Assembly (NCBI GenBank): GCA_016866255.1
Contig: VGMY01000009.1
Span: forward strand, 20,787-84,786
DNA length: 64,000 nt
Source: Bacteroidota bacterium
GTDB lineage: Bacteria; Bacteroidota; Bacteroidia; Flavobacteriales_D; Crocinitomicaceae
Direction: 5' to 3'
The position numbers and the translations under genes are program-made. Shown one piece after another: positions 1-64,000 of the stretch. A model generated the notes under the pieces. That model searched no databases, was not told the origin of the DNA, and worked only from the letters and a program-made list of their open reading frames with translations. The number at the start of each line of letters is the position of its first letter. Positions within the stretch are counted from its first letter, which is position 1.

Positions 1-884
1 CAAATGTTTGCATATTGGGCTATCGCTTCTAGCACCTCATCGGTCATGTCTTTAGGGTGGGAGGTACTAAAACGAACTCTTAATTGCGGAGAAACTTGCG
101 CAACCATAATAAGAAGTTGGGCAAAATTTACGCTGGGTTCGTTGTGATCAACGATTTCACCCTTAGAACTTAGATTCCATCGATAACTGTCAACATTTTG
201 ACCTAGAAGGGTTACTTCTCGGTAGCCATTGTTGAATAAAGACCTACATTCTTCTACAACGGTTTGAGGATTCCGAGAACGTTCTCTGCCGCGCGTGAAA
301 GGTACTACGCAGAAAGAACACATGTTGTCGCAACCACGCATGATGGTTACAAAGGCCGAAATCCCTCCTTGGTCTAAACGTACCGGTGTAATGTCTGCAT
401 AGGTTTCTTCTCGTGATAAAAGCACATTGACGGCGCGCTGTCCTGTGCCCACTTCATCCAGGAGATTTGGCAAATCACGGTACGCATCCGGTCCGGCGAC
501 CAGATCCACTAATTGTTCTTCCTCCAGCAAGTTTTTTTTAAGACGCTCTGCCATACAACCTAAAATTCCTACCACCAATTCAGGTTTCTTTTTTTTGAGG
601 GATTTAAACTCGGTAAGGCGTTTTCTCACCCGTTGCTCTGCATTATCGCGGATAGAACAGGTATTTAACAACACAAGGTCTGCATCCTCAACATTGCGGG
701 TGGTACAATATCCTTCGCCGGCTAAAATGGAAGCAACTACCTCGCTGTCGGAAAAATTCATCTGACACCCGTAACTTTCTAAGAATAATTTTTTATCTCC
801 TACCCGCTGGGTTTCGTTTTGAAGCATCAACGCTTCACCCTGACGAACTTCGTCTAGTGGCTCGTTCAACTTATTGGGTTGCAT
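1..884 (-). CDS. miaB: tRNA-2-methylthio-N6-dimethylallyladenosine synthase MiaB (3' end outside window)
   Basis: Reverse-strand reading frame from ATG at 884: [50 protein letters not shown]...; MTTase motif YGCQMN and radical-SAM motif [23 protein letters not shown]. Confidence 0.95.
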
Positions 885-1042
885 GCTGCAAAGGTAATTG
901 AATTTATGCTTATGTCAAATTGTCATATTTGGTCTTTCTTTAAAAAAAATTAACCAAAGGTTAAGGTATAACGTGGTAAATTTTATCCTGAACACTTCGT
1001 ACTTTTATGTGTTTATTGCATTAGTTTTGTTCAACTGTAAGC

Positions 1043-3355
1043 ATGTCCAAAAATTTAGTCATAGTAGAGTCTCCGGCAAAAGCCAAAACGATTGAAGGGT
1101 ATCTGGGTACCGACTTTACGGTACGTTCGAGTAATGGACACATACGCGATCTCCCAAAGAAAGGGCTTTCCGTGGATATTAAAAATAATTTTACACCCAG
1201 TTACGAAGTTTCAGCCGACAAAAGGCAATTGGTTAATGAATTAAAAAAATTAGCCTCAGTTGCGGACATGGTTTGGCTTGCGACGGATGAGGATCGGGAA
1301 GGGGAAGCAATTTCATGGCACCTGTCAGAAACGCTGCAGCTCGATCCCAAGAAAACCCAACGAATAACGTTCAACGAAATTACGAAAGAAGCCATTTTAA
1401 AGGCAATCAACCATCCTAGGGAAATCGACAGCGCTTTAGTTGACGCACAGCAGGCTCGGAGGGTACTTGACCGAATTGTTGGATTTGAATTATCCCCGGT
1501 ATTGTGGAGAAAGGTTCGTCCGAAGTTATCCGCTGGCCGGGTTCAATCTGTGGCGGTGCGTTTGATTGTTGATCGGGAAAACGAAATCAACGCTTTTAAT
1601 TCAGGATCTTTTTACAAAACAACGGCGGTCTTGATGGCCGAAAAAGGAAGTTTTAAAGCCGAGTTGGACCGAAATTTTCCGGATGAGAATTCGTCGCTCG
1701 AATTTTTGAATTCTTTGGGAATTCCCACTCTAACGGTTGATTCTATTGATGTCAAACCTCATAAGCGCACTCCAGCAGCACCGTTCACAACGTCGAGTTT
1801 ACAACAAGAAGCGTCTGTGCGGCTCGGCTATTCCGTGTCCCGAACCATGTCCATTGCCCAAAAATTATACGAGGCAGGGCACATTACGTACATGAGAACC
1901 GACGCTACAAACCTATCACAATCCGCGATAGACCAAGCTAAGAAGCACATTGTAGCCACTTTTGGGCAAGAATATTCAAATCCAACCCAATACAGGACAA
2001 AATCTGCCAATGCGCAAGAAGCTCACGAGGCTATTCGGCCATCCAATTTTGCTGCGAAAGACGTATCGACTGTTCGTGAGGAACAAAAGCTGTACGAATT
2101 GATCTGGAGACGGACTCTAGGAAGCCAGATGGCACCGGCTCAACTGGAAAAAACAGCCGTTCAAATTGCCATTGCAGGCCAAGAAGAGGCTTTTATCGCA
2201 AAAGGTGAGGTTATTAAGTTTGATGGTTTTCTGAGGGTTTATGAAATCGAGGCCCAAGGCGATGAAGACGAAACCCAAGGCCGTTTACCACAGCTCGTAA
2301 AAGGGGAAAATATCGGCCTTCAAGAGTTGAAGGTTACACAGCGATTTACGCGGGGACCTGCGAGGTACTCGGAAGCAAGCCTCGTTAAAAAAATGGAAGA
2401 ATTGGGCATTGGCAGGCCTTCTACTTACGCACCGACTATCTCCACAGTTCAAAAACGAGGATATGTGGCAAAAAATGAACAAGAAGGAACAGAACGAAAA
2501 TACACTCAGTTGGTGTGGAATAAGGGTTCTTACACCAAAGAGGTTTTAAGCGAAACGGTAGGTGGTGATAAAAATCGCCTTGTTCCGACCGATATCGGAG
2601 TTTTGGTTACGCAGTTTCTCGAGCAACAATTTTCGGACATTATGGATTACCATTTTACCGCTCAAGTAGAGGCCTCTTTCGATGAAATAGCTCAAGGAGT
2701 TTTACCTTGGAAAAACATGATGGGTAAATTCTATGCTGGCTTTCATCTCAGTGTGGAGCAAACTTTAGAGCAAAGCGATCGAGTGACTGGGGAACGAGAA
2801 TTAGGCGTTGACCCAACTTCAGGCAGAAAAGTGATTGCGCGCATGGGCAAATTTGGAGCCATGGTACAAATTGGAAATGAGCAAGAGGACGGAGAAAAGC
2901 CAAAGTACGCTTCGATGTTAAAAACACAGTCTATTCAAAGCATCAGTTTTGAGGAAGCATTGGACTTGTTTAAATTACCAAGGGTGTTGGGGGAGTATGA
3001 AGGAATCGAAATTAAGGCCAACATTGGGAAATTTGGCCCATATGTGCAACATCTCAAAATGTTTGCTTCCATACCAAAAGAGGAGGATATCATGGAAATA
3101 ACCTTTGAACGTGCAATCCAGCTACTTGAGGAAAAGAAATTATCTACCGCCAATAACACGATAAAATCGTTTGATGGAAGACCCGATGTTTTTGTGCTTC
3201 GGGGTAAATATGGTCCTTATCTCAAGATTGGAAAAGATAATTTCAAATTACCCCAAAACACGGTGCCCGAGGAACTGACATTGGACGCTTGCATCACCAT
3301 CGCCTCAAGTCAACCAGAAAAGTCGGCCAAGAAATCGTTCAAGAAAAAAAAATAG
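1043..3355 (+). CDS. topA: DNA topoisomerase I
   Basis: MSKNLVIVESPAKAKTIEGYLG, DREGEAISWHL, active-site region ITYMRTDATNLS; 770 aa. Confidence 0.97.
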   Translation: MSKNLVIVESPAKAKTIEGYLGTDFTVRSSNGHIRDLPKKGLSVDIKNNFTPSYEVSADKRQLVNELKKLASVADMVWLATDEDREGEAISWHLSETLQLDPKKTQRITFNEITKEAILKAINHPREIDSALVDAQQARRVLDRIVGFELSPVLWRKVRPKLSAGRVQSVAVRLIVDRENEINAFNSGSFYKTTAVLMAEKGSFKAELDRNFPDENSSLEFLNSLGIPTLTVDSIDVKPHKRTPAAPFTTSSLQQEASVRLGYSVSRTMSIAQKLYEAGHITYMRTDATNLSQSAIDQAKKHIVATFGQEYSNPTQYRTKSANAQEAHEAIRPSNFAAKDVSTVREEQKLYELIWRRTLGSQMAPAQLEKTAVQIAIAGQEEAFIAKGEVIKFDGFLRVYEIEAQGDEDETQGRLPQLVKGENIGLQELKVTQRFTRGPARYSEASLVKKMEELGIGRPSTYAPTISTVQKRGYVAKNEQEGTERKYTQLVWNKGSYTKEVLSETVGGDKNRLVPTDIGVLVTQFLEQQFSDIMDYHFTAQVEASFDEIAQGVLPWKNMMGKFYAGFHLSVEQTLEQSDRVTGERELGVDPTSGRKVIARMGKFGAMVQIGNEQEDGEKPKYASMLKTQSIQSISFEEALDLFKLPRVLGEYEGIEIKANIGKFGPYVQHLKMFASIPKEEDIMEITFERAIQLLEEKKLSTANNTIKSFDGRPDVFVLRGKYGPYLKIGKDNFKLPQNTVPEELTLDACITIASSQPEKSAKKSFKKKK

Positions 3356-3379
3356 TACATTAGTACGAACATTTATTCG

Positions 3380-3820
3380 ATGAACCAAAGCGTTAACAAA
3401 GTCATTTTGCTTGGAAACCTCGGCCGCGATCCTGAAATAAGGCATTTTGAGAATGGAGGAGTAGTGGCCAGTTTTTCCCTTGCTACATCAGAGTCTTTTA
3501 TGGATTCCCACACAGGAGAAAGGCGTGAAATAACGGATTGGCACGACATAGTCGCGTGGCGTGGGCTTGCCTTGGTTGCGGAAAAAGTTTTGGTAAAAGG
3601 CGCAAGAGTTTATGTTGAGGGCCGGCTCAAAAAAAGATCCTACCAAGACAAAGAAGGACAGTCAAAAACGGTAATTGAGGTAGTTGCGGAGGAGTTGGTG
3701 GTTTTATCCCGACCAGAAGGTAAAAACCCATTAGTACCTCCTTACTCTGAGGTTATATCCGAACAAACCAAGGTTCCGGATAGCCTCATTGAAAAAGACG
3801 ATGACACTCTTCCATTTTAA
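3380..3820 (+). CDS. ssb: single-stranded DNA-binding protein
   Basis: MNQSVNKVILLGNLGRDPEIRHFENGGVVASFSLATSE..., acidic C-terminal tail DDDTLPF. Confidence 0.96.
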   Translation: MNQSVNKVILLGNLGRDPEIRHFENGGVVASFSLATSESFMDSHTGERREITDWHDIVAWRGLALVAEKVLVKGARVYVEGRLKKRSYQDKEGQSKTVIEVVAEELVVLSRPEGKNPLVPPYSEVISEQTKVPDSLIEKDDDTLPF

Positions 3821-3825
3821 TTGCC

Positions 3826-5136
3826 ATGCCAGACCCCTCCGAACCCCTTAGTCTAATTTTTCTTTCCATTACTTGGTCTACTGCTGAAACCATTTATTCA
3901 GTAATCATTGTCCTACTTCTGCTGCTCGCTGCAATAACGACAAGCTCGGAATCCGCCTTCTTTTCTTTAAGACCTCAAGAAAAGGAACAATTAAAAAGCG
4001 AGCAGAGTAAAAAGGCGAACGCGATCTTATCCTTGATTTCTAAACCTAGGGAACTCATTGCTTTGCTATTGATCTCTATCAATTTTGTGAACGTTGGCAT
4101 TGTTATACTATCCACCTTAATTCTCAACAAAATGATGGAGGGATATAGCGAGTTGTCGAAACTGTTGGTAGAAATTTTTGGCATTACTTTGATGATTTTA
4201 ATTACCGGGGAGGTTATTCCGAAAATTTATGGGGCCAATAATGCCCTTAAGGTGGCCCGCTTTATGGCGTTGCCGATTGAACTCATCCGAAAGACTCCCC
4301 CGATTTCGTGGTTAAAATCTTTACTAGTTAACGGAACGGCGTTTATTGGAAGAATTGGGGGTAAAAAAATCCATATATCCTCGGACGATTTGGAATATGC
4401 GATCGCACTTACGACGGATGGAAATTCGGATGAAGAAGAACAAAAACTTTTAGAAGGGATTGTTAAATTTGGAAGAACGGAGGCTGTTCAGATCATGACG
4501 CCGCGCGTTGAGGTAGAGGCACTCAGTATACAATGCAAGTTTTCCGAGGTTTTACAATTAATATTGGATGCAGGCTATTCAAGAATACCGGTTTTTCAGG
4601 ACAAACCGGATGATATTGTGGGGATTCTTTACATCAAGGACTTGATGCATCACTTCACCGAAAAAGATAATTTTTCCTGGCAGAAACTGCTGCGTAAACC
4701 CTATTTTGTCCCCGAAAACAAAAAAATTGACGATCTTCTTCAAGAATTTAGAACCATGAAAATGCACATGGCGGTTGTCGTCGATGAATATGGTGGAGCG
4801 GGAGGAATTGTAACGCTGGAGGATATATTGGAGGAAATTGTAGGCGACATAACCGACGAATTCGATGACGACCAAGTGGAATACCAAAAGCACGACGACG
4901 GCTACTCCTTTTCGGGAAGGACCTCTCTGAAAGATTTTTATAAGATTCTGGAAATCGATGGGGACATTTTTGAAGTTGAGAAGGGCGACTCTGAAACCCT
5001 CGGTGGATTTCTGGTCGAAAAGTCCGGAAGGATTCTAAAAAACCGCGAATTCATTGTACATGGGGATTGGAGACTAACGGTAACGGCATCGGACAAGCGT
5101 CGGATAAAGTTAGTTAAAGTGCAAAAAGAATCATGA
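3826..5136 (+). CDS. gldE: gliding motility-associated protein GldE (CNNM/CBS/CorC-domain membrane protein)
   Basis: DUF21-like N-terminus, CBS pair (IMTPRVEVEAL...VVVDEYGGAGGIVTLEDILEEIVGDI), directly after ssb and before gldD. Confidence 0.88.
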   Translation: MPDPSEPLSLIFLSITWSTAETIYSVIIVLLLLLAAITTSSESAFFSLRPQEKEQLKSEQSKKANAILSLISKPRELIALLLISINFVNVGIVILSTLILNKMMEGYSELSKLLVEIFGITLMILITGEVIPKIYGANNALKVARFMALPIELIRKTPPISWLKSLLVNGTAFIGRIGGKKIHISSDDLEYAIALTTDGNSDEEEQKLLEGIVKFGRTEAVQIMTPRVEVEALSIQCKFSEVLQLILDAGYSRIPVFQDKPDDIVGILYIKDLMHHFTEKDNFSWQKLLRKPYFVPENKKIDDLLQEFRTMKMHMAVVVDEYGGAGGIVTLEDILEEIVGDITDEFDDDQVEYQKHDDGYSFSGRTSLKDFYKILEIDGDIFEVEKGDSETLGGFLVEKSGRILKNREFIVHGDWRLTVTASDKRRIKLVKVQKES

Positions 5137-5720
5137 ACATAGCCCCGTTCGCTTTCGTCTTTGTTTTTGCAGTGTTACCGGCTTGTACGGACAAACCCCC
5201 CGTCCCAAAACCCTTAAGTTACTTGCGAACAGAGTTACCCGAGCACAGCTATTTTACGATGAGGGTAAACAATCCAATCGTGAGTTTTACAACAGAAATG
5301 TCAACGTTATTCTCGTTATCTAAAAATTTGAGCGACCTAAAATTTGGTTTTCAAGAAGTGGATTTGGGGGCTGCAAATGGATCTCTTTTACTGTACTCCA
5401 AGAAATTTGATTCAAGGGATTCGCTATTTAGACTTATCAATGCAGCCAATGACATGGTGGATGAACATAAAGTGAAAGCAGACCAAATTGATTATGTTCA
5501 GGTAATCGATCCAAATCGTCAGGTTTATGGCACTTTTTTTTCGTTAAAGGGAAATGTTGCGACAAATTTCCAATTTTATCTTACTGACTCAATTTCGAGG
5601 TTCGTACGTGGAGAGTTATTGCTGAATTGCAGACCTAATTACGACAGTTTACGCCCAATCATAGACTATCTAAAAATAGATATGGATAGGATGTTGTCGA
5701 GTTTTCGATGGACACAATGA
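5133..5720 (+). CDS. gldD: gliding motility lipoprotein GldD
   Basis: Lipobox-like LPAC, PKPLSYLRTELPEHSY motif, ATGA overlap with gldE. Confidence 0.85.
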   Translation: MNIAPFAFVFVFAVLPACTDKPPVPKPLSYLRTELPEHSYFTMRVNNPIVSFTTEMSTLFSLSKNLSDLKFGFQEVDLGAANGSLLLYSKKFDSRDSLFRLINAANDMVDEHKVKADQIDYVQVIDPNRQVYGTFFSLKGNVATNFQFYLTDSISRFVRGELLLNCRPNYDSLRPIIDYLKIDMDRMLSSFRWTQ

Positions 5721-6118
5721 GCACTACCATCTTGTCCTTAGGTTCCAATCTCGGAGATCGAGAAGAGCATATTTCAAGAGCGCTTTCCCTCCTTTCAGAA
5801 AAAGCAGGCATCCTAATTTCGGTTTCCAAACCTTACTATTCAGAAGCAATGGGCTATGTTTCAAAACACGAGTTTTGCAATGTTTGTGCTAAGTATTCTA
5901 CCGCGTTAAAACCTCTTGAATTGTTACAGGTCTGTCAAGCTATTGAATTGGAAATGGGCAGAGTGAAAGATTCTAAGGGGTATCTTTCCGATAGAATCAT
6001 CGACATCGACATTCTTTTTTTTGACGACATTACGTTAGTTTCAGAAGAGCTGACCATTCCTCATCCAAGATGGAGTGAAAGACCTTTTGTAATGCGACCT
6101 CTTACGGAGCTTATGTAA
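5708..6118 (+). CDS. folK: 2-amino-4-hydroxy-6-hydroxymethyldihydropteridine pyrophosphokinase
   Basis: LSLGSNLGDREEHI, DRIIDIDILFFDD, TIPHPRWSERPFVMRPL. Confidence 0.94.
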   Translation: MDTMSTTILSLGSNLGDREEHISRALSLLSEKAGILISVSKPYYSEAMGYVSKHEFCNVCAKYSTALKPLELLQVCQAIELEMGRVKDSKGYLSDRIIDIDILFFDDITLVSEELTIPHPRWSERPFVMRPLTELM

Positions 6119-6178
6119 TATTTTTAATGTTGCCATTTTTTTTTTAATTTAGCCCGCTAATAAATAAATTAATTCGAA

Positions 6179-7891
6179 ATGAAATTTAATTTTTACGTTC
6201 TTTCAATCTTGGGTCTGTCTTTTGGTCTACTTCTCACGAGTTGTGATCAACTCAAAGATTTATCCTATTCTACCACTCCGAATCCGCTGGAAATGCACGG
6301 GGATAGCGTTGCCATTGCTGTAACAGTTAACATTCCCCCAAAAGGAATTAACAAGAAAGTGATCGCTGAAATAACGCCAACACTGGGTAATACCAAGTTG
6401 TCTACTTGGAAAATTCAAGGCGAGAAAGCTACCGGGAATGGTCAAACCATAACCTTCAAACCAGGAGGGTCTGCAACATTTTCGGAAGTGGTGGCTTACG
6501 ATCCTTCTATGGAATCTTCAGAACTTGCGATTACTGCTAAAGTTTTCAAGGGGACAAAAGAAAAAACGAAAGAAGCAATACCTGCTACCAAGTTGGCAGA
6601 TGCCACCATTATCACACCATTAATGGTGCGTCCTGCGTTCATGATGCTAACCGAAACTGCAGATATACCTCGTTCGGAGAACAAAACGGCAAGTGCACAA
6701 TTGAATTTCTTAAAGGGTAAAGACGATGTAAGAGCTACCGAATTAAAGGACAAAGACATCCTTGACCTAGTTACTTGGATTCAAACAGCCCAAACCAATC
6801 CCAAAATTAAAATCAATTCGATCGCTATCAACGGTTATGCTTCGCCTGACGGTGAAGAAACTTACAATGATCCTTTGTCTGGACGTCGTACAAGAACAGC
6901 TAGAACGGCGGTTATCGCTGTGATGAAAAAGAATAACCTAACGCAATACTTGGATACCAACATGTATGCGCTCTCAGGAAACGGAGAGGATATGGCAGGT
7001 TTTCAAAATGCTCTAGCCCAGAGTACGACCATCAAACAAGAGGACAAAGACTTGTTCAGTCGAGTATTGTCCATGGGTGGCCAAAACGACAAGAAAGAAG
7101 ACGATATTTATGCGCTTTCCAAAGGCTTCACGCAATTGGAAAAAGAAATTTTCCCTGCATTACGCCGAGCGGAGGTTGTTGTGAGCTATACCGAAATGGG
7201 ATTGAGCGACGACGAATTGCGTGCAAAAGCCATGGATACTCCAGCGGCTATGTCGGTAGATGAGTTAATTTTTACCGCTTCTAAATTGGTAAAAGACCTA
7301 AACGATCAAGGAAAGATTTACGATGCAGCGGCGTTGAGCTACCCAACGGACGCTCGTGCGCTAAACAACGCAGGAGCTGTTGCCTACATGCAAGGAAACT
7401 ACGCAAAAGCTAAGACTAACTTCGATAAAGCTTTGAGTGCTAAAGACAACAACAAAACCAAAAACAACCTTGCAGGTGTTGCCATGGTACAAGGTGATCG
7501 AGCAACGGCGAAGAAGTTGTTAGGACAGGTTAAAGAGAAAAATGCTGAAATTAATTATAACAACGCAATCATTGCCTTATTAGAAGGAAAGTACAGTTCT
7601 GCAGTGACAGGTTTTAATGCAGCCTCTTTCAACAAAGCTTTAGCTCAAGTATTAGTTGGAACCTTGGATGCTGCCAGTGAAACGCTCGCCAAAAGCAACG
7701 ACAAAGACGCTGCAGACGGATTTTATCTAAAGGCGATCATTGCTGCCCGATCCAATGCGGGCGTTGATGCGATTGTTAGTAACCTCAAGTCTGCCATAGC
7801 CAAAAACAGCCAACTTCGCGAGAAGGCAGGCAAAGATCGTGAATTCATTAAGTTCATAGAAGATCCTACTTTCAGCGCTGCGGTTAAGTAA
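6179..7891 (+). CDS. TPR-containing lipoprotein with central OmpA-like region
   Basis: Signal peptide with lipobox LLTSC; INGYASPDGEETYNDPLSGRRTRTART resembles OmpA_C; C-terminal TPR (NNAGAVAYMQGNYAKAKTNFDKAL). Confidence 0.7.
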   Translation: MKFNFYVLSILGLSFGLLLTSCDQLKDLSYSTTPNPLEMHGDSVAIAVTVNIPPKGINKKVIAEITPTLGNTKLSTWKIQGEKATGNGQTITFKPGGSATFSEVVAYDPSMESSELAITAKVFKGTKEKTKEAIPATKLADATIITPLMVRPAFMMLTETADIPRSENKTASAQLNFLKGKDDVRATELKDKDILDLVTWIQTAQTNPKIKINSIAINGYASPDGEETYNDPLSGRRTRTARTAVIAVMKKNNLTQYLDTNMYALSGNGEDMAGFQNALAQSTTIKQEDKDLFSRVLSMGGQNDKKEDDIYALSKGFTQLEKEIFPALRRAEVVVSYTEMGLSDDELRAKAMDTPAAMSVDELIFTASKLVKDLNDQGKIYDAAALSYPTDARALNNAGAVAYMQGNYAKAKTNFDKALSAKDNNKTKNNLAGVAMVQGDRATAKKLLGQVKEKNAEINYNNAIIALLEGKYSSAVTGFNAASFNKALAQVLVGTLDAASETLAKSNDKDAADGFYLKAIIAARSNAGVDAIVSNLKSAIAKNSQLREKAGKDREFIKFIEDPTFSAAVK

Positions 7892-7907
7892 ATAATATCC
7901 ATTGATG

Positions 7908-8840
7908 TTATCGAAACCCTCCTTCGCGGAGGGTTTTTTGTTGGTGTAGATATTGCTGCTCGAATTGTCCTGGTGTGGGAATGGAGAGCCACTCACATTG
8001 CAGAGTCTCCATATCCATGAGCGTAGAGTATCCACAAAAACTCATTACCGTTTTGGCTGAAGCAAGGATTTTGTCGGCTTCTTCCCAGGCAGTGATTTGA
8101 GGAATGCTGTTGGGGAGGGATGGGTGAGAACCAATTACGAAATCTAATTTATCCAGTTCTGTTTTAAAGGATGCAATCAACAGGGGATGAAATTCTTTTG
8201 GTCCGTTTAAGAGTAAAACTTTCCATTTTTTTTCGCGGTCACTCTTTTGGAGGCGGGAGAGAATTCCAAGGTATTTAAAGGGAATGTTGGGCCTCGCGGA
8301 AAGTTTTCCTGCCAAGCGAAGCTTTTCGCAGTCAGCTATCCAACATGCTTGGAAGCGATGCATTAAAAAACGATGTACCCCCTGAAATGGCAAACCATAC
8401 CAAGGTATAGGCAGCATGCATTGATGGGTTATGAATATGCTTTCAACGTTAGCATGGATAAATCCATAGCGGTGATCGCTTAATACCAAATTAATGGCCT
8501 CGATATTAACGAGTTCAGCTACCTTTCTTTGTTCTTTTAAAAGTTGCGTGAACAGTTGTGGAAATCCAAAAATGAGGTCCTTGATGCTGAACCCATTGGT
8601 GGAAAACACAAAAGGATAGTCGTCCAAAAGAATGTATTTTGCCTTATCGAGGTAACATCGAAAAATGTGTTCTTGATGCAAATTACAAGCAACGATGATG
8701 GAATTATTTTGTTGTTCAAGTGTCTGAAGTAAGGGAATGGATCGGCTCACATGGCCTGAGCCCCAATTTAGGGCGGCAAAAAGAATTCTTCGGTTTTTAA
8801 TTTCGGAAACAGCAGGAATTCGATTAAAATTTGTGCACAT
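7908..8840 (-). CDS. glycosyltransferase family 28 / MurG-like protein
   Basis: RILFAALNWGSGHVSRSIPLLQTLEQQ at the N-terminus; GSH...W...ADKILASAKTVMSFCGYSTLMDME toward the C-terminus. Confidence 0.65.
   Translation of the reverse strand: MCTNFNRIPAVSEIKNRRILFAALNWGSGHVSRSIPLLQTLEQQNNSIIVACNLHQEHIFRCYLDKAKYILLDDYPFVFSTNGFSIKDLIFGFPQLFTQLLKEQRKVAELVNIEAINLVLSDHRYGFIHANVESIFITHQCMLPIPWYGLPFQGVHRFLMHRFQACWIADCEKLRLAGKLSARPNIPFKYLGILSRLQKSDREKKWKVLLLNGPKEFHPLLIASFKTELDKLDFVIGSHPSLPNSIPQITAWEEADKILASAKTVMSFCGYSTLMDMETLQCEWLSIPTPGQFEQQYLHQQKTLREGGFR
7914..7938 (+). terminator. Rho-independent terminator downstream of the TPR lipoprotein gene
   Basis: CCCTCC-TTCGC-GGAGGG followed by TTTTTT; overlaps the last codons of the convergent minus-strand ORF. 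Confidence 0.7.
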
Positions 8841-8893
8841 TCGCAGGTCTTATGGTTCGAATTGGTTATTTTTGACACTTAAAATTAGAATAA

Positions 8894-9562
8894 ATGAACG
8901 AAGGATCTGAGTTTTTGAAATATGCGAGTAAGCATCTCGGCATCAATAGTATGCATGTAGGGCATTACATCGATTCATCCATGACTCCTTACATTATCGA
9001 GGAACGCCCCATGAACATGACACAAATGGACGTGTTTTCCAGATTGATGATGGATAGAATCATTTTTTTGGGCACAGGTATCAACGACCAAGTCGCTAAC
9101 ATTATAAATGCTCAACTGCTTTTCTTAGAATCTTTAGATTCGAAAAAAGACATTCAAATATACATGAATTCTCCCGGTGGCTCGGTATATGCGGGGTTGG
9201 GAATTTACGATACCATGCAATACATTCGACCCGATGTATCTACGATTTGTACGGGAATTGCAGCTTCCATGGGAGCCGTTCTGCTTTGCGCCGGAGCCGA
9301 GGGAAAAAGAAGTGCGCTCAAACACGCTCGGGTTATGATTCATCAACCGCTGGGAGGTGCTCAAGGTCAAGCTTCTGATATTGAGATTACGGCTCGCGAA
9401 ATTCAGAAATTAAAGAAAGAGCTGTACGACATTATTGCGCACCACTCCAAGCAAGATTATGACAAGGTTTACGCAGACTCTGACCGCGATTATTGGATGA
9501 CCTCCGAGGAAGCAAAGGCGTATGGTATGGTGGATGAAGTGTTGATTCGTAATCCGAAATAA
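8894..9562 (+). CDS. clpP: ATP-dependent Clp protease proteolytic subunit
   Basis: [43 protein letters not shown] (Ser/His active-site motifs). Confidence 0.97.
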
Positions 9563-9563
9563 A

Positions 9564-10787
9564 ATGCCAGGTAAAAAGGAATGTTCTTTTTGCGGAAAAG
9601 CAGTTAATCCTCCAAACGTACTGATATCAGGCATCTCTGCATTGATTTGCGACGATTGCGTTGTACAAGCTGGACGAATTGTTGAATCCGAGCGAAAAAC
9701 GTCGTTAACGGAAACAAAAACAGCAGGGTTTAAGTACCTTAAGCCGAAAGAGTTAAACGCCGAGTTGGCCAACTATGTTATAGGCCAAGAGGAAGCGAAA
9801 AAAGTGTTGAGCGTAGCCGTATACAACCACTATAAACGCATTTTAAATCCTGAGTCTCCTGAGGATGTAGAAATCGAAAAGTCGAACATTGTTTTAGTAG
9901 GAAGAACGGGTACTGGGAAAACGTTATTGGCCAGAACGATTGCGCGAATGTTGGATGTGCCTTTCTGTATTGCCGACGCAACCGTATTAACGGAAGCCGG
10001 GTATGTGGGAGAAGATGTTGAAAACATACTTGTTCGCTTACTTCAAGCGGCAGATTACGATGTAGAGAGAGCCCAAAGAGGTATTGTGTTTATTGATGAA
10101 ATTGATAAGATTGCCCGAAAACGCGATAATCCGTCAATTACACGAGACGTCTCTGGAGAAGGTGTCCAGCAAGCTCTGTTGAAACTATTAGAGGGCGCAA
10201 GCGTTAATGTGCCCCCTCAGGGAGGAAGAAAGCATCCCGATCAAAAAATGATTCAAGTCGATACAAAACATATACTTTTCATTTGCGGAGGAGCCTTTGA
10301 CGGGATAGAAAAAATAATCGCTAGCAGGTTGAATAAAAATAAAATTGGCTTCTCAAGCTCCCTACAGGGCCGCATTGAAAACAATGATTTACTCAGCAAT
10401 ATTTCGCCATTAGACTTAAAATCCTACGGCCTTATCCCGGAGTTAATAGGAAGGTTCCCAGTGCTCTCTTACCTTACGCCCCTTGACCGCGGAGCATTGA
10501 AGCGTATTTTAACTGAACCCAAGAATGCCCTGATGAAACAGTTTGTACGCATGTTCCAGCTGGATGGCGTAAAACTTACTTTTGATCAGGAGGTGTTGGA
10601 TTTTATTGTGGATAAAGCGCTGGAATTTCAGCTTGGGGCAAGAGGGCTAAGATCTATTGTTGAGGCTGTTTTTATGGATGCTATGTACGAATTTCCTTCG
10701 TCCACGAAAAAAAAATTACATGTTGATATAAACTATTGTCGTTTGGTTTTTGAAAAAACAAATATCAAAAGGCTCTCGGCGGCTTAA
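9564..10787 (+). CDS. clpX: ATP-dependent Clp protease ATP-binding subunit ClpX
   Basis: N-terminal CSFCGK...CDDC zinc-binding domain, Walker A GRTGTGKT, Walker [13 protein letters not shown]. Confidence 0.97.
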
Positions 10788-10812
10788 TTAGATGGACGAA
10801 TTATACTAAACA

Positions 10813-11790
10813 ATGAAAACACTTCAATTTCGCGAAGCATTACGAGAGGCCATGTCTGAGGAGATGCGCAGAGATCCATCTGTTTTTTTACTAGGTGAGG
10901 AGGTTGCAGAATACAATGGGGCCTACAAAGTATCCCAAGGGATGTTGGATGAGTTTGGGCCGAAACGAGTTATTGATACGCCGATTGCGGAGTTAGGTTT
11001 TGCTGGAATCGCAGTTGGAGCATCTATGAATGGTCTTCGTCCTGTAGTGGAGTTCATGACCTGGAATTTCGCCATTCTTGCTGCGGATCAAATCATCAAT
11101 TCTGCCGCAAAAATGTTGCAAATGTCGGGAGGACAATACCATTGCCCCATCGTTTTTCGTGGAGGAAACGGCACAGCAGGTCAATTAGCTGCAACACACT
11201 CTCAGAGTTTTGAGGCATTTTACGCACATGTTCCAGGATTGAAAGTCATTACTCCCTCCACCCCGGCAGATGCCAAAGGCCTGTTGAAAGCCGCGATTCG
11301 CGACGAAGATCCCGTGGTTTTTCTCGAATCAGAAAAAATGTACGGCGATAAAGGGGAGGTACCTGAGGGAGAATTCATCATTCCAATCGGTGTCGCTGAC
11401 ATTAAGCGAAAGGGAAGTGATGTGACCGTGGTTTCTTTTGGGAAAATCATTAAAGTTGCTCACGAGGCTGCCGAATTGCTCGCGAAAGAGAATATCCATA
11501 TTGAGATCATTGATTTACGCACCATTCGTCCCATCGATTACCCATGTGTTGTAAATTCCATTAAGAAAACCAACCGCTGTGTTGTTCTGGAAGAATCTTG
11601 GCCCCTGGCAAGCATTTCCTCTGAAATTGCCTACCATTTGCAGCGCCATGCCTTCGATTATCTGGATGCACCGGTGGAAAGAGTTACTCAAACCGATACG
11701 CCTTTTGCCTTTTCTCCAACACTGATCGATGAGGCTTTGCCCAATGTAGATCGCTTAATCAAAGCGGTTAAGAGAACGCTTTACCGCTAA
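10813..11790 (+). CDS. pdhB: pyruvate dehydrogenase E1 component, beta subunit
   Basis: MKTLQFREALREAMSEEMRRDPSVFLLGEEVAEYNGAYKVSQGMLDEFGPKRVIDTPIAE. Confidence 0.95.
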   Translation: MKTLQFREALREAMSEEMRRDPSVFLLGEEVAEYNGAYKVSQGMLDEFGPKRVIDTPIAELGFAGIAVGASMNGLRPVVEFMTWNFAILAADQIINSAAKMLQMSGGQYHCPIVFRGGNGTAGQLAATHSQSFEAFYAHVPGLKVITPSTPADAKGLLKAAIRDEDPVVFLESEKMYGDKGEVPEGEFIIPIGVADIKRKGSDVTVVSFGKIIKVAHEAAELLAKENIHIEIIDLRTIRPIDYPCVVNSIKKTNRCVVLEESWPLASISSEIAYHLQRHAFDYLDAPVERVTQTDTPFAFSPTLIDEALPNVDRLIKAVKRTLYR

Positions 11791-11792
11791 AC

Positions 11793-13208
11793 TTAACGTT
11801 TTACGTATCGTACCAGACCTATGCGTTGGTTGTTGCGTGAGAGTTCAACGAGATACATACCCTGCGTCAAAGATCGAATGTCGATAGGACCCTTATCTTC
11901 GGTGGATAAAATTTTCACTCCGTTCATGGCGTAAAGTGTCACAACCATCGGAAGGCCATCGCTAATTATAACGTTAAGTTCCTGGTTGCCCGGATTGGGT
12001 ATTAGTTGAAATTGGACGATTTCATGTTGAAGGTTCAGCGTTTGACAAATTTCTGTACTGCTGATTTGTGGGGCAAAAAATTGGGCTATTTCTAGTTGAC
12101 GTTGGTTCATGTCGTCGTAGGCATGGCAAGGTGCGTTGATTTGGTCAAGACAACTTCCTTGAAGGAAAGCATATTGGTACGGAAATGCATTTGCGGTGAA
12201 GTGATTTTGAATGGTATATCCGTAATTGTTTTGGTTGTTCCAATCGCTGATGCTTTGACCGCCATGTACCACAGGAGTGTTGGCGATGGCGTTGCAATTA
12301 TATCCATTCGTCAAACACCAATCCAATCCCCATAACACCTGTTTGCTGTCAATGGGAACCATAAGATCACAGGGTTTATGGTAGGAGTAAATGCTGGGCT
12401 TGACCTTGTTTGCTGGGTGCACTTGCAAAAGATCCGACATCAATGCGCCAAAAATGTTTCCAATTCCCTTGATAGTAAAATTCACCAAACTCGGCTCTAT
12501 GTCACCCTCTATGCCTCCTAAATCGGGCCGTGGGATGCTATTGCCAAAGGTCTCTCCAGCATTGTGGGAACAATTCATGGCATTCGGATGAGGAGCGGTT
12601 AGGGGATTGAGGGCATAGGTTGATGCTGGACGCTCCGAAGCATCGTTCATGAGGCCAATACCCAGCGCAATAAAGGCTCCCGCACTTTCACCAACAAGAA
12701 AAACATTGTTGGTATCTATCGCGTAGGTTTGGTTACGGTTCATTAAATACCGCAATGCTCCCTTTCCGTCCTGTATGCCACGGTAACATGCACGAAACCA
12801 TTCGGCGCTGTCAGAGGCAAATAGGCAAGGATAGTTGGGATAGTTGCAATTCCAAGCATTATCATCTGAAAGGAATCCCAAACGATAAGAAATACTGGCA
12901 GTGACATAACCGCGCCGCGCAAATTCCTTGCAATAGTCTTGTACGCTCGCATCGTTCTTACTGCCCATAACGAATACTCCTCCATGAATCACAACCATCA
13001 ATGGCCAACGGGATGTTTGATTCGGATTCGAACATTGGGGAGAATATATATCCATGTAAAGGTTGACGTTATTTCCGTTGAAATCAACGGCGCTGCCGTA
13101 GGCAACATTTAAAACGCTGTCATAAGAATACTGTTGGTCAACCCAATTTTGGGATTGCGCAATGAAATGGACTCCCAAAGCAAGCAAGATAAATACGGTT
13201 TTTTTCAT
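11793..13208 (-). CDS. secreted alpha/beta hydrolase (carboxylesterase-like) with T9SS type A sorting domain
   Basis: Start re-assigned to MKKTVFILLALGVHFIAQSQ (signal peptide); VIHGGVFVMGSK, GESAGAF nucleophile elbow; C-terminal IPNPGNQELNVIISDGLPMVVTLYAMNG...GMYLVEL...VRYVKR. Confidence 0.85.
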   Translation of the reverse strand: MKKTVFILLALGVHFIAQSQNWVDQQYSYDSVLNVAYGSAVDFNGNNVNLYMDIYSPQCSNPNQTSRWPLMVVIHGGVFVMGSKNDASVQDYCKEFARRGYVTASISYRLGFLSDDNAWNCNYPNYPCLFASDSAEWFRACYRGIQDGKGALRYLMNRNQTYAIDTNNVFLVGESAGAFIALGIGLMNDASERPASTYALNPLTAPHPNAMNCSHNAGETFGNSIPRPDLGGIEGDIEPSLVNFTIKGIGNIFGALMSDLLQVHPANKVKPSIYSYHKPCDLMVPIDSKQVLWGLDWCLTNGYNCNAIANTPVVHGGQSISDWNNQNNYGYTIQNHFTANAFPYQYAFLQGSCLDQINAPCHAYDDMNQRQLEIAQFFAPQISSTEICQTLNLQHEIVQFQLIPNPGNQELNVIISDGLPMVVTLYAMNGVKILSTEDKGPIDIRSLTQGMYLVELSRNNQRIGLVRYVKR

Positions 13209-13224
13209 AATTTCTTTCAAAGCT

Positions 13225-13257
13225 AAAAAAAAAAGGGACCAAAGTCCCTTTTTTTTT
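13225..13257 (-). terminator. Hairpin terminator between the two T9SS-cargo genes
   Basis: A-tract AAGGGAC-CAAA-GTCCCTT T-tract; symmetric. Confidence 0.7.
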
Positions 13258-13267
13258 AAATTCCTAC

Positions 13268-15400
13268 TTAAATAATCACCAGTTGTCGGCTTGCCGTTGA
13301 TCCATTCACTCCAATCACTTTCACAGAGTATAATCCTGATGGAAGGTCTAATACTTCGGTGGTTTGGGTATTGAAAATTTTCTTTGTCAATATTACACTT
13401 CCCATTTGGTTGACAATGATCAATTGAGAAGCGGCTCCTTTCCACTTGATGCGAACGTCACCGTCAGAAGGATTAGGTGATAAGTTTAAGCTTACATCCA
13501 TCAATGAATTCGTGTTTGCGGTTGTTTCGTTTTCTACTACGAAGTCCATTTCTGTTACACATCCGTTGGCATCAGTGACGGTTACGGTGTAGATCCCAGC
13601 TTCTAGGTCGCCAATGTTTTGCGTTGTAGCTCCATTAGACCATTCAAAGCTGTAACCTGGAGTTCCTCCGTTAACCGTAAGCTTGATTTTTCCTTCGTTG
13701 TTGCCAAAGTCAGCATCAATGTCGGCGCTTATTTCCGTGGCTTGCGGTTCCGTTACATAAAAGTTGCCAAAGGTGCTGCAACCGTTGATATCCGCTATGG
13801 TTACTTGGTAGTTGCCAGCGGTAAGGTTGGAAACCGTACTTCCCGTTGCTCCGTTGTTCCACGTGTATGTATACGTCGGGGTTCCTTGAGCCACGGTTAC
13901 ATTGATGGATCCGTTTTCTCCTCCGTTGCATATTACGTTATGTACCATACTGTTGTCGATTACCGGTGTAGAATTCTGAATTACCATATTTTGAGAAAGC
14001 GTGCACCCATGTGCATCGATGAGCGTTACGGAATAATTACCGGAGTTTAATCCTGCATTGTTGACACCTGTTGCTCCGTTGCTCCAAACGTATTGGTAAG
14101 GCTCCTGACCATTGGAAGGACTTAGGGTAATGCTCCCCTCGCCTTCAACGCACCCGTTGTAGGTATGAATCGTTAAATCTAAGGTATTAGGTGCTTGTAA
14201 AGCTGCTTGCACTGCGTCGAAAGCATTGAGCCTTCCTGCCCCTAAAAGTCCTGCATAGGAAGGATTTAAGGCATCGATATCCTGCGCTGTATTTTTAAGG
14301 ATGGTCTCGATTTGATCATTGCTTAAGCAAGGATTTGCACTTAACATTAAGGCAACCGTACCTGTAACAAATGGAGCGGCCAAAGAAGACCCTGACGCCG
14401 TCCCATAATGGGTTACATCCAACGGAATATTGATATCAAAACCGGGTGCACTTAGGTCAACTCGACCGTTGTGTTGATGCGCTGTAGAAGGATCTCCTAT
14501 AATTGCTTCATGGTTATCGTGATCTCCGATGCTGGTAACGGCAAATACTCGATCGTAGGCTGCAGGATAGGTTAAAGCGCCTGCATCTCCGCACGTAGTT
14601 CCGTTGCCCGCTGCTGCAATGATAAAGGTTCCGTTGCTATACACTTCGTTAATTACTGCTTGCTCAAAGGAACTGGGGGTACATCCTGAAAACCAACTGA
14701 TGTTGATTACATCAATTCCCGCATAGGTGGCAACCAGTAGCTCATTGAAGTCCATTTTATAAAATGCAATGGAAGAATTAAAGCCTATGGAACTGTTTCC
14801 AACGAAATTCTCGGTATTTCCTGCTGCGAGGCTCGCAACCGCTGTTCCGTGATCGGGGGATAAACTGTTGTTGCTATCGTAATAGGCGATTTTCCCTGCT
14901 AACTCCTCGTGAGTTGGGTTCAAGTTCTCATCGCTGATACCCACAACAAATGCACTGTTGGAATGCGAAAGGTCCCAGGCTTGGGGAGCTTTGATCAGGT
15001 CAAGTGCATAGTTCGAACTAAAGGCAGCGTGGTAATCGTTGGGAATATACAGCGTATGATATTCAGGAGCACGCTCAATTTCAGCAACTATGCTGGGGAA
15101 GTTTCTTAACGTTTGAGTTAAGGTGCTTTCGTCGCATGTGCATTGGAAAGAAAACACGTTTAAGAGTTGCTCGTTTTTTGAGTTGGGAAGTGCTTGCACA
15201 ATGCCATTGACACCCACCTGACTCAAGGCACTTGCCAAAGAGCCATTTGCCGCTGCTATGGTTCCATTAGGAAGAACGGTGGGAATTTGTACATCGTCAT
15301 AAATTCTAGCCCATACACTATTATACTGAGCTTTAGCGCCGAAGGCACTGAGTCCTAGCATTCCTGCTAATAAGATTCCGAAGTTGTTTTGCTTTTTCAT
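13268..15400 (-). CDS. secreted S8 (subtilase) serine peptidase with SprB-type repeats and T9SS type A sorting domain
   Basis: Catalytic-type motifs GISDENLN, DHGTAVASLAAG, GSSLAAPFVTGTVA; three repeats of GxPxYxxxWSNGATxxxxxxLxxGxYxVTxxDxxGC; C-terminal LNLSPNPSDGDVRI...GLYSVKVIG...RQLVII. Confidence 0.92.
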   Translation of the reverse strand: MKKQNNFGILLAGMLGLSAFGAKAQYNSVWARIYDDVQIPTVLPNGTIAAANGSLASALSQVGVNGIVQALPNSKNEQLLNVFSFQCTCDESTLTQTLRNFPSIVAEIERAPEYHTLYIPNDYHAAFSSNYALDLIKAPQAWDLSHSNSAFVVGISDENLNPTHEELAGKIAYYDSNNSLSPDHGTAVASLAAGNTENFVGNSSIGFNSSIAFYKMDFNELLVATYAGIDVINISWFSGCTPSSFEQAVINEVYSNGTFIIAAAGNGTTCGDAGALTYPAAYDRVFAVTSIGDHDNHEAIIGDPSTAHQHNGRVDLSAPGFDINIPLDVTHYGTASGSSLAAPFVTGTVALMLSANPCLSNDQIETILKNTAQDIDALNPSYAGLLGAGRLNAFDAVQAALQAPNTLDLTIHTYNGCVEGEGSITLSPSNGQEPYQYVWSNGATGVNNAGLNSGNYSVTLIDAHGCTLSQNMVIQNSTPVIDNSMVHNVICNGGENGSINVTVAQGTPTYTYTWNNGATGSTVSNLTAGNYQVTIADINGCSTFGNFYVTEPQATEISADIDADFGNNEGKIKLTVNGGTPGYSFEWSNGATTQNIGDLEAGIYTVTVTDANGCVTEMDFVVENETTANTNSLMDVSLNLSPNPSDGDVRIKWKGAASQLIIVNQMGSVILTKKIFNTQTTEVLDLPSGLYSVKVIGVNGSTASRQLVII
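13530..14170 (-). repeat. Three SprB-type protein repeats within the subtilase
   Basis: GQEPYQYVWSNGATG..., GTPTYTYTWNNGATG..., GTPGYSFEWSNGATT... each followed by G(N/I)YxVTxxDxxGC. Confidence 0.8.
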
Positions 15401-15570
15401 AATTTACGTTTTAAAAGTTAATTTCCGTTTTCTGAGACAAAGATGGTGGAGGCATTATTATCGATGTCCGAATCTCTTGATTTCGTGATGCTAAATACCA
15501 TCAACCACACACCAGAGAATACGTATTTGTACGTTGAGATTACGGTTTTACACGTAGTTTTAACGAATTT

Positions 15571-16647
15571 CTACCGCAGAGCGTGGCGGTATAGCACGAT
15601 GGATGTGACGCCAAAAAGTAGGTTGGGAATCCATACGGCAATAACTGCAGGTATGCCCAAGTTTAAGGCCGAAACGGCCATGATTTTCATGGAAAAGATA
15701 TAGACGAAAACAAAAGCGAGTCCAATGGCAATGCTCATTCCAATTCCTCCTCGTCGTTTTTGCGAGGACACCGAAAACCCAATGAGTGTGAGAATGTATG
15801 TCGCAAAGGGATAGGATGTACGCTGATGAAGTTCTATTTCATAAAAAGGCACACGAGACGAACCTTTGTTTTTTTCTTTGGATATCATTTGCGATAGCTC
15901 GAGAGAGGTCATGGTTTCAGCAACGTTCTCCCTTTGGGCCATTTCCTGTATCGAAAAATTAAATACCGTATCCATTGATCGAACCTGTCGTAAAGTACCT
16001 TTTGGAAACTGTAATTGTTTGAGGTAAACATGGTTCAATTTCCAGCGATACGTGTTCGGTATATTTTCAGCGGTGTTGGCTTTTAAGAAAAATACGGGCT
16101 TACCTAAACTATCCCAACGTTGAACAATCAGGTTCGATACCTTGCCTTCGTCGTTGGTATAATTGGAAAAATAAACGGTGGTGTTATTGGGGTAATCCGC
16201 GTGATAATCTTGAACAGTCATCACATCTCGGTAATATTTTTCCTCAAACCCAAGACGAAGCTTGTTGGCGTTGGGTACGATAAAATGATTCAGAAGAAGC
16301 GATAGCACCATAAGAACCGTTGCTGAGAGCATGTACGGACGCAAGAAACGGAGCATTGGTTTACCAGAATAAAACATAGGAATTAACTCGGTGTCTTGGG
16401 CAAGTTTAGCCGTAAACCAAATCACCGAGATAAACACAATCATCGAGGAAAACATGTTGCCGTGAAATAGGAAAAAACTGAAATAGTATTCAAAAATAAT
16501 GGCGTGAACAGGGGCTTTATTGGAGATGAATTCGCTCAGTTTTTCAGAAACATCAAATACCATCGCAAAAAGCATAATGATGGTCAGCATGAAAAAAAAC
16601 GTGCTTAAAAATTTGCGAACAATATATTTATCGAGGATACTAAGCAT
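15571..16647 (-). CDS. LptF/LptG family (YjgP/YjgQ) permease
   Basis: MLSILDKYIVRKFLSTFFFMLTIIMLFAMVFDVSEKLSEF...; C-terminal FATYILTLIGFSVSSQKRRGGIGMSIAIGLAFVFVYIF. Confidence 0.88.
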   Translation of the reverse strand: MLSILDKYIVRKFLSTFFFMLTIIMLFAMVFDVSEKLSEFISNKAPVHAIIFEYYFSFFLFHGNMFSSMIVFISVIWFTAKLAQDTELIPMFYSGKPMLRFLRPYMLSATVLMVLSLLLNHFIVPNANKLRLGFEEKYYRDVMTVQDYHADYPNNTTVYFSNYTNDEGKVSNLIVQRWDSLGKPVFFLKANTAENIPNTYRWKLNHVYLKQLQFPKGTLRQVRSMDTVFNFSIQEMAQRENVAETMTSLELSQMISKEKNKGSSRVPFYEIELHQRTSYPFATYILTLIGFSVSSQKRRGGIGMSIAIGLAFVFVYIFSMKIMAVSALNLGIPAVIAVWIPNLLFGVTSIVLYRHALR

Positions 16648-17778
16648 TCAGAGTCGTCGTTTCAATCGTGGGATTAGTTGTTTTTTCCAACTAAGAAAAG
16701 TGCCGTTTTCTATATGCTCACGGGCTTCTTTCATCAGATCTAGGTAAAATGTGAGGTTGTGCAGCGTGGCCAGTTGAAGCCCCAAATTTTCCTGAGTGCG
16801 GAACAAATGCCGTAAGTAAGCTTTTGTGTAAAATTGGTCACTAACTAAACGTGACTGGGGGTCAATTGCTGTAAAATCGAATTCCCATCGCTTATTTTTG
16901 ATATTAATGTTCCCCTCTCGGGTATACAAGAGACCGTGTCGTGCGTTACGGCTTGGCAATACACAATCAAACATGTCGATTCCTAAGCCTATGCACTCCA
17001 GTAAATTCCAAGGGGTACCAACACCCATGAGGTATCTGGCTTTGCTTTTAGGAAGTATATCGGTAACGACATTGGTCATATCGTACAATACTTCTTCAGG
17101 TTCTCCCACGGAAAGGCCACCTATTGCAATTCCAAGCTCCCCGTGTTCCGACATAAATTCGGCAGATGATCTGCGCAAATCGGGATAAACGGAACCTTGT
17201 ACGATGGGAAACATAGTCTGTTCATGCCCATATTTGGGCTTTGTTCTCTTCATTTGTTGATTGCACCGAATCAACCAGTCATGGGTTAATTTTAAAGATT
17301 TCTTGGCATAATTATAGTCGCAAGGGTAAGGTGTACATTCGTCAAAAGCCATGATAATGTCTGCACCAATGGAGCGTTGAACGTCAATGGACGACTCGGG
17401 AGTGAACCAATGGTAACTGCCGTCGAGATGACTTTGAAAACGTACCCCTTCCTCGGTAATCTTTCTCGAATTTGCTAAGGAATATACCTGATAGCCGCCA
17501 CTATCCGTCAGAAGAGGCCCGTCCCAATGCATAAAAGCATGCAATCCTCCTGCAGCTTCCATAACCTCCATGCCAGGACGCATGTACAAGTGATAGGTAT
17601 TTCCAAGTACAATTTGGGCTTGGATTTCTTCTTTTAATTCCTTTTGGTGTATACCCTTCACCGTAGCGGCTGTTCCTACCGGCATAAAAATGGGCGTATC
17701 AACATTTCCATGATCAGTATGCAGTTTGCCTGTTCTTGCCTTCGTTTGGGAATCGTTCATCAAGGGACTAAAGTGCAT
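16648..17778 (-). CDS. tgt: queuine tRNA-ribosyltransferase
   Basis: TDHGNVDTPIFMPVGTAATVKG, LLTDSGGYQVYSL, GGLSVGEP; start trimmed to MHFSPLMNDSQTKARTGK. Confidence 0.95.
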   Translation of the reverse strand: MHFSPLMNDSQTKARTGKLHTDHGNVDTPIFMPVGTAATVKGIHQKELKEEIQAQIVLGNTYHLYMRPGMEVMEAAGGLHAFMHWDGPLLTDSGGYQVYSLANSRKITEEGVRFQSHLDGSYHWFTPESSIDVQRSIGADIIMAFDECTPYPCDYNYAKKSLKLTHDWLIRCNQQMKRTKPKYGHEQTMFPIVQGSVYPDLRRSSAEFMSEHGELGIAIGGLSVGEPEEVLYDMTNVVTDILPKSKARYLMGVGTPWNLLECIGLGIDMFDCVLPSRNARHGLLYTREGNINIKNKRWEFDFTAIDPQSRLVSDQFYTKAYLRHLFRTQENLGLQLATLHNLTFYLDLMKEAREHIENGTFLSWKKQLIPRLKRRL

Positions 17779-17853
17779 AAGGCTGTTGATAAAAATCAAG
17801 TTCAAAGATACAGCTATTTGTTTTCCTGTCCCATCTTTGCATTTTTACTACCT

Positions 17854-18981
17854 ATGCAAGATTCTCAGGTTCTCATACCTTGCATTTTAGCAATTTTTTA
17901 CGCTTCCTTGTTGCTTAATGGAACTTACGTTATTTTTGTTTACGTTCGCTTTTTGCGTTTGAAAACGCCTTCGGAGCTTGCTCAAGATGCTGACTTACCC
18001 CCTTTGAGTGTTTTGATTGCGGCACGAAATGAATCGGAGAATCTTTACGAATTATTGCCCAAAGTAATGGAACAAGATTATCCTTGTTTTGAAGTTGTGG
18101 TGGTCAACAATCAATCGACGGACGAGAGCATTTGGTTGTTGAAGGCTTACGAACACCAATTTCCAAATCTTAGAATAGTCCAACTTGAAAAAAGTCGACA
18201 CATACGTCCAGGAAAAAAACTGCCCTTAACCTTGGCGGTTAAAGCCGCTAAATTTGATCATTTTGTATTTACGGATGCAGATTGTATTCCTTCCTCGCGC
18301 AATTGGTTACGAACTATGGCACAGGGTTTTGTTCAGTCGAAAGAAATTGTCATTGGATATGGACCGCATCGAAAAAAACAGGGGTTTTTAAATCGTTTAA
18401 TTCGGTTTGATACCGCGTTTATCGCAATAAACTATTGTTCTTTTGCGTTATTAGGTTTACCGTATATGGGCGTTGGAAGAAATTTGGCATACTCCAGAAA
18501 GGTTTACGAAAGCGTAGGAGGCTTTAAATCGCATTATCATTTGGTATCGGGCGATGACGACCTATTAATCCAACAAGCTGCAAAACAGCGGAATTATACG
18601 GTGCAAATTGCGCCAGAGGCCTTTTGCTATTCGGATGCACACACGGAGTGGTTTCGCTGGAAACTTCAAAAAGCAAGGCACTTTTCTACCTCCGTGAGAT
18701 ACAATGTTATTAAAAAGTCGTTGTTAGGAATATATCCTCTGACGATGTGGTTGGTGGCTATTAGTTTTATTCTTTTGTGCCTGACAAGTAATGTGGGGTT
18801 TTATGGGATTGGATTATTGGGTGGAGTAGTTCTGTTGAAATGGGCTGTATTGGGAAGTGGATTACGGAAATTGAAAGAGCCTGGGTTGGCCGTGTTTTTT
18901 CCTTTTTGGGAACTGGTTTATGCACTTATCATTCCCATGCTTTATTTGTCAGTGATACGAAAAGCCGCGAATAAATGGTAG
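17854..18981 (+). CDS. family 2 glycosyltransferase (membrane)
   Basis: Start trimmed to MQDSQVLIPCILAIFYASLL; PPLSVLIAARNESENLYELLPKVMEQDYPCFEVVVVNNQSTDES, DADCIPS, C-terminal TM helices. Confidence 0.88.
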   Translation: MQDSQVLIPCILAIFYASLLLNGTYVIFVYVRFLRLKTPSELAQDADLPPLSVLIAARNESENLYELLPKVMEQDYPCFEVVVVNNQSTDESIWLLKAYEHQFPNLRIVQLEKSRHIRPGKKLPLTLAVKAAKFDHFVFTDADCIPSSRNWLRTMAQGFVQSKEIVIGYGPHRKKQGFLNRLIRFDTAFIAINYCSFALLGLPYMGVGRNLAYSRKVYESVGGFKSHYHLVSGDDDLLIQQAAKQRNYTVQIAPEAFCYSDAHTEWFRWKLQKARHFSTSVRYNVIKKSLLGIYPLTMWLVAISFILLCLTSNVGFYGIGLLGGVVLLKWAVLGSGLRKLKEPGLAVFFPFWELVYALIIPMLYLSVIRKAANKW

Positions 18982-19580
18982 AAATAGAACACCTTTCCGA
19001 TAAAGCCAAACACGATTTAATCCTTATCGATAAAGCTAAGGAAGGAAATCAGGCGGCCTATGCTGAATTGATGGAACGCTATCGTGAATCCATTTATTTT
19101 ATGATGCTCAAAATGGTCAAGAATGCCGACGATGCGGATGATTTAACCATTGAGGCCTTTGGCAAAGCATTTAATCGGATAGATCAGTATTCCCCGAGCT
19201 TTGCCTTCAGTACTTGGCTTTTTAAAATTGCTTCCAATAACGGGATTGATTTTATCCGCAAAAAACGCCTGTCGGTGCTTTCCATGGATCAGGGTATTCC
19301 AAACTCGGAAGGAGATGCGGTTCGCATTGATGCAAAAGCAGCAGTGAACAACCCTGAGGAGTCGATGATGCAGGACCAAAAGATCACCCACATGCGCTTA
19401 CTTGTCAGTAAGTTGAAGCCTAGGTACCGCCAATTGGTCGAAAAACGTTATTTCGAAGAACTGTCTTATGAAGAAATCGCCGAAGAGTTGAACCTTCCCC
19501 TGGGTACCGTTAAAGCTCAGCTGTTTCGTGCCCGCGATTTCTTGGCGGGAATGATGGATAAAACCAAGGACACGATATAG
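18975..19580 (+). CDS. RNA polymerase sigma-70 family factor (ECF type)
   Basis: NQAAYAELMERYRESIYFMMLKMVKNADDADDLTIEAFGKAF ... LSYEEIAEELNLPLGTVKAQLFRARDFL. Confidence 0.92.
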   Translation: MVEIEHLSDKAKHDLILIDKAKEGNQAAYAELMERYRESIYFMMLKMVKNADDADDLTIEAFGKAFNRIDQYSPSFAFSTWLFKIASNNGIDFIRKKRLSVLSMDQGIPNSEGDAVRIDAKAAVNNPEESMMQDQKITHMRLLVSKLKPRYRQLVEKRYFEELSYEEIAEELNLPLGTVKAQLFRARDFLAGMMDKTKDTI

Positions 19581-19587
19581 GCACCCA

Positions 19588-20211
19588 GTGGATTTAATCC
19601 TCCATTACTTCTCGGATTTAACGGCCCAACAAAAGACTCAATTTGCGCAACTGAAGGCTTTATATGTTCATTGGAACGACCAAATCAATGTGATTTCCCG
19701 AAAAGATTTGGACAATTTTTACGAACGTCATGTCCTCCATTCCCTCGGAATAGCGAAAGTATATGCTTTTCAGCCAGAAGAACGAGTCTTAGATGTTGGA
19801 ACTGGAGGAGGTTTTCCGGGCATCCCTTTGGCCATTCTTTTTCCCGAAACCCGCTTCGTTTTGGTGGATTCGATCGGAAAAAAAATAAAAGTGGTGAACG
19901 AGGTAGCTCATGCCTTGGGACTAAAAAATGTAGAGGCCCATCAAATACGTGCAGAACAGGTGAAGGATCGTTTTGATTTTGTGGTATCTCGCGCGGTCAC
20001 CGCCATGCCCGTATTCATCGGTTGGGTGAAGCATAAAATTGCAAAAGGGAAAGGAAATAGCAGTTTTTCGAAAGGAATACTGTACTTAAAGGGAGGGGAT
20101 TTATCGGATGAATTGAAAGGGGTGAAGGGTATGATACAAGAATTTCCGCTGGTAAATTTCTTTGAACAAGAATTTTTTGAAACGAAAAAGGTGGTTCATT
20201 GGTTTCCTTGA
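19588..20211 (+). CDS. rsmG: 16S rRNA (guanine(527)-N(7))-methyltransferase RsmG (GTG start)
   Basis: WNDQINVISRKDLDNFYERHVLHSLGIAK, VLDVGTGGGFPGIPLAILFPE. Confidence 0.93.
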   Translation: MDLILHYFSDLTAQQKTQFAQLKALYVHWNDQINVISRKDLDNFYERHVLHSLGIAKVYAFQPEERVLDVGTGGGFPGIPLAILFPETRFVLVDSIGKKIKVVNEVAHALGLKNVEAHQIRAEQVKDRFDFVVSRAVTAMPVFIGWVKHKIAKGKGNSSFSKGILYLKGGDLSDELKGVKGMIQEFPLVNFFEQEFFETKKVVHWFP

Positions 20212-21428
20212 AGGAGCATATGGCGGATTTCATGGCAATCGCTCAGTAAAAAGAAACTTCCCGTCACGAGAATGGTCGAATCCTCTTGTCGCAATTTGAG
20301 CGCCTTTTCGATGCCTTGGTTAACATCGGCTGCGTAATGCACCTCCGTTAAGGACAATTTTTCAATGGTTTCTTGTAAGTGCTGTCCCCGATAACTTCGG
20401 TCGTTCGAAAATTCACAAAATACCCATTGCTTCACAGGCGACTTAGATAAATGTTCTAAGGCTTTATCGTTGGATGCGCCAAAAACCACCATAATGTTGT
20501 CCTTTCCCATCGAGCTTAGCGTTTTTAGCGTAGCTTCCAAGCCCGCAGCATTGTGAGAGGCATCGTAATAGAGCTTCGGAAATTTAGTGGAAGGGGTTAA
20601 ACGTCCGAGGAATCCTGTAGCCACGAACAGATGGTTCCATGTATCAACAGGATCAAGCTTTTCGGTGGAAATGGCTAAGGCGCTCAAAACTTCAAGCGCT
20701 AAGGCTGCATTATTACGTTGGTAAAGGGGAAGTTCTTCACAGGTGGCCTTTACATCGCCATGCTGGAATCGTATCGGTGCTTTAAGTCCTGCTGCTTTGC
20801 TTTGGAATATTTCTTGCAGTGCAGGGCGCTCTTCTCCGCAAATAACGGGAGTCCTTTCTTTAATAATACCGGCTTTTTCCACGGCTATTTCCGCAAGGCT
20901 ATTTCCTAAAAAGGCTTGATGATCCATGCCAATATTCGTGATTACGGAAACTAGGGGAGTAACGACATTGGTAGCATCTAATCTTCCGCCCATGCCGGTT
21001 TCAAGCACCACGTAGTCGCATTCTTCCTGTTCAAAATAAACTAAGGCCATGGCAAGGGTGATTTCGAAGAAGGAAGGTGTTGAAGGCAGTTGAGCTACCT
21101 TATTGCAAAAAGCGACGACCTGCTCCTCGCTTATTTTTTGACCATTAATTCGAATTCGTTCCCGGAAGTCTACAAGGTGTGGCGAGGTAAATAGCCCAAC
21201 GCGAAATCCGTTTTGCTGTAAGAAACTTGCGATAAACGCACAGGTTGATCCTTTGCCATTTGTTCCTGCTACGTGAATGAACCGAAGGTTTTTTTCGGGG
21301 TTCCCTAGGCGCTCAAGTAAGCTAAGCGTATTTTTTAGCCCGGGTTTGTAGGCTGAGGCCCCAACGTTTTGATAGGAAGGAAACTGCTCGAATAACCAAG
21401 CAATCGCCGTGGTATAATTATTGAGCAT
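20196..21428 (-). CDS. folC: bifunctional folylpolyglutamate synthase/dihydrofolate synthase
   Basis: FIHVAGTNGKGSTCAFIASFLQQNGFRVGLFTSPHLVDFRERIRING; LETGMGGRLDATNVV. Confidence 0.95.
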   Translation of the reverse strand: MLNNYTTAIAWLFEQFPSYQNVGASAYKPGLKNTLSLLERLGNPEKNLRFIHVAGTNGKGSTCAFIASFLQQNGFRVGLFTSPHLVDFRERIRINGQKISEEQVVAFCNKVAQLPSTPSFFEITLAMALVYFEQEECDYVVLETGMGGRLDATNVVTPLVSVITNIGMDHQAFLGNSLAEIAVEKAGIIKERTPVICGEERPALQEIFQSKAAGLKAPIRFQHGDVKATCEELPLYQRNNAALALEVLSALAISTEKLDPVDTWNHLFVATGFLGRLTPSTKFPKLYYDASHNAAGLEATLKTLSSMGKDNIMVVFGASNDKALEHLSKSPVKQWVFCEFSNDRSYRGQHLQETIEKLSLTEVHYAADVNQGIEKALKLRQEDSTILVTGSFFLLSDCHEIRHMLLQGNQ

Positions 21429-22191
21429 TTACTTTAATGGTGAGCCAGCAGTAGGCTACTTTACCATTTGGATCTTTGTTATACTTAACCTGACGAATAA
21501 CTTGACGGATTACATCGCTGATGATGGTTTGGTCGGTCGTGGTACTTTTGCTCTTGATAAAAACAGCATTCGTTACGTTGCCATCCCCGGAAACCGTCAG
21601 TTTCAAATGAATTTTTAAATCAACATCGGTATTGTATTTTGGAAGTACGGGGTCGTTGTTACGAATGCGCTCTTTTCCATTTCCCAAACCATCTCCTTCT
21701 GCATTTCCGTCGTCACCAGTTCCTCTTCCATTCCCATCAAAAGGGCCGTTTCCACCACCCCTTCCTCCTCCGTTTCCGCCATCACCAAACGGATTGTTGG
21801 CTTTATAAGGCGCACTGGAAGGGTTGTCGGGGTTGCTTCCAACGCTGTGGTTGGACTTTCCGTTTTCTATGGGCTCTTGACCTTTTGCCGTTAATAGCCG
21901 TTCGCTTTGTTGCATGGGTTCAGAACGCTCATCGTTCGCAGGTGTTCCTCCTCCTTTGGCAGATCCTCCATCCGCAATGAGGAGGTCTTCCACTGAAATG
22001 GCATCAAGGATTTCGTCTTCTACCATTAAATGCGCCACGGGTGGGGGGTCAGGTGTGGTATATTTAATGAGAAAAAGCAACAAACACAAGGAGGCAATTA
22101 GTCCTGCGGAGATTGCAGCACTTTTTCGTTTTTCCTGTGGAAGGCTATCGCCATAGCCTAAGATTACTGAATTGCTGGATGTCATGGGCAA
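21418..22191 (-). CDS. Gly/Asn-rich TonB-like energy transducer family protein
   Basis: Single N-terminal TM, proline/glycine-rich linker, C-terminal LKLTVSGDGNVTNAVFIKSKSTTTDQTIISDVIRQVIRQVKYNKDPNGKVAYCWLTIKV (AgmX/TonB-like). Confidence 0.65.
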   Translation of the reverse strand: MPMTSSNSVILGYGDSLPQEKRKSAAISAGLIASLCLLLFLIKYTTPDPPPVAHLMVEDEILDAISVEDLLIADGGSAKGGGTPANDERSEPMQQSERLLTAKGQEPIENGKSNHSVGSNPDNPSSAPYKANNPFGDGGNGGGRGGGNGPFDGNGRGTGDDGNAEGDGLGNGKERIRNNDPVLPKYNTDVDLKIHLKLTVSGDGNVTNAVFIKSKSTTTDQTIISDVIRQVIRQVKYNKDPNGKVAYCWLTIKVNAQ

Positions 22192-22216
22192 TTATATCGG
22201 TAAAATCCCGAAAAGG

Positions 22217-23542
22217 TTACATTGACAGCATCATAAATGCATAACCTACGATATAACCCAAAAAGGCTAAGGGGGTAATGCGTTTTAAATACCAGGTGAA
22301 CGAAATTTTCTCCATGCCCATTGCCACAACACCAGCTGCTGAGCCAATGATTAAAATGGAGCCCCCCGTACCGGCTGTAAAGGCGAGTAAGTGCCAAGTG
22401 TTGTGGTCCATAGGCAAACGGAACATACCCATGGCTCCCGCAACCAATGGAACGTTATCGATAACAGCCGAAGCCACCCCTAGAATACCCATGAAAATGG
22501 ATGTGGAGATTCCTGCCTCTTGAACGGATTTACCCAACTGCAAAATCATGCCCATCGATTCAAAGGCGGCTACGGTGAGTAAAATACCTAGAAAGAAAAG
22601 GATGGTGGGAAGTTCTACTTTTTGTAAGGAGGTCATCGTAGGACTTACAGGCTCCTGTTCTTCGTTGAATTCCGTGAGTTTGATGGAGCGGTTTGACTTC
22701 CATTCCGCGTACACCGCGAATAAACCAAGTGCTAACAGCATGCCCATGTAGGGAGGGAGGTGTAAGGTAGCTTTTAATACGGGCACCAATAAAAAGAACC
22801 CAATCCCCAACAACAATTCCCTTCTCCCTTTGAAACTTGCCTTCTCTTCAGGCACCGATAAGGGGCTTTGGAAAACGGGCAACCATCGGGCAATGATGAG
22901 TGGAACGACCATGCACAGTAGGGAGGGCAAAAAGGTTTTGAACATTAATGGGGCAATGCTGATCTTATTACCAATCCATAACATTGTGGTGGTAACATCT
23001 CCGATAGGAGACCAGGCCCCGCCGGCGTTAGCGGCAATGACAACGAACCCTGCGTACCACAACCGGTCCTCGCGGTTCTGTACCAGTTTTCGATATACCG
23101 CAATCATCACTAGGGTGGTGGTGAGGTTGTCAATGATAGCCGATAGAAAAAAAGCCAGGAGAGATAATGTCCATAAAAGAGTGTATTTTTTGCGGGTCTT
23201 GATCAGCGGTAATACCGCCTTGAACCCCTCAAAATGATCGATGAGTTCTACCAAGGTCATAGCTCCGATAAGGAACATGAGGATTTCAGCGGTTTTTCCG
23301 AGGTGGTGCAGAAGGGTCTCTTGAATCAAAGACACCCGAGTTTCAGCATTGCCTGTGAAAGGCGAGAGCACCTCGTTGTACGGTGATAACCATTGTTCAA
23401 TGGCGAACGGCATCATCATAAGTAAGCCCCATGCAAGAACCATCATGAGCAAGGCCGGAATCATTTTATCGATGCGATGAGCGTTTTCGGTCGAGATGAC
23501 CACATACCCCAATAGAAACAATGCAACTAAAGCGATTTCCAT
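22217..23542 (-). CDS. nhaD: Na+/H+ antiporter NhaD family
   Basis: Multi-TM; LSAIIDNLTTTLVMIAVYRKL, VVIAANAGGAWSPIGDVTTTMLW, AGTGGSILIIGSAAGVVAMG. Confidence 0.92.
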   Translation of the reverse strand: MEIALVALFLLGYVVISTENAHRIDKMIPALLMMVLAWGLLMMMPFAIEQWLSPYNEVLSPFTGNAETRVSLIQETLLHHLGKTAEILMFLIGAMTLVELIDHFEGFKAVLPLIKTRKKYTLLWTLSLLAFFLSAIIDNLTTTLVMIAVYRKLVQNREDRLWYAGFVVIAANAGGAWSPIGDVTTTMLWIGNKISIAPLMFKTFLPSLLCMVVPLIIARWLPVFQSPLSVPEEKASFKGRRELLLGIGFFLLVPVLKATLHLPPYMGMLLALGLFAVYAEWKSNRSIKLTEFNEEQEPVSPTMTSLQKVELPTILFFLGILLTVAAFESMGMILQLGKSVQEAGISTSIFMGILGVASAVIDNVPLVAGAMGMFRLPMDHNTWHLLAFTAGTGGSILIIGSAAGVVAMGMEKISFTWYLKRITPLAFLGYIVGYAFMMLSM

Positions 23543-23632
23543 AAATTCAGTGATAACAAAAATAAGTGTTTCTCCATAAGCAATAGGTAATGTCTCGTAT
23601 TATTCACCAAAGGGCGCCCTGTGAATAGCCAA

Positions 23633-24721
23633 TTAACGAGGAAAATGAAGCCTTCCACCGCATACGTTTTCTGTTGCACCGGTAACCGAGGCTAAGCAGT
23701 TGAATGCTCGGTCGAGGAACCGCTTTCCTAAATAGGCAAATACGATGGCCTCCTTGAATTCCAAGAGTTGGGTGGATGGAATCATCACAGTTCCTGCGTA
23801 CCGCTTTTTCACCTCCTCCATTAAGTACGTGTTCATGGCTCCTCCTCCCGTAACGTAAACGCTTTGGAGTTCGTGTTTTTTAAGGGTCTTGGCCAGTTGC
23901 TCAGCGAGGTGCTGTGTTACGGTGGCAATGGCCGTTTCCGCACTAATATTCTGCGGAAAACAAGGGTAAAACTGGTTTTCTAACCATTCGGTTCCGAGCG
24001 ATTTTGGACCCTCCATCCTATAATATGGGAGCTGGTTTAAAGTGTTTAGCAAACTTGAATCCACGGCATGTTTCGAGGCAATGGCTCCTCCGCCGTCGAA
24101 TGCTTTTCCAAGTACTCGGGCAAAACGGTTCAAGGGCAGGTTTCCTGGGCAAATATCGTAGGCCAGAACCTTCCCGTTTCTCTCAAAGCTGATGTTGGCA
24201 AAGCCTCCTAGGTTCAGAAAGGCCTCTGCCTCCTTTCCAAACAAGGCTTGATCCCCGAGTGGAACGAGCGGAGCACCCTGTCCGCCTGCAGCTACATCCA
24301 AGGACCGAAAATCATTGATCACCGGCAGTACAGTCTGGTAGGCGAGGGTCGCACCGCAGCCGAGTTGAACGGTAAAGCCTTGTTCCGGTTGATGGAAAAC
24401 GGTTTGACCGTGCGAGGCAATAGCATCTACTGAACTCCGGGAAATATTGAATCTTGTCAGGAAAGCGTTCACCGATTGGCCGAAGAATAGCCCCAATTGT
24501 TGGTTTAACTGAAACACATTGCGTGCGCTTAATTCTTCAATGCGCTCAAGGGCGACTAGCAAATCTTGTGGAAGAGGTATTGTTACGGCATTTTCAAGGT
24601 GAAACGTAGGTGTTTTGGGAACATTTGGAAAAACCACACAAGCGATGTCCAGGCCATCGAGCGAGGTGCCTGACATGAGGCCAATAATTCTTTTTTCCTC
24701 GGTGGAATGTAATTTAATCAA
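23633..24721 (-). CDS. anmK: anhydro-N-acetylmuramic acid kinase
   Basis: IGLMSGTSLDGLDIACV, ASHGQTVFHQP, NLGGFANIS, YVTGGGAMNTYLM. Confidence 0.95.
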   Translation of the reverse strand: MIKLHSTEEKRIIGLMSGTSLDGLDIACVVFPNVPKTPTFHLENAVTIPLPQDLLVALERIEELSARNVFQLNQQLGLFFGQSVNAFLTRFNISRSSVDAIASHGQTVFHQPEQGFTVQLGCGATLAYQTVLPVINDFRSLDVAAGGQGAPLVPLGDQALFGKEAEAFLNLGGFANISFERNGKVLAYDICPGNLPLNRFARVLGKAFDGGGAIASKHAVDSSLLNTLNQLPYYRMEGPKSLGTEWLENQFYPCFPQNISAETAIATVTQHLAEQLAKTLKKHELQSVYVTGGGAMNTYLMEEVKKRYAGTVMIPSTQLLEFKEAIVFAYLGKRFLDRAFNCLASVTGATENVCGGRLHFPR

Positions 24722-24734
24722 TGGAAAAATACCT

Positions 24735-24742
24735 TACTTTTG
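24735..24742 (+). promoter_or_regulatory. Bacteroidota-type -7 box upstream of acyl-CoA dehydrogenase, inside an inverted repeat
   Basis: TACTTTTG (TAnnTTTG) within TTACTTTT-GT-AAAAGTAA (24734-24751), 28 bp before the ATG at 24770. Confidence 0.5.
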
Positions 24743-24769
24743 TAAAAGTAACAATCAAATTTACATCCT

Positions 24770-25912
24770 ATGCATTTTGAATTGACGGAAGAGCATTTAG
24801 CTGTAAAGGAGGCGGCTAGAGACTTTGCTCAAAACGTATTAAAACCTGGCGTAATCGAACGCGACAACGCGCAGAAATTCCCCGCCGAGGAAGTAAAACA
24901 ACTGGGCGAATTAGGTTTCATGGGGATGATGGTAGATCCAAAATACGGTGGCTCTGGTATGGATACTTTGTCCTATGTGCTCGCCATGGAGGAGCTTTCA
25001 AAAGTGGATGCGTCAACTTCCGTTTGTATGTCGGTCAATAATTCGTTGGTTTGTTGGGGTTTGGAGGAATACGGAACCGAAGAACAAAAACAAAAGTATT
25101 TAGTTCCGTTGGCCAAAGGAGAGAAAATCGGGGCGTTTTGTTTGTCAGAGCCTGAAGCAGGGTCAGATGCTACGTCACAACGTACTACAGCGATTGACCA
25201 CGGCGATTATTACTTATTGAACGGAACGAAGAACTGGATAACCAATGGCTCGTCGGCTTCCGTATATTTAGTGATTGCCCAAACCAATGTGGAATTAGGA
25301 CACAAAGGCATCAACGCCTTCATCATTGAGCGCGGCATGGCAGGTTTTGTGGTGGGTGCCAAAGAAGATAAAATGGGAATCCGTGGAAGCGATACCCATA
25401 CCTTGTTGTTCAACGATGTAAAGGTTCCTAAAGAAAATCGAATCGGAGAAGATGGATTCGGGTTTAAGTTTGCCATGAAGGTATTGAGTGGTGGTCGAAT
25501 TGGTATTGCCGCACAAGCCCTGGGCATCGCTGCAGGTGGACTCGAATTGTCTGTTGCCTATTCCAAAGAGCGTCAAGCCTTTGGAAAAGAGATCTATAAG
25601 CATCAAGCCATTGCTTTCAAGATTGCTGATATGGCAACAGAAATCGAAGCTGCAAGAATGTTGGTGTACAAATCTGCAGTAGATAAAGACCAAGGAAGAA
25701 ATTACGACCAATCGAGTGCTATGGCGAAATTGTACGCATCGAAAGTGGCAATGGAGCAAACGGTGGAGGCTGTTCAAATCCATGGCGGTTACGGATTCGT
25801 GAAAGAATATCACGTGGAGCGCTTGATGCGCGATGCAAAAATCACTCAGATCTACGAAGGAACCTCGGAGGTACAGAAAATTGTCATCTCTAGAGGGGTG
25901 TTGAATGCTTGA
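24770..25912 (+). CDS. acyl-CoA dehydrogenase
   Basis: MHFELTEEHLAVKEAARDFAQNVLKPG, AFCLSEPEAGSDA, QIHGGYGFVKEYHVERLMRDAKITQIYEGTSEVQ. Confidence 0.97.
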   Translation: MHFELTEEHLAVKEAARDFAQNVLKPGVIERDNAQKFPAEEVKQLGELGFMGMMVDPKYGGSGMDTLSYVLAMEELSKVDASTSVCMSVNNSLVCWGLEEYGTEEQKQKYLVPLAKGEKIGAFCLSEPEAGSDATSQRTTAIDHGDYYLLNGTKNWITNGSSASVYLVIAQTNVELGHKGINAFIIERGMAGFVVGAKEDKMGIRGSDTHTLLFNDVKVPKENRIGEDGFGFKFAMKVLSGGRIGIAAQALGIAAGGLELSVAYSKERQAFGKEIYKHQAIAFKIADMATEIEAARMLVYKSAVDKDQGRNYDQSSAMAKLYASKVAMEQTVEAVQIHGGYGFVKEYHVERLMRDAKITQIYEGTSEVQKIVISRGVLNA

Positions 25913-25923
25913 TAATCATTTTG

Positions 25924-25981
25924 GGTGCGGCCCTTCGATATGATTCGACAGGCTCATCACGAGCTGCTCAGGGACCGCACC
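25924..25981. repeat. Imperfect inverted intergenic repeat (GGTGCGG...CCGCACC)
   Basis: GGTGCGG at 25924-25930 pairs with CCGCACC at 25975-25981; the interior contains CCCTTCGA...TTCGACAGGCTCA...GCTCAGGGA. Confidence 0.6.
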
Positions 25982-26008
25982 TGAACAAAGTAAGTGAGAG
26001 TATTTATG

Positions 26009-26027
26009 TCAAGACAAAAGAAAGGTA
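26009..26027. repeat. 19-bp direct repeat TCAAGACAAAAGAAAGGTA flanking the 170-bp repeat pair (left copy; right copy 26592-26610)
   Basis: Identical 19-mers at 26009-26027 and 26592-26610. Confidence 0.9.
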
Positions 26028-26040
26028 AGAATTTTTTCCT

Positions 26041-26210
26041 CTACTTTTTTACCGCAAAAAAGTAGCAAAAAGCTCGGTGCAGGGTTTATGGGACGGCGCT
26101 CCACTCCTGAAAACTGACCGTTTCGGCGATCCTTCGCCGCGGCGAAGGCTTCCTCACAGTACCCAGTTTTCAGTTCGCTTTACTTGTCCCTTAAACATGC
26201 ACCAAAGGCA
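26041..26210. repeat. 170-bp intergenic direct repeat, copy 1, containing nested inverted repeats
   Basis: Aligned by eye to 26366-26535 with one mismatch (ACCGC vs ACCTC in a hairpin loop); contains CTACTTTTTT/AAAAAAGTAG, CTGAAAACTG/CAGTTTTCAG and the palindrome CCTTCGCCGCGGCGAAGG. Confidence 0.97.
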
Positions 26211-26365
26211 TTCAACGTTTTCCGGCAATCACCTTCGCAAGGCTTCGGTGTTAAATCTTGGATGTTTCGGTTTCAGTGCCGAACTGAGCAGCCATCGTTT
26301 AGTTATTTAGCGAGCGACTGTTTTACTAGTAAGAGCGACAAAATAAGGCTTGGGAACCATTTCCG

Positions 26366-26535
26366 CTACTTTTTTACCTCAAAAAAGTAGCAAAAAGCTC
26401 GGTGCAGGGTTTATGGGACGGCGCTCCACTCCTGAAAACTGACCGTTTCGGCGATCCTTCGCCGCGGCGAAGGCTTCCTCACAGTACCCAGTTTTCAGTT
26501 CGCTTTACTTGTCCCTTAAACATGCACCAAAGGCA
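26366..26535. repeat. 170-bp intergenic direct repeat, copy 2
   Basis: Offset of exactly 325 bp from copy 1; all hairpin stems identical. Confidence 0.97.
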
Positions 26536-26724
26536 AGGAGTTCATGGCACTTGGATGCTTCTTTTGTACTTGTATTGAGTGTATCGAAATATCAAGACAA
26601 AAGAAAGGTATTAAGCGTGTAAAACCCGTCGCGGAGATTTTTTGTTTTTCCACGGACATTGAGTAGTCTGAAGGGCGTATAGAAGTGGAAGTGGAAAAAG
26701 TATCGGGGTCAGCAAACAGAAATC

Positions 26725-27177
26725 CTATAACCCCCTCACCACCTTCAAAGCCTCGTCAATGTGCTGTGTGGCGTTGAGTTGGGAATTGAAGATTCCACGA
26801 ACGGTGCCTTCGGTGTCAATGATGTAGGTTACGCGGCCTGGTAACAAGCCCAGGAATGATTTAGGAACGCCGAACAAGGTTCTCGCTTCCTTTTTCTCGT
26901 CGGCTAAAAGGGGGAAAGGCAACTTGTACTTAATGGCAAATGCCTTGTGCGCTTTCGGGGTGTCCGAGGAGATGCCAATGACTTCGCAGCCGAGGTCTTG
27001 AAATACCGTGTATTGGTCCCGAAAACTGCAGGCTTCTTTGGTGCAGCCAGGCGTGTCGTCTTTGGGGTAGAAATACAAGACCACGGTTTTCTTTCCGATT
27101 ATGTCTTGGATATTTACGGGTTCTCCGTCTTGGTTTTGTAGGGTAAATTCAGGGATTTTGTCGCCTATGCGTATCAT
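26725..27177 (-). CDS. bcp: thioredoxin-dependent thiol peroxidase (Bcp/PrxQ peroxiredoxin)
   Basis: VVLYFYPKDDTPGCTKEACSFRDQY. Confidence 0.95.
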   Translation of the reverse strand: MIRIGDKIPEFTLQNQDGEPVNIQDIIGKKTVVLYFYPKDDTPGCTKEACSFRDQYTVFQDLGCEVIGISSDTPKAHKAFAIKYKLPFPLLADEKKEARTLFGVPKSFLGLLPGRVTYIIDTEGTVRGIFNSQLNATQHIDEALKVVRGL

Positions 27178-28478
27178 GCGGTTTTGTTTAATGCGGTTTT
27201 AAAACGTTCAATAACCCGATTGCGAGCAAAGGTATGTTCAATGATGGGGTGTGGGTAGGCTGAGGTGCCGAATTCGGGAATCCAACGTTTTACGTATTCA
27301 AATTTCGCATCGAATTTTTCTTGCTGCGCGGTGGGATTAAACACTCGAAAATACGGCGCGGCATCGCAACCTCCTCCTGCTGCCCATTGCCATCCTCCAA
27401 GGTTGCTGGCCAATTCAAAATCCAATAATTTTTTGGCAAAATACCCTTCTCCCAAGCGCCAGTCGATCAGCAAATGCTTGGTTAAAAAACTGGCAGTCAC
27501 CATGCGCACCCGATTGTGCATGAATCCTGTAGCGTTCAATTCCCGCATTCCGGCGTCTACCAGCGGGTATCCCGTGGTACCTTCGCACCAGCGTTTGAAA
27601 TGTTCAGAATTTTGCTCCCATTGAATCGCATCGTATGCTGGCCTAAAAGAACTGGTAACCGTATATGGAAAGTGAAAAAGAATCATTTGGTAAAACTCTC
27701 GCCAGATTAACTCATTCAGGTACGTTTCGTTGAGTTTGAGGGCCCTTAAGGCCAATCGCCGAATACTTAAGGTACCGAAGCGTAGGTGTACCCCGAGCCT
27801 TGATGTTCCGGGTTTTCCTGGAAAATTCCGTTGTTCGCTGTATTTAGAAATCAGCAAATCTTCCACTTGAGTCGTGGGAAATGCTATACCTGACGGCTTA
27901 AAACCGATATCGGATAAGGATGGAATTTTAGAGTGGCTGGTAATTCCTCGAACCTTAGTGAGGTTTTCGAGGGAATTATGGGGCGTAATGGGGTGTTGTT
28001 GTAGCCGTTCCTTCCATTTTCGGGCATAGGGTGAAAACACCGTATATGGGGTGCCATCGCCCTTCATTACCTCGTTTTTTTCAAATATTACATGGTCCTT
28101 TGCGCCCGTAAAGCCAACCCCCATGGATTGCAGGATTTCATACAGGGCTTTGTCGCGTTGAAGGGCATAAGGCTCGTAGTCGCGATTGGTAAAAACATGG
28201 TCCACCTGCATTTCCTCAGCCAAGACGGGTATGATTTCTACCGGATTGCCAATTTCCACGCGTAAATGAAGGTTGTGAGAAGCATACTCTTCGGAAAGTC
28301 GGACGATTTCGCGATGTATGAATTCCACGCGCGCATCGTTTTTATCCAATTCGTTGAGAATTTGAGTGTCGAAAATAAATATCGGTTGAACGAATTCCGC
28401 ACAATTACAAGCTTTTAAAAGTCCCGCATTGTCCTCAAGACGCAAGTCGCGTCGATGCCAAAATATTGCTTTGCTCAT
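27174..28478 (-). CDS. deoxyribodipyrimidine photolyase / cryptochrome family protein
   Basis: MSKAIFWHRRDLRLEDNAGL; GTSRLGVHLRFGTLS; WREFYQMILFHFP; LIDWRLGEGYFAKKLLDFELASNLGGWQWAAGGGCDAAPYFRVFNPTAQ. Confidence 0.95.
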   Translation of the reverse strand: MSKAIFWHRRDLRLEDNAGLLKACNCAEFVQPIFIFDTQILNELDKNDARVEFIHREIVRLSEEYASHNLHLRVEIGNPVEIIPVLAEEMQVDHVFTNRDYEPYALQRDKALYEILQSMGVGFTGAKDHVIFEKNEVMKGDGTPYTVFSPYARKWKERLQQHPITPHNSLENLTKVRGITSHSKIPSLSDIGFKPSGIAFPTTQVEDLLISKYSEQRNFPGKPGTSRLGVHLRFGTLSIRRLALRALKLNETYLNELIWREFYQMILFHFPYTVTSSFRPAYDAIQWEQNSEHFKRWCEGTTGYPLVDAGMRELNATGFMHNRVRMVTASFLTKHLLIDWRLGEGYFAKKLLDFELASNLGGWQWAAGGGCDAAPYFRVFNPTAQQEKFDAKFEYVKRWIPEFGTSAYPHPIIEHTFARNRVIERFKTALNKTA

Positions 28479-28491
28479 GGGTAATAAAACA

Positions 28492-28513
28492 ACAAACACA
28501 TATTTATGTTTGT
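28492..28513. promoter_or_regulatory. Inverted repeat ACAAACA-N8-TGTTTGT in the divergent photolyase/oxidoreductase promoter region
   Basis: Perfect 7-bp arms in the intergenic region between divergent starts. Confidence 0.5.
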
Positions 28514-28568
28514 ATTGGTCATTGCTCAGCTGTCAATTCGTAATGAATAAGCACATTAAAATTTATTT

Positions 28569-29216
28569 TTGCGTATGATAAAGCGAGTTGCCATGATTAT
28601 TGGGTCCTCTGGATTGGTAGGATCTTGCTTACTGGACGAGTTGATTAAGCGACAAGATATTGCTGAAATTAGGTTGCTTGTAAGAAAACCAATAAGTCAG
28701 TTGCCGCGGAAAGTTCATCAATTCGTAACAGATTTCACAGCATTGGATGTTGCCTCAGATTTTTTCAAGGTCGATGTGCTTTATTGTTGCCTTGGAACAA
28801 CGCGAAAGAAGACACCGAATCTTCAAGCATACAAAGCCATTGATTTTGGTATAACCATGGATGTTGCCCGACGAACCAAAATCAACGGATGCAATGAAGT
28901 GCATTTGGTTTCTTCCGTCGGGGCAAATGCAACTTCATCGAATTTTTACTTGAGGATTAAAGGCGAAACGGAGGAAGGTTTAATAAGTTTGGGTTTTGAA
29001 CGATGTTGTATTTATCGACCTTCCATGCTTCTTGGAAAGCGCCATGAATCAAGGCCTTTAGAACGCGTTGCCCAGCGGCTGATGCCTATATTTGATTTAC
29101 TAACATTAGGCGGTAAATACCACAGCATTGAAGCCTCGTCGGTTGCAAGGACCATGAGCCAACCCGTAAAGGTTGCTGGTGTTGTAATTCTTGAATATCA
29201 GGAATTGCGTGGGTGA
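28569..29216 (+). CDS. NAD(P)H-binding (atypical SDR) oxidoreductase
   Basis: MIIGSSGLVGSCLLDELIKR; DVLYCCLGTTRKK; VHLVSSVGANATSSNFYLRIKGETEEGL. Confidence 0.85.
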   Translation: MRMIKRVAMIIGSSGLVGSCLLDELIKRQDIAEIRLLVRKPISQLPRKVHQFVTDFTALDVASDFFKVDVLYCCLGTTRKKTPNLQAYKAIDFGITMDVARRTKINGCNEVHLVSSVGANATSSNFYLRIKGETEEGLISLGFERCCIYRPSMLLGKRHESRPLERVAQRLMPIFDLLTLGGKYHSIEASSVARTMSQPVKVAGVVILEYQELRG

Positions 29217-29221
29217 CCTCA

Positions 29222-29626
29222 TTATTCCCCTGCGTATTCAACCCAATTTTTTTCGGTTTCGAAAAGTTTGAGAGACAGCTTACCGTAGGATTTGAGATGC
29301 GGTAAAAGATTGTTGTAACAAACCAAAGCAATGTTTTCCACGGTTGGGTTTAGGTCAAAAAACTCCGGGCAATCCATGTTGAGGTTCTTATGGTCGTAAC
29401 GGTCAGTAACCTCTCTTGCTATGATGTCTTTTAAAATCTTTACATCGATAACATAACCTGTTTCGGGGTCAATTTGTCCATCTATGCCCACTTCTAGAAT
29501 ATAATTATGACCGTGGTAGTTTATGTTATTGCAAAGGCCAAAAATGGCCTCGTTTTTTTCGTGGCTCCAGTCTTTCCGATAAAGGCGATGGGCAGCATTA
29601 AAGTTTGCGCGACGTACAATTTTCAT
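29222..29626 (-). CDS. 6-pyruvoyl-tetrahydropterin synthase / 6-carboxytetrahydropterin synthase (QueD) family
   Basis: FNAAHRLYRKDWSHEKNEAIFGLCNNINYHGHNYILEVGIDG; DLNPTVENIA. Confidence 0.88.
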   Translation of the reverse strand: MKIVRRANFNAAHRLYRKDWSHEKNEAIFGLCNNINYHGHNYILEVGIDGQIDPETGYVIDVKILKDIIAREVTDRYDHKNLNMDCPEFFDLNPTVENIALVCYNNLLPHLKSYGKLSLKLFETEKNWVEYAGE

Positions 29627-30147
29627 GGCTTGAGAATGTCGTTAAAAGCAGATTTATATTCTAAAATTATTTTCTTAAACCAAGCTGTATAGTCCTGTGG
29701 ATTTCTTTCAATGTCCTCCTCGATATCGTGCATGGCCATCCATTTAAAATCCGATACTTCTTCTGGATTGGCATTGGGTAAGTCATTGGTAAAACCGATT
29801 AGAACATGGTCTAGCTCGTGCTCCACTAGGTTGTTCAATTCGGCACGATAGATAAAGCTGAACAGTGGCGCCAAGGAGGTTTTGATGCCCATTTCCTCTT
29901 TGAGTCGTCTTTTTGCGGCCTCAAGGATATCTTCTCCAGGTGATGGATGGCTGCAGCAAGTATTGGTCCAAAGACCTTCTGAATGGTATTTTCCTAGTGC
30001 GCGTCGGTGTAAGAGCAGCTTTCCGTTGGAGTTAAAAATTAAGACCGAAAAGGCTCTGTGTAACATGCCCAAAAGGTGGGCATTCATTTTTTCCATGGTT
30101 CCGATTTCCTCATCGTGTTTGTTCACTAAAATGACCTCTTGCATCAT
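29623..30147 (-). CDS. idi: isopentenyl-diphosphate delta-isomerase, type 1
   Basis: LLHRRALGKYHSEGLWTNTCCSHPSPGEDILEAAKRRLKEEMGI. Confidence 0.95.
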   Translation of the reverse strand: MMQEVILVNKHDEEIGTMEKMNAHLLGMLHRAFSVLIFNSNGKLLLHRRALGKYHSEGLWTNTCCSHPSPGEDILEAAKRRLKEEMGIKTSLAPLFSFIYRAELNNLVEHELDHVLIGFTNDLPNANPEEVSDFKWMAMHDIEEDIERNPQDYTAWFKKIILEYKSAFNDILKP

Positions 30148-30980
30148 AGTAAATTCAGATTATGTCGGACATACGATGCCAGCAAGAGTCCTACTTTTCG
30201 ATTATTTGGGATGCGGATTCGCTCATTAAGGATTACCCTAGCCGGGGTTTTTTTAATTTTCGCAAACAATTTATAATAATAAATGTAGGCCAAATAAACT
30301 CCGAATCGTGCTTTTTTGGGGAGTTTCAGTATTCCTAGATACCCTGCGTGAAAGTCTGCTTCGATGTCTTTTTCGATGTCATGTTTGACTCTCGAATTAA
30401 ATTCATTCATGTCGATTCCTGGAAAATAAACGCGGCCAAGTGATTTGTAATCCGCGTTGAGGTCCCTTAAAAAGTTGATTTTTTGAAAGGCTGAACCAAG
30501 ACTCATGGCCGCCGGTTTCAGTCGAAGGTATTCTTCTTCATCTCCGGCAACAAACACTTTTAAGCACATAAGACCAACCACTTCGGCAGATCCGAGAATA
30601 TATTTTTTGTACAGTTCCTCGTCGTACGCTTGTTTATCGAGATCCATTTTCATGGACTCCAAAAAGGTTTCGATAAGTTCACGGGGGATGTTGTAACGAT
30701 TAACAGCCCACTGGAAGCTGTTCAATATCGGGTTTAATGAAATTCCTTGATCAATTGCTAAATAGGTTTGATGGCGAAAATCCTCAAGCAGCGCGGTTTT
30801 ATCGTAGTCGTGAAAAGAATCAACAATTTCATCGGCGAAGCGAACAAAACCGTATATAGCGTATATGGGTTTTTGAATTTCACGGCTTAACATTTTGATG
30901 CCAAGCGAAAAAGATGTACTGTAGCGTTGGGTTGTGAGCGTGCTCATTTCATGACTAATGTTGTCGAATGCATTTTTCAT
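30144..30980 (-). CDS. crtB: phytoene synthase
   Basis: YAIYGFVRFADEIVDSFHDYDK; YILGSAEVVGLMCLKVF; AFQKINFLRDLNADYKSLGRVYFP. Confidence 0.94.
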   Translation of the reverse strand: MKNAFDNISHEMSTLTTQRYSTSFSLGIKMLSREIQKPIYAIYGFVRFADEIVDSFHDYDKTALLEDFRHQTYLAIDQGISLNPILNSFQWAVNRYNIPRELIETFLESMKMDLDKQAYDEELYKKYILGSAEVVGLMCLKVFVAGDEEEYLRLKPAAMSLGSAFQKINFLRDLNADYKSLGRVYFPGIDMNEFNSRVKHDIEKDIEADFHAGYLGILKLPKKARFGVYLAYIYYYKLFAKIKKTPARVILNERIRIPNNRKVGLLLASYVRHNLNLL

Positions 30981-32452
30981 GTTAATGGATTTTGTAGGAT
31001 GTGTTTGGCCACCACTTCACCTGATATTATCGATGGAGGTACCCCAGGTCCGGGTACGGTAAGTTGACCGGTATAATAAAAGTTATTCAAGTTTTTGTTC
31101 TTGATGCGCGGTTTAAAGATAGCAGTTTGGCTCAAGGTATTCGCAAGGCCGTAAGCATTCCCTTTGAATGCGTGGTAATCTTTTTTGAAATCTGAAATCG
31201 AAAAACTACGTTTGTACACGATATGGTCTTTGATATCATTTCCCGTTATTTTACGTAAGCGCTCTAGTAAAATGTCGAAATAGTGTTCTCTTGTCGCTTC
31301 TTCATCCGTTAAATTTGGTGCAATTGGGATGAGAAAAAACAAGTTTTCACACCCTTGAGGAGCCGAATTCGGATCGGTTAAAGAAGGAACACTTAAATAA
31401 AACAAAGGGGCAGTCGGCCATTGAGGGTTTTTGTAAATTTCTTTCCCGTGCTCCTCAAGAGACTCATCGAAAAAGAGGTTGTGGTGCCTTAAATTTTCCA
31501 CACGTTTATTCAATCCTACATAGTACAAAAGTGCAGAAGGGGCCATAACCCGCTTGTCCCAATATGTGTCTGAGTAATTTGCAGAACCATTAAGTAATTG
31601 CTTTTCGGTATGTTGGTAGTCGGCTGAAGAAATGAACACATCTGAAAGATAGTGATTTCCTGCGATGTCTACTGCTGCAGAAACTTTTCCTGAAGACTTT
31701 TCCAACCGCGCCACCTCCGCATTGGTTATGATTTTCACATCTTGTTCTTGGGCAATTTTTTCAAAGGCCTCAATGAATTTGTACATACCCCCCATCGGAT
31801 ACCAAGTTCCAAGCTCCATATCTGCGTAATTCATCAGGGAATACAGCGCTGGGGTGTCCTTGGGCATTGCTCCGAGGAAGAGAACTGGAAATTCTAATAA
31901 GGAACGGAGTTTTGGATGCTTAAAGTAGCGGTTTACATAGTTGGAAAACGAATTAGTGAGATCCATCGAAAACAAGCCTTTTAAAAGGCGAAAATCCATG
32001 AATTCCGTTAATTTAAGCGAAGGTTTGTACACCAAATCCTTCATCCCAACTTCATATTTGTACTTTGCATCTTTCAAGAAAGCGCGCAATTTTACACTGC
32101 TGCCCGGTTCAAAACTTTCAAACAGTGCTTCCAATTCCCCCATCGTAGCTGGTATATCGGAGTAGGTCGTATCGTTCCAATACACGCGGTAGGAGGGGTC
32201 CAGGCGACGCAATTCATAAAAGTCGGCAGCTGTATGATTAAATTTTTGGTAGAATTGTTCAAAAACATCGGGCATCCAGTACCAACTCGGCCCCATATCA
32301 AAAACAAATCCTTCGTGCGAAAACTGACGGGCTCTTCCTCCAATGGTATCGTTTTTCTCCAGAACGGTAACATCCCAGCCTTCCTTAGCAAGAAAGCACG
32401 CTGCAGATAGTCCGGAGATACCAGCGCCGAGAACCGTAGCTTTGCGTGGCAT
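30977..32452 (-). CDS. crtI: phytoene desaturase
   Basis: ATVLGAGISGLSAACFLAKEGWDVTVLEKNDTIGGRARQF; C-terminal FYYTGQLTVPGPGVPPSIISGEVVAKHI. Confidence 0.96.
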   Translation of the reverse strand: MPRKATVLGAGISGLSAACFLAKEGWDVTVLEKNDTIGGRARQFSHEGFVFDMGPSWYWMPDVFEQFYQKFNHTAADFYELRRLDPSYRVYWNDTTYSDIPATMGELEALFESFEPGSSVKLRAFLKDAKYKYEVGMKDLVYKPSLKLTEFMDFRLLKGLFSMDLTNSFSNYVNRYFKHPKLRSLLEFPVLFLGAMPKDTPALYSLMNYADMELGTWYPMGGMYKFIEAFEKIAQEQDVKIITNAEVARLEKSSGKVSAAVDIAGNHYLSDVFISSADYQHTEKQLLNGSANYSDTYWDKRVMAPSALLYYVGLNKRVENLRHHNLFFDESLEEHGKEIYKNPQWPTAPLFYLSVPSLTDPNSAPQGCENLFFLIPIAPNLTDEEATREHYFDILLERLRKITGNDIKDHIVYKRSFSISDFKKDYHAFKGNAYGLANTLSQTAIFKPRIKNKNLNNFYYTGQLTVPGPGVPPSIISGEVVAKHILQNPLT

Positions 32453-32457
32453 AGTTC

Positions 32458-32970
32458 TTAGTTGTCAAGGTGTTGGTAGTCGGGTAGTTGATCCATGAGT
32501 CGTTTCCTTGCAATAAATATACGACTTTTAATGGTGCCGATTGGTAGCTCCATCGTATCGGCTATTTCTTTGTATTTGAAGCCATCAAAGTGCATTTTGA
32601 AAGGAACCTTTAACTCTTCGTTTAAATTTTCTATTTTTTCGGTGATTTCCTTAACTGCCAAACGCTCGGAGGGAGACCCAATATTAGACCTCTGGGAAAC
32701 CATTAGGAAATCCTCGTCGCCTTGATCGAAAATCATGCGAGTTTTTGAATTTCTCCGGTATTGATTAATAAAAATGTTTCGCATGATGGTGAACACCCAA
32801 GCCTTAAAATTGGTATTTGGGGTGTAGTATGTGCGATAATTGATGGCTTTGAGCAGCGTTTCTTGGGTTAAATCTCGGGCATCTTCACGGTTCTTAGTGA
32901 AGTTTTGCGCAAAAGAAAAAAGGTTTCCTTGAATCCCTACTAATGCTTCGTTAAATTCAATCGTTGACAT
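32458..32970 (-). CDS. ECF-type RNA polymerase sigma factor heading the crtI-crtB-idi operon
   Basis: NREDARDLTQETLLKAINYRTYYTPNTNFKAWVFTIMRNIFINQYRR ... YKEIADTMELPIGTIKSRIFIARKRL; 5-bp gap to crtI. Confidence 0.93.
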   Translation of the reverse strand: MSTIEFNEALVGIQGNLFSFAQNFTKNREDARDLTQETLLKAINYRTYYTPNTNFKAWVFTIMRNIFINQYRRNSKTRMIFDQGDEDFLMVSQRSNIGSPSERLAVKEITEKIENLNEELKVPFKMHFDGFKYKEIADTMELPIGTIKSRIFIARKRLMDQLPDYQHLDN

Positions 32971-32971
32971 T

Positions 32972-33038
32972 TTGTTTAAGTTTTATGAGCCAAAGTTAAA
33001 CAAAAAATGTTTAACAAATTCAAAAAAAAATTAAACAA
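32972..33038. promoter_or_regulatory. Cluster of TTGTTTAA/GTTTAAC half-sites upstream of the ECF sigma gene
   Basis: TTGTTTAA 32972-32979; GTTAAAC-N7-GTTTAAC 32995-33015; TTAAACAAAA at 32996-33005 and again at 33031-33040 (35 bp apart). Confidence 0.55.
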
Positions 33039-33093
33039 AATAGAAAAAACCTGTTAAGAACTTTGTAATGCGCTGAAAATCAAAATATTAAAA

Positions 33094-34026
33094 TTATACA
33101 TGCTGTAGCATTATTTTTATTATTTCAGCCAAATCAAAGGTGTTTTTCCAATTCCAATCCTCTCTTGCGTAACTATCGTCGATGGATTTTGGCCATGAAT
33201 CGGCAATGGACTGACGAAAATCAGGGGCATAATGTATGGTGAAACCCGGGATGTGCCTTTGTAGGTTGTTAGCCATTTCTTGGGGGGTAAAAGTTATCCC
33301 CCCTAAATTATAGGAGGATTTAATCCTTAAATGTTCTTTGGGAGCCTCCATTAATTCCATCGTGGCACGTATGGCATCGTCCATAAACATCATTGGTAAG
33401 GCGGTATCCTTACTTAAAAAACAATTGTAGGTACCCCTTCGTTTCGCTTCGTGAAAGATTTCTATCGCGTAATCGGTAGTACCGCCACCTGGAGGGCTTT
33501 TGTAGGAGATGAGGCCTGGATATCTTAAACTTCTGATGTCAGTATTGAAATGTTGGTTGTAGTATTCACACCAACGTTCTCCTGCAAGTTTTGAGATGCC
33601 ATAAACCGTTGTGGGTTCCATGACCGTGTACTGAGGGGTATCGGTGCGCGGTGTTGTAGAACCAAAAACGGCAATGGAACTCGGCCAAAAAACCTGTTTC
33701 AAATATCCCTCTTTGGCGAGATCTAATATGGTAAATAAACTTTCCATATTCAACTTCCAAGCGAAATCCGGTTGTTTTTCCGCCGTTGCCGATAACAACG
33801 CCGCCAGCAAGTAAACCACTTCAATTTTTTCCTCAATAATGTATTTACGCACGGCATCGCGCTCAAGAATATCCAAGGTTTGATAAATTCCCGGGCCTAG
33901 AACCGCCGGCTTTTCGGTTTTGATATCTGAGGCAATTACCTGATCGATTCCCCATTTATTGCGAAGAGCAAGGGTGAGTTCTGTGCCAATTTGTCCACTT
34001 GCTCCAACAACGAGTATTTTTTTCAT
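33094..34026 (-). CDS. NAD-dependent epimerase/dehydratase family, L-threonine dehydrogenase-like
   Basis: MKKILVVGASGQIGTELTLALRNKWG; YGISKLAGERWCEYY; SLRYPGLISYKSPPGGGTTDYAIEIF. Confidence 0.87.
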   Translation of the reverse strand: MKKILVVGASGQIGTELTLALRNKWGIDQVIASDIKTEKPAVLGPGIYQTLDILERDAVRKYIIEEKIEVVYLLAALLSATAEKQPDFAWKLNMESLFTILDLAKEGYLKQVFWPSSIAVFGSTTPRTDTPQYTVMEPTTVYGISKLAGERWCEYYNQHFNTDIRSLRYPGLISYKSPPGGGTTDYAIEIFHEAKRRGTYNCFLSKDTALPMMFMDDAIRATMELMEAPKEHLRIKSSYNLGGITFTPQEMANNLQRHIPGFTIHYAPDFRQSIADSWPKSIDDSYAREDWNWKNTFDLAEIIKIMLQHV

Positions 34027-34136
34027 GAAAAATTTTTGAACCGAGTTGTAGAGCAAAAATAATCCTTTTTAAAAAACTGATTGAAATCATTTGTAACTTG
34101 CAGGGTCATTGATGATTTTAACTTATTTAGGAAATT

Positions 34137-35294
34137 ATGCCTTTTTATTATAAACTTGGTTCAATTCCTCCAAAGCGCCATACCGTATTTCGACAGCAGA
34201 ACGGTTCGCTATACCACGAGCAACTCTTCGGAACGGTAGGTTTTGACGGAATGTCCACCTTGTTGTATCATGTACAACCCCCAACGGTGGTGCATTCTAT
34301 TCTCGGGAGCACTTCTGTAGCGCCGGAAGTGGCCTTGGAAAAGCACATGACCATGTTTTCTCTTCAAGGGTTTCAGTTAGCGCCTCACTCAGACTTTTTA
34401 ACCAGTCGAACTCCTGTTCTAGTAAATGCCGATTGCTACATTGAGTTAGCTGCGCCGTCTCGTTCTATGTCCGAGTATTTTTATAAGAATGCGGATGCAG
34501 ACGAAATTTTGTTTGTGCACAAGGGCAGCGGAACGCTCAAAACACAATTGGGAAATATTGATTTCGCCTACGGCGATTATTTGGTTATCCCAAGAGGGAT
34601 GATTTACCAGATTACTTTTAATGATGAAAACAACCGGCTTTTTATTGTACAATCCTTTAATCCTGTTTACACTCCGAAGCGTTACAGAAATTGGTTTGGT
34701 CAATTATTGGAACATTCGCCTTATTGCGAACGCGACATTCGTCCGCCGCATGTTCTTGAAACGCATGACCTTACCGGTGAGTTTTTAATTAAAATCAAAA
34801 AACAAGACATGCTCTATGAATACGTATACCAACACCACCCATTCAATGTGGTCGGTTGGGACGGTTTCAATTATCCTTACGCTTTTTCAATCCACGAGTT
34901 TGAACCGATTACGGGGCGGGTGCATCAACCGCCACCAGTACATCAAACCTTTGAGACACGTGGTTTTGTGCTATGTTCCTTTGTTCCCAGACTTTACGAT
35001 TATCACCCGGATTCCATTCCTGCTCCCTACAACCACAGCAACATTGATTCCGATGAAGTACTGTACTATGTGGATGGGGATTTTATGAGCCGCAACGATG
35101 TCCAACAAGGACAAATTACTTTGCATCCTGGTGGAATACCTCACGGACCTCACCCCGGAGCCTACGAACGTAGCATCGGGAAGAAAGAGACCAAGGAGTT
35201 GGCGGTGATGGTGGATACTTTCAAACCCTTAAAAATCACACAGCAAGCGCTGGGATTGAAAGTAGAGGGCTACGAAAAATCTTGGTTACACTAA
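34137..35294 (+). CDS. hmgA: homogentisate 1,2-dioxygenase
   Basis: HHPFNVVGWDGFNYPYAFSIHEFEPITGRVHQPPPVHQTFE; DEVLYYVDGDFMSR; LHPGGIPHGPHPGAYERS. Confidence 0.95.
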   Translation: MPFYYKLGSIPPKRHTVFRQQNGSLYHEQLFGTVGFDGMSTLLYHVQPPTVVHSILGSTSVAPEVALEKHMTMFSLQGFQLAPHSDFLTSRTPVLVNADCYIELAAPSRSMSEYFYKNADADEILFVHKGSGTLKTQLGNIDFAYGDYLVIPRGMIYQITFNDENNRLFIVQSFNPVYTPKRYRNWFGQLLEHSPYCERDIRPPHVLETHDLTGEFLIKIKKQDMLYEYVYQHHPFNVVGWDGFNYPYAFSIHEFEPITGRVHQPPPVHQTFETRGFVLCSFVPRLYDYHPDSIPAPYNHSNIDSDEVLYYVDGDFMSRNDVQQGQITLHPGGIPHGPHPGAYERSIGKKETKELAVMVDTFKPLKITQQALGLKVEGYEKSWLH

Positions 35295-35306
35295 AATACG
35301 TTGAAT

Positions 35307-36470
35307 ATGTCCTCAGAAATTAAAAGGGTATCGGACCTGGTGAATTACGAATATGGATTAAAGAAAATTTTTTCGGAAGCGGAGGATTTTCTCCCCTTGC
35401 TCGGGACTGATTATGTTGAGCTGTATGTCGGAAATGCAAAACAATCCGCACATTTTTACAAGACAGCTTTTGGATTTCAATCGGAAGCCTACGCTGGATT
35501 GGAAACAGGAATGAAAGATCGGGTTTCCTATGTGCTGAGGCAAGATAAAATTCGCTTGGTACTAACTACGCCTTTGAACGAAGGGGGTCTGCTTAATGAA
35601 CATATTAATAAGCATGGCGACGGTGTTAAAGTGGTTGCTTTGTGGGTTGAGGATGCCACCAAAGCATTTGAAGAAACCGTCCGTCGAGGCGCTAAACCTT
35701 ATATGGACCCTGTGAAAGAGATCGATGAACACGGCGAGGTGGTTCGCTCGGGAATTTACACCTATGGAGAAACGGTCCATATTTTTGTGGAACGAAAAAA
35801 TTATCGCGGAATATTTTTGCCGGGTTATAAGGTGTGGAATTCTCATTATAATCCAACTTCGGTAGGTTTAAAATTCATTGATCACATGGTGGGTAATGTC
35901 GGGTGGAACGAAATGAACACCTGGGTTGAATTTTACGCCCGAGTTATGGGATTCGCCCAGATTGTTTCGTTCGACGATAAGGATATTTCTACCGAGTATA
36001 CCGCGTTGATGTCCAAAGTAATGAGCAACGGCAACGGTCGAATCAAATTTCCCATCAACGAGCCAGCCGAGGGTAAGAAAAAATCCCAGATTGAGGAGTA
36101 TTTAGATTTCTACAAGGGACCTGGAGTGCAACATATAGCCGTGGCGACGGACGATATCGTTCAAACAGTGAGCGCAATGCGACAACGCGGCGTTGAGTTT
36201 TTGTACGTGCCGGAAACCTATTACGACGACTTACTGGAAAGGGTGGGAGCGATTGATGAGGATGTAGAAACCCTTAAACAACATGGGGTTTTGATTGACC
36301 GTGACGATGAAGGGTATTTACTTCAGCTGTTCACGAAACCCGTTGTTGACCGTCCGACCTTGTTTTTTGAAATCATTCAGCGTAAAGGAGCCCAATCTTT
36401 TGGTAAAGGAAATTTCAAGGCTCTTTTTGAGGCCATTGAGCGAGAGCAAGAAAACCGCGGAACGCTTTGA
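35307..36470 (+). CDS. hppD: 4-hydroxyphenylpyruvate dioxygenase
   Basis: DYVELYVGNAKQSAHFYKTAFGFQ; YKGPGVQHIAVATDDIVQTV; LLQLFTKPVVDRPTLFFEIIQRKGAQSFGKGNFKALFEAIEREQ. Confidence 0.96.
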   Translation: MSSEIKRVSDLVNYEYGLKKIFSEAEDFLPLLGTDYVELYVGNAKQSAHFYKTAFGFQSEAYAGLETGMKDRVSYVLRQDKIRLVLTTPLNEGGLLNEHINKHGDGVKVVALWVEDATKAFEETVRRGAKPYMDPVKEIDEHGEVVRSGIYTYGETVHIFVERKNYRGIFLPGYKVWNSHYNPTSVGLKFIDHMVGNVGWNEMNTWVEFYARVMGFAQIVSFDDKDISTEYTALMSKVMSNGNGRIKFPINEPAEGKKKSQIEEYLDFYKGPGVQHIAVATDDIVQTVSAMRQRGVEFLYVPETYYDDLLERVGAIDEDVETLKQHGVLIDRDDEGYLLQLFTKPVVDRPTLFFEIIQRKGAQSFGKGNFKALFEAIEREQENRGTL

Positions 36471-36499
36471 TGGAATAAATAAGGACAAATCCCCCTTAC

Positions 36500-37063
36500 T
36501 TACAAAGTCATAATTTCTTTTTCCTTGTGTTCTAAAATGTCATCAACCTTTTTAATAAAACGGTTGGTGATTTGTTGAACTTCTTCCTCGCCACCCTTTG
36601 CTAAATCCTCTGACAAGCCTTCGTTTTTTAAGTCTTTGATCATATCCATGGCGTCTTTACGGTGATTTCTTACGCTAACCTTTGCTTGCTCTCCCTCAGT
36701 TTTTGAGCGTTTCACCAATTCTCGTCGGCGCTCTTCCGTTAGGATTGGAACTGCGATGATCAACTGTTCTCCGTTATTTTGCGGATTGAGGCCTAGGTTG
36801 GCATTGATGATGCCACGAGCAATATCGTTCAACATCGTTTTTTCCCAAGGTTGTACCACAATCGTTCTCGCGTCCACCGTATTGATGTTCGCAACTTGTT
36901 GGATGGGGGTCATAGAACCGTAATACTCTACCATTACACCGTGTAACATGGCGGGACTCGCCTTACCTGCTCGAATTTTGGTTAATTCATTTTCCAGATG
37001 TTCTAGCGTCCTATCGTTAGAAAATTTAAACTCGTCGTATATTAATGCTAAATCCTCTGTCAT
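36500..37063 (-). CDS. frr: ribosome recycling factor
   Basis: LTKIRAGKASPAMLHGVMVEYYGSMTPIQQVANI; ERRRELVKRSKTEGEQAKVSVRNHRKDA. Confidence 0.97.
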   Translation of the reverse strand: MTEDLALIYDEFKFSNDRTLEHLENELTKIRAGKASPAMLHGVMVEYYGSMTPIQQVANINTVDARTIVVQPWEKTMLNDIARGIINANLGLNPQNNGEQLIIAVPILTEERRRELVKRSKTEGEQAKVSVRNHRKDAMDMIKDLKNEGLSEDLAKGGEEEVQQITNRFIKKVDDILEHKEKEIMTL

Positions 37064-37066
37064 GTC

Positions 37067-37798
37067 TCAATTCCTTACAAGGGTTCCTATTTTTTTATCA
37101 AGCATTACTTGCTTAAGGTTTCCTGGTGTATCCATGTCGAATACGATGATAGGCAAATCATTTTCTTTACACAAGGTGAATGCGGTTAAATCCATAACAT
37201 TCAACCCTTTTTTGTACACTTCGTCAAAGGTTATTTCGTCAAATTTTTGGGCAGACGCGTTCTTTAAAGGGTCGGAGGTGTAGATGCCGTCGACCCGTGT
37301 TCCTTTCAAGATAACATCCGCATTGATTTCAATTGCTCTTAAAGAGGCGGCTGAATCGGTGGTAAAATAAGGATTTCCAGTTCCAGCACCAAATATTACG
37401 ATTCTTCCCTTTTCTAAGTGCCGCACGGCACGACGCCGAATGAATGGCTCGGCTATGGCTTTCATTTCAATCGCTGATAATAGCCGGGTGGGGATATCGA
37501 CAGATTCTAAAGCGGCCTGAAGGGCCATCGAATTGATCATGGTTGCAAGCATACCCATGTAGTCACCATGGGTGCGATCCATGCCTCCTTGCTCTGCTTG
37601 AACCCCACGGAAGATATTACCTCCACCAATCACAATGGCAATTTCAACTCCTAAGGCATGAATTTCTTTGATCTCTTTTGCGTAGACGCTCAGACGTTGG
37701 TTATCAATGCCAAATTGCTTATCACCCATAAGCGATTCTCCACTCAGCTTCAATAAAATTCGTCGGTATTTCATACTTGTATTTTCAAAGATATACAA
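37067..37798 (-). CDS. pyrH: UMP kinase
   Basis: [48 protein letters not shown]. Confidence 0.97.
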
Positions 37799-37820
37799 TA
37801 ATTGAATGCTAATTATTAGG

Positions 37821-37850
37821 AAAAAAAAAGCCCGCCAATGCGGGCTTTTT
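37821..37850 (-). terminator. Rho-independent terminator downstream of tsf
   Basis: AAAAAAAAAGCCCGC-CAAT-GCGGGCTTTTT directly after the tsf stop. Confidence 0.8.
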
Positions 37851-37851
37851 A

Positions 37852-38682
37852 TTAGCTCAGTGAAAAACGTTTAAATTCAAGTACGGTTAAACCTTTTTCG
37901 GTAGCATTTAAATATTGATCAATCGTTAGTTTATTATCCCAAACAAATTGTTGGCTTAGCAGGGTGTTTTCTTGAAAAAATTTGTTCAAACGACCCATGG
38001 CTATTTTTTCTGCCATATCGGGAGCTTTGCCCTCTTGAATAGCCAGTTCTTTGCCTACCTCCAGTTCTCGCTCTATGGTCCGAGCATCAACTCCGTCCTT
38101 ATTGATGGCAATGGGGTTCATAGCAGCAACTTGCATTGCAACTTGACGGCCGGCTTCCGCAACAGTTTCAGATGCGCGGTTCAAAACAAGCAGTGTTGCC
38201 AGTCGATTTCCTGGGTGATTGTAAGCAACAACTTGCTCACCACGCAACACGGCATATCCTGAAAGGTCTAATTTCTCACCAATTACTCCAATTTGTTCCG
38301 TAATCTTTTCGTCTACCGTTAAACGGTCATCGTAAGGAAGCGCTTTCAAAGCTTCGACGGTTTCTGGTAAGTGATTCAACGCCAAATTAATTAAGGATTG
38401 AACCAAAGCGTTATAACCGTCATTTTTGGCAACGAAATCTGTTTCACAATTCAGCGTTAAAATAACCCCTGTTTTGTTGTCGCTGGAAGTTTGCGCTAGG
38501 ATAAGTCCTTCTCGAGCCTCGTTGTCTCCGCGCTTGGCAGCAATTTTCTGCCCTTTTTTACGAAGTATATCAATTGCTGTTTCAAAATCGCCATTGGCTT
38601 CCGTCAATGCGTTTTTGCAGTCCATCATTCCGGCGCCGGTTTGTTGGCGCAGTCTGTTTACATCAGAGGCGGTAATTGCCAT
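37852..38682 (-). CDS. tsf: elongation factor Ts
   Basis: [44 protein letters not shown]; start trimmed to this Met. Confidence 0.96.
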
Positions 38683-38701
38683 GTCTTTCTTATTTATTTT
38701 A

Positions 38702-39661
38702 CTATTGTTCCTCGCTGTTTGACTCTCCCGGAGTTGATTCGTCAACCTCTACAGGAGCCTGTGGATTATCTGTTGGCCCTTCCGAAACAGGATCACTGGG
38801 TTCATCGATAAGTTCCTCGGCAGGCAATTCGTTTTCGACGACATCAGGAGTTACTTCCGAGGCCTCTGTTTTTGCTTTTCGGGTTCTTTTTGGACGGCTT
38901 GTCGTTGGAGTTTCAACTTCGAGGGCTGTGTCACTTTCTGACTCCTCGTTAAATTCGGCATCGTCCTTGCCATTTTTTCGTTCATCCAAACCTTGTTGAA
39001 TCGCACCGCAAATTTCATCCAGTATCAAGGCAATGGATTTGGTTGCATCATCGTTTGCTGGAATTGGGAAATCGACCAGTTTGGGATTTGAATTTGTATC
39101 AACAATCGCAAACGTGGGGATGTTCAACCTTTTCGCTTCAGCAAGAGCGATGTGTTCTTTCATGATATCAACGATAAAAATTGCTGCAGGTGTTCGCGAC
39201 ATGTCGGAAATGGAACCAAAGGTTTTTTCCAACTTGTCTCGTTGACGCGTTTTGAACAATTTTTCTCTTTTGTTTAAGGTATCCCACGTTCCGTCGGACT
39301 TCATTTTATCGATCAACGACATCTTTTTGATCGACTTTCGTGTGGTTGTCAAATTGGTGAGCATACCGCCAGACCATCGCTCTGTAACATAGGGCATGTT
39401 CACTTGCGCTACGCGTTGCTCAACGATATCTTTGGCTTGTTTCTTCGTTGCAACAAATAGCACTTTTTTCCCTGACTTGGCAATCTGCCGCATCGCAGCG
39501 GAGGCTTGGTTTAAGGAAACGAGGGTCTTGTTGAGGTCAATGATATGAATCCCTTTCTTCTCCTCGAAAATATAAGGGGCCATTGCCGGATTCCACTTGC
39601 GCTTTAGGTGACCAAAATGCACACCTGCAGCCAATAATTTTTCAAAAGTTAAATTAGACAT
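38702..39661 (-). CDS. rpsB: 30S ribosomal protein S2 with long acidic C-terminal extension
   Basis: LLAAGVHFGHLKRKWNPAMAPYIFEEKKGIHIIDLNKT; core followed by a ~85-aa Glu/Asp/Pro/Ser/Thr-rich tail. Confidence 0.96.
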   Translation of the reverse strand: MSNLTFEKLLAAGVHFGHLKRKWNPAMAPYIFEEKKGIHIIDLNKTLVSLNQASAAMRQIAKSGKKVLFVATKKQAKDIVEQRVAQVNMPYVTERWSGGMLTNLTTTRKSIKKMSLIDKMKSDGTWDTLNKREKLFKTRQRDKLEKTFGSISDMSRTPAAIFIVDIMKEHIALAEAKRLNIPTFAIVDTNSNPKLVDFPIPANDDATKSIALILDEICGAIQQGLDERKNGKDDAEFNEESESDTALEVETPTTSRPKRTRKAKTEASEVTPDVVENELPAEELIDEPSDPVSEGPTDNPQAPVEVDESTPGESNSEEQ

Positions 39662-39760
39662 ATTCTATGTTGTTTACGTTCCTATTTATTCGTCAATAAC
39701 AAGGGGTAATGCGTTTGCTTAAGGTACCTTGTTATTTGGATACTAAACCTTCAAATTCCG

Positions 39761-40147
39761 TTAACGTTTCGAGAACTGGAATTTTTTCCTTGCTTTCGGA
39801 CGGCCTGATTTTTTACGCTCCACCATTCTAGGATCTCTCGTCATTAATCCTTCTGCCCTAAGCAAGGTTTTATTTTCTTCAGCGAGTTCCACCAAGGCAC
39901 GGGAAATGCCCAAACGAAGTGCCTCAGCTTGGCCGTTGATACCTCCGCCGTGAAGCGTGGCTTTGACATCGTATTGACCAACTGTATTTGTCAGTTCAAA
40001 GGGTTGCGCAATTTTGCACTGCAACAAATGGGTTGGGAAAAAATCCTCTAACGAACGGTTGTTGATTTCAATAACTCCCTTTCCCTTTGTTAAATACACC
40101 CTTGCAACGGCTGTTTTTCTTCGTCCTAATGCGTTGGTTACTTCCAT
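39761..40147 (-). CDS. rpsI: 30S ribosomal protein S9
   Basis: ALGRRKTAVARVYLTKGKGVIEINN; RDPRMVERKKSGRPKARKKFQFSKR. Confidence 0.98.
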   Translation of the reverse strand: MEVTNALGRRKTAVARVYLTKGKGVIEINNRSLEDFFPTHLLQCKIAQPFELTNTVGQYDVKATLHGGGINGQAEALRLGISRALVELAEENKTLLRAEGLMTRDPRMVERKKSGRPKARKKFQFSKR

Positions 40148-40150
40148 ATC

Positions 40151-40606
40151 CTATAAGTAATTTTCTATGTTCAATACTTCGGGTTGTTGCGCCTCTTGTT
40201 GGTGTTCAGCTCCTCGGTAAACCATCAGGTTGGTATACAACTTTCTACCCAACGCATTTTTCGGAAGCATTCCTTTAACCGCCTTTTCGACGATCCTTTC
40301 TGGGTGTTTCTTGAGCATTTCCTCAGCTGTTGTAAAACGTTGACCACCTGGATAACCGGAAAACCGGACATATTCCTTGTTCAATAATTTCGTTCCGGAG
40401 AGCGCAACTTTGGATGCGTTGATAACGATTACGTTATCTCCACAATCTGCATGAGGCGTGTAGGAGGTTTTGTATTTTCCTCGAATGATTTTGGCTACGA
40501 TACTTGCCAATCTACCTATGTTTTGACCATCGGCATCGACCACATACCACTTTTTGTTCGCTGTAGCAGCGTTTCCGGAAACTGTTCTGTAACTTAACGT
40601 ATCCAC
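40151..40606 (-). CDS. rplM: 50S ribosomal protein L13
   Basis: WYVVDADGQNIGRLASIVAKIIRGKYKTSYTPHADCGDNVIVINA. Confidence 0.98.
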   Translation of the reverse strand: MDTLSYRTVSGNAATANKKWYVVDADGQNIGRLASIVAKIIRGKYKTSYTPHADCGDNVIVINASKVALSGTKLLNKEYVRFSGYPGGQRFTTAEEMLKKHPERIVEKAVKGMLPKNALGRKLYTNLMVYRGAEHQQEAQQPEVLNIENYL

Positions 40607-40698
40607 AATCTACATAAATTAGTAAAAAAACTTGTTTACAGGGGCGCAAAGATAGTTTTAATGTTTGAATAATACAAACCCGAACTAAAAAAAAACAG

Positions 40699-41457
40699 CT
40701 ATTTCGTCTTGAAGGCAGCTATGGCATTTCGCGTGAAGTCACTGAGCACCAATTTGCCGCTGATTTTAGCACGATCAAGCAACAATTGCTCCCAGTGCTC
40801 AGTACCTTTCCAAAAAACGCGTTTGAGTTCTTTCATGGCATCAACATTTGATGTTGACAAACGATTTGCTAAGGAATTTGTCGCCTCGTCTAACAGATCA
40901 AGGGACTCAAAAATCTCTGCGTACAAGCCTTTGGATTTTGCCCATTCTGCAGTTCGCCATTCGCTCGCATTGATGGTTAGTTCACTCATAGCAGCTAAGC
41001 CTATTTTTCGCTCTACTGCCGGACCTACAACGAAAGGCCCTATTCCCACCGCCAATTCCGACAATTTTACGTCGGCTTTAACCGTGGCAAGACAATAATC
41101 GGTTGCAGCGGCAAGTCCCACACCTCCGCCGACCGCTCTTCCTTGAATGCGGCCAATGATCAGTTTTTCAGCTGTTCTGCAGGCATTAATAACCTTGGCA
41201 AAGCCTGAAAAAAAGCGGAGACCCTCCTCAGCATTTTTGATGGAACACAATTCATCGAAACTCGCTCCTGCGCAGAAGGTTTTTTCCCCACTGGAACTCA
41301 ACACCAAGATCTTTACATCCGGAGATTTGTCTGCCTCAGCAATCTGTTCTGCCAGAGTTTGTAATAAGGTGGACGGAAGAGAATTACTTTGGGGATGTCC
41401 GAATTCAATCTTTCCGATTCCGTTTTCACAGGAGAAATTTACCCAACCGTGTTCCAT
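40699..41457 (-). CDS. enoyl-CoA hydratase/isomerase family protein
   Basis: KILVLSSSGEKTFCAGASFDEL; IIGRIQGRAVGGGVGLAAATDYCLA. Confidence 0.92.
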   Translation of the reverse strand: MEHGWVNFSCENGIGKIEFGHPQSNSLPSTLLQTLAEQIAEADKSPDVKILVLSSSGEKTFCAGASFDELCSIKNAEEGLRFFSGFAKVINACRTAEKLIIGRIQGRAVGGGVGLAAATDYCLATVKADVKLSELAVGIGPFVVGPAVERKIGLAAMSELTINASEWRTAEWAKSKGLYAEIFESLDLLDEATNSLANRLSTSNVDAMKELKRVFWKGTEHWEQLLLDRAKISGKLVLSDFTRNAIAAFKTK

Positions 41458-41458
41458 A

Positions 41459-42403
41459 TCACCTCAAGGTAAAACTATCGGTACCAATCAGCTGCCCTTC
41501 GCAGAATATTTTGACCTTATAATTTCCCTTTACGAGGTCTTGGCCCTTTAAATCGTAATAAATGGTCACGTCGATTGCTTGGTTGTTGTAATCGATGTCC
41601 TTTTTATCCGAATAATATTGTTGTCCTCCTTCGGTTTCAATTTGTGTTTTGCTGCGATTGTATAAAAGTTCTCCGTTGGGTGCGGTGATTTGCAGGTACA
41701 CTGATTTTCTTCCGGCACTCGTAATGTTGTTCTCTCCAATGGTAAACGAGGAACGAAGTTGTACCGCGTTTCGGGCTTTTTCGGTTTCGATTGTTGTATT
41801 ATTTATTCTCATGCGAAGCGCTTGGGAAAGGAACCCATACGCTTGAAGTTTCGCGCCTTTTTTCAATTGTAAACCTTTCTCCTCAGAGTCTTTCTTGTAC
41901 GAATCGCGTTCTGCCGTGGTTTCTGTAAGTTTGGTTGACGTTTCTTCCAGGTTCGAAGACAACTTAATGTTCATGGTGTTTAAGGAATCTATTTGTTTGA
42001 CGTAGCCACGCATGATGGAACGCAACACTTCGTTTTCTTTTTTGAGGTTTAATAATTCTCTGGCAGACAATTTTTTGTTCGTATTTAATTGGTTAAGTAA
42101 TTCAGAGATTTGCGCTTTTTGCCTATTCAAGCTGTCGGCCTTGGTTCTGTCCATTGCAATCAACCTATCGTAGGTTTCAAGCATGTTTTTAAAGTCGGTC
42201 TTCAAATCGTTCGATAGCCCGCCGACGTATCCTTCAAGCATTTGGTTCATGCTTTCCATGTCGGACTTTAATACTAAATTATCGTTTTGACAAGTATTGA
42301 GTTCGCTGCGCTTTTGGGTCCACAGGAAAACCATGGATCCCAGACCAAGAAGCAGTGCACCTATGATGGCAAAATATAAAATGTTGTTGTTATTTTTTTC
42401 CAT
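41459..42403 (-). CDS. membrane-anchored coiled-coil protein of unknown function
   Basis: Start trimmed to MEKNNNNILYFAIIGALLLGLGSMVFLW (single TM), long heptad-like region, C-terminal beta-rich domain. Confidence 0.75.
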   Translation of the reverse strand: MEKNNNNILYFAIIGALLLGLGSMVFLWTQKRSELNTCQNDNLVLKSDMESMNQMLEGYVGGLSNDLKTDFKNMLETYDRLIAMDRTKADSLNRQKAQISELLNQLNTNKKLSARELLNLKKENEVLRSIMRGYVKQIDSLNTMNIKLSSNLEETSTKLTETTAERDSYKKDSEEKGLQLKKGAKLQAYGFLSQALRMRINNTTIETEKARNAVQLRSSFTIGENNITSAGRKSVYLQITAPNGELLYNRSKTQIETEGGQQYYSDKKDIDYNNQAIDVTIYYDLKGQDLVKGNYKVKIFCEGQLIGTDSFTLR

Positions 42404-42435
42404 TCTGTCTGCAAAGTAACGTAATAAAAACCGTT

Positions 42436-43830
42436 TTAATGTGTTTGAATGCAAATTGGACGAATAAATCGCTTCAAAGATGCCTCTCCTACCGAAGAAA
42501 ATCGGACATCGGTGGTTGAGGGAAATGGACCCCCGTGATGCATGCCACGTTCAACAACCACTCCCGTGGGCACCCCGTTGAAAATGATTCTACCGGAGAA
42601 GTTTTGGACGAAATCCGCAAGCGTTTTTGCTTCGGAATGAAAGTCGATAATGCTTGTGGTTAATTGACCTCCAATGCATGAAAATATTTGTTGAATTTCA
42701 GCTACGTTGTCGTAGGATACTAAGCAGGCAAAAGGACCAAAAACTTCCTGATGAAGAACCTTTGAATCCATAAATTCTTCTGCGCTTATTAAGGATATAG
42801 CCGGGTCGGCGTACCACTTTTTTTCATGTTCAAAACGCCTTAAACAGTGGGATTTTTCTATTTCAGCCAGTCGGTCGTTGTATTTTTCATAAATGCTAGG
42901 GTGAAGCATCGGAAAAGGGTTTGCTCGTTGCAGGTGGTGGGTAAGACTTTCCTCAAACACATTTCTATCCTCTGTGGGGATTAGAATCAGTCCTGGTTTG
43001 GTGCAAAATTGACCCGCATCTTCGGTAATTGCCGTGGCCAAATGTTGAACAAACGATTCGGTGTTTGACGTCTTTTTGCCGATAATCACAGGATTAAGAC
43101 TGCCCATTTCCGCAAAAAACGGTATCGGAGATTTACGGTCTTGTGCCAATTGAAATAAAGTGGTTCCACCGCTCAAACTCCCCGTAAATGCTCCTACGTT
43201 GATTCTTGAATCTTGGATTAACCTTTGTCCAATTTCGAAACCGTCGTCCAATACGTGGCTAAATATTCCTCGGGCTAATTTTAATTCGTCTAAAAGAGAT
43301 AGGGCGATATCGGCAAGGAATGTGCTCGTGCCTGCATGAAGCGGGTGACCTTTAACGATTACCGGACAACCGGTAGCGAGGGCCCCAATGGTGTCACCCC
43401 CTAGGGTGCCGTAAGCGAGAGGAAAGTTTGAGGCGCCAAAAACTGCGGCGGGTCCCAAAGGTATCCACCGTTTCTCTAAGGTGCGGTCAACTAACACTTC
43501 CTTGATTCCTTCATCCTGAAGCGTAAGGCCCTCTTTCGAATAGGCCTTGATTTGCCGAATCATTCGTTGGAATTCCCGTTCAAAACGATCTTCGTTTAAA
43601 CTTGATTCAGCCATGTAAATTGCTTTCAAAGAAGATTTGGTTTGTTGGAGCTTTTGGCAAAGGCTTGCGAAAAAAGCAACTCTAACCGTTGAGTTTTGCC
43701 AAATTTTTAGCCGATGAACCTCGGAGGCTAATGCTATTTTTTCGTCGAGTTCTTCCCACGAAGATATAGGAAAGGTGGCGGGATTTACTGAATTGGTTTT
43801 ACAATTAAACGTCGAAATTTGGCGGGACAA
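42436..43830 (-). CDS. aldehyde dehydrogenase (NADP+) family, ketoglutarate-semialdehyde dehydrogenase-like
   Basis: GPAAVFGASNFPLAYGTLGGDTIGALATGCPVIVKGHPLHAGTS; FFAEMGSLNPVII; DAGQFCTKPGLILI. Confidence 0.9.
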   Translation of the reverse strand: MSRQISTFNCKTNSVNPATFPISSWEELDEKIALASEVHRLKIWQNSTVRVAFFASLCQKLQQTKSSLKAIYMAESSLNEDRFEREFQRMIRQIKAYSKEGLTLQDEGIKEVLVDRTLEKRWIPLGPAAVFGASNFPLAYGTLGGDTIGALATGCPVIVKGHPLHAGTSTFLADIALSLLDELKLARGIFSHVLDDGFEIGQRLIQDSRINVGAFTGSLSGGTTLFQLAQDRKSPIPFFAEMGSLNPVIIGKKTSNTESFVQHLATAITEDAGQFCTKPGLILIPTEDRNVFEESLTHHLQRANPFPMLHPSIYEKYNDRLAEIEKSHCLRRFEHEKKWYADPAISLISAEEFMDSKVLHQEVFGPFACLVSYDNVAEIQQIFSCIGGQLTTSIIDFHSEAKTLADFVQNFSGRIIFNGVPTGVVVERGMHHGGPFPSTTDVRFSSVGEASLKRFIRPICIQTH

Positions 43831-43832
43831 AA

Positions 43833-44084
43833 TTAGACGGCTTGAATCGAAAAATAATACGATTCCATAATCGCGTTTGCCAGCATCTTTTGGCAGGCCT
43901 CTTCTACCTTAGCCTTAGCATTAGTTTCATCCTTTGCCTCCACATAAAGTCGTATATGTCGTCCAATACGAACGTCTTGGATTTCGTTTAAACCAATGGT
44001 GCCCATGGCCTGTGTCACGGCTTTTCCTTGAGGATCTAATAGGGCCTCATGTGGCATAACGTCAATTTCTGCTTTGAATTTCAT
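43833..44084 (-). CDS. purS: phosphoribosylformylglycinamidine synthase subunit PurS
   Basis: MKFKAEIDVMPHEALLDPQGKAVTQAMGTIGLNEIQDVRIGRHIRLYVEAKDETNAKAKVEEACQKMLANAIMESY. Confidence 0.88.
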   Translation of the reverse strand: MKFKAEIDVMPHEALLDPQGKAVTQAMGTIGLNEIQDVRIGRHIRLYVEAKDETNAKAKVEEACQKMLANAIMESYYFSIQAV

Positions 44085-44865
44085 GGCGCTTCCGGGTATT
44101 GTGCTCAATAATGGATAAAATCAGGTATAAAATTACAATTATCGGCAGTGCATAAATGCGCACAACAAAAATTGTTATTAACGAAATTCCTACAAGAAGG
44201 CATTGATAGATGTTGGTTTTAAAGGTAAAATGCTGAACCTTTAGTGAAAGTAGTGGGATTTCTGAAATTAACAACAGAGGAAATACGAGTGCTGTAAACG
44301 CCATAAAAAACGGGTTGAGTACCCATGGATACGACGGTTCTACGGGGAGCGTGTTTTCCGTACCTATTTGCCAATACAACAAGGGAAAGAAAATGAAGAA
44401 TAGCGCGTTCGCTGGGGTAGGAACTCCAATAAATCGATTGCTTTGCCGGGTATCATTGTTGAATTTGGCCAGGCGAAAAAGGGAAAAGAAAGGAATGCTT
44501 AACGAACAAAAGCACAACCAGTCGGTCGCCTTATTAAATTGAAAGTCGTGAAATTTTAAATACGTTGCACTTAGGTTTCCATTCAGCCTAAGTTCAATGG
44601 TAACGAACATGAGTATTCCTGGAGCCAAGCCAAATGAAACCAAATCCGCCAATGAATCTAAGTCTTTGCCAAACAGGGATTTGGTGCCCAGTTTTCTTGC
44701 AACGAAGCCATCGAAGAAGTCAAATATCATGCCCATAATTAGCAGCAACGCGCTGATCTCTAACCTTCCGAAAAAAGCCATAACAATGGAGAACATCCCG
44801 CACATGAAGTTCGAGGCAGTGATGAGGTTGGGTAGGCTGAACATCTTTAGGTCCGTTGAATTCAT
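44062..44865 (-). CDS. pssA: CDP-diacylglycerol--serine O-phosphatidyltransferase
   Basis: PNLITASNFMCGMFSIVMAF; CDP-alcohol phosphotransferase motif MIFDFFDGFVARKLGTKSLFGKDLDSLADLVSFG. Confidence 0.94.
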   Translation of the reverse strand: MNSTDLKMFSLPNLITASNFMCGMFSIVMAFFGRLEISALLLIMGMIFDFFDGFVARKLGTKSLFGKDLDSLADLVSFGLAPGILMFVTIELRLNGNLSATYLKFHDFQFNKATDWLCFCSLSIPFFSLFRLAKFNNDTRQSNRFIGVPTPANALFFIFFPLLYWQIGTENTLPVEPSYPWVLNPFFMAFTALVFPLLLISEIPLLSLKVQHFTFKTNIYQCLLVGISLITIFVVRIYALPIIVILYLILSIIEHNTRKRHEIQSRN

Positions 44866-44966
44866 TCAAAGCGAAAGTAATTCAAAAAAACCTTATTTTT
44901 ATCTCGTTGAATGTTTGAAGCAATATTTTACTGTTTTTTCAGTTAGAGAAGGCTACATTTTGGAGT

Positions 44967-46052
44967 ATGAAACAATTATTGGGCGGATTATTTATATTGA
45001 CAACGGTTTGGGTTCAGGGGCAAGCGCCAAAATACTCAAACGAGTTTTTACATTTAGGGGTGGGCGCCAGCGCTATGGCAACGGGCAATGCTGTTGTTGC
45101 TAGTTCGAACGATGTTACCTCTGCTTATTGGAATCCTGCGGGGCTATCCCAAGCGAAAGAATGGTTGCAAGTTTCCGCCATGCACTCCGAATATTTTGCG
45201 GGAATTGCTAAATACGATTACGTAGGGTTGTCGCATTCCCTCGGAGCTAAAGGAACTCTAGGGTTTACGTTTTTGCGTTTCGGGGTGGACGATATTCCAA
45301 ATACAACACAACTCATCGACAACGATGGCCGGATCAATTACGACAATATCACCACCTTCTCTGCAGGAGACTATGCGTTCATGGGGTCATTTGCCCGAAG
45401 TCTTAAAATCCCCGGTTTGTCGGTTGGAGGAACGGTGAAGGTGATTCACCGCCGTGTTGGTGACTTTGCGAAATCCTGGGGTTTTGGATTGGATGCCGGT
45501 TTGCGCTATGAACGCAACGAACATTGGAGATTTGGTTTTGTCGCTAGGGATGCGACCTCCACGTTCAACGCATGGATATTTAACCTATCCCAAGACATGC
45601 AGCAGGTTTTTCTTGCAACAGGAAATGATTTGCCATCCAACGGTTTGGAATTGTCTTTACCCCGGCTCGTCCTTGGTGCAGCCTTCAGCCATCCGATTGG
45701 TCCTAAGGAAAAAGGGTTTTCCATGATGACCGAGATGGATGTTGACATAACGACAGATGGGCGCAGAAACGTATTGCTTTCGGCTAATCCTTTTTCAATA
45801 GACCCTCATTGGGGAATCATGCTAGGATATAAAGATCTGGTAAAAGTTCGTGCCGGAGTTTCCTCAATACAACAATATCAAACGTTTGCAGGGGGTAAGG
45901 AATGGGGGATACAACCTAACTTGGGAGTGGGTATTGGAATTAAAGCGTTGAACATTGATTATGCCTTTACGCGCTTGGGTGCGGCAGATGCCGGATACTA
46001 CACGCACATTTTTTCATTAAAATTCAATTTGGCAGCGCCGATGAAAAAATAA
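44967..46052 (+). CDS. PorV/PorQ-family outer membrane protein (T9SS-associated)
   Basis: APKYSNEFLHLGVGASAMATGNAVVASSNDVTSAYWNPAGLSQ; precedes the PorU2-like gene. Confidence 0.85.
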   Translation: MKQLLGGLFILTTVWVQGQAPKYSNEFLHLGVGASAMATGNAVVASSNDVTSAYWNPAGLSQAKEWLQVSAMHSEYFAGIAKYDYVGLSHSLGAKGTLGFTFLRFGVDDIPNTTQLIDNDGRINYDNITTFSAGDYAFMGSFARSLKIPGLSVGGTVKVIHRRVGDFAKSWGFGLDAGLRYERNEHWRFGFVARDATSTFNAWIFNLSQDMQQVFLATGNDLPSNGLELSLPRLVLGAAFSHPIGPKEKGFSMMTEMDVDITTDGRRNVLLSANPFSIDPHWGIMLGYKDLVKVRAGVSSIQQYQTFAGGKEWGIQPNLGVGIGIKALNIDYAFTRLGAADAGYYTHIFSLKFNLAAPMKK

Positions 46053-46055
46053 CTT

Positions 46056-49000
46056 ATGAAAAAACTGATTTGCTCATACCTCCTTGTACTATTGAGTGCC
46101 TTTACTTCCCTTGCTCAGAGTTATGGCAATGAGTGGATAAATTACAGCCAAAAGTATTACGCAATACCAATTACCCAAACAGGGGTGCATAAAATTGGTT
46201 ATCAGGCATTATTAGCCGCAGGAATTCCCGTCAACAGCATTCCCCTTAATACGTTTCAAGTTTTTGGTCGCGAAAAAGAGCAGCCTCTTTACATTCCCGA
46301 TAATTTGAACAACGTTCTCGATCCGTCTGAGTTTATTTATTTCTACGCTGAGAAGAATGATGGTTGGTTAGATTCTACGCTTTACAACGACCCTTCATGG
46401 TTAGGTAATCCGAAATACAGCCTTTATAACGATTCCATTCGGTACTTTATAACCTGGACCAACGGTGCTTCGGGTTTGCGATTCACGGAAGAAACGGACA
46501 TTGATTTTAGCTCATACCAAGTAGCCCCCTACCTGCTGTTCGAGAAAAGTCAGGTATTCAACCTCGCTTACCACGAAGGGGAAATTACTTCCCAAGCGGC
46601 GAGCTCTTTGTTTGTACCCGGAGAGGGATGGGGCACGGCCATGCAAAATGGTGCAAATGGTTTTACCTGGAATTATTCCTCTACCACGCTGGATAATTTA
46701 TACTCCGGTGCTGGAGCTCCGAATATCAAATTAGCATCGGTGATGGTTGGTGGATCAAATGCTTACTCCCCAAACTTGTATAACCATCACACCCGTCTTA
46801 CGATAGGTAGTGCCAATTCGGTTCTTTTGGACACCCTAACCGTGGGTTACAACGCCATCAATATTGCCAAGCAGTTTCCGGTAAATTTGCTTCCCGCAAA
46901 TGGGCTTACGAATTTCAAGGTGAATATTGTGGGCGATTTAGGCGTTGCCACGGATTTCCAATGTGTTAATTATTGGTCGTTTTTGTACCCTCGAACCATG
47001 AATCTGGGAGGAGCTAATAAAACCGAGTTTCTGGTGACTAACAGTCCTATTCAGCCCAAAACCTATTTGTCGCTTACCGGTGTAAACTTGGCCGATCCTA
47101 TTGTTTTTGCTTTTGGATCGACGCCGAAATTTATCAAAACCGTGACCGGTGCAACGATCGCATCGTTGTTGATACCTAATGATCCAAATTACGCTACTCA
47201 GAAGTTGGTTTTGCAATCCAACGCTAGTGTTACCAATGTCCCTTTGGTTTCTGCTGTATCCCCTTCTGCTTATTTTTTTAATTACTCCGCGACGCCCAAC
47301 CTCCAAAAGGCGCTGCTTTTTGTTTATCCCAAACTCCTTGAGTTAGGGGTACTCGATTACGCCAACTATCGGAGTTCGCCCGCCGGTGGCGATTACAATG
47401 TAATTTTGGCAGAGGTTGGGGAATTGTACGATCAATTTGGGGGTGGAGTGCGAAAACACGTGAATGGAATCCGCCGTTTTGCGCATTACATGTACGCGTT
47501 GAGTCAAGACAAGCCAAAAGGATTATTCCTTATTGGTAAAGGAATTCGGGAAGCAAACGTGGCCACAATTTTGGCTACGGGCCCCGGTTCACGCCAAAAT
47601 GCCTTGAATTACAGTAAATCTTTGATTCCATCTTTCGGCCAACCGTCGAGCGATCAGTCGATTACTTCGAATTTACCCGGCACGGATCTTTGGACGCCTT
47701 TAATTCCAACAGGCAGAATTGCGGCGAACAACCTTTCGGAGCTTGGGCTTTATTTACAAAAAGTTAAGGAATATGAATTGGCACAAGACTCAACCTCGGT
47801 ATACAACACTGCGTCTAAGGATTGGCAAAAACATTTAATTCATTTTGCGGGTGGCGGAAGTGCTAATGAGCAGTATGTTTTTCAAACCTATTTGAATTCT
47901 ATGGCCAATACTGCTGAGAATGCCCGGTTCGCCGGAATTACTACGCGCATAGTAAAGCAGTCGGCAAATCCTTTAACCCCTGCTCAACTCCAAGGCATTT
48001 CCGACCGAATTTCTGAGGGAGTTAGTGTTATGAATTTTTTCGGACATGCCACTTCCTCCCAAAGTGGCTTTGATATTAATATCGATAATCCGGACCAGTG
48101 GAACAATCAGGGACGATATCCTTTATTGATTGCTAATTCTTGCTATAATGGCAACATCTTTTACAGTTCCCCAACCAAATCCGAAGAGTTTGTTTTTACC
48201 CCGAATGCTGGAGTTATAGCCTATTTAGGAACCCTGAATTATGGATTTTCAGGTTCATTATACGAATATTCGAACCAATTGTACAAGCAATTCAGTTTAC
48301 ACAACTACGGAGGTACCCTTGGCGAACACATCAAAAACACCATCGACTCGGTAATGAGTCCTAGCCAGCCGCTTAGCACGGAAACTGTTTTTCAGCAAAT
48401 GACTCTCCACGGGGATCCAATGCTGCGCGTTAATTGGCATACCAAACCTGAAATTGAATTAACGGCAGAACGCATTGTTTTTGGACCCCAGAATATTTCA
48501 TTGAATACGGATTCTCTTACCCTTGCCATAAAATTGAGAAATTTAGGACAATCCATACTCGATACTTTTGCCTTGGAAATCAGCCGTGATTTTCCGGGTT
48601 CACCGGTGGATTCCAGTTACATATTTTCTGTGCCAGGTATGGATTACGAAAAGGATCTTTCTGTAAAAATTCCTTTTTATCCACTTATTGGCGTCGGATT
48701 AAATCAATTCACGATTTCGGCAGACATTCCCAATTTTCACGACGAGGTTTACGACGAAATCGAGAATAATCGGGTTTTAAAATCCTTCAATATCAGTGTC
48801 GACGGGATAGAGCCTGTTCTACCAATTAATTTTGCCGTAGTTCCGCGAGATACCCTGGCTGTTTTTGCCTCCACCATTGACCCGCTTGCAGCGATCAATT
48901 CGTACCGCTTTGAAATGGATACCAGCCACCTTTTTAACAGCGGATTTTTGCGATATGCCACAAAAACAGGTATTGGAGGGGTTAAGTCGGTGAATTGGAA

Positions 49001-51224
49001 TGAATGGTTACGAGTTTCTTCGAACCAGAACGATCCTGTTATTTTTACGGATAGCACCGTTTATTATTGGCGTGTTTCAGTCAATAACTTCACTCCATCC
49101 TGGAAGCAACGGTCCTTCCAATATATTCCGGGTAAAGAGGGGTGGGGGCAGGACGACTTTTTTCAATTTGTTGAAAATTCCTTTACGGGAATTTCCATGA
49201 ATACGGTTCAGCTGCAACGTCAGTTTGTTCCTATTCAAAAAGGGATTTCTTGCCTTGTAAAAACTGCCACAACGGCGCCGCTGATCTACGATAATGCATG
49301 GTTTTTAAATAGTGAACAACAAGAGTACGAGGTTTGTAATTTGACCCCGAAATTGCACGTCGCTGTTTTAGATAAAGGCACATTGACTCCGTGGGAAACG
49401 CGATACACTTATCCGAACGGTTTGGTAATTAATCCGAACAATAATTTCGGAAACGCCAACGACAATTCAGGTTGTAAGGAGCGATCGATGAAGTATTTTA
49501 CGTTTCACCAAAATAACGCCGCACAACTGGCATCTTTTCAAAATTTGGTCCAAAATGTCCTTGAGAATGGTGATTATTTGTTGGTGTATTCTCCCATGAC
49601 AACGCGCTATGATTGGTGGAATACTTATGCCCCGGGATTGTACCAGACGTTTGCAGCGTTAGGATCGGACAGCATTGTTCCAGGACGTCCCAACAAACCC
49701 TTTATATTTTTAACCCAGAAAGGAAACCCCGGCTTTGTCGTGGAAAAATTTACCCAAGCGAATGAGGATATTTTCATGGATACGGTTATTTATGGTTCTC
49801 AATTGATTGGGTACGAAACCACTCCCTTAATTGGTCCGGTGCAAGATTGGCAATCTCTGTTTTGGAAACGCGATTCTTTGGAATTTGCACCGGGAGATAG
49901 CACCCGAATGCGCTTACAAATTTACAATGCTGCAGGAACCCTCGACCATATTATTGACACCTTGATGACGCCCAAAGACTCGATCATCAACCTCAACAAC
50001 CTCATTGATGCAAGCCAATTTCCATACGCACGATTGAACGCCTTTTACACGGACCTTCCCAATCAAACACCAGCCCAACTTGATTTTTGGCATGTGGTTT
50101 TTGCCCCACTTCCCGAGGCTGCAATCGATGCATCAACTGCGCTGTTTTGGTCGGGCGAAAATGATTCCATTCAAGAAGGACAACCTTTAAAATTTGCTGT
50201 GAATATCCGAAATATCAGCGATTATGCCATGGATTCGCTCCTGGTGAGTTATGCTGTTATCGATGCCAACCAAACCGTCCATCCCATTTCTTACCCCAGA
50301 AAGGGCTTACTACTTGCAGGGGCATCTCTGTACGACACGATTTCCATTCCAACCATGAATTTTAAAGGGGAAAATTGGCTTAGGGTGGAGGTGAATCCGT
50401 ACACGGATGCAAGTATGACCCAAACCGATCAACCGGAGTTGACCCATATTAACAACATACTGCAATTGGCTTTCAATGTGGGGGGGGAAGATGTTAATCC
50501 TATTTTGGACGTCACCTTTAACGGGGAGCATATTCTTAATAACGATATCATTTCTCCGAGCAGTGAGATTTTGATCACGCTCAAGGACGATAACCCTTAT
50601 TTGGTGATGGACAGCGACAGTGACACCTCTTTATTTGCGGTTTATTTAACAGATCCTGATGGCGTAATGAAAAAAATTCCCTTTGTGGATGCACAAGGGA
50701 ATACCATCATGAATTGGATTCCAGCGAATACCGGAAATAAAAAATTCAAAATAGTATATCCCGTTTTGTTTACAAAAGACGGCACTTACACCTTATTAGT
50801 CCAAGGCCAAGATCGTTCAGGAAACTTGTCGGGAGATTATGAATACCAAATTGATTTCAAGATAATTCAAGAGTCGTCCATCACTGAAATGATGAACTAT
50901 CCAAATCCATTCAGTACGAGCACGCGTTTTGTGTTCACCTTAACGGGATCTGAGATTCCCGACCGCGTATTCATTCAAGTCATGAACATTAGTGGAAAAG
51001 TGGTTCGCGAGATAACAGAAGCCGATCTAGGAAACATACGCATCGGTAGAAATATTACGGAATATGCTTGGGATGGGCGCGATGATTACGGGGATTTATT
51101 AGCCAATGGCGTCTATTTATACCGTGTTCACGTGAGTTCTTCCGGCAAGGAAATAAAACATTTGGAATCAGGCGCAGACGCCCACTTTCACAAAGGGTTA
51201 GGAAAAATGTACCTTATTCGATAA
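46056..51224 (+). CDS. PorU2-like C25-family cysteine peptidase, putative T9SS sortase
   Basis: Catalytic-type motifs FFGHATSSQSGFD and LIANSCYNGNIF (peptidase C25); C-terminal MNYPNPFSTSTRFVFTLTG...ANGVYLYRVHV. Confidence 0.88.
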   Translation: MKKLICSYLLVLLSAFTSLAQSYGNEWINYSQKYYAIPITQTGVHKIGYQALLAAGIPVNSIPLNTFQVFGREKEQPLYIPDNLNNVLDPSEFIYFYAEKNDGWLDSTLYNDPSWLGNPKYSLYNDSIRYFITWTNGASGLRFTEETDIDFSSYQVAPYLLFEKSQVFNLAYHEGEITSQAASSLFVPGEGWGTAMQNGANGFTWNYSSTTLDNLYSGAGAPNIKLASVMVGGSNAYSPNLYNHHTRLTIGSANSVLLDTLTVGYNAINIAKQFPVNLLPANGLTNFKVNIVGDLGVATDFQCVNYWSFLYPRTMNLGGANKTEFLVTNSPIQPKTYLSLTGVNLADPIVFAFGSTPKFIKTVTGATIASLLIPNDPNYATQKLVLQSNASVTNVPLVSAVSPSAYFFNYSATPNLQKALLFVYPKLLELGVLDYANYRSSPAGGDYNVILAEVGELYDQFGGGVRKHVNGIRRFAHYMYALSQDKPKGLFLIGKGIREANVATILATGPGSRQNALNYSKSLIPSFGQPSSDQSITSNLPGTDLWTPLIPTGRIAANNLSELGLYLQKVKEYELAQDSTSVYNTASKDWQKHLIHFAGGGSANEQYVFQTYLNSMANTAENARFAGITTRIVKQSANPLTPAQLQGISDRISEGVSVMNFFGHATSSQSGFDINIDNPDQWNNQGRYPLLIANSCYNGNIFYSSPTKSEEFVFTPNAGVIAYLGTLNYGFSGSLYEYSNQLYKQFSLHNYGGTLGEHIKNTIDSVMSPSQPLSTETVFQQMTLHGDPMLRVNWHTKPEIELTAERIVFGPQNISLNTDSLTLAIKLRNLGQSILDTFALEISRDFPGSPVDSSYIFSVPGMDYEKDLSVKIPFYPLIGVGLNQFTISADIPNFHDEVYDEIENNRVLKSFNISVDGIEPVLPINFAVVPRDTLAVFASTIDPLAAINSYRFEMDTSHLFNSGFLRYATKTGIGGVKSVNWNEWLRVSSNQNDPVIFTDSTVYYWRVSVNNFTPSWKQRSFQYIPGKEGWGQDDFFQFVENSFTGISMNTVQLQRQFVPIQKGISCLVKTATTAPLIYDNAWFLNSEQQEYEVCNLTPKLHVAVLDKGTLTPWETRYTYPNGLVINPNNNFGNANDNSGCKERSMKYFTFHQNNAAQLASFQNLVQNVLENGDYLLVYSPMTTRYDWWNTYAPGLYQTFAALGSDSIVPGRPNKPFIFLTQKGNPGFVVEKFTQANEDIFMDTVIYGSQLIGYETTPLIGPVQDWQSLFWKRDSLEFAPGDSTRMRLQIYNAAGTLDHIIDTLMTPKDSIINLNNLIDASQFPYARLNAFYTDLPNQTPAQLDFWHVVFAPLPEAAIDASTALFWSGENDSIQEGQPLKFAVNIRNISDYAMDSLLVSYAVIDANQTVHPISYPRKGLLLAGASLYDTISIPTMNFKGENWLRVEVNPYTDASMTQTDQPELTHINNILQLAFNVGGEDVNPILDVTFNGEHILNNDIISPSSEILITLKDDNPYLVMDSDSDTSLFAVYLTDPDGVMKKIPFVDAQGNTIMNWIPANTGNKKFKIVYPVLFTKDGTYTLLVQGQDRSGNLSGDYEYQIDFKIIQESSITEMMNYPNPFSTSTRFVFTLTGSEIPDRVFIQVMNISGKVVREITEADLGNIRIGRNITEYAWDGRDDYGDLLANGVYLYRVHVSSSGKEIKHLESGADAHFHKGLGKMYLIR

Positions 51225-51227
51225 GCA

Positions 51228-52448
51228 TCAGAAGAACTTACAGCTTAAAATTGCTGTGTCATCTCCGTAAGGAAGTTCTCCTTTCCACTCGTCTAACTTG
51301 GAAAATAAAATGCTGTTCATATCTTCCATTTTTAAGGTAGAGAATGATTGAATGATTTTAATGAGTTGCTCCAGGCTGAATTGCTCTCCCTGATTATTTT
51401 CCAATTCTACAACCCCGTCTGTGTAAAGCACGAGGGTGCTCTTTACGGGGACTTCAATTTTTCCGACTTTGATGCTGGGTAGTTCATCGATAATACCTAG
51501 CCCGGTACATCCTTCGGATAACAGGTGGACGTTTTTGTCAATGAGCAACAGCGGTTGATTATGACCGGCGTTGATGTATTTCAGTTTTCGGGTAAAGGCA
51601 TTATAGTGGCCGATGAAAAAGGTGATGAATTTTTCTCCCTTTGCATTGGCCAACACTTTCTTATTTAGTTCCTCGATGAGAAAAGAGAGATCGAAGCGCT
51701 GGTATCGGAAGAGCGTTCTCAGGGTTGCTTGAAAATTGGCCATTAAAAGTGCAGCGGAAATGCCTTTTCCCGAGACATCCGCAATGCAAATAATGTATTC
51801 TTCATCTCCAAGAGGAATAAAGTCGTAATAGTCTCCACCGATTACGTCACGTGCCACGTATTTCGCGGAAACATCCATTTTTCGGTTGGATGGTAAATTG
51901 GAAGGGAACAACAACATTTGAAGTTCTGAGGCAGTGGCAAGATCGCGGTGAATCAGCTCTTTCGCTTGTATGGTTTCGGCTAAACGCTTGTTTTCAATGG
52001 CGACACAAATTAAATTCGTCAGAATTTGGGCAAATTCAAGTAAATCGGTACCGCTCGCTACCTGTTTTTCCGTCGTGATTAAAAGGAATGCGAGAGGCTT
52101 GTCTCCGTGAATTACAGGAATAATAACATCAAATTGATTGAGTAAAGCAGAGTTTGATTCAGAGATAAAGGTGAGTTCTTTACACCTCATTAAATGTTCT
52201 AAATTTTCTTCGAGGTTCGTTTTTACTTTGGTTCCGGATTTTATAAAAATTTTCCAACCGTTGAAGTCGGATATAAGCAGGTGTTTGCGGAAGCCCAATT
52301 GCTCCTTTAAAGCAAAACTGTAGGCTTTGAGCAACCCACCCGTGCTTTCTTGTTGGTTGATTGCCGTACTTATGGAAAGCAATGAGTTGAGTTTCAGGGA
52401 ATGAAGCTCTAAGAGATTGGTTAAGTTCGCAATGGTTCTATCACTCAT
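51228..52448 (-). CDS. GAF-domain PP2C/SpoIIE-type serine phosphatase
   Basis: VSAKYVARDVIGGDYYDFIPLGDEEYIICIADVSGKGISAALLMA; LVLYTDGVVELEN; PYGDDTAILSCKF. Confidence 0.9.
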   Translation of the reverse strand: MSDRTIANLTNLLELHSLKLNSLLSISTAINQQESTGGLLKAYSFALKEQLGFRKHLLISDFNGWKIFIKSGTKVKTNLEENLEHLMRCKELTFISESNSALLNQFDVIIPVIHGDKPLAFLLITTEKQVASGTDLLEFAQILTNLICVAIENKRLAETIQAKELIHRDLATASELQMLLFPSNLPSNRKMDVSAKYVARDVIGGDYYDFIPLGDEEYIICIADVSGKGISAALLMANFQATLRTLFRYQRFDLSFLIEELNKKVLANAKGEKFITFFIGHYNAFTRKLKYINAGHNQPLLLIDKNVHLLSEGCTGLGIIDELPSIKVGKIEVPVKSTLVLYTDGVVELENNQGEQFSLEQLIKIIQSFSTLKMEDMNSILFSKLDEWKGELPYGDDTAILSCKFF

Positions 52449-53356
52449 TTTTTAGCGCTAAGCATGGATGAAACCTGTTTCAGTGCTGCCATTTCTTTGA
52501 ATTTTTCACGCATTTCGCCGCAGGGGACTCCAAAATACGTAGCATTTCCCGGAAGATCTTTGGAGATTCCACTTTTTGCCAAAACCACCGCTCCCGCCCC
52601 AATTCTAACCCCGCTGGCGCAACCAACTTGCCCCCATAAGGTGACGCCGTCTTCGATGTCAACACACCCAGCTATGCCAACTTGAGCCGCAAACAAGCAA
52701 TTTTTGCCGATGCGCGTATCGTGCCCGATTTGCACAAGGTTGTCAATTTTCGTTCCGCTGCCCAGGTAAGTTATGTCGGTAACCCCACGATCAATGGTAC
52801 AATTGGCTCCAATTTCCACCCCGTTGGCAATTTCAACAGCCCCGCAATTGAACAAAGCAAAATATTGTCCTTCCTTTTTTTTGTAATAAAACGCATGCTG
52901 ACCGAGAACCGTATTTGATCCGATGATGACATCATCGCCAACAACAGTGTCGTCGAGAAGGCGGGCCCCCGGAAAAATGGTTACCCTGTTGCCGATACGA
53001 ACGTTTTGACCGAAGAAAACCCCAGGATATTTCGAATGAAGCGAGGAATCTGTTGGGGTAATGGCTCGATTACGATAAAAATGTTCTGCGATTCGGTTAA
53101 ATGTTTCGAAGGGTTCCGGTGAAATAATCAGTCCTTTATTTTTCGGACAGGGGTAATCTTTATCAATAATCACCACGGTTGCTTCGGAGCTTAGTGCTTT
53201 TTCGTAATATTTCGGATGATCAACAAAAACAATATCGCCCTGCACAACTCGGTGAATTTCATTGATGCCGTGCACCGAAAGATGGTCAGGACCATGATAT
53301 TCACATTGCGTTAGCAGGGCAAGGTCTTTTAAAGAAATCGCTTTAGAGAATTTCAT
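52445..53356 (-). CDS. lpxD: UDP-3-O-(acyl)glucosamine N-acyltransferase (LpxD-like)
   Basis: Hexapeptide repeats; GVEIGANCTIDRGVTDITYLGSGTKIDNLVQIGHDTRIGKNCLFAAQVGIAG. Confidence 0.88.
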   Translation of the reverse strand: MKFSKAISLKDLALLTQCEYHGPDHLSVHGINEIHRVVQGDIVFVDHPKYYEKALSSEATVVIIDKDYPCPKNKGLIISPEPFETFNRIAEHFYRNRAITPTDSSLHSKYPGVFFGQNVRIGNRVTIFPGARLLDDTVVGDDVIIGSNTVLGQHAFYYKKKEGQYFALFNCGAVEIANGVEIGANCTIDRGVTDITYLGSGTKIDNLVQIGHDTRIGKNCLFAAQVGIAGCVDIEDGVTLWGQVGCASGVRIGAGAVVLAKSGISKDLPGNATYFGVPCGEMREKFKEMAALKQVSSMLSAKK

Positions 53357-53489
53357 GGTACCGCGGGTAATGGGTAAAATTAGGCATAGTTTATCGTTGA
53401 ATTTACACTCATGATAGTATTTTTTAGCGTTTTTCTACCAGTTTCGGTTGAATTTTCTTCGACAGGTTTGCGATTTAACATTTTACGTT

Positions 53490-53497
53490 TATCTTTG
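53490..53497 (+). promoter_or_regulatory. Bacteroidota-type promoter of rpmE2 (-7 TATCTTTG; -33 TTTG at 53467-53470)
   Basis: TTTG-N19-TATCTTTG, 18 bp upstream of the rpmE2 ATG; matches the TTTG/TAnnTTTG consensus. Confidence 0.65.
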
Positions 53498-53514
53498 CAC
53501 TCCAATTTTGTTCC

Positions 53515-53769
53515 ATGAAAAAAGAGATTCATCCCGAAGATTACCGTTTGGTGGTGTTTAAGGATATGTCTAACGACTACGCTTTCTTATGTCCGTCTTG
53601 TGCCCCTTCAAAAGAAACCATTAAGTGGGAAGATGGCAACGAGTACCCTCTCGTAAAGTTAGATATCTCCCATAAATCGCACCCATTCTTTACGGGTATT
53701 GCTCAGTTCGTAGATACTGCGGGGCGCATTGATAAGTTTAAAAACCGTTTCGGCCGTACGATGAAATAG
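53515..53769 (+). CDS. rpmE2: type B 50S ribosomal protein L31
   Basis: MKKEIHPEDYRLVVFKDMSNDYAFL...LDISHKSHPFFTGIAQFVDTAGRIDKFKNRFG. Confidence 0.95.
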   Translation: MKKEIHPEDYRLVVFKDMSNDYAFLCPSCAPSKETIKWEDGNEYPLVKLDISHKSHPFFTGIAQFVDTAGRIDKFKNRFGRTMK

Positions 53770-53792
53770 GAACCGGCTCAAGGATATCCCAA

Positions 53793-53820
53793 AACCACTC
53801 TTCAAAGGGTGGTTTTTTTT
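53793..53820 (+). terminator. Rho-independent terminator downstream of rpmE2
   Basis: AACCACTCTT-CA-AAGGGTGGTT followed by a T-tract. Confidence 0.75.
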
Positions 53821-53822
53821 TG

Positions 53823-54809
53823 CTATTTAAATTTGGCAGTCGCTCGATTGAGCCGGTCCAAGAGGGTAAGGCCTAGCCCTTTTTTGGAGGGCTTTTCAAT
53901 GTACATTCCCGAAAATCCTTTAGCATCCATTTCGATTAAGGAACGGTATAAGTTCCGCGCAATTTGTTTTTGATCACCGTTATCGCTCAGCAAAATGCAT
54001 TGATGAGCAGGAAACCCTTCTGGGATGCATGAAAAAAAGAGATAACCAATGTTTTCCTCGGGCGTCAGGGAAGCATTAAAATAGCGCAGGGGTGTTTTTG
54101 GTGCATAGTGGTATTTGACCATTCCCGAGGTAATCGGCAAATCGTCTGTTTGATTTTTTATTTTTGGAACGTACCCAAGTACTACCGAAAGGTCATCCAA
54201 GGCGATGCTCCCGTGTCGGTATACGATTACCTTGTTTTCCTCCATGCCAACGATGGTTGATTCGAGGCCGAAAGCGCAAGGACCTCCATCTAATACAAAA
54301 GGAATCGCTCCATCCAAGTGTTGTTTAACTTGTATTGCTTGCGTTGGGCTAACAGCACCGTATTTGTTCGCACTCGGAGCCGCAATCGGAAATTCAATGT
54401 TGGAAAGAAGTTCTCGAAGCATGGGGTGCGAAGGAAACCTGATAGCCACTCGAGGTAAACCAGCGGTAATCAAATCCGGAACGAGGTCTGTTTTTGGCAC
54501 CAGAAAGGTAATTGGGCCCGGACTGAATGCTTGTTCGAGAAGCGCAAGTTCTTCGTGAAATTCAGCAATGTAGGGCTGTGCCTTTTCTTTACTGTAAAAA
54601 TGCAATATGAGGGGGTTATTGGTCGGGCGAGTTTTGATGTCATAGATGGATTTTACAGCATCGGAATGGAGAGCGTTTGCCGCGAGACCATAAACCGTTT
54701 CGGTGGGAATGCCAACAGCATTTCCACGTTTCAAAGCTTTGATAACGATAGAAATGTTTTGTGTAATGCGGGTATTCACTTGGCAAAGATAGGGGCAATT
54801 ATTGGTCAT
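53823..54809 (-). CDS. L-threonylcarbamoyladenylate synthase (Sua5/YwlC/TsaC family)
   Basis: GNAVGIPTETVYGLAANALHSDAVKSIYDIKTRPTNNPLILHF; C-terminal Sua5-type domain SGMVKYHYAPKTPL. Confidence 0.94.
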   Translation of the reverse strand: MTNNCPYLCQVNTRITQNISIVIKALKRGNAVGIPTETVYGLAANALHSDAVKSIYDIKTRPTNNPLILHFYSKEKAQPYIAEFHEELALLEQAFSPGPITFLVPKTDLVPDLITAGLPRVAIRFPSHPMLRELLSNIEFPIAAPSANKYGAVSPTQAIQVKQHLDGAIPFVLDGGPCAFGLESTIVGMEENKVIVYRHGSIALDDLSVVLGYVPKIKNQTDDLPITSGMVKYHYAPKTPLRYFNASLTPEENIGYLFFSCIPEGFPAHQCILLSDNGDQKQIARNLYRSLIEMDAKGFSGMYIEKPSKKGLGLTLLDRLNRATAKFK

Positions 54810-54906
54810 GTAGACAACCTCGTGAAAAGCGCGATAATTTTTTTCGCTCTTTTTGAACGCAGTTTGACTTTGGTGCAGTATCTTTGTTTAAAATCATTCT
54901 AAATAA

Positions 54907-55578
54907 GTGAAGGTAATTATCGCCGATAGCAATGAACTCTTGCGCGTTGGGCTTAGAACAACGCTCCAGAAACACGATCGGGTGGAAGAGTTGATAGAGG
55001 TAAAAAATTCAGAGGAACTTCGTGCAATTTCTCGTAACATTGGGAAAGCTCTTGTGATTATTGATTATACGGCACCCGGTTTCGATATTAACGATGTCGC
55101 GTCCTCCTTGCGGTTGAACCCTAAATTGCGGTTTATTGGCCTAACGTATTTACAGTCTGCCCAAACCTTGGTAGATGCTTTGCGTGGTGGCGTTATGAGT
55201 TACATTAAAAAAGATTGTAGCCTTAGCGAAATATCAGATGCTGTCAATGAAACCGCGGCTGGAAAAAAATTTTTTTGCGGAAAGATTTTGGATACCATAA
55301 ATAAAGCGAACCTGAATCCCAATGAACTAGAGGCTGAGGCCCTTACGTGCGATCCTTTAGTGCTGAGCGAACGAGAAAATGAAATTATTGTCCTTATTGC
55401 AGAAGGGTACACGAATGATCAGATTGCCGATCTTTTGTTTTTGAGTAAGCACACGGTGAATACACATCGTAAAAACATTCTTCACAAGCTAGGGGTAAAA
55501 AATACTGCAGGTATTGTTATGTATGCCGTAAAAACCCAATTGATTTCCCCGAATAAGTTTTTGTTTGCGTCTAATTAA
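54907..55578 (+). CDS. NarL/LuxR-family response regulator (GTG start)
   Basis: MKVIIADSNELLRVGLRTTLQKHD...LVIIDYTAPGF; HTH LSERENEIIVLIAEGYTNDQIADLLFLSKHTVNTHRKNILHKL. Confidence 0.93.
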   Translation: MKVIIADSNELLRVGLRTTLQKHDRVEELIEVKNSEELRAISRNIGKALVIIDYTAPGFDINDVASSLRLNPKLRFIGLTYLQSAQTLVDALRGGVMSYIKKDCSLSEISDAVNETAAGKKFFCGKILDTINKANLNPNELEAEALTCDPLVLSERENEIIVLIAEGYTNDQIADLLFLSKHTVNTHRKNILHKLGVKNTAGIVMYAVKTQLISPNKFLFASN

Positions 55579-58192
55579 ATCGGCAGATGAATTTCAAGTT
55601 GATAAGCCGTTGCGTGAGGTAATTCGGAATGCTGTAAAATTTACCTTCCACGTCCTGTATCCATTGCTTTGATAGTACATTGTTCACCCCCAACAGGTTG
55701 AAGATTTCGAGAGAAACCATCGATTCGGATACATGCCGGCGCCACCATCCTGCTTTCTTGAACGCCAAGTTGTAGCTAAATCCTAAATCCACGCGAAAAT
55801 AGGCTTTCATGCGCAAAACATCTCTGTAACGATCTTGACCAGGTGGTCCATAGGGAAGGGGGGCTCCGTATTGTAGTCCCATCTGGACGGTAAAATCCTC
55901 CAAACCTGGCATTTGATCTTGGACTAAAGCGCCAACGGTGAGGACTTGGTCGGTGGGTCTTGGAATAAAGCCGGGAAAGAACGTAGCGCTGTCGACTACA
56001 ACTTGGTCTTCACTGAAGCCGAATATGATTTTATCTCCTGACGCATTGTAATATTCCTTGTAGGAATCATAGCGCAAGTTTTCTCGGGTTTGAAGAATAC
56101 CAACCTTAAAAAAGGACTCCACGCCGGGGACAAATTCGCCGTGTAAATTAAAATCCAATCCTGTGGCATAGGCAAAAGCTTCATTATGGGCATAATATCT
56201 AGTTCGAACATTTTCGATTTCGTAAGGATTTACATCCCATAGATATTTGAAGAAAATTTCACCGGAAAATTTGAAGGGATTATCGCGCTTCCATAAGTTG
56301 AAATACAAATCGGAACCGATAACGGCATGAAGTGATTTTTGCGATTGTACATGGGTATTTAAATTACCATCGTAGGTCCTAAACTCCCGGTAGAAAGGGG
56401 GTTGGTAGTAGGTGCCTGCGGCAAATCGGTAGCTCAAATTTCTTCGGACTATTCGGTTATTTTTAACCATATAGGCGCGAGGAAAGTAGCTTAATGAGAA
56501 CCTGGGTGTAACAAATAGTTCTTGGTTTACGCTAGTATATCCTGCACGAGTACCTACAGAAAGTGCCCATTTAGAGGTGCTTTCTCGAAGGGTTTCGGAA
56601 ATGCTTATTTTGCGTTTCACTCCGTTTTCTTTGATTTTTCGGGTAAGGTTGACTTTATCCTGAAAGCGTTTTTTCGATTGGCTGTAGTTCCATTGCAAGT
56701 ACCCTGTTCCCTTATGGTTTTCAAGCGTTAAATTACTTTTAATGGTTTCAAATAGTTCTACTTCGTTGGAGGTTCCTTGCGGCACACTGTAACCTGCCGA
56801 ATCGATCATTTTCCATTCACTAAGTACGTCGTTAAATTGATCGTATTCATACCCAACGCCCCATTTTAATTGAGACACCGCAAATCGGGTTTGGTAAAAA
56901 TCAACATAATCTGCCTTGAATTGGTGTGACCCTTCGTGGTATATATTCATTATTTGGGCATTCAGACGGTTGCGCGCATGGTTCAAAAAGGTGCCTATTC
57001 CCAAAACTGCAATCGAGTCGCCGTACTCCTCTTGTGAGGGATCCGTTTCCAGTTCGTTAATGTAATATTGCCCTTGGATATCAAAATACTCCCGCTCATC
57101 GGATTGAAAACCTGTGAGAAAGAGGTCTAAATTGGTTTGTTTCGTGGGTGTGTAGCGAAGTTTTGTGCCTATCATTCCTGTCTGAAACCGCGTGCTTTCT
57201 TGCCCGTCGAAATAGATGCGAAACGAATATGCTTCATTTGCCGTTCCGAAATCCGTGTTGGAAGTTTGAGGGGCAAAACGGTAATTGTTGGAGGAGTAAT
57301 GCGCTAACAAGGACCACGTAAGTTTTGGATTTAGGGTGAAAGTTCCGAGGAACTGTCCGTCGCTAAAAACAGGGTTGTAGGCCCCTTTGGTGGGTAAAGA
57401 ATTTAATAAGTATCCATTGGCGCGGTATCGCGCTCCTGCGAGATAAGTGAAACGCTTTCCTAAGATTCCTTCTACATGACCCTCTTCGCTCAGTAAACCC
57501 ACGGCAACCGAACTTCTAAAACTCGATGGTCTGTTGTAGGTGATATCAAGTACCGAACTGAGCCGATCCCCATACTGAGCATCGAAACCACCTGCGGAAA
57601 ACTTAACGGATTCTACAAGAGCTGAATGAATAAAACTCATGCCCTCTTGCTGACCAGAACGGTTCAAGAACGGCCGATACACTAAAAAACCGTTCACATA
57701 TACAAGGTTTTCGTCGTAATTCCCGCCACGAACGTTGTAGTTGGAGGTGAGCTCATTGTTGGATGTTGCGGGCTGGGTCAGCGTTAGGTATTTTTCCACC
57801 GAAATCATACGCTGTAAGTCAATTTTAGGAAGCTCAATCAAAGTGAAAGGATCTTCTTTAGCGCGCTGAACTACCACCGTTTCGCTCATTTGAATCTGAA
57901 ATAGAACAGGCGGTAGGGTTTGAGTAGGGCCCTTTCCAACAATTACGTTCACTTCTTGGACGAAGGTTTGAAACGTGAAAATTAAGTCGAGGGTATCGTT
58001 AAAGGTGGTGCTTAGCGAAAATTGGCCAAGATCGTTGGTTTTGGTTGGACCTAAGACCCCTTTTTTCTCAAGAACCTTTACCTCTGGTATTGGTGCTCCC
58101 TTTTTGTCGATGCATTTTCCGGTGATGGTCACAATTTGAGCCAAGTTTCCAGAGCAGAAAGAAACCAATAGAAAAAAAAATGCGACTCTCAC
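55571..58192 (-). CDS. TonB-dependent receptor with N-terminal carboxypeptidase-regulatory-like domain (probable GTG start at 58192)
   Basis: Signal peptide VRVAFFFLLVSFCSGNLAQ; ITGKCIDKKGAPIPEVKVLEK; plug YNVRGGNYDENLVYVNGFLVYRPF; beta-barrel to the C-terminus LKFICRFN. Confidence 0.9.
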   Translation of the reverse strand: MRVAFFFLLVSFCSGNLAQIVTITGKCIDKKGAPIPEVKVLEKKGVLGPTKTNDLGQFSLSTTFNDTLDLIFTFQTFVQEVNVIVGKGPTQTLPPVLFQIQMSETVVVQRAKEDPFTLIELPKIDLQRMISVEKYLTLTQPATSNNELTSNYNVRGGNYDENLVYVNGFLVYRPFLNRSGQQEGMSFIHSALVESVKFSAGGFDAQYGDRLSSVLDITYNRPSSFRSSVAVGLLSEEGHVEGILGKRFTYLAGARYRANGYLLNSLPTKGAYNPVFSDGQFLGTFTLNPKLTWSLLAHYSSNNYRFAPQTSNTDFGTANEAYSFRIYFDGQESTRFQTGMIGTKLRYTPTKQTNLDLFLTGFQSDEREYFDIQGQYYINELETDPSQEEYGDSIAVLGIGTFLNHARNRLNAQIMNIYHEGSHQFKADYVDFYQTRFAVSQLKWGVGYEYDQFNDVLSEWKMIDSAGYSVPQGTSNEVELFETIKSNLTLENHKGTGYLQWNYSQSKKRFQDKVNLTRKIKENGVKRKISISETLRESTSKWALSVGTRAGYTSVNQELFVTPRFSLSYFPRAYMVKNNRIVRRNLSYRFAAGTYYQPPFYREFRTYDGNLNTHVQSQKSLHAVIGSDLYFNLWKRDNPFKFSGEIFFKYLWDVNPYEIENVRTRYYAHNEAFAYATGLDFNLHGEFVPGVESFFKVGILQTRENLRYDSYKEYYNASGDKIIFGFSEDQVVVDSATFFPGFIPRPTDQVLTVGALVQDQMPGLEDFTVQMGLQYGAPLPYGPPGQDRYRDVLRMKAYFRVDLGFSYNLAFKKAGWWRRHVSESMVSLEIFNLLGVNNVLSKQWIQDVEGKFYSIPNYLTQRLINLKFICRFN

Positions 58193-58308
58193 TTGGCAAA
58201 TGTAAACGAAATTTACGCAGATGTATTTCAATCGAGCTCTTAAACTGAGAAAGGGGTTTGTTGGGCGTTTAAAAATAAAAATTTGTATTACCTTTGAGGC
58301 CTCTATAC

Positions 58309-58386
58309 GGAGGTTGTAGCTCAGTAGGTTAGAGCGTCGGATTGTGGTTCCGAAGGTCGCGGGTTCGAAACCCGTCTCCCTCCCCA
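58309..58386 (+). tRNA. tRNA-His (GTG), CCA encoded
   Basis: G-1 + GAGGTTG TA GCTC-N9-GAGC, TCGGA TTGTGGT TCCGA, GCGGG TTCGAAA CCCGT, CTCCCTC C CCA; anticodon GTG. Confidence 0.93.
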
Positions 58387-58400
58387 AGGCCCTATTAGCA

Positions 58401-58434
58401 AAATCCCGTTGACATAGTTCAACGGGATTTTTTA
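58401..58434 (+). terminator. Rho-independent terminator downstream of tRNA-His
   Basis: AAATCCCGTTGA-CATAGT-TCAACGGGATTT TTTT. Confidence 0.85.
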
Positions 58435-58444
58435 TCTTTAAGAA

Positions 58445-58951
58445 ATGATAAATACCATGAATAAGTTTTTTGTGTTAAGCTTGATGTACCTCGCGTTGGC
58501 TTGTGCAGAGAAAGCTCAAAAAAGCGAATTTAAGTCCAGCATTGTTGCCACCGAAGAAAATGAAGAACAATTAAAGCAATCCTTAAGTTCGGTAGAAAAA
58601 GAGGAGCAGGAGCGTTTGAAAAATAGGAGCGAGGTTCAGTTCGATCGAATCGTTCACGATTACGGGAACATTGTAGCCGACGCGGACTATAAAACCGTAT
58701 TTGAATTTCAAAATACCGGTAAGAAACCGCTGTTGGTATTCGATGTCAAAACTTCTTGCGGCTGCACCGTTCCAATGTGGAACAAGAATCCCATTCTGCC
58801 CGGCGCAAAAGACAACATTGAGGTCACGTTTCACCCTAAAGAAAACCAAATCGGGCTTGAAGAGAAGACCGTTACGGTCATGACCAATACGGATCCAGGA
58901 ATCACGGTCTTGCAAATCAAAGCGAACGTGAGCGCAAGAAAGAAATCATGA
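58445..58951 (+). CDS. DUF1573 domain lipoprotein
   Basis: Lipobox LALAC; FDRIVHDYGNIVADADYKTVFEFQNTGKKPLLVFDVKTSCGCTVPMWNKNPILPG. Confidence 0.88.
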   Translation: MINTMNKFFVLSLMYLALACAEKAQKSEFKSSIVATEENEEQLKQSLSSVEKEEQERLKNRSEVQFDRIVHDYGNIVADADYKTVFEFQNTGKKPLLVFDVKTSCGCTVPMWNKNPILPGAKDNIEVTFHPKENQIGLEEKTVTVMTNTDPGITVLQIKANVSARKKS

Positions 58952-59802
58952 AATTACACGTTGTTGATACGGGCTTTTTTAAATTGGATGGAGGTGCCAT
59001 GTTCGGTGTAGTGCCAAAATCCCTTTGGCAGAAAACCAATCCTGCCGATGAAAACAACATGTGCTCTTGGGCTTTGCGTTGCTTGCTCATTGAAGATGGT
59101 CCTCGTTTAATTTTGATGGATTGCGGTATCGGAGATAAGCAAAGTGAGAAGTTTTTTTCGCATTATTTTTTGCATGGAGAGGCCAATCTTTTTTCGAGCT
59201 TGAACCATCTTGGATTCCATCCCGACGACATCACCGACGTCGTGTTAACGCATTTGCATTTCGACCATTGCGGTGGGGCAATTGTTTGGAATGACGCAAA
59301 AAACGGCTATCGTCCTGTTTTTAAAAATGCTACGTATTGGAGCAATGAACAGCATTGGGCATGGGCTACGGTACCAAACCCCCGTGAGAAAGCATCCTTT
59401 TTGTCGGAAAATATTTTACCCTTGCAAGAAAGCGGTCAGTTGAAATTCATCGAACGAACCGGAGATTTTACCAAAAACGTGTTTCCGGGCATCGATATGC
59501 TGTTCGTCGATGGGCATACGGAAAGCATGATGATTCCGCATATTCGATATAAAGGTCGTTCGGTAGTTTTTATGGCGGATTTGTTGCCTAGCGTTGGTCA
59601 TATTCCCTTGCCTTATGTTATGGGATACGATACTCGCCCCTTGCAAACGCTTGTGGAGAAAGAACGGTTTTTGCAAGATGCGCTGGAGAAGCAATATGTC
59701 CTGTTTTTCGAACATGACAGCGTAAATCAGTGTTGTACCTTGGCGAATACAGAACGCGGTATTCGCTTGGACTCGACGTTTTCATTGGCCGATTTAGGAT
59801 GA
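58948..59802 (+). CDS. MBL-fold metallo-hydrolase
   Basis: DVVLTHLHFDHCGGAI (HxHxDH), VDGHTESMMI; ATGA overlap with the previous gene. Confidence 0.93.
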   Translation: MKLHVVDTGFFKLDGGAMFGVVPKSLWQKTNPADENNMCSWALRCLLIEDGPRLILMDCGIGDKQSEKFFSHYFLHGEANLFSSLNHLGFHPDDITDVVLTHLHFDHCGGAIVWNDAKNGYRPVFKNATYWSNEQHWAWATVPNPREKASFLSENILPLQESGQLKFIERTGDFTKNVFPGIDMLFVDGHTESMMIPHIRYKGRSVVFMADLLPSVGHIPLPYVMGYDTRPLQTLVEKERFLQDALEKQYVLFFEHDSVNQCCTLANTERGIRLDSTFSLADLG

Positions 59803-60212
59803 AATTAACTCCGCAACAAATCGTCGAACGCATGTGGGGTGAGGACGCGTTTAGCCAGGAATTGGGCATGGAAATTTTGGATCTAGGGGCGGGATTTTGT
59901 TCTGTTCGCTTGCGCGTTCAGGCGTCTATGGTCAACGGATTTAAAATTGCCCATGGAGGAATTACCTATTCCTTGTCGGACTCAGCAATGGCCTTTGCAG
60001 CTAATGCTCACGGAAAGGTGGCTATGAGCATTGAGACGGCAATATCCCATGTTAAAAAAGCGGTTTTAGGAGATGTTTTGACCGCACATTGCAAAGAATT
60101 AAGTCGTGGAAAAATAGTGGGTAGGTTTGAGGTAGAGGTAAAAAACCAAGAGGAGCAGGTGGTTGCTTTATTCAAAGGCACCGTTTTTTACACGGAGGAA
60201 TCGTGGGGTTGA
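59799..60212 (+). CDS. paaI: PaaI-type hotdog thioesterase
   Basis: Start re-assigned to MKLTPQQIVERMWGEDAFSQELGMEILDLGAGFCSVRLRVQASMVNGFKIAHGGITYSLSDSAMAFAANAHG; ATGA overlap with the MBL gene. Confidence 0.9.
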   Translation: MKLTPQQIVERMWGEDAFSQELGMEILDLGAGFCSVRLRVQASMVNGFKIAHGGITYSLSDSAMAFAANAHGKVAMSIETAISHVKKAVLGDVLTAHCKELSRGKIVGRFEVEVKNQEEQVVALFKGTVFYTEESWG

Positions 60213-60277
60213 AGAAATGCTGGATTAAATGGTGGAGTTCGAAAGGTATTCATGGTTTCGGAATGACGCATAAGCCT

Positions 60278-61573
60278 TTATGGTAATCTAATCACCACCC
60301 TACGGTTTGCCGCCTTTCCTTTTTCGGTTGCGTTCGTCGCGGCAGGATCGCCTTCGCCATGAACTTGAATTTCAATAAGCTCACTGGCTATTCCAAGGTG
60401 AATTAAGGCATTTTTCACCGTTTCACAACGCCGTTTTGCCAGATCCATGTTGTAGGCTTCGTTCCCATCGGAATCGCAATATCCTTGAAGCAGCAGAGGC
60501 CGCCCATTCGGGTTGAAGTCCTTCAATTTTTGCAGTTCTTGGGCTAGGGGTTGATCTGCGTCGTGGTTGAAAAATAGCGTTAAAGGTTTTGGACGTGGGG
60601 CTTCGTTGGGGGTGGGGTCTGTTTTTAAAGGAGTTTCCGTTACATCCTCACGGGTTGAGGATGGATCCATGGGTTTTATTTTTTCCGTCAATGCCGAAAT
60701 GTCGGCAAAATAGATATCCAGGTTTCGAATAAAAAACGCGGATTTACCATCGGCTGAGGCCACAAAGCCCATGTCGTTAGCTTGCGTGTTAAACGGAGCC
60801 CCAATGTTAACGGGCTCTCCCAATTTGCCGTTATTTTCTATCTGCACTTTGAAAATGTCCAAACCACCATAGCCCCCCATTCCGTCGCTGCTAAAATAAA
60901 TGGTGCGGTTATCCGCTGCAATAAAAACGGATCGTTCGTCTCCTTGCGTTGATACTCCCATGATTTGAGGAAAACTCCATTCACCCTGCTGCTTGACGCT
61001 GTAGTACATATCCATGGGGCCATTATAATTCGGCCCGCAGGCTACAATGAACAATTTTCCATCGGCGGATACGGCCATTCCGTCCGTTCCAAATCCGAAG
61101 TTGGCTTGAGATTGCAAACTAAAAAAACGATTGATATTGGCCCCCATACTCCCGGTTTTCACCCAGGTTCCGTTGCGTTTTTCAGCCCGGTAATAAGGAC
61201 CCCCCATGGATCTCCAGTCGCCGGCCCAACTTTGATAATACATTTCCGTGCCGTCGCTGCTAAAGGTAGGTTCATCTTCACCAGAAAACGTATTAATGGA
61301 TGCTAAGGCAACTGGGGCCTGCCAAGCTCCGTTCACGAAGTCGCTTTGAAAAATATCACCGCTGCCTCCGGAGCCGCCGCGACTTGGGCGATGGCTCATG
61401 AAGAACAACGAATTCCCGTTGGGCAACAAGCTGATATTGCATTCCCGATCCTCGGAATTGAGTTGCGGCAGTTCCACAATGTTAATGGGTTGCGAATGTT
61501 GTAGAATTTCGTAGGATTGTGCATGTAATCCCAGGGCCGAAAAAGCGGCGCAAAGCGTGATGAGTTGTTTCAT
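60278..61573 (-). CDS. OmpA-family protein with PD40/WD40-like beta-propeller repeats
   Basis: Repeated EPTFSSDGTEMYY, GMAVSADGKLFIVA, RSVFIAADNRTIYFSSDG; C-terminal OmpA LLLQGYCDSDGNEAYNMDLAKRRCETVKNALIHLGI. Confidence 0.88.
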   Translation of the reverse strand: MKQLITLCAAFSALGLHAQSYEILQHSQPINIVELPQLNSEDRECNISLLPNGNSLFFMSHRPSRGGSGGSGDIFQSDFVNGAWQAPVALASINTFSGEDEPTFSSDGTEMYYQSWAGDWRSMGGPYYRAEKRNGTWVKTGSMGANINRFFSLQSQANFGFGTDGMAVSADGKLFIVACGPNYNGPMDMYYSVKQQGEWSFPQIMGVSTQGDERSVFIAADNRTIYFSSDGMGGYGGLDIFKVQIENNGKLGEPVNIGAPFNTQANDMGFVASADGKSAFFIRNLDIYFADISALTEKIKPMDPSSTREDVTETPLKTDPTPNEAPRPKPLTLFFNHDADQPLAQELQKLKDFNPNGRPLLLQGYCDSDGNEAYNMDLAKRRCETVKNALIHLGIASELIEIQVHGEGDPAATNATEKGKAANRRVVIRLP

Positions 61574-61689
61574 GGTTGTCATAACGAACCCTTTATTTTT
61601 TGGTTACGAACGGAGGTATAGCCAGTCGGGTGGAATATTTCTTATTTTATATCCTTTCCAATGATTCCATCCGCAGCACTTATAACTCG

Positions 61690-61860
61690 ATGTCAAGGAC
61701 TCCAATATCCTCCATCTCATTAAGGGTAAATGGTCGCGAAGGAGCGTTCGAAGTAAATAATGCCAATTTTCTGGCTTGGCTTCAAAATATTTCTAAAACA
61801 AATAGTATTTTAACGGGCTATTACGTTGCTATTACCCATCAACCGTCTTGCACTGAATGA
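61690..61860 (+). CDS. Small hypothetical ORF translationally coupled (ATGA) to the crtY-blh gene
   Basis: 56 aa MSRTPISSISLRVNGREGAFEVNNANFLAWLQNISKTNSILTGYYVAITHQPSCTE; the ATGA at 61857-61860 is shared with the downstream start. Confidence 0.35.
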   Translation: MSRTPISSISLRVNGREGAFEVNNANFLAWLQNISKTNSILTGYYVAITHQPSCTE

Positions 61861-63830
61861 GTTTTACGTCTAATGACCTCTTTGATTATGCTTTCATCGG
61901 TTTGGGCTGTGGTAACGCACTGACGCTGCTACAACTTGAGGAGCGAGGCCTGATTCAAGGCAAACGGATTTTGGTGATCGAACCCGACGACAAACGAAAA
62001 AACGACCGTACCTTTTGTTTTTGGATGGAGCCAAGTAGGGTCGAGGGTGGTTTTTTACAAGATTTAGTTCAAAATACGTGGAACAGTGTTTTTGTTGGTG
62101 GAACCGTTCAATCGCTCGATCCTGTAAAGTATTACCGAGTTCCCGGTGTGGCACTGAATGCTCAAGTCCGCAAGATTTTAGAACGAGCGAGTGCATTGCA
62201 TTTACCAGTACACTACCAAGGCTCAGCGAATATTTTTGAGGGCAAAGCCCTTATTTTGATCGATGGTAAGACCTACACGGCGAACTATGTTTTCGATAAT
62301 CGACCACCGAGTTATGAGGCGCCGAATATATCTGAAGCCCGTTTATTGCAGAGTTTTTCAGGTTGGGAAATACAAACGGAAGAGGCCGTTTTTGACCCTG
62401 AATGTTTCACGATGATGGATTTTAACGTTGAACAAGAAGGAGCCACTCAATTTATGTATGTGTTGCCTTTCGATGAACATCGTGCCCTCGTCGAAATCAC
62501 TCGATTTGGTGAGCAAATCATTACACTGGAACAGGCTGAGGGGGCACTAAAACGCTATCTGGAAAGTCGGTCAATAAGGTATTTAATCCAAGAAAAAGAG
62601 CAGGGGGCTATTCCTATGTTTATTGGTTCAAGAGTTGTTTCAAACCTTCATGAAAAATGGATTAACACCGGAGAACGTGCGGGGATGTTGAAGCCGAGTA
62701 CGGGCTATTCGTTTGAACGTTCTCTAACCTATGCACACCTCGTGGTGCAAAGTATCGTGGATCAAAAACCTTTGTTGCCTTACCGAACTTCGCGATTCCA
62801 TTATTATGATCGCCTCTTGTTGCAATTATTGAGGGACCAACCAAATCACGGAAAACGCATTTTTGAACAATTATTTCAGCGCAATCCTGTAGACAAAGTC
62901 CTTCGATTTTTGGACGAACGCACCAGAATTAAGGAGGATATTGCTTTACTAAGCAGCCTGCCTATTTCTCTATTTTTAACAGCAGTATTTAAGGACATCG
63001 CATGGCGGGCCCCTTCACAATTATTGAAGATACCCCTGATTTTATTGGCGGGTATCGTAGTATACCTCTTATGTTTGTTTCAACAGATTGCGACAGTATA
63101 TGGCCTATTAGGTTTAGGCATGTTGCTTGTCGGTATACCTCACGGTGCCTTAGATCATCTTTATGTTCTGAAAAAGCCCACTGGATTTAATTTATTGAAA
63201 TATGTGTTGGCTTACCTTGCAATGGGAGCATTTGTTTTCGCGTTGTTTTGGGTGTATCCGTTTCTAGGATTGTTGTTTTTTTTAATTTTTTCGTCATGGC
63301 ATTTTGGAAATACCGATTTTTTGGCGTGGGGCAATAAAAATGTCATTCATGGTTTCCTTTGGGGGAGTTATTATTTAGGGGGAATCCTGATAAGCCATGA
63401 AAGGGAATGCGCTCGTATATTATCGGAAATGAACATTCCTACTTGGGAATTGGGGGGCATACCTGACTACGTTTGGGTAATTTGGATTGCAATGGGAGGC
63501 TTTTTCTTACTGGTAAGCCGAAGGAAGTGGGCGATGCTTTGGAGTATTCTAGCTTTATCCTTGTTTTCTTTCCTACCACTGATTGCAGCCTTTGGTGTAT
63601 TTTTTGTTTTTCAACATAGTTTGTACGGGTGGAGTCAGTTAAAGCGCAAGGTACAGAAAACAAACGGGCAATTGTGGATTAGGGCCTTGCCCTTTTCCTT
63701 GGGTTCCATAATCCTTTTATTGTTGGTTTTGACCTTAGTTCCCGTTTCATGGGGACAGGGTTTTATTTTCTTGGCGGCTGTCAGCTTTCCCCACGTTGTT
63801 TATACTGCGCTTAAAAACAGCTCGACTTAA
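61857..63830 (+). CDS. Fusion protein: CrtY-type lycopene beta-cyclase (N) + Brp/Blh-type beta-carotene 15,15'-dioxygenase (C)
   Basis: N-terminal NDRTFCFWMEP, LLQSFSGWEIQTEEAVFDPECFTMMDF, AGMLKPSTGYSFERS, VLRFLDERTRIKEDIALLSSLPISLFLTAVFKD; C-terminal polytopic domain with GIPHGALDHLY, FSSWHFGNTD, FVFQHSLYGW, SFPHVVY; one uninterrupted frame. Confidence 0.9.
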   Translation: MSFTSNDLFDYAFIGLGCGNALTLLQLEERGLIQGKRILVIEPDDKRKNDRTFCFWMEPSRVEGGFLQDLVQNTWNSVFVGGTVQSLDPVKYYRVPGVALNAQVRKILERASALHLPVHYQGSANIFEGKALILIDGKTYTANYVFDNRPPSYEAPNISEARLLQSFSGWEIQTEEAVFDPECFTMMDFNVEQEGATQFMYVLPFDEHRALVEITRFGEQIITLEQAEGALKRYLESRSIRYLIQEKEQGAIPMFIGSRVVSNLHEKWINTGERAGMLKPSTGYSFERSLTYAHLVVQSIVDQKPLLPYRTSRFHYYDRLLLQLLRDQPNHGKRIFEQLFQRNPVDKVLRFLDERTRIKEDIALLSSLPISLFLTAVFKDIAWRAPSQLLKIPLILLAGIVVYLLCLFQQIATVYGLLGLGMLLVGIPHGALDHLYVLKKPTGFNLLKYVLAYLAMGAFVFALFWVYPFLGLLFFLIFSSWHFGNTDFLAWGNKNVIHGFLWGSYYLGGILISHERECARILSEMNIPTWELGGIPDYVWVIWIAMGGFFLLVSRRKWAMLWSILALSLFSFLPLIAAFGVFFVFQHSLYGWSQLKRKVQKTNGQLWIRALPFSLGSIILLLLVLTLVPVSWGQGFIFLAAVSFPHVVYTALKNSST

Positions 63831-63913
63831 AAAACGTTTTGACTTCGTTTGAAGCTCAAGAATTTTCGTTGATTGTTTCTTGGAAATACGCCAACATTGA
63901 CTACTTTTGCCAC

Positions 63914-63998
63914 GGAGAGTTGGCAGAGTGGTCGATTGCGGCGGTCTTGAAAACCGTTGAACCGCGAGGTTCCGGGGGTTCGAATCCCTCACTCTCCG
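63914..63998 (+). tRNA. tRNA-Ser (TGA)
   Basis: Acceptor GGAGAGT pairs with ACTCTCC; anticodon loop CTTGAAA; long variable arm; T-arm GGGGGTTCGAATCCCTC. Confidence 0.92.
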
Positions 63999-64000
63999 CT

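Follow-up and report, generated by a model that had tools for sequence, protein, structure and literature searches.

A lycopene cyclase–Blh fusion protein found across Bacteroidota and its probable role in retinal synthesis

The window, a 64,000-nucleotide stretch of Bacteroidota DNA, contains a gene in which a CrtY-type lycopene cyclase continues without a stop into a Brp/Blh-type β-carotene dioxygenase. We consider that the product is probably a bifunctional, membrane-bound retinal synthase of single origin, serving as a branch set aside for retinal, next to a distinct route for pigments. The two catalytic activities, their products and any benefit of the fusion, whether from proximity or from channelling, are predictions from sequence. 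Both halves belong to known families; a search confined to the open-access literature found no description of a bacterial CrtY–Blh fusion.

Architecture of the fusion protein

The gene is a single unbroken frame of 657 codons, running from ATG to TAA, and both domains that the first-pass annotation of this DNA had assigned to it are present. The protein is composed of two domains connected by a short helical junction:

61857–63830, + strand: CrtY–Blh fusion gene; one open frame, two Pfam domains over cut-off
61902–62966, + strand: CrtY-type lycopene cyclase domain with an FAD fold, residues 16–370 (PF05834)
62967–63116, + strand: junction, residues 371–420; the final CrtY helix, then the first Blh membrane helix
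63117–63800, + strand: Brp/Blh (BCD) membrane domain, residues 421–648 (PF15461, TIGR03753)

Pfam detects nothing else in the 657-residue protein. An 86-residue open reading frame just upstream has no Pfam match and is not conserved. Downstream, a tRNA-Ser gene (63914–63999) lies immediately before the contig end. A tRNA-His gene is located at 58310–58386, and listed reading frames that overlap the tRNAs (e.g. 63747–63992) are probably spurious.

The CrtY half matches PF05834 (Lycopene_cycl) with 154 bits against a cut-off of 23 (E = 6e-45), and Gly15 and Gly17 of the FAD-type N-terminal GxG are conserved. Its FLEET-like motif reads LVEITRFG, where Glu213 (62493–62495) is invariant in fused and standalone CrtY; we take this residue to be the catalytic glutamate known from the lycopene cyclase family. 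Foldseek matches to this half are FAD proteins of the geranylgeranyl-reductase and hydroxybenzoate-hydroxylase (PHBH) kind, as expected for CrtY, together with a viral lycopene cyclase. The NCBIfam scores fall below the cut-offs for both the CrtY equivalog (TIGR01789; 52 versus 215 bits) and the lycopene cyclase family (TIGR01790; 95 versus 209 bits). Four of four standalone Bacteroidota CrtY proteins also fail the NCBIfam CrtY cut-offs, indicating that the low score reflects a limit of the models; with scores this far below them, assignment of β-bicyclase activity rests on homology. Because the NCBI models recognize only the Blh half, automatically assigned names may conceal the cyclase, and genomes that carry the fusion may seem to have no crtY.

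The C-terminal half was anticipated to be a Brp/Blh domain, and both PF15461 (BCD; 105 bits versus a cut-off of 28, E = 9e-30) and TIGR03753 (Blh; 120 versus 95 bits) match it over cut-off. The four predicted motifs, GIPHGALDH, SSWHFG, FQHSLYGW and FPHVVY, are all present. They contain His429 (63141), His482 (63300), His587 (63615) and His646 (63792), which occur without exception in 94 of 94 fused relatives and are conserved in 47–49 of 49 unfused Blh proteins. From what is known of the Blh family, these histidines are presumably iron ligands.

An AlphaFold2 model built from 67 fused relatives (mean pLDDT 92, pTM 0.75) consists of a mixed α/β half followed by an all-helical half, which hydropathy also identifies as membrane-embedded. 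The junction is modelled as three helices (residues 370–389, 394–407 and 411–431), with a hydropathy segment at 389–407. Standalone Bacteroidota CrtY proteins end at the start of residues 371–420, about where the CrtY part had first been placed (to about residue 384). Several residues in both halves, His514, Glu517, Trp592 and Ser643 in Blh and Gln198 and Arg216 in CrtY, are nearly invariant in fused proteins and rare in unfused ones, possibly reflecting an interface or substrate trait. The nearest unfused pair (locus L207) also has His514, Glu517, Gln198 and Arg216.

Genomic context and proposed role

Genes for the early steps of carotenoid synthesis are located elsewhere in the window:

32458–32970, − strand: ECF sigma factor, leading the crtI–crtB–idi row (PF04542, PF08281)
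30977–32452, − strand: crtI matching the bifunctional CrtID type, a phytoene desaturase and 3,4-desaturase (NF058655, 723 bits, cut-off 640)
30144–30980, − strand: crtB, phytoene synthase; no other PF00494 protein was found in the genome
29623–30147, − strand: idi, isopentenyl-diphosphate isomerase; overlaps crtB (scores over the cut-offs of NF002995 and TIGR02150)

The crtI product would supply lycopene. The − strand region from 27174 to 32970 also includes a 6-pyruvoyl-tetrahydropterin synthase gene, with a DNA photolyase/cryptochrome gene nearby, and this cluster is possibly light-responsive.

A rhodopsin gene had been predicted outside the window and none within it; both expectations hold, with the gene located on contig C15. 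The 248-residue product matches PF01036 over cut-off (155 bits) and carries the proton-pump residues D, T and E (DTE) in RYVDWLLTVPLMCVEFYLI. A methionine precedes CVE, which we presume, by analogy with known proteorhodopsins, to indicate green absorption. The best PDB match is proteorhodopsin 9jov. Rhodopsin, PF05834, BCD and crtB are each represented once in the genome. Directly upstream of the rhodopsin gene is a gene for a di-haem cytochrome c peroxidase (MauG-like; L174:7867–8886).

In a sample of 148 genomes from the same family, 27 carry the fused frame; in three of the 27, it either runs off the end of a contig or is interrupted close to its start. Rhodopsin is present in 24 of these 27 genomes versus 7 of 116 without any Blh (Fisher p = 6e-18, with genomes that are not independent by descent). 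A rhodopsin gene adjoins the fusion in 40 of the 67 loci with readable flanks, and in 27 of these it lies immediately upstream in the same orientation; in the clade of the window protein it does not adjoin the fusion. Two members of the same genus are mismatched: the fusion is present in G132 with no rhodopsin found, and G075 has a rhodopsin together with CrtYcd only, having neither the fusion nor CrtY. These cases could reflect either assembly gaps or a rhodopsin without its own retinal synthesis.

The genome also encodes a second lycopene cyclase, CrtYcd (237 residues, PF18916), which is unrelated to CrtY. The PF18916 search that found it removed an initial reading, from a PF05834 search, of the fused CrtY as the only lycopene cyclase of the genome. 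CrtYcd lies on contig C5 in a row with SDR, CruF-like and CrtZ-like genes (L236:5849–8649), which forms a second carotenoid cluster. The CruF-like protein is matched by PF04240, and the 159-residue CrtZ-like protein, which has no Pfam or NCBIfam match, was called by its histidine motifs. A PF04116 match on contig C27 was considered as crtZ and rejected, as the 231-residue protein is not CrtZ-like. The CrtYcd/CrtZ-like/CruF-like trio is also found in three other genomes (G022, G132 and G075).

Of 29 fusion genomes, 26 have CrtYcd (the fusion itself was checked in five of these), compared with 2 of 19 in which crtY and blh are separate genes (p = 4e-8). Within the family, CrtYcd accompanies the fusion in 21 of 21 genomes but a standalone CrtY in 1 of 7 (p = 2e-5). 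Shared descent makes both p-values too strong, and the within-family contrast is the better one. Standalone CrtY thus tends to replace CrtYcd as the pigment cyclase, whereas fused CrtY comes on top of it. The fusion genomes without CrtYcd, G349, G365 and G465, belong to one genus (family f23) and show that the second cyclase is not universal; in these three, lycopene may be cyclized by fused CrtY alone.

In the proposed pathway, the CrtY domain would cyclize both ends of lycopene to give β-carotene, which the Blh domain would cleave at the 15,15′ bond into two retinals that would load the proteorhodopsin of the genome. On the pigment side, CrtYcd would cyclize one end of the carotenoid, CruF would hydrate the other and CrtZ would hydroxylate the ring, yielding monocyclic or hydroxylated xanthophylls such as saproxanthin- or myxol-like pigments. 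The CrtID-type crtI fits such routes, which include a 3,4-desaturase step. The presence of a second cyclase beside CrtZ-like and CruF-like genes makes the fusion look like a branch reserved for retinal. With the cyclase tied to Blh, β-carotene would be cleaved before CrtZ or CruF could divert the carotenoid.

Studied relatives illustrate this competition. In Nonlabens spongiae, CrtY alone makes β-carotene from lycopene, and together with CruF it makes mainly monocyclic 1′-hydroxy-γ-carotene (PMC11855829). In Algoriphagus, crtYcd and cruF are thought to give monocyclic flexixanthin (PMC10784355). These monocyclic routes suggest that β-carotene may be scarce when CruF is present. A stricter version of the proposal, which we put forward only tentatively as the less likely case, is a true channelling synthase that takes in lycopene and releases retinal with no free β-carotene. 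If so, cells whose bulk carotenoids are monocyclic through the CruF/CrtYcd route could still load rhodopsin, and the fusion would be a widespread, single-origin answer to competition between pigment and chromophore.

The domains could instead work as separate enzymes, the fusion serving plain co-expression at fixed stoichiometry, with β-carotene shared with CrtZ through the membrane. This would fit the 20 loci in which separate crtY and blh genes are adjacent or overlapping, where co-expression is already in place, and the many lineages that still keep the standalone state. However, a general supply of β-carotene needs no second cyclase, yet 26 of 29 fusion genomes have CrtYcd, and standalone CrtY mostly replaces CrtYcd within the family. 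We regard this explanation as unlikely, though it deserves consideration.

It is improbable that the CrtY half is a monocyclase whose product, γ-carotene, would be cleaved by Blh to one retinal and an acyclic aldehyde. Half of each molecule would be wasted, and the CrtY of N. spongiae, for which CrtYm is the closest relative studied, produced chiefly bicyclic β-carotene from lycopene (PMC11855829). The idea draws on the probably monocyclic bulk pigments of the fusion genomes and on CrtYm, the lycopene cyclase of strain P99-3, which is cited in PMC11855829 as a β-monocyclase.

Spread and origin of the fusion

To define the spread of the fusion, 85,462 species genomes were scanned with patterns derived from the cyclase half alone, giving 447 relatives. 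In all 80 of the best 80 relatives retained, the cyclase continues into Blh in one frame. Both Pfam domains are found in 67 of 67 aligned fusion members, and frames around a BCD domain reach 631 residues or more in no fewer than 86 members of the order. Fused loci are deposited as Crocinitomicaceae, Cryomorphaceae, Schleiferiaceae, Chitinophagaceae, Sediminibacterium and Saprospiraceae, among others, and divergent examples are 32–55% identical to the window protein. The first-pass annotation, which noted that many identical fusions would lower the novelty, was right about the fusion; the architecture is no rarity, being a trait of many Bacteroidota. No plasmid record covers 80% of the fusion query. 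A 958-residue frame around a BCD domain in G380 was rejected as a further fusion; judged by its translation, it is a long open frame in GC-rich sequence, and the membrane-cyclase-like neighbour is separate from it.

The divergence of these proteins bears on whether both halves are functional. Residues of active-site type are invariant in both halves across 67–94 divergent fusions, indicating selection on both, so that an inactive half or a protein cut in the cell (for example with CrtY as merely a membrane anchor) is very improbable. The source is a draft assembly of 50 contigs, but an assembly or sequencing artefact joining two genes, or a frameshift separating them (the outcome that would have counted against the first proposal), is ruled out by recurrence of the same single frame in 80 of 80 named loci and in at least 86 genomes of the order.

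Phylogenies of the two domains suggest how the fusion arose. In the Blh tree (92 domains), a branch supported at 100/97 sets the 54 fused domains apart from the rest, and in the CrtY tree (74 domains), a branch supported at 76/96 (81% of bootstraps) does so for the 55 fused domains. Each tree needs one change between the fused and unfused states. This one-sided placement in both trees indicates that a single fusion event is likely; from these sequences, the fusion appears to be old and to have then spread widely in Bacteroidota. The nearest unfused CrtY in the CrtY tree is that of G293, whose crtY and blh genes share four bases. Most of the other unfused pairs read likewise adjoin or overlap. 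Among the 20 loci with adjacent or overlapping separate genes, the gaps range from −64 to +10 nucleotides, excepting one truncated crtY frame. The ancestor was probably such an overlapping crtY–blh pair, which loss of the stop codon and a small indel would bring into one frame. The genus represented by the window has members in several fused subclades that lie far apart, a pattern suggestive of horizontal transfer of the fusion.

Related systems and significance

The closest comparison is with the adjacent, often overlapping crtY and blh genes of proteorhodopsin operons, as in G293 (locus L207) and many other Bacteroidota. The families, gene order and pathway step are the same, but these operons encode two proteins, whereas the fused clade stands apart in both trees. 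Standalone Brp/Blh and standalone CrtY proteins are single-domain and have in common with the fusion halves the four conserved histidines and the FLEET-like glutamate. The CrtI–CrtB–CrtYcd–Blh protein of Thecamonas trahens also occurs naturally and likewise has a cyclase and then Blh as its last two domains; it differs in being eukaryotic, in having four domains and in using the small membrane CrtYc/d cyclase, which is unrelated to the FAD-fold CrtY (PMC10016063). The CrtIB fusion of Verrucomicrobiota is likewise a retinal-pathway gene fusion tied to a bacterial rhodopsin, but it joins the desaturase to phytoene synthase and leaves crtY and blh separate (PMC10284914).

A natural one-protein enzyme from lycopene to retinal would be useful for vitamin A production and rhodopsin expression. 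For the organisms themselves, the fusion would couple rhodopsin to its chromophore supply across a sizeable group of aquatic Bacteroidota, and it offers a reason for the presence of two unrelated lycopene cyclases in one genome.
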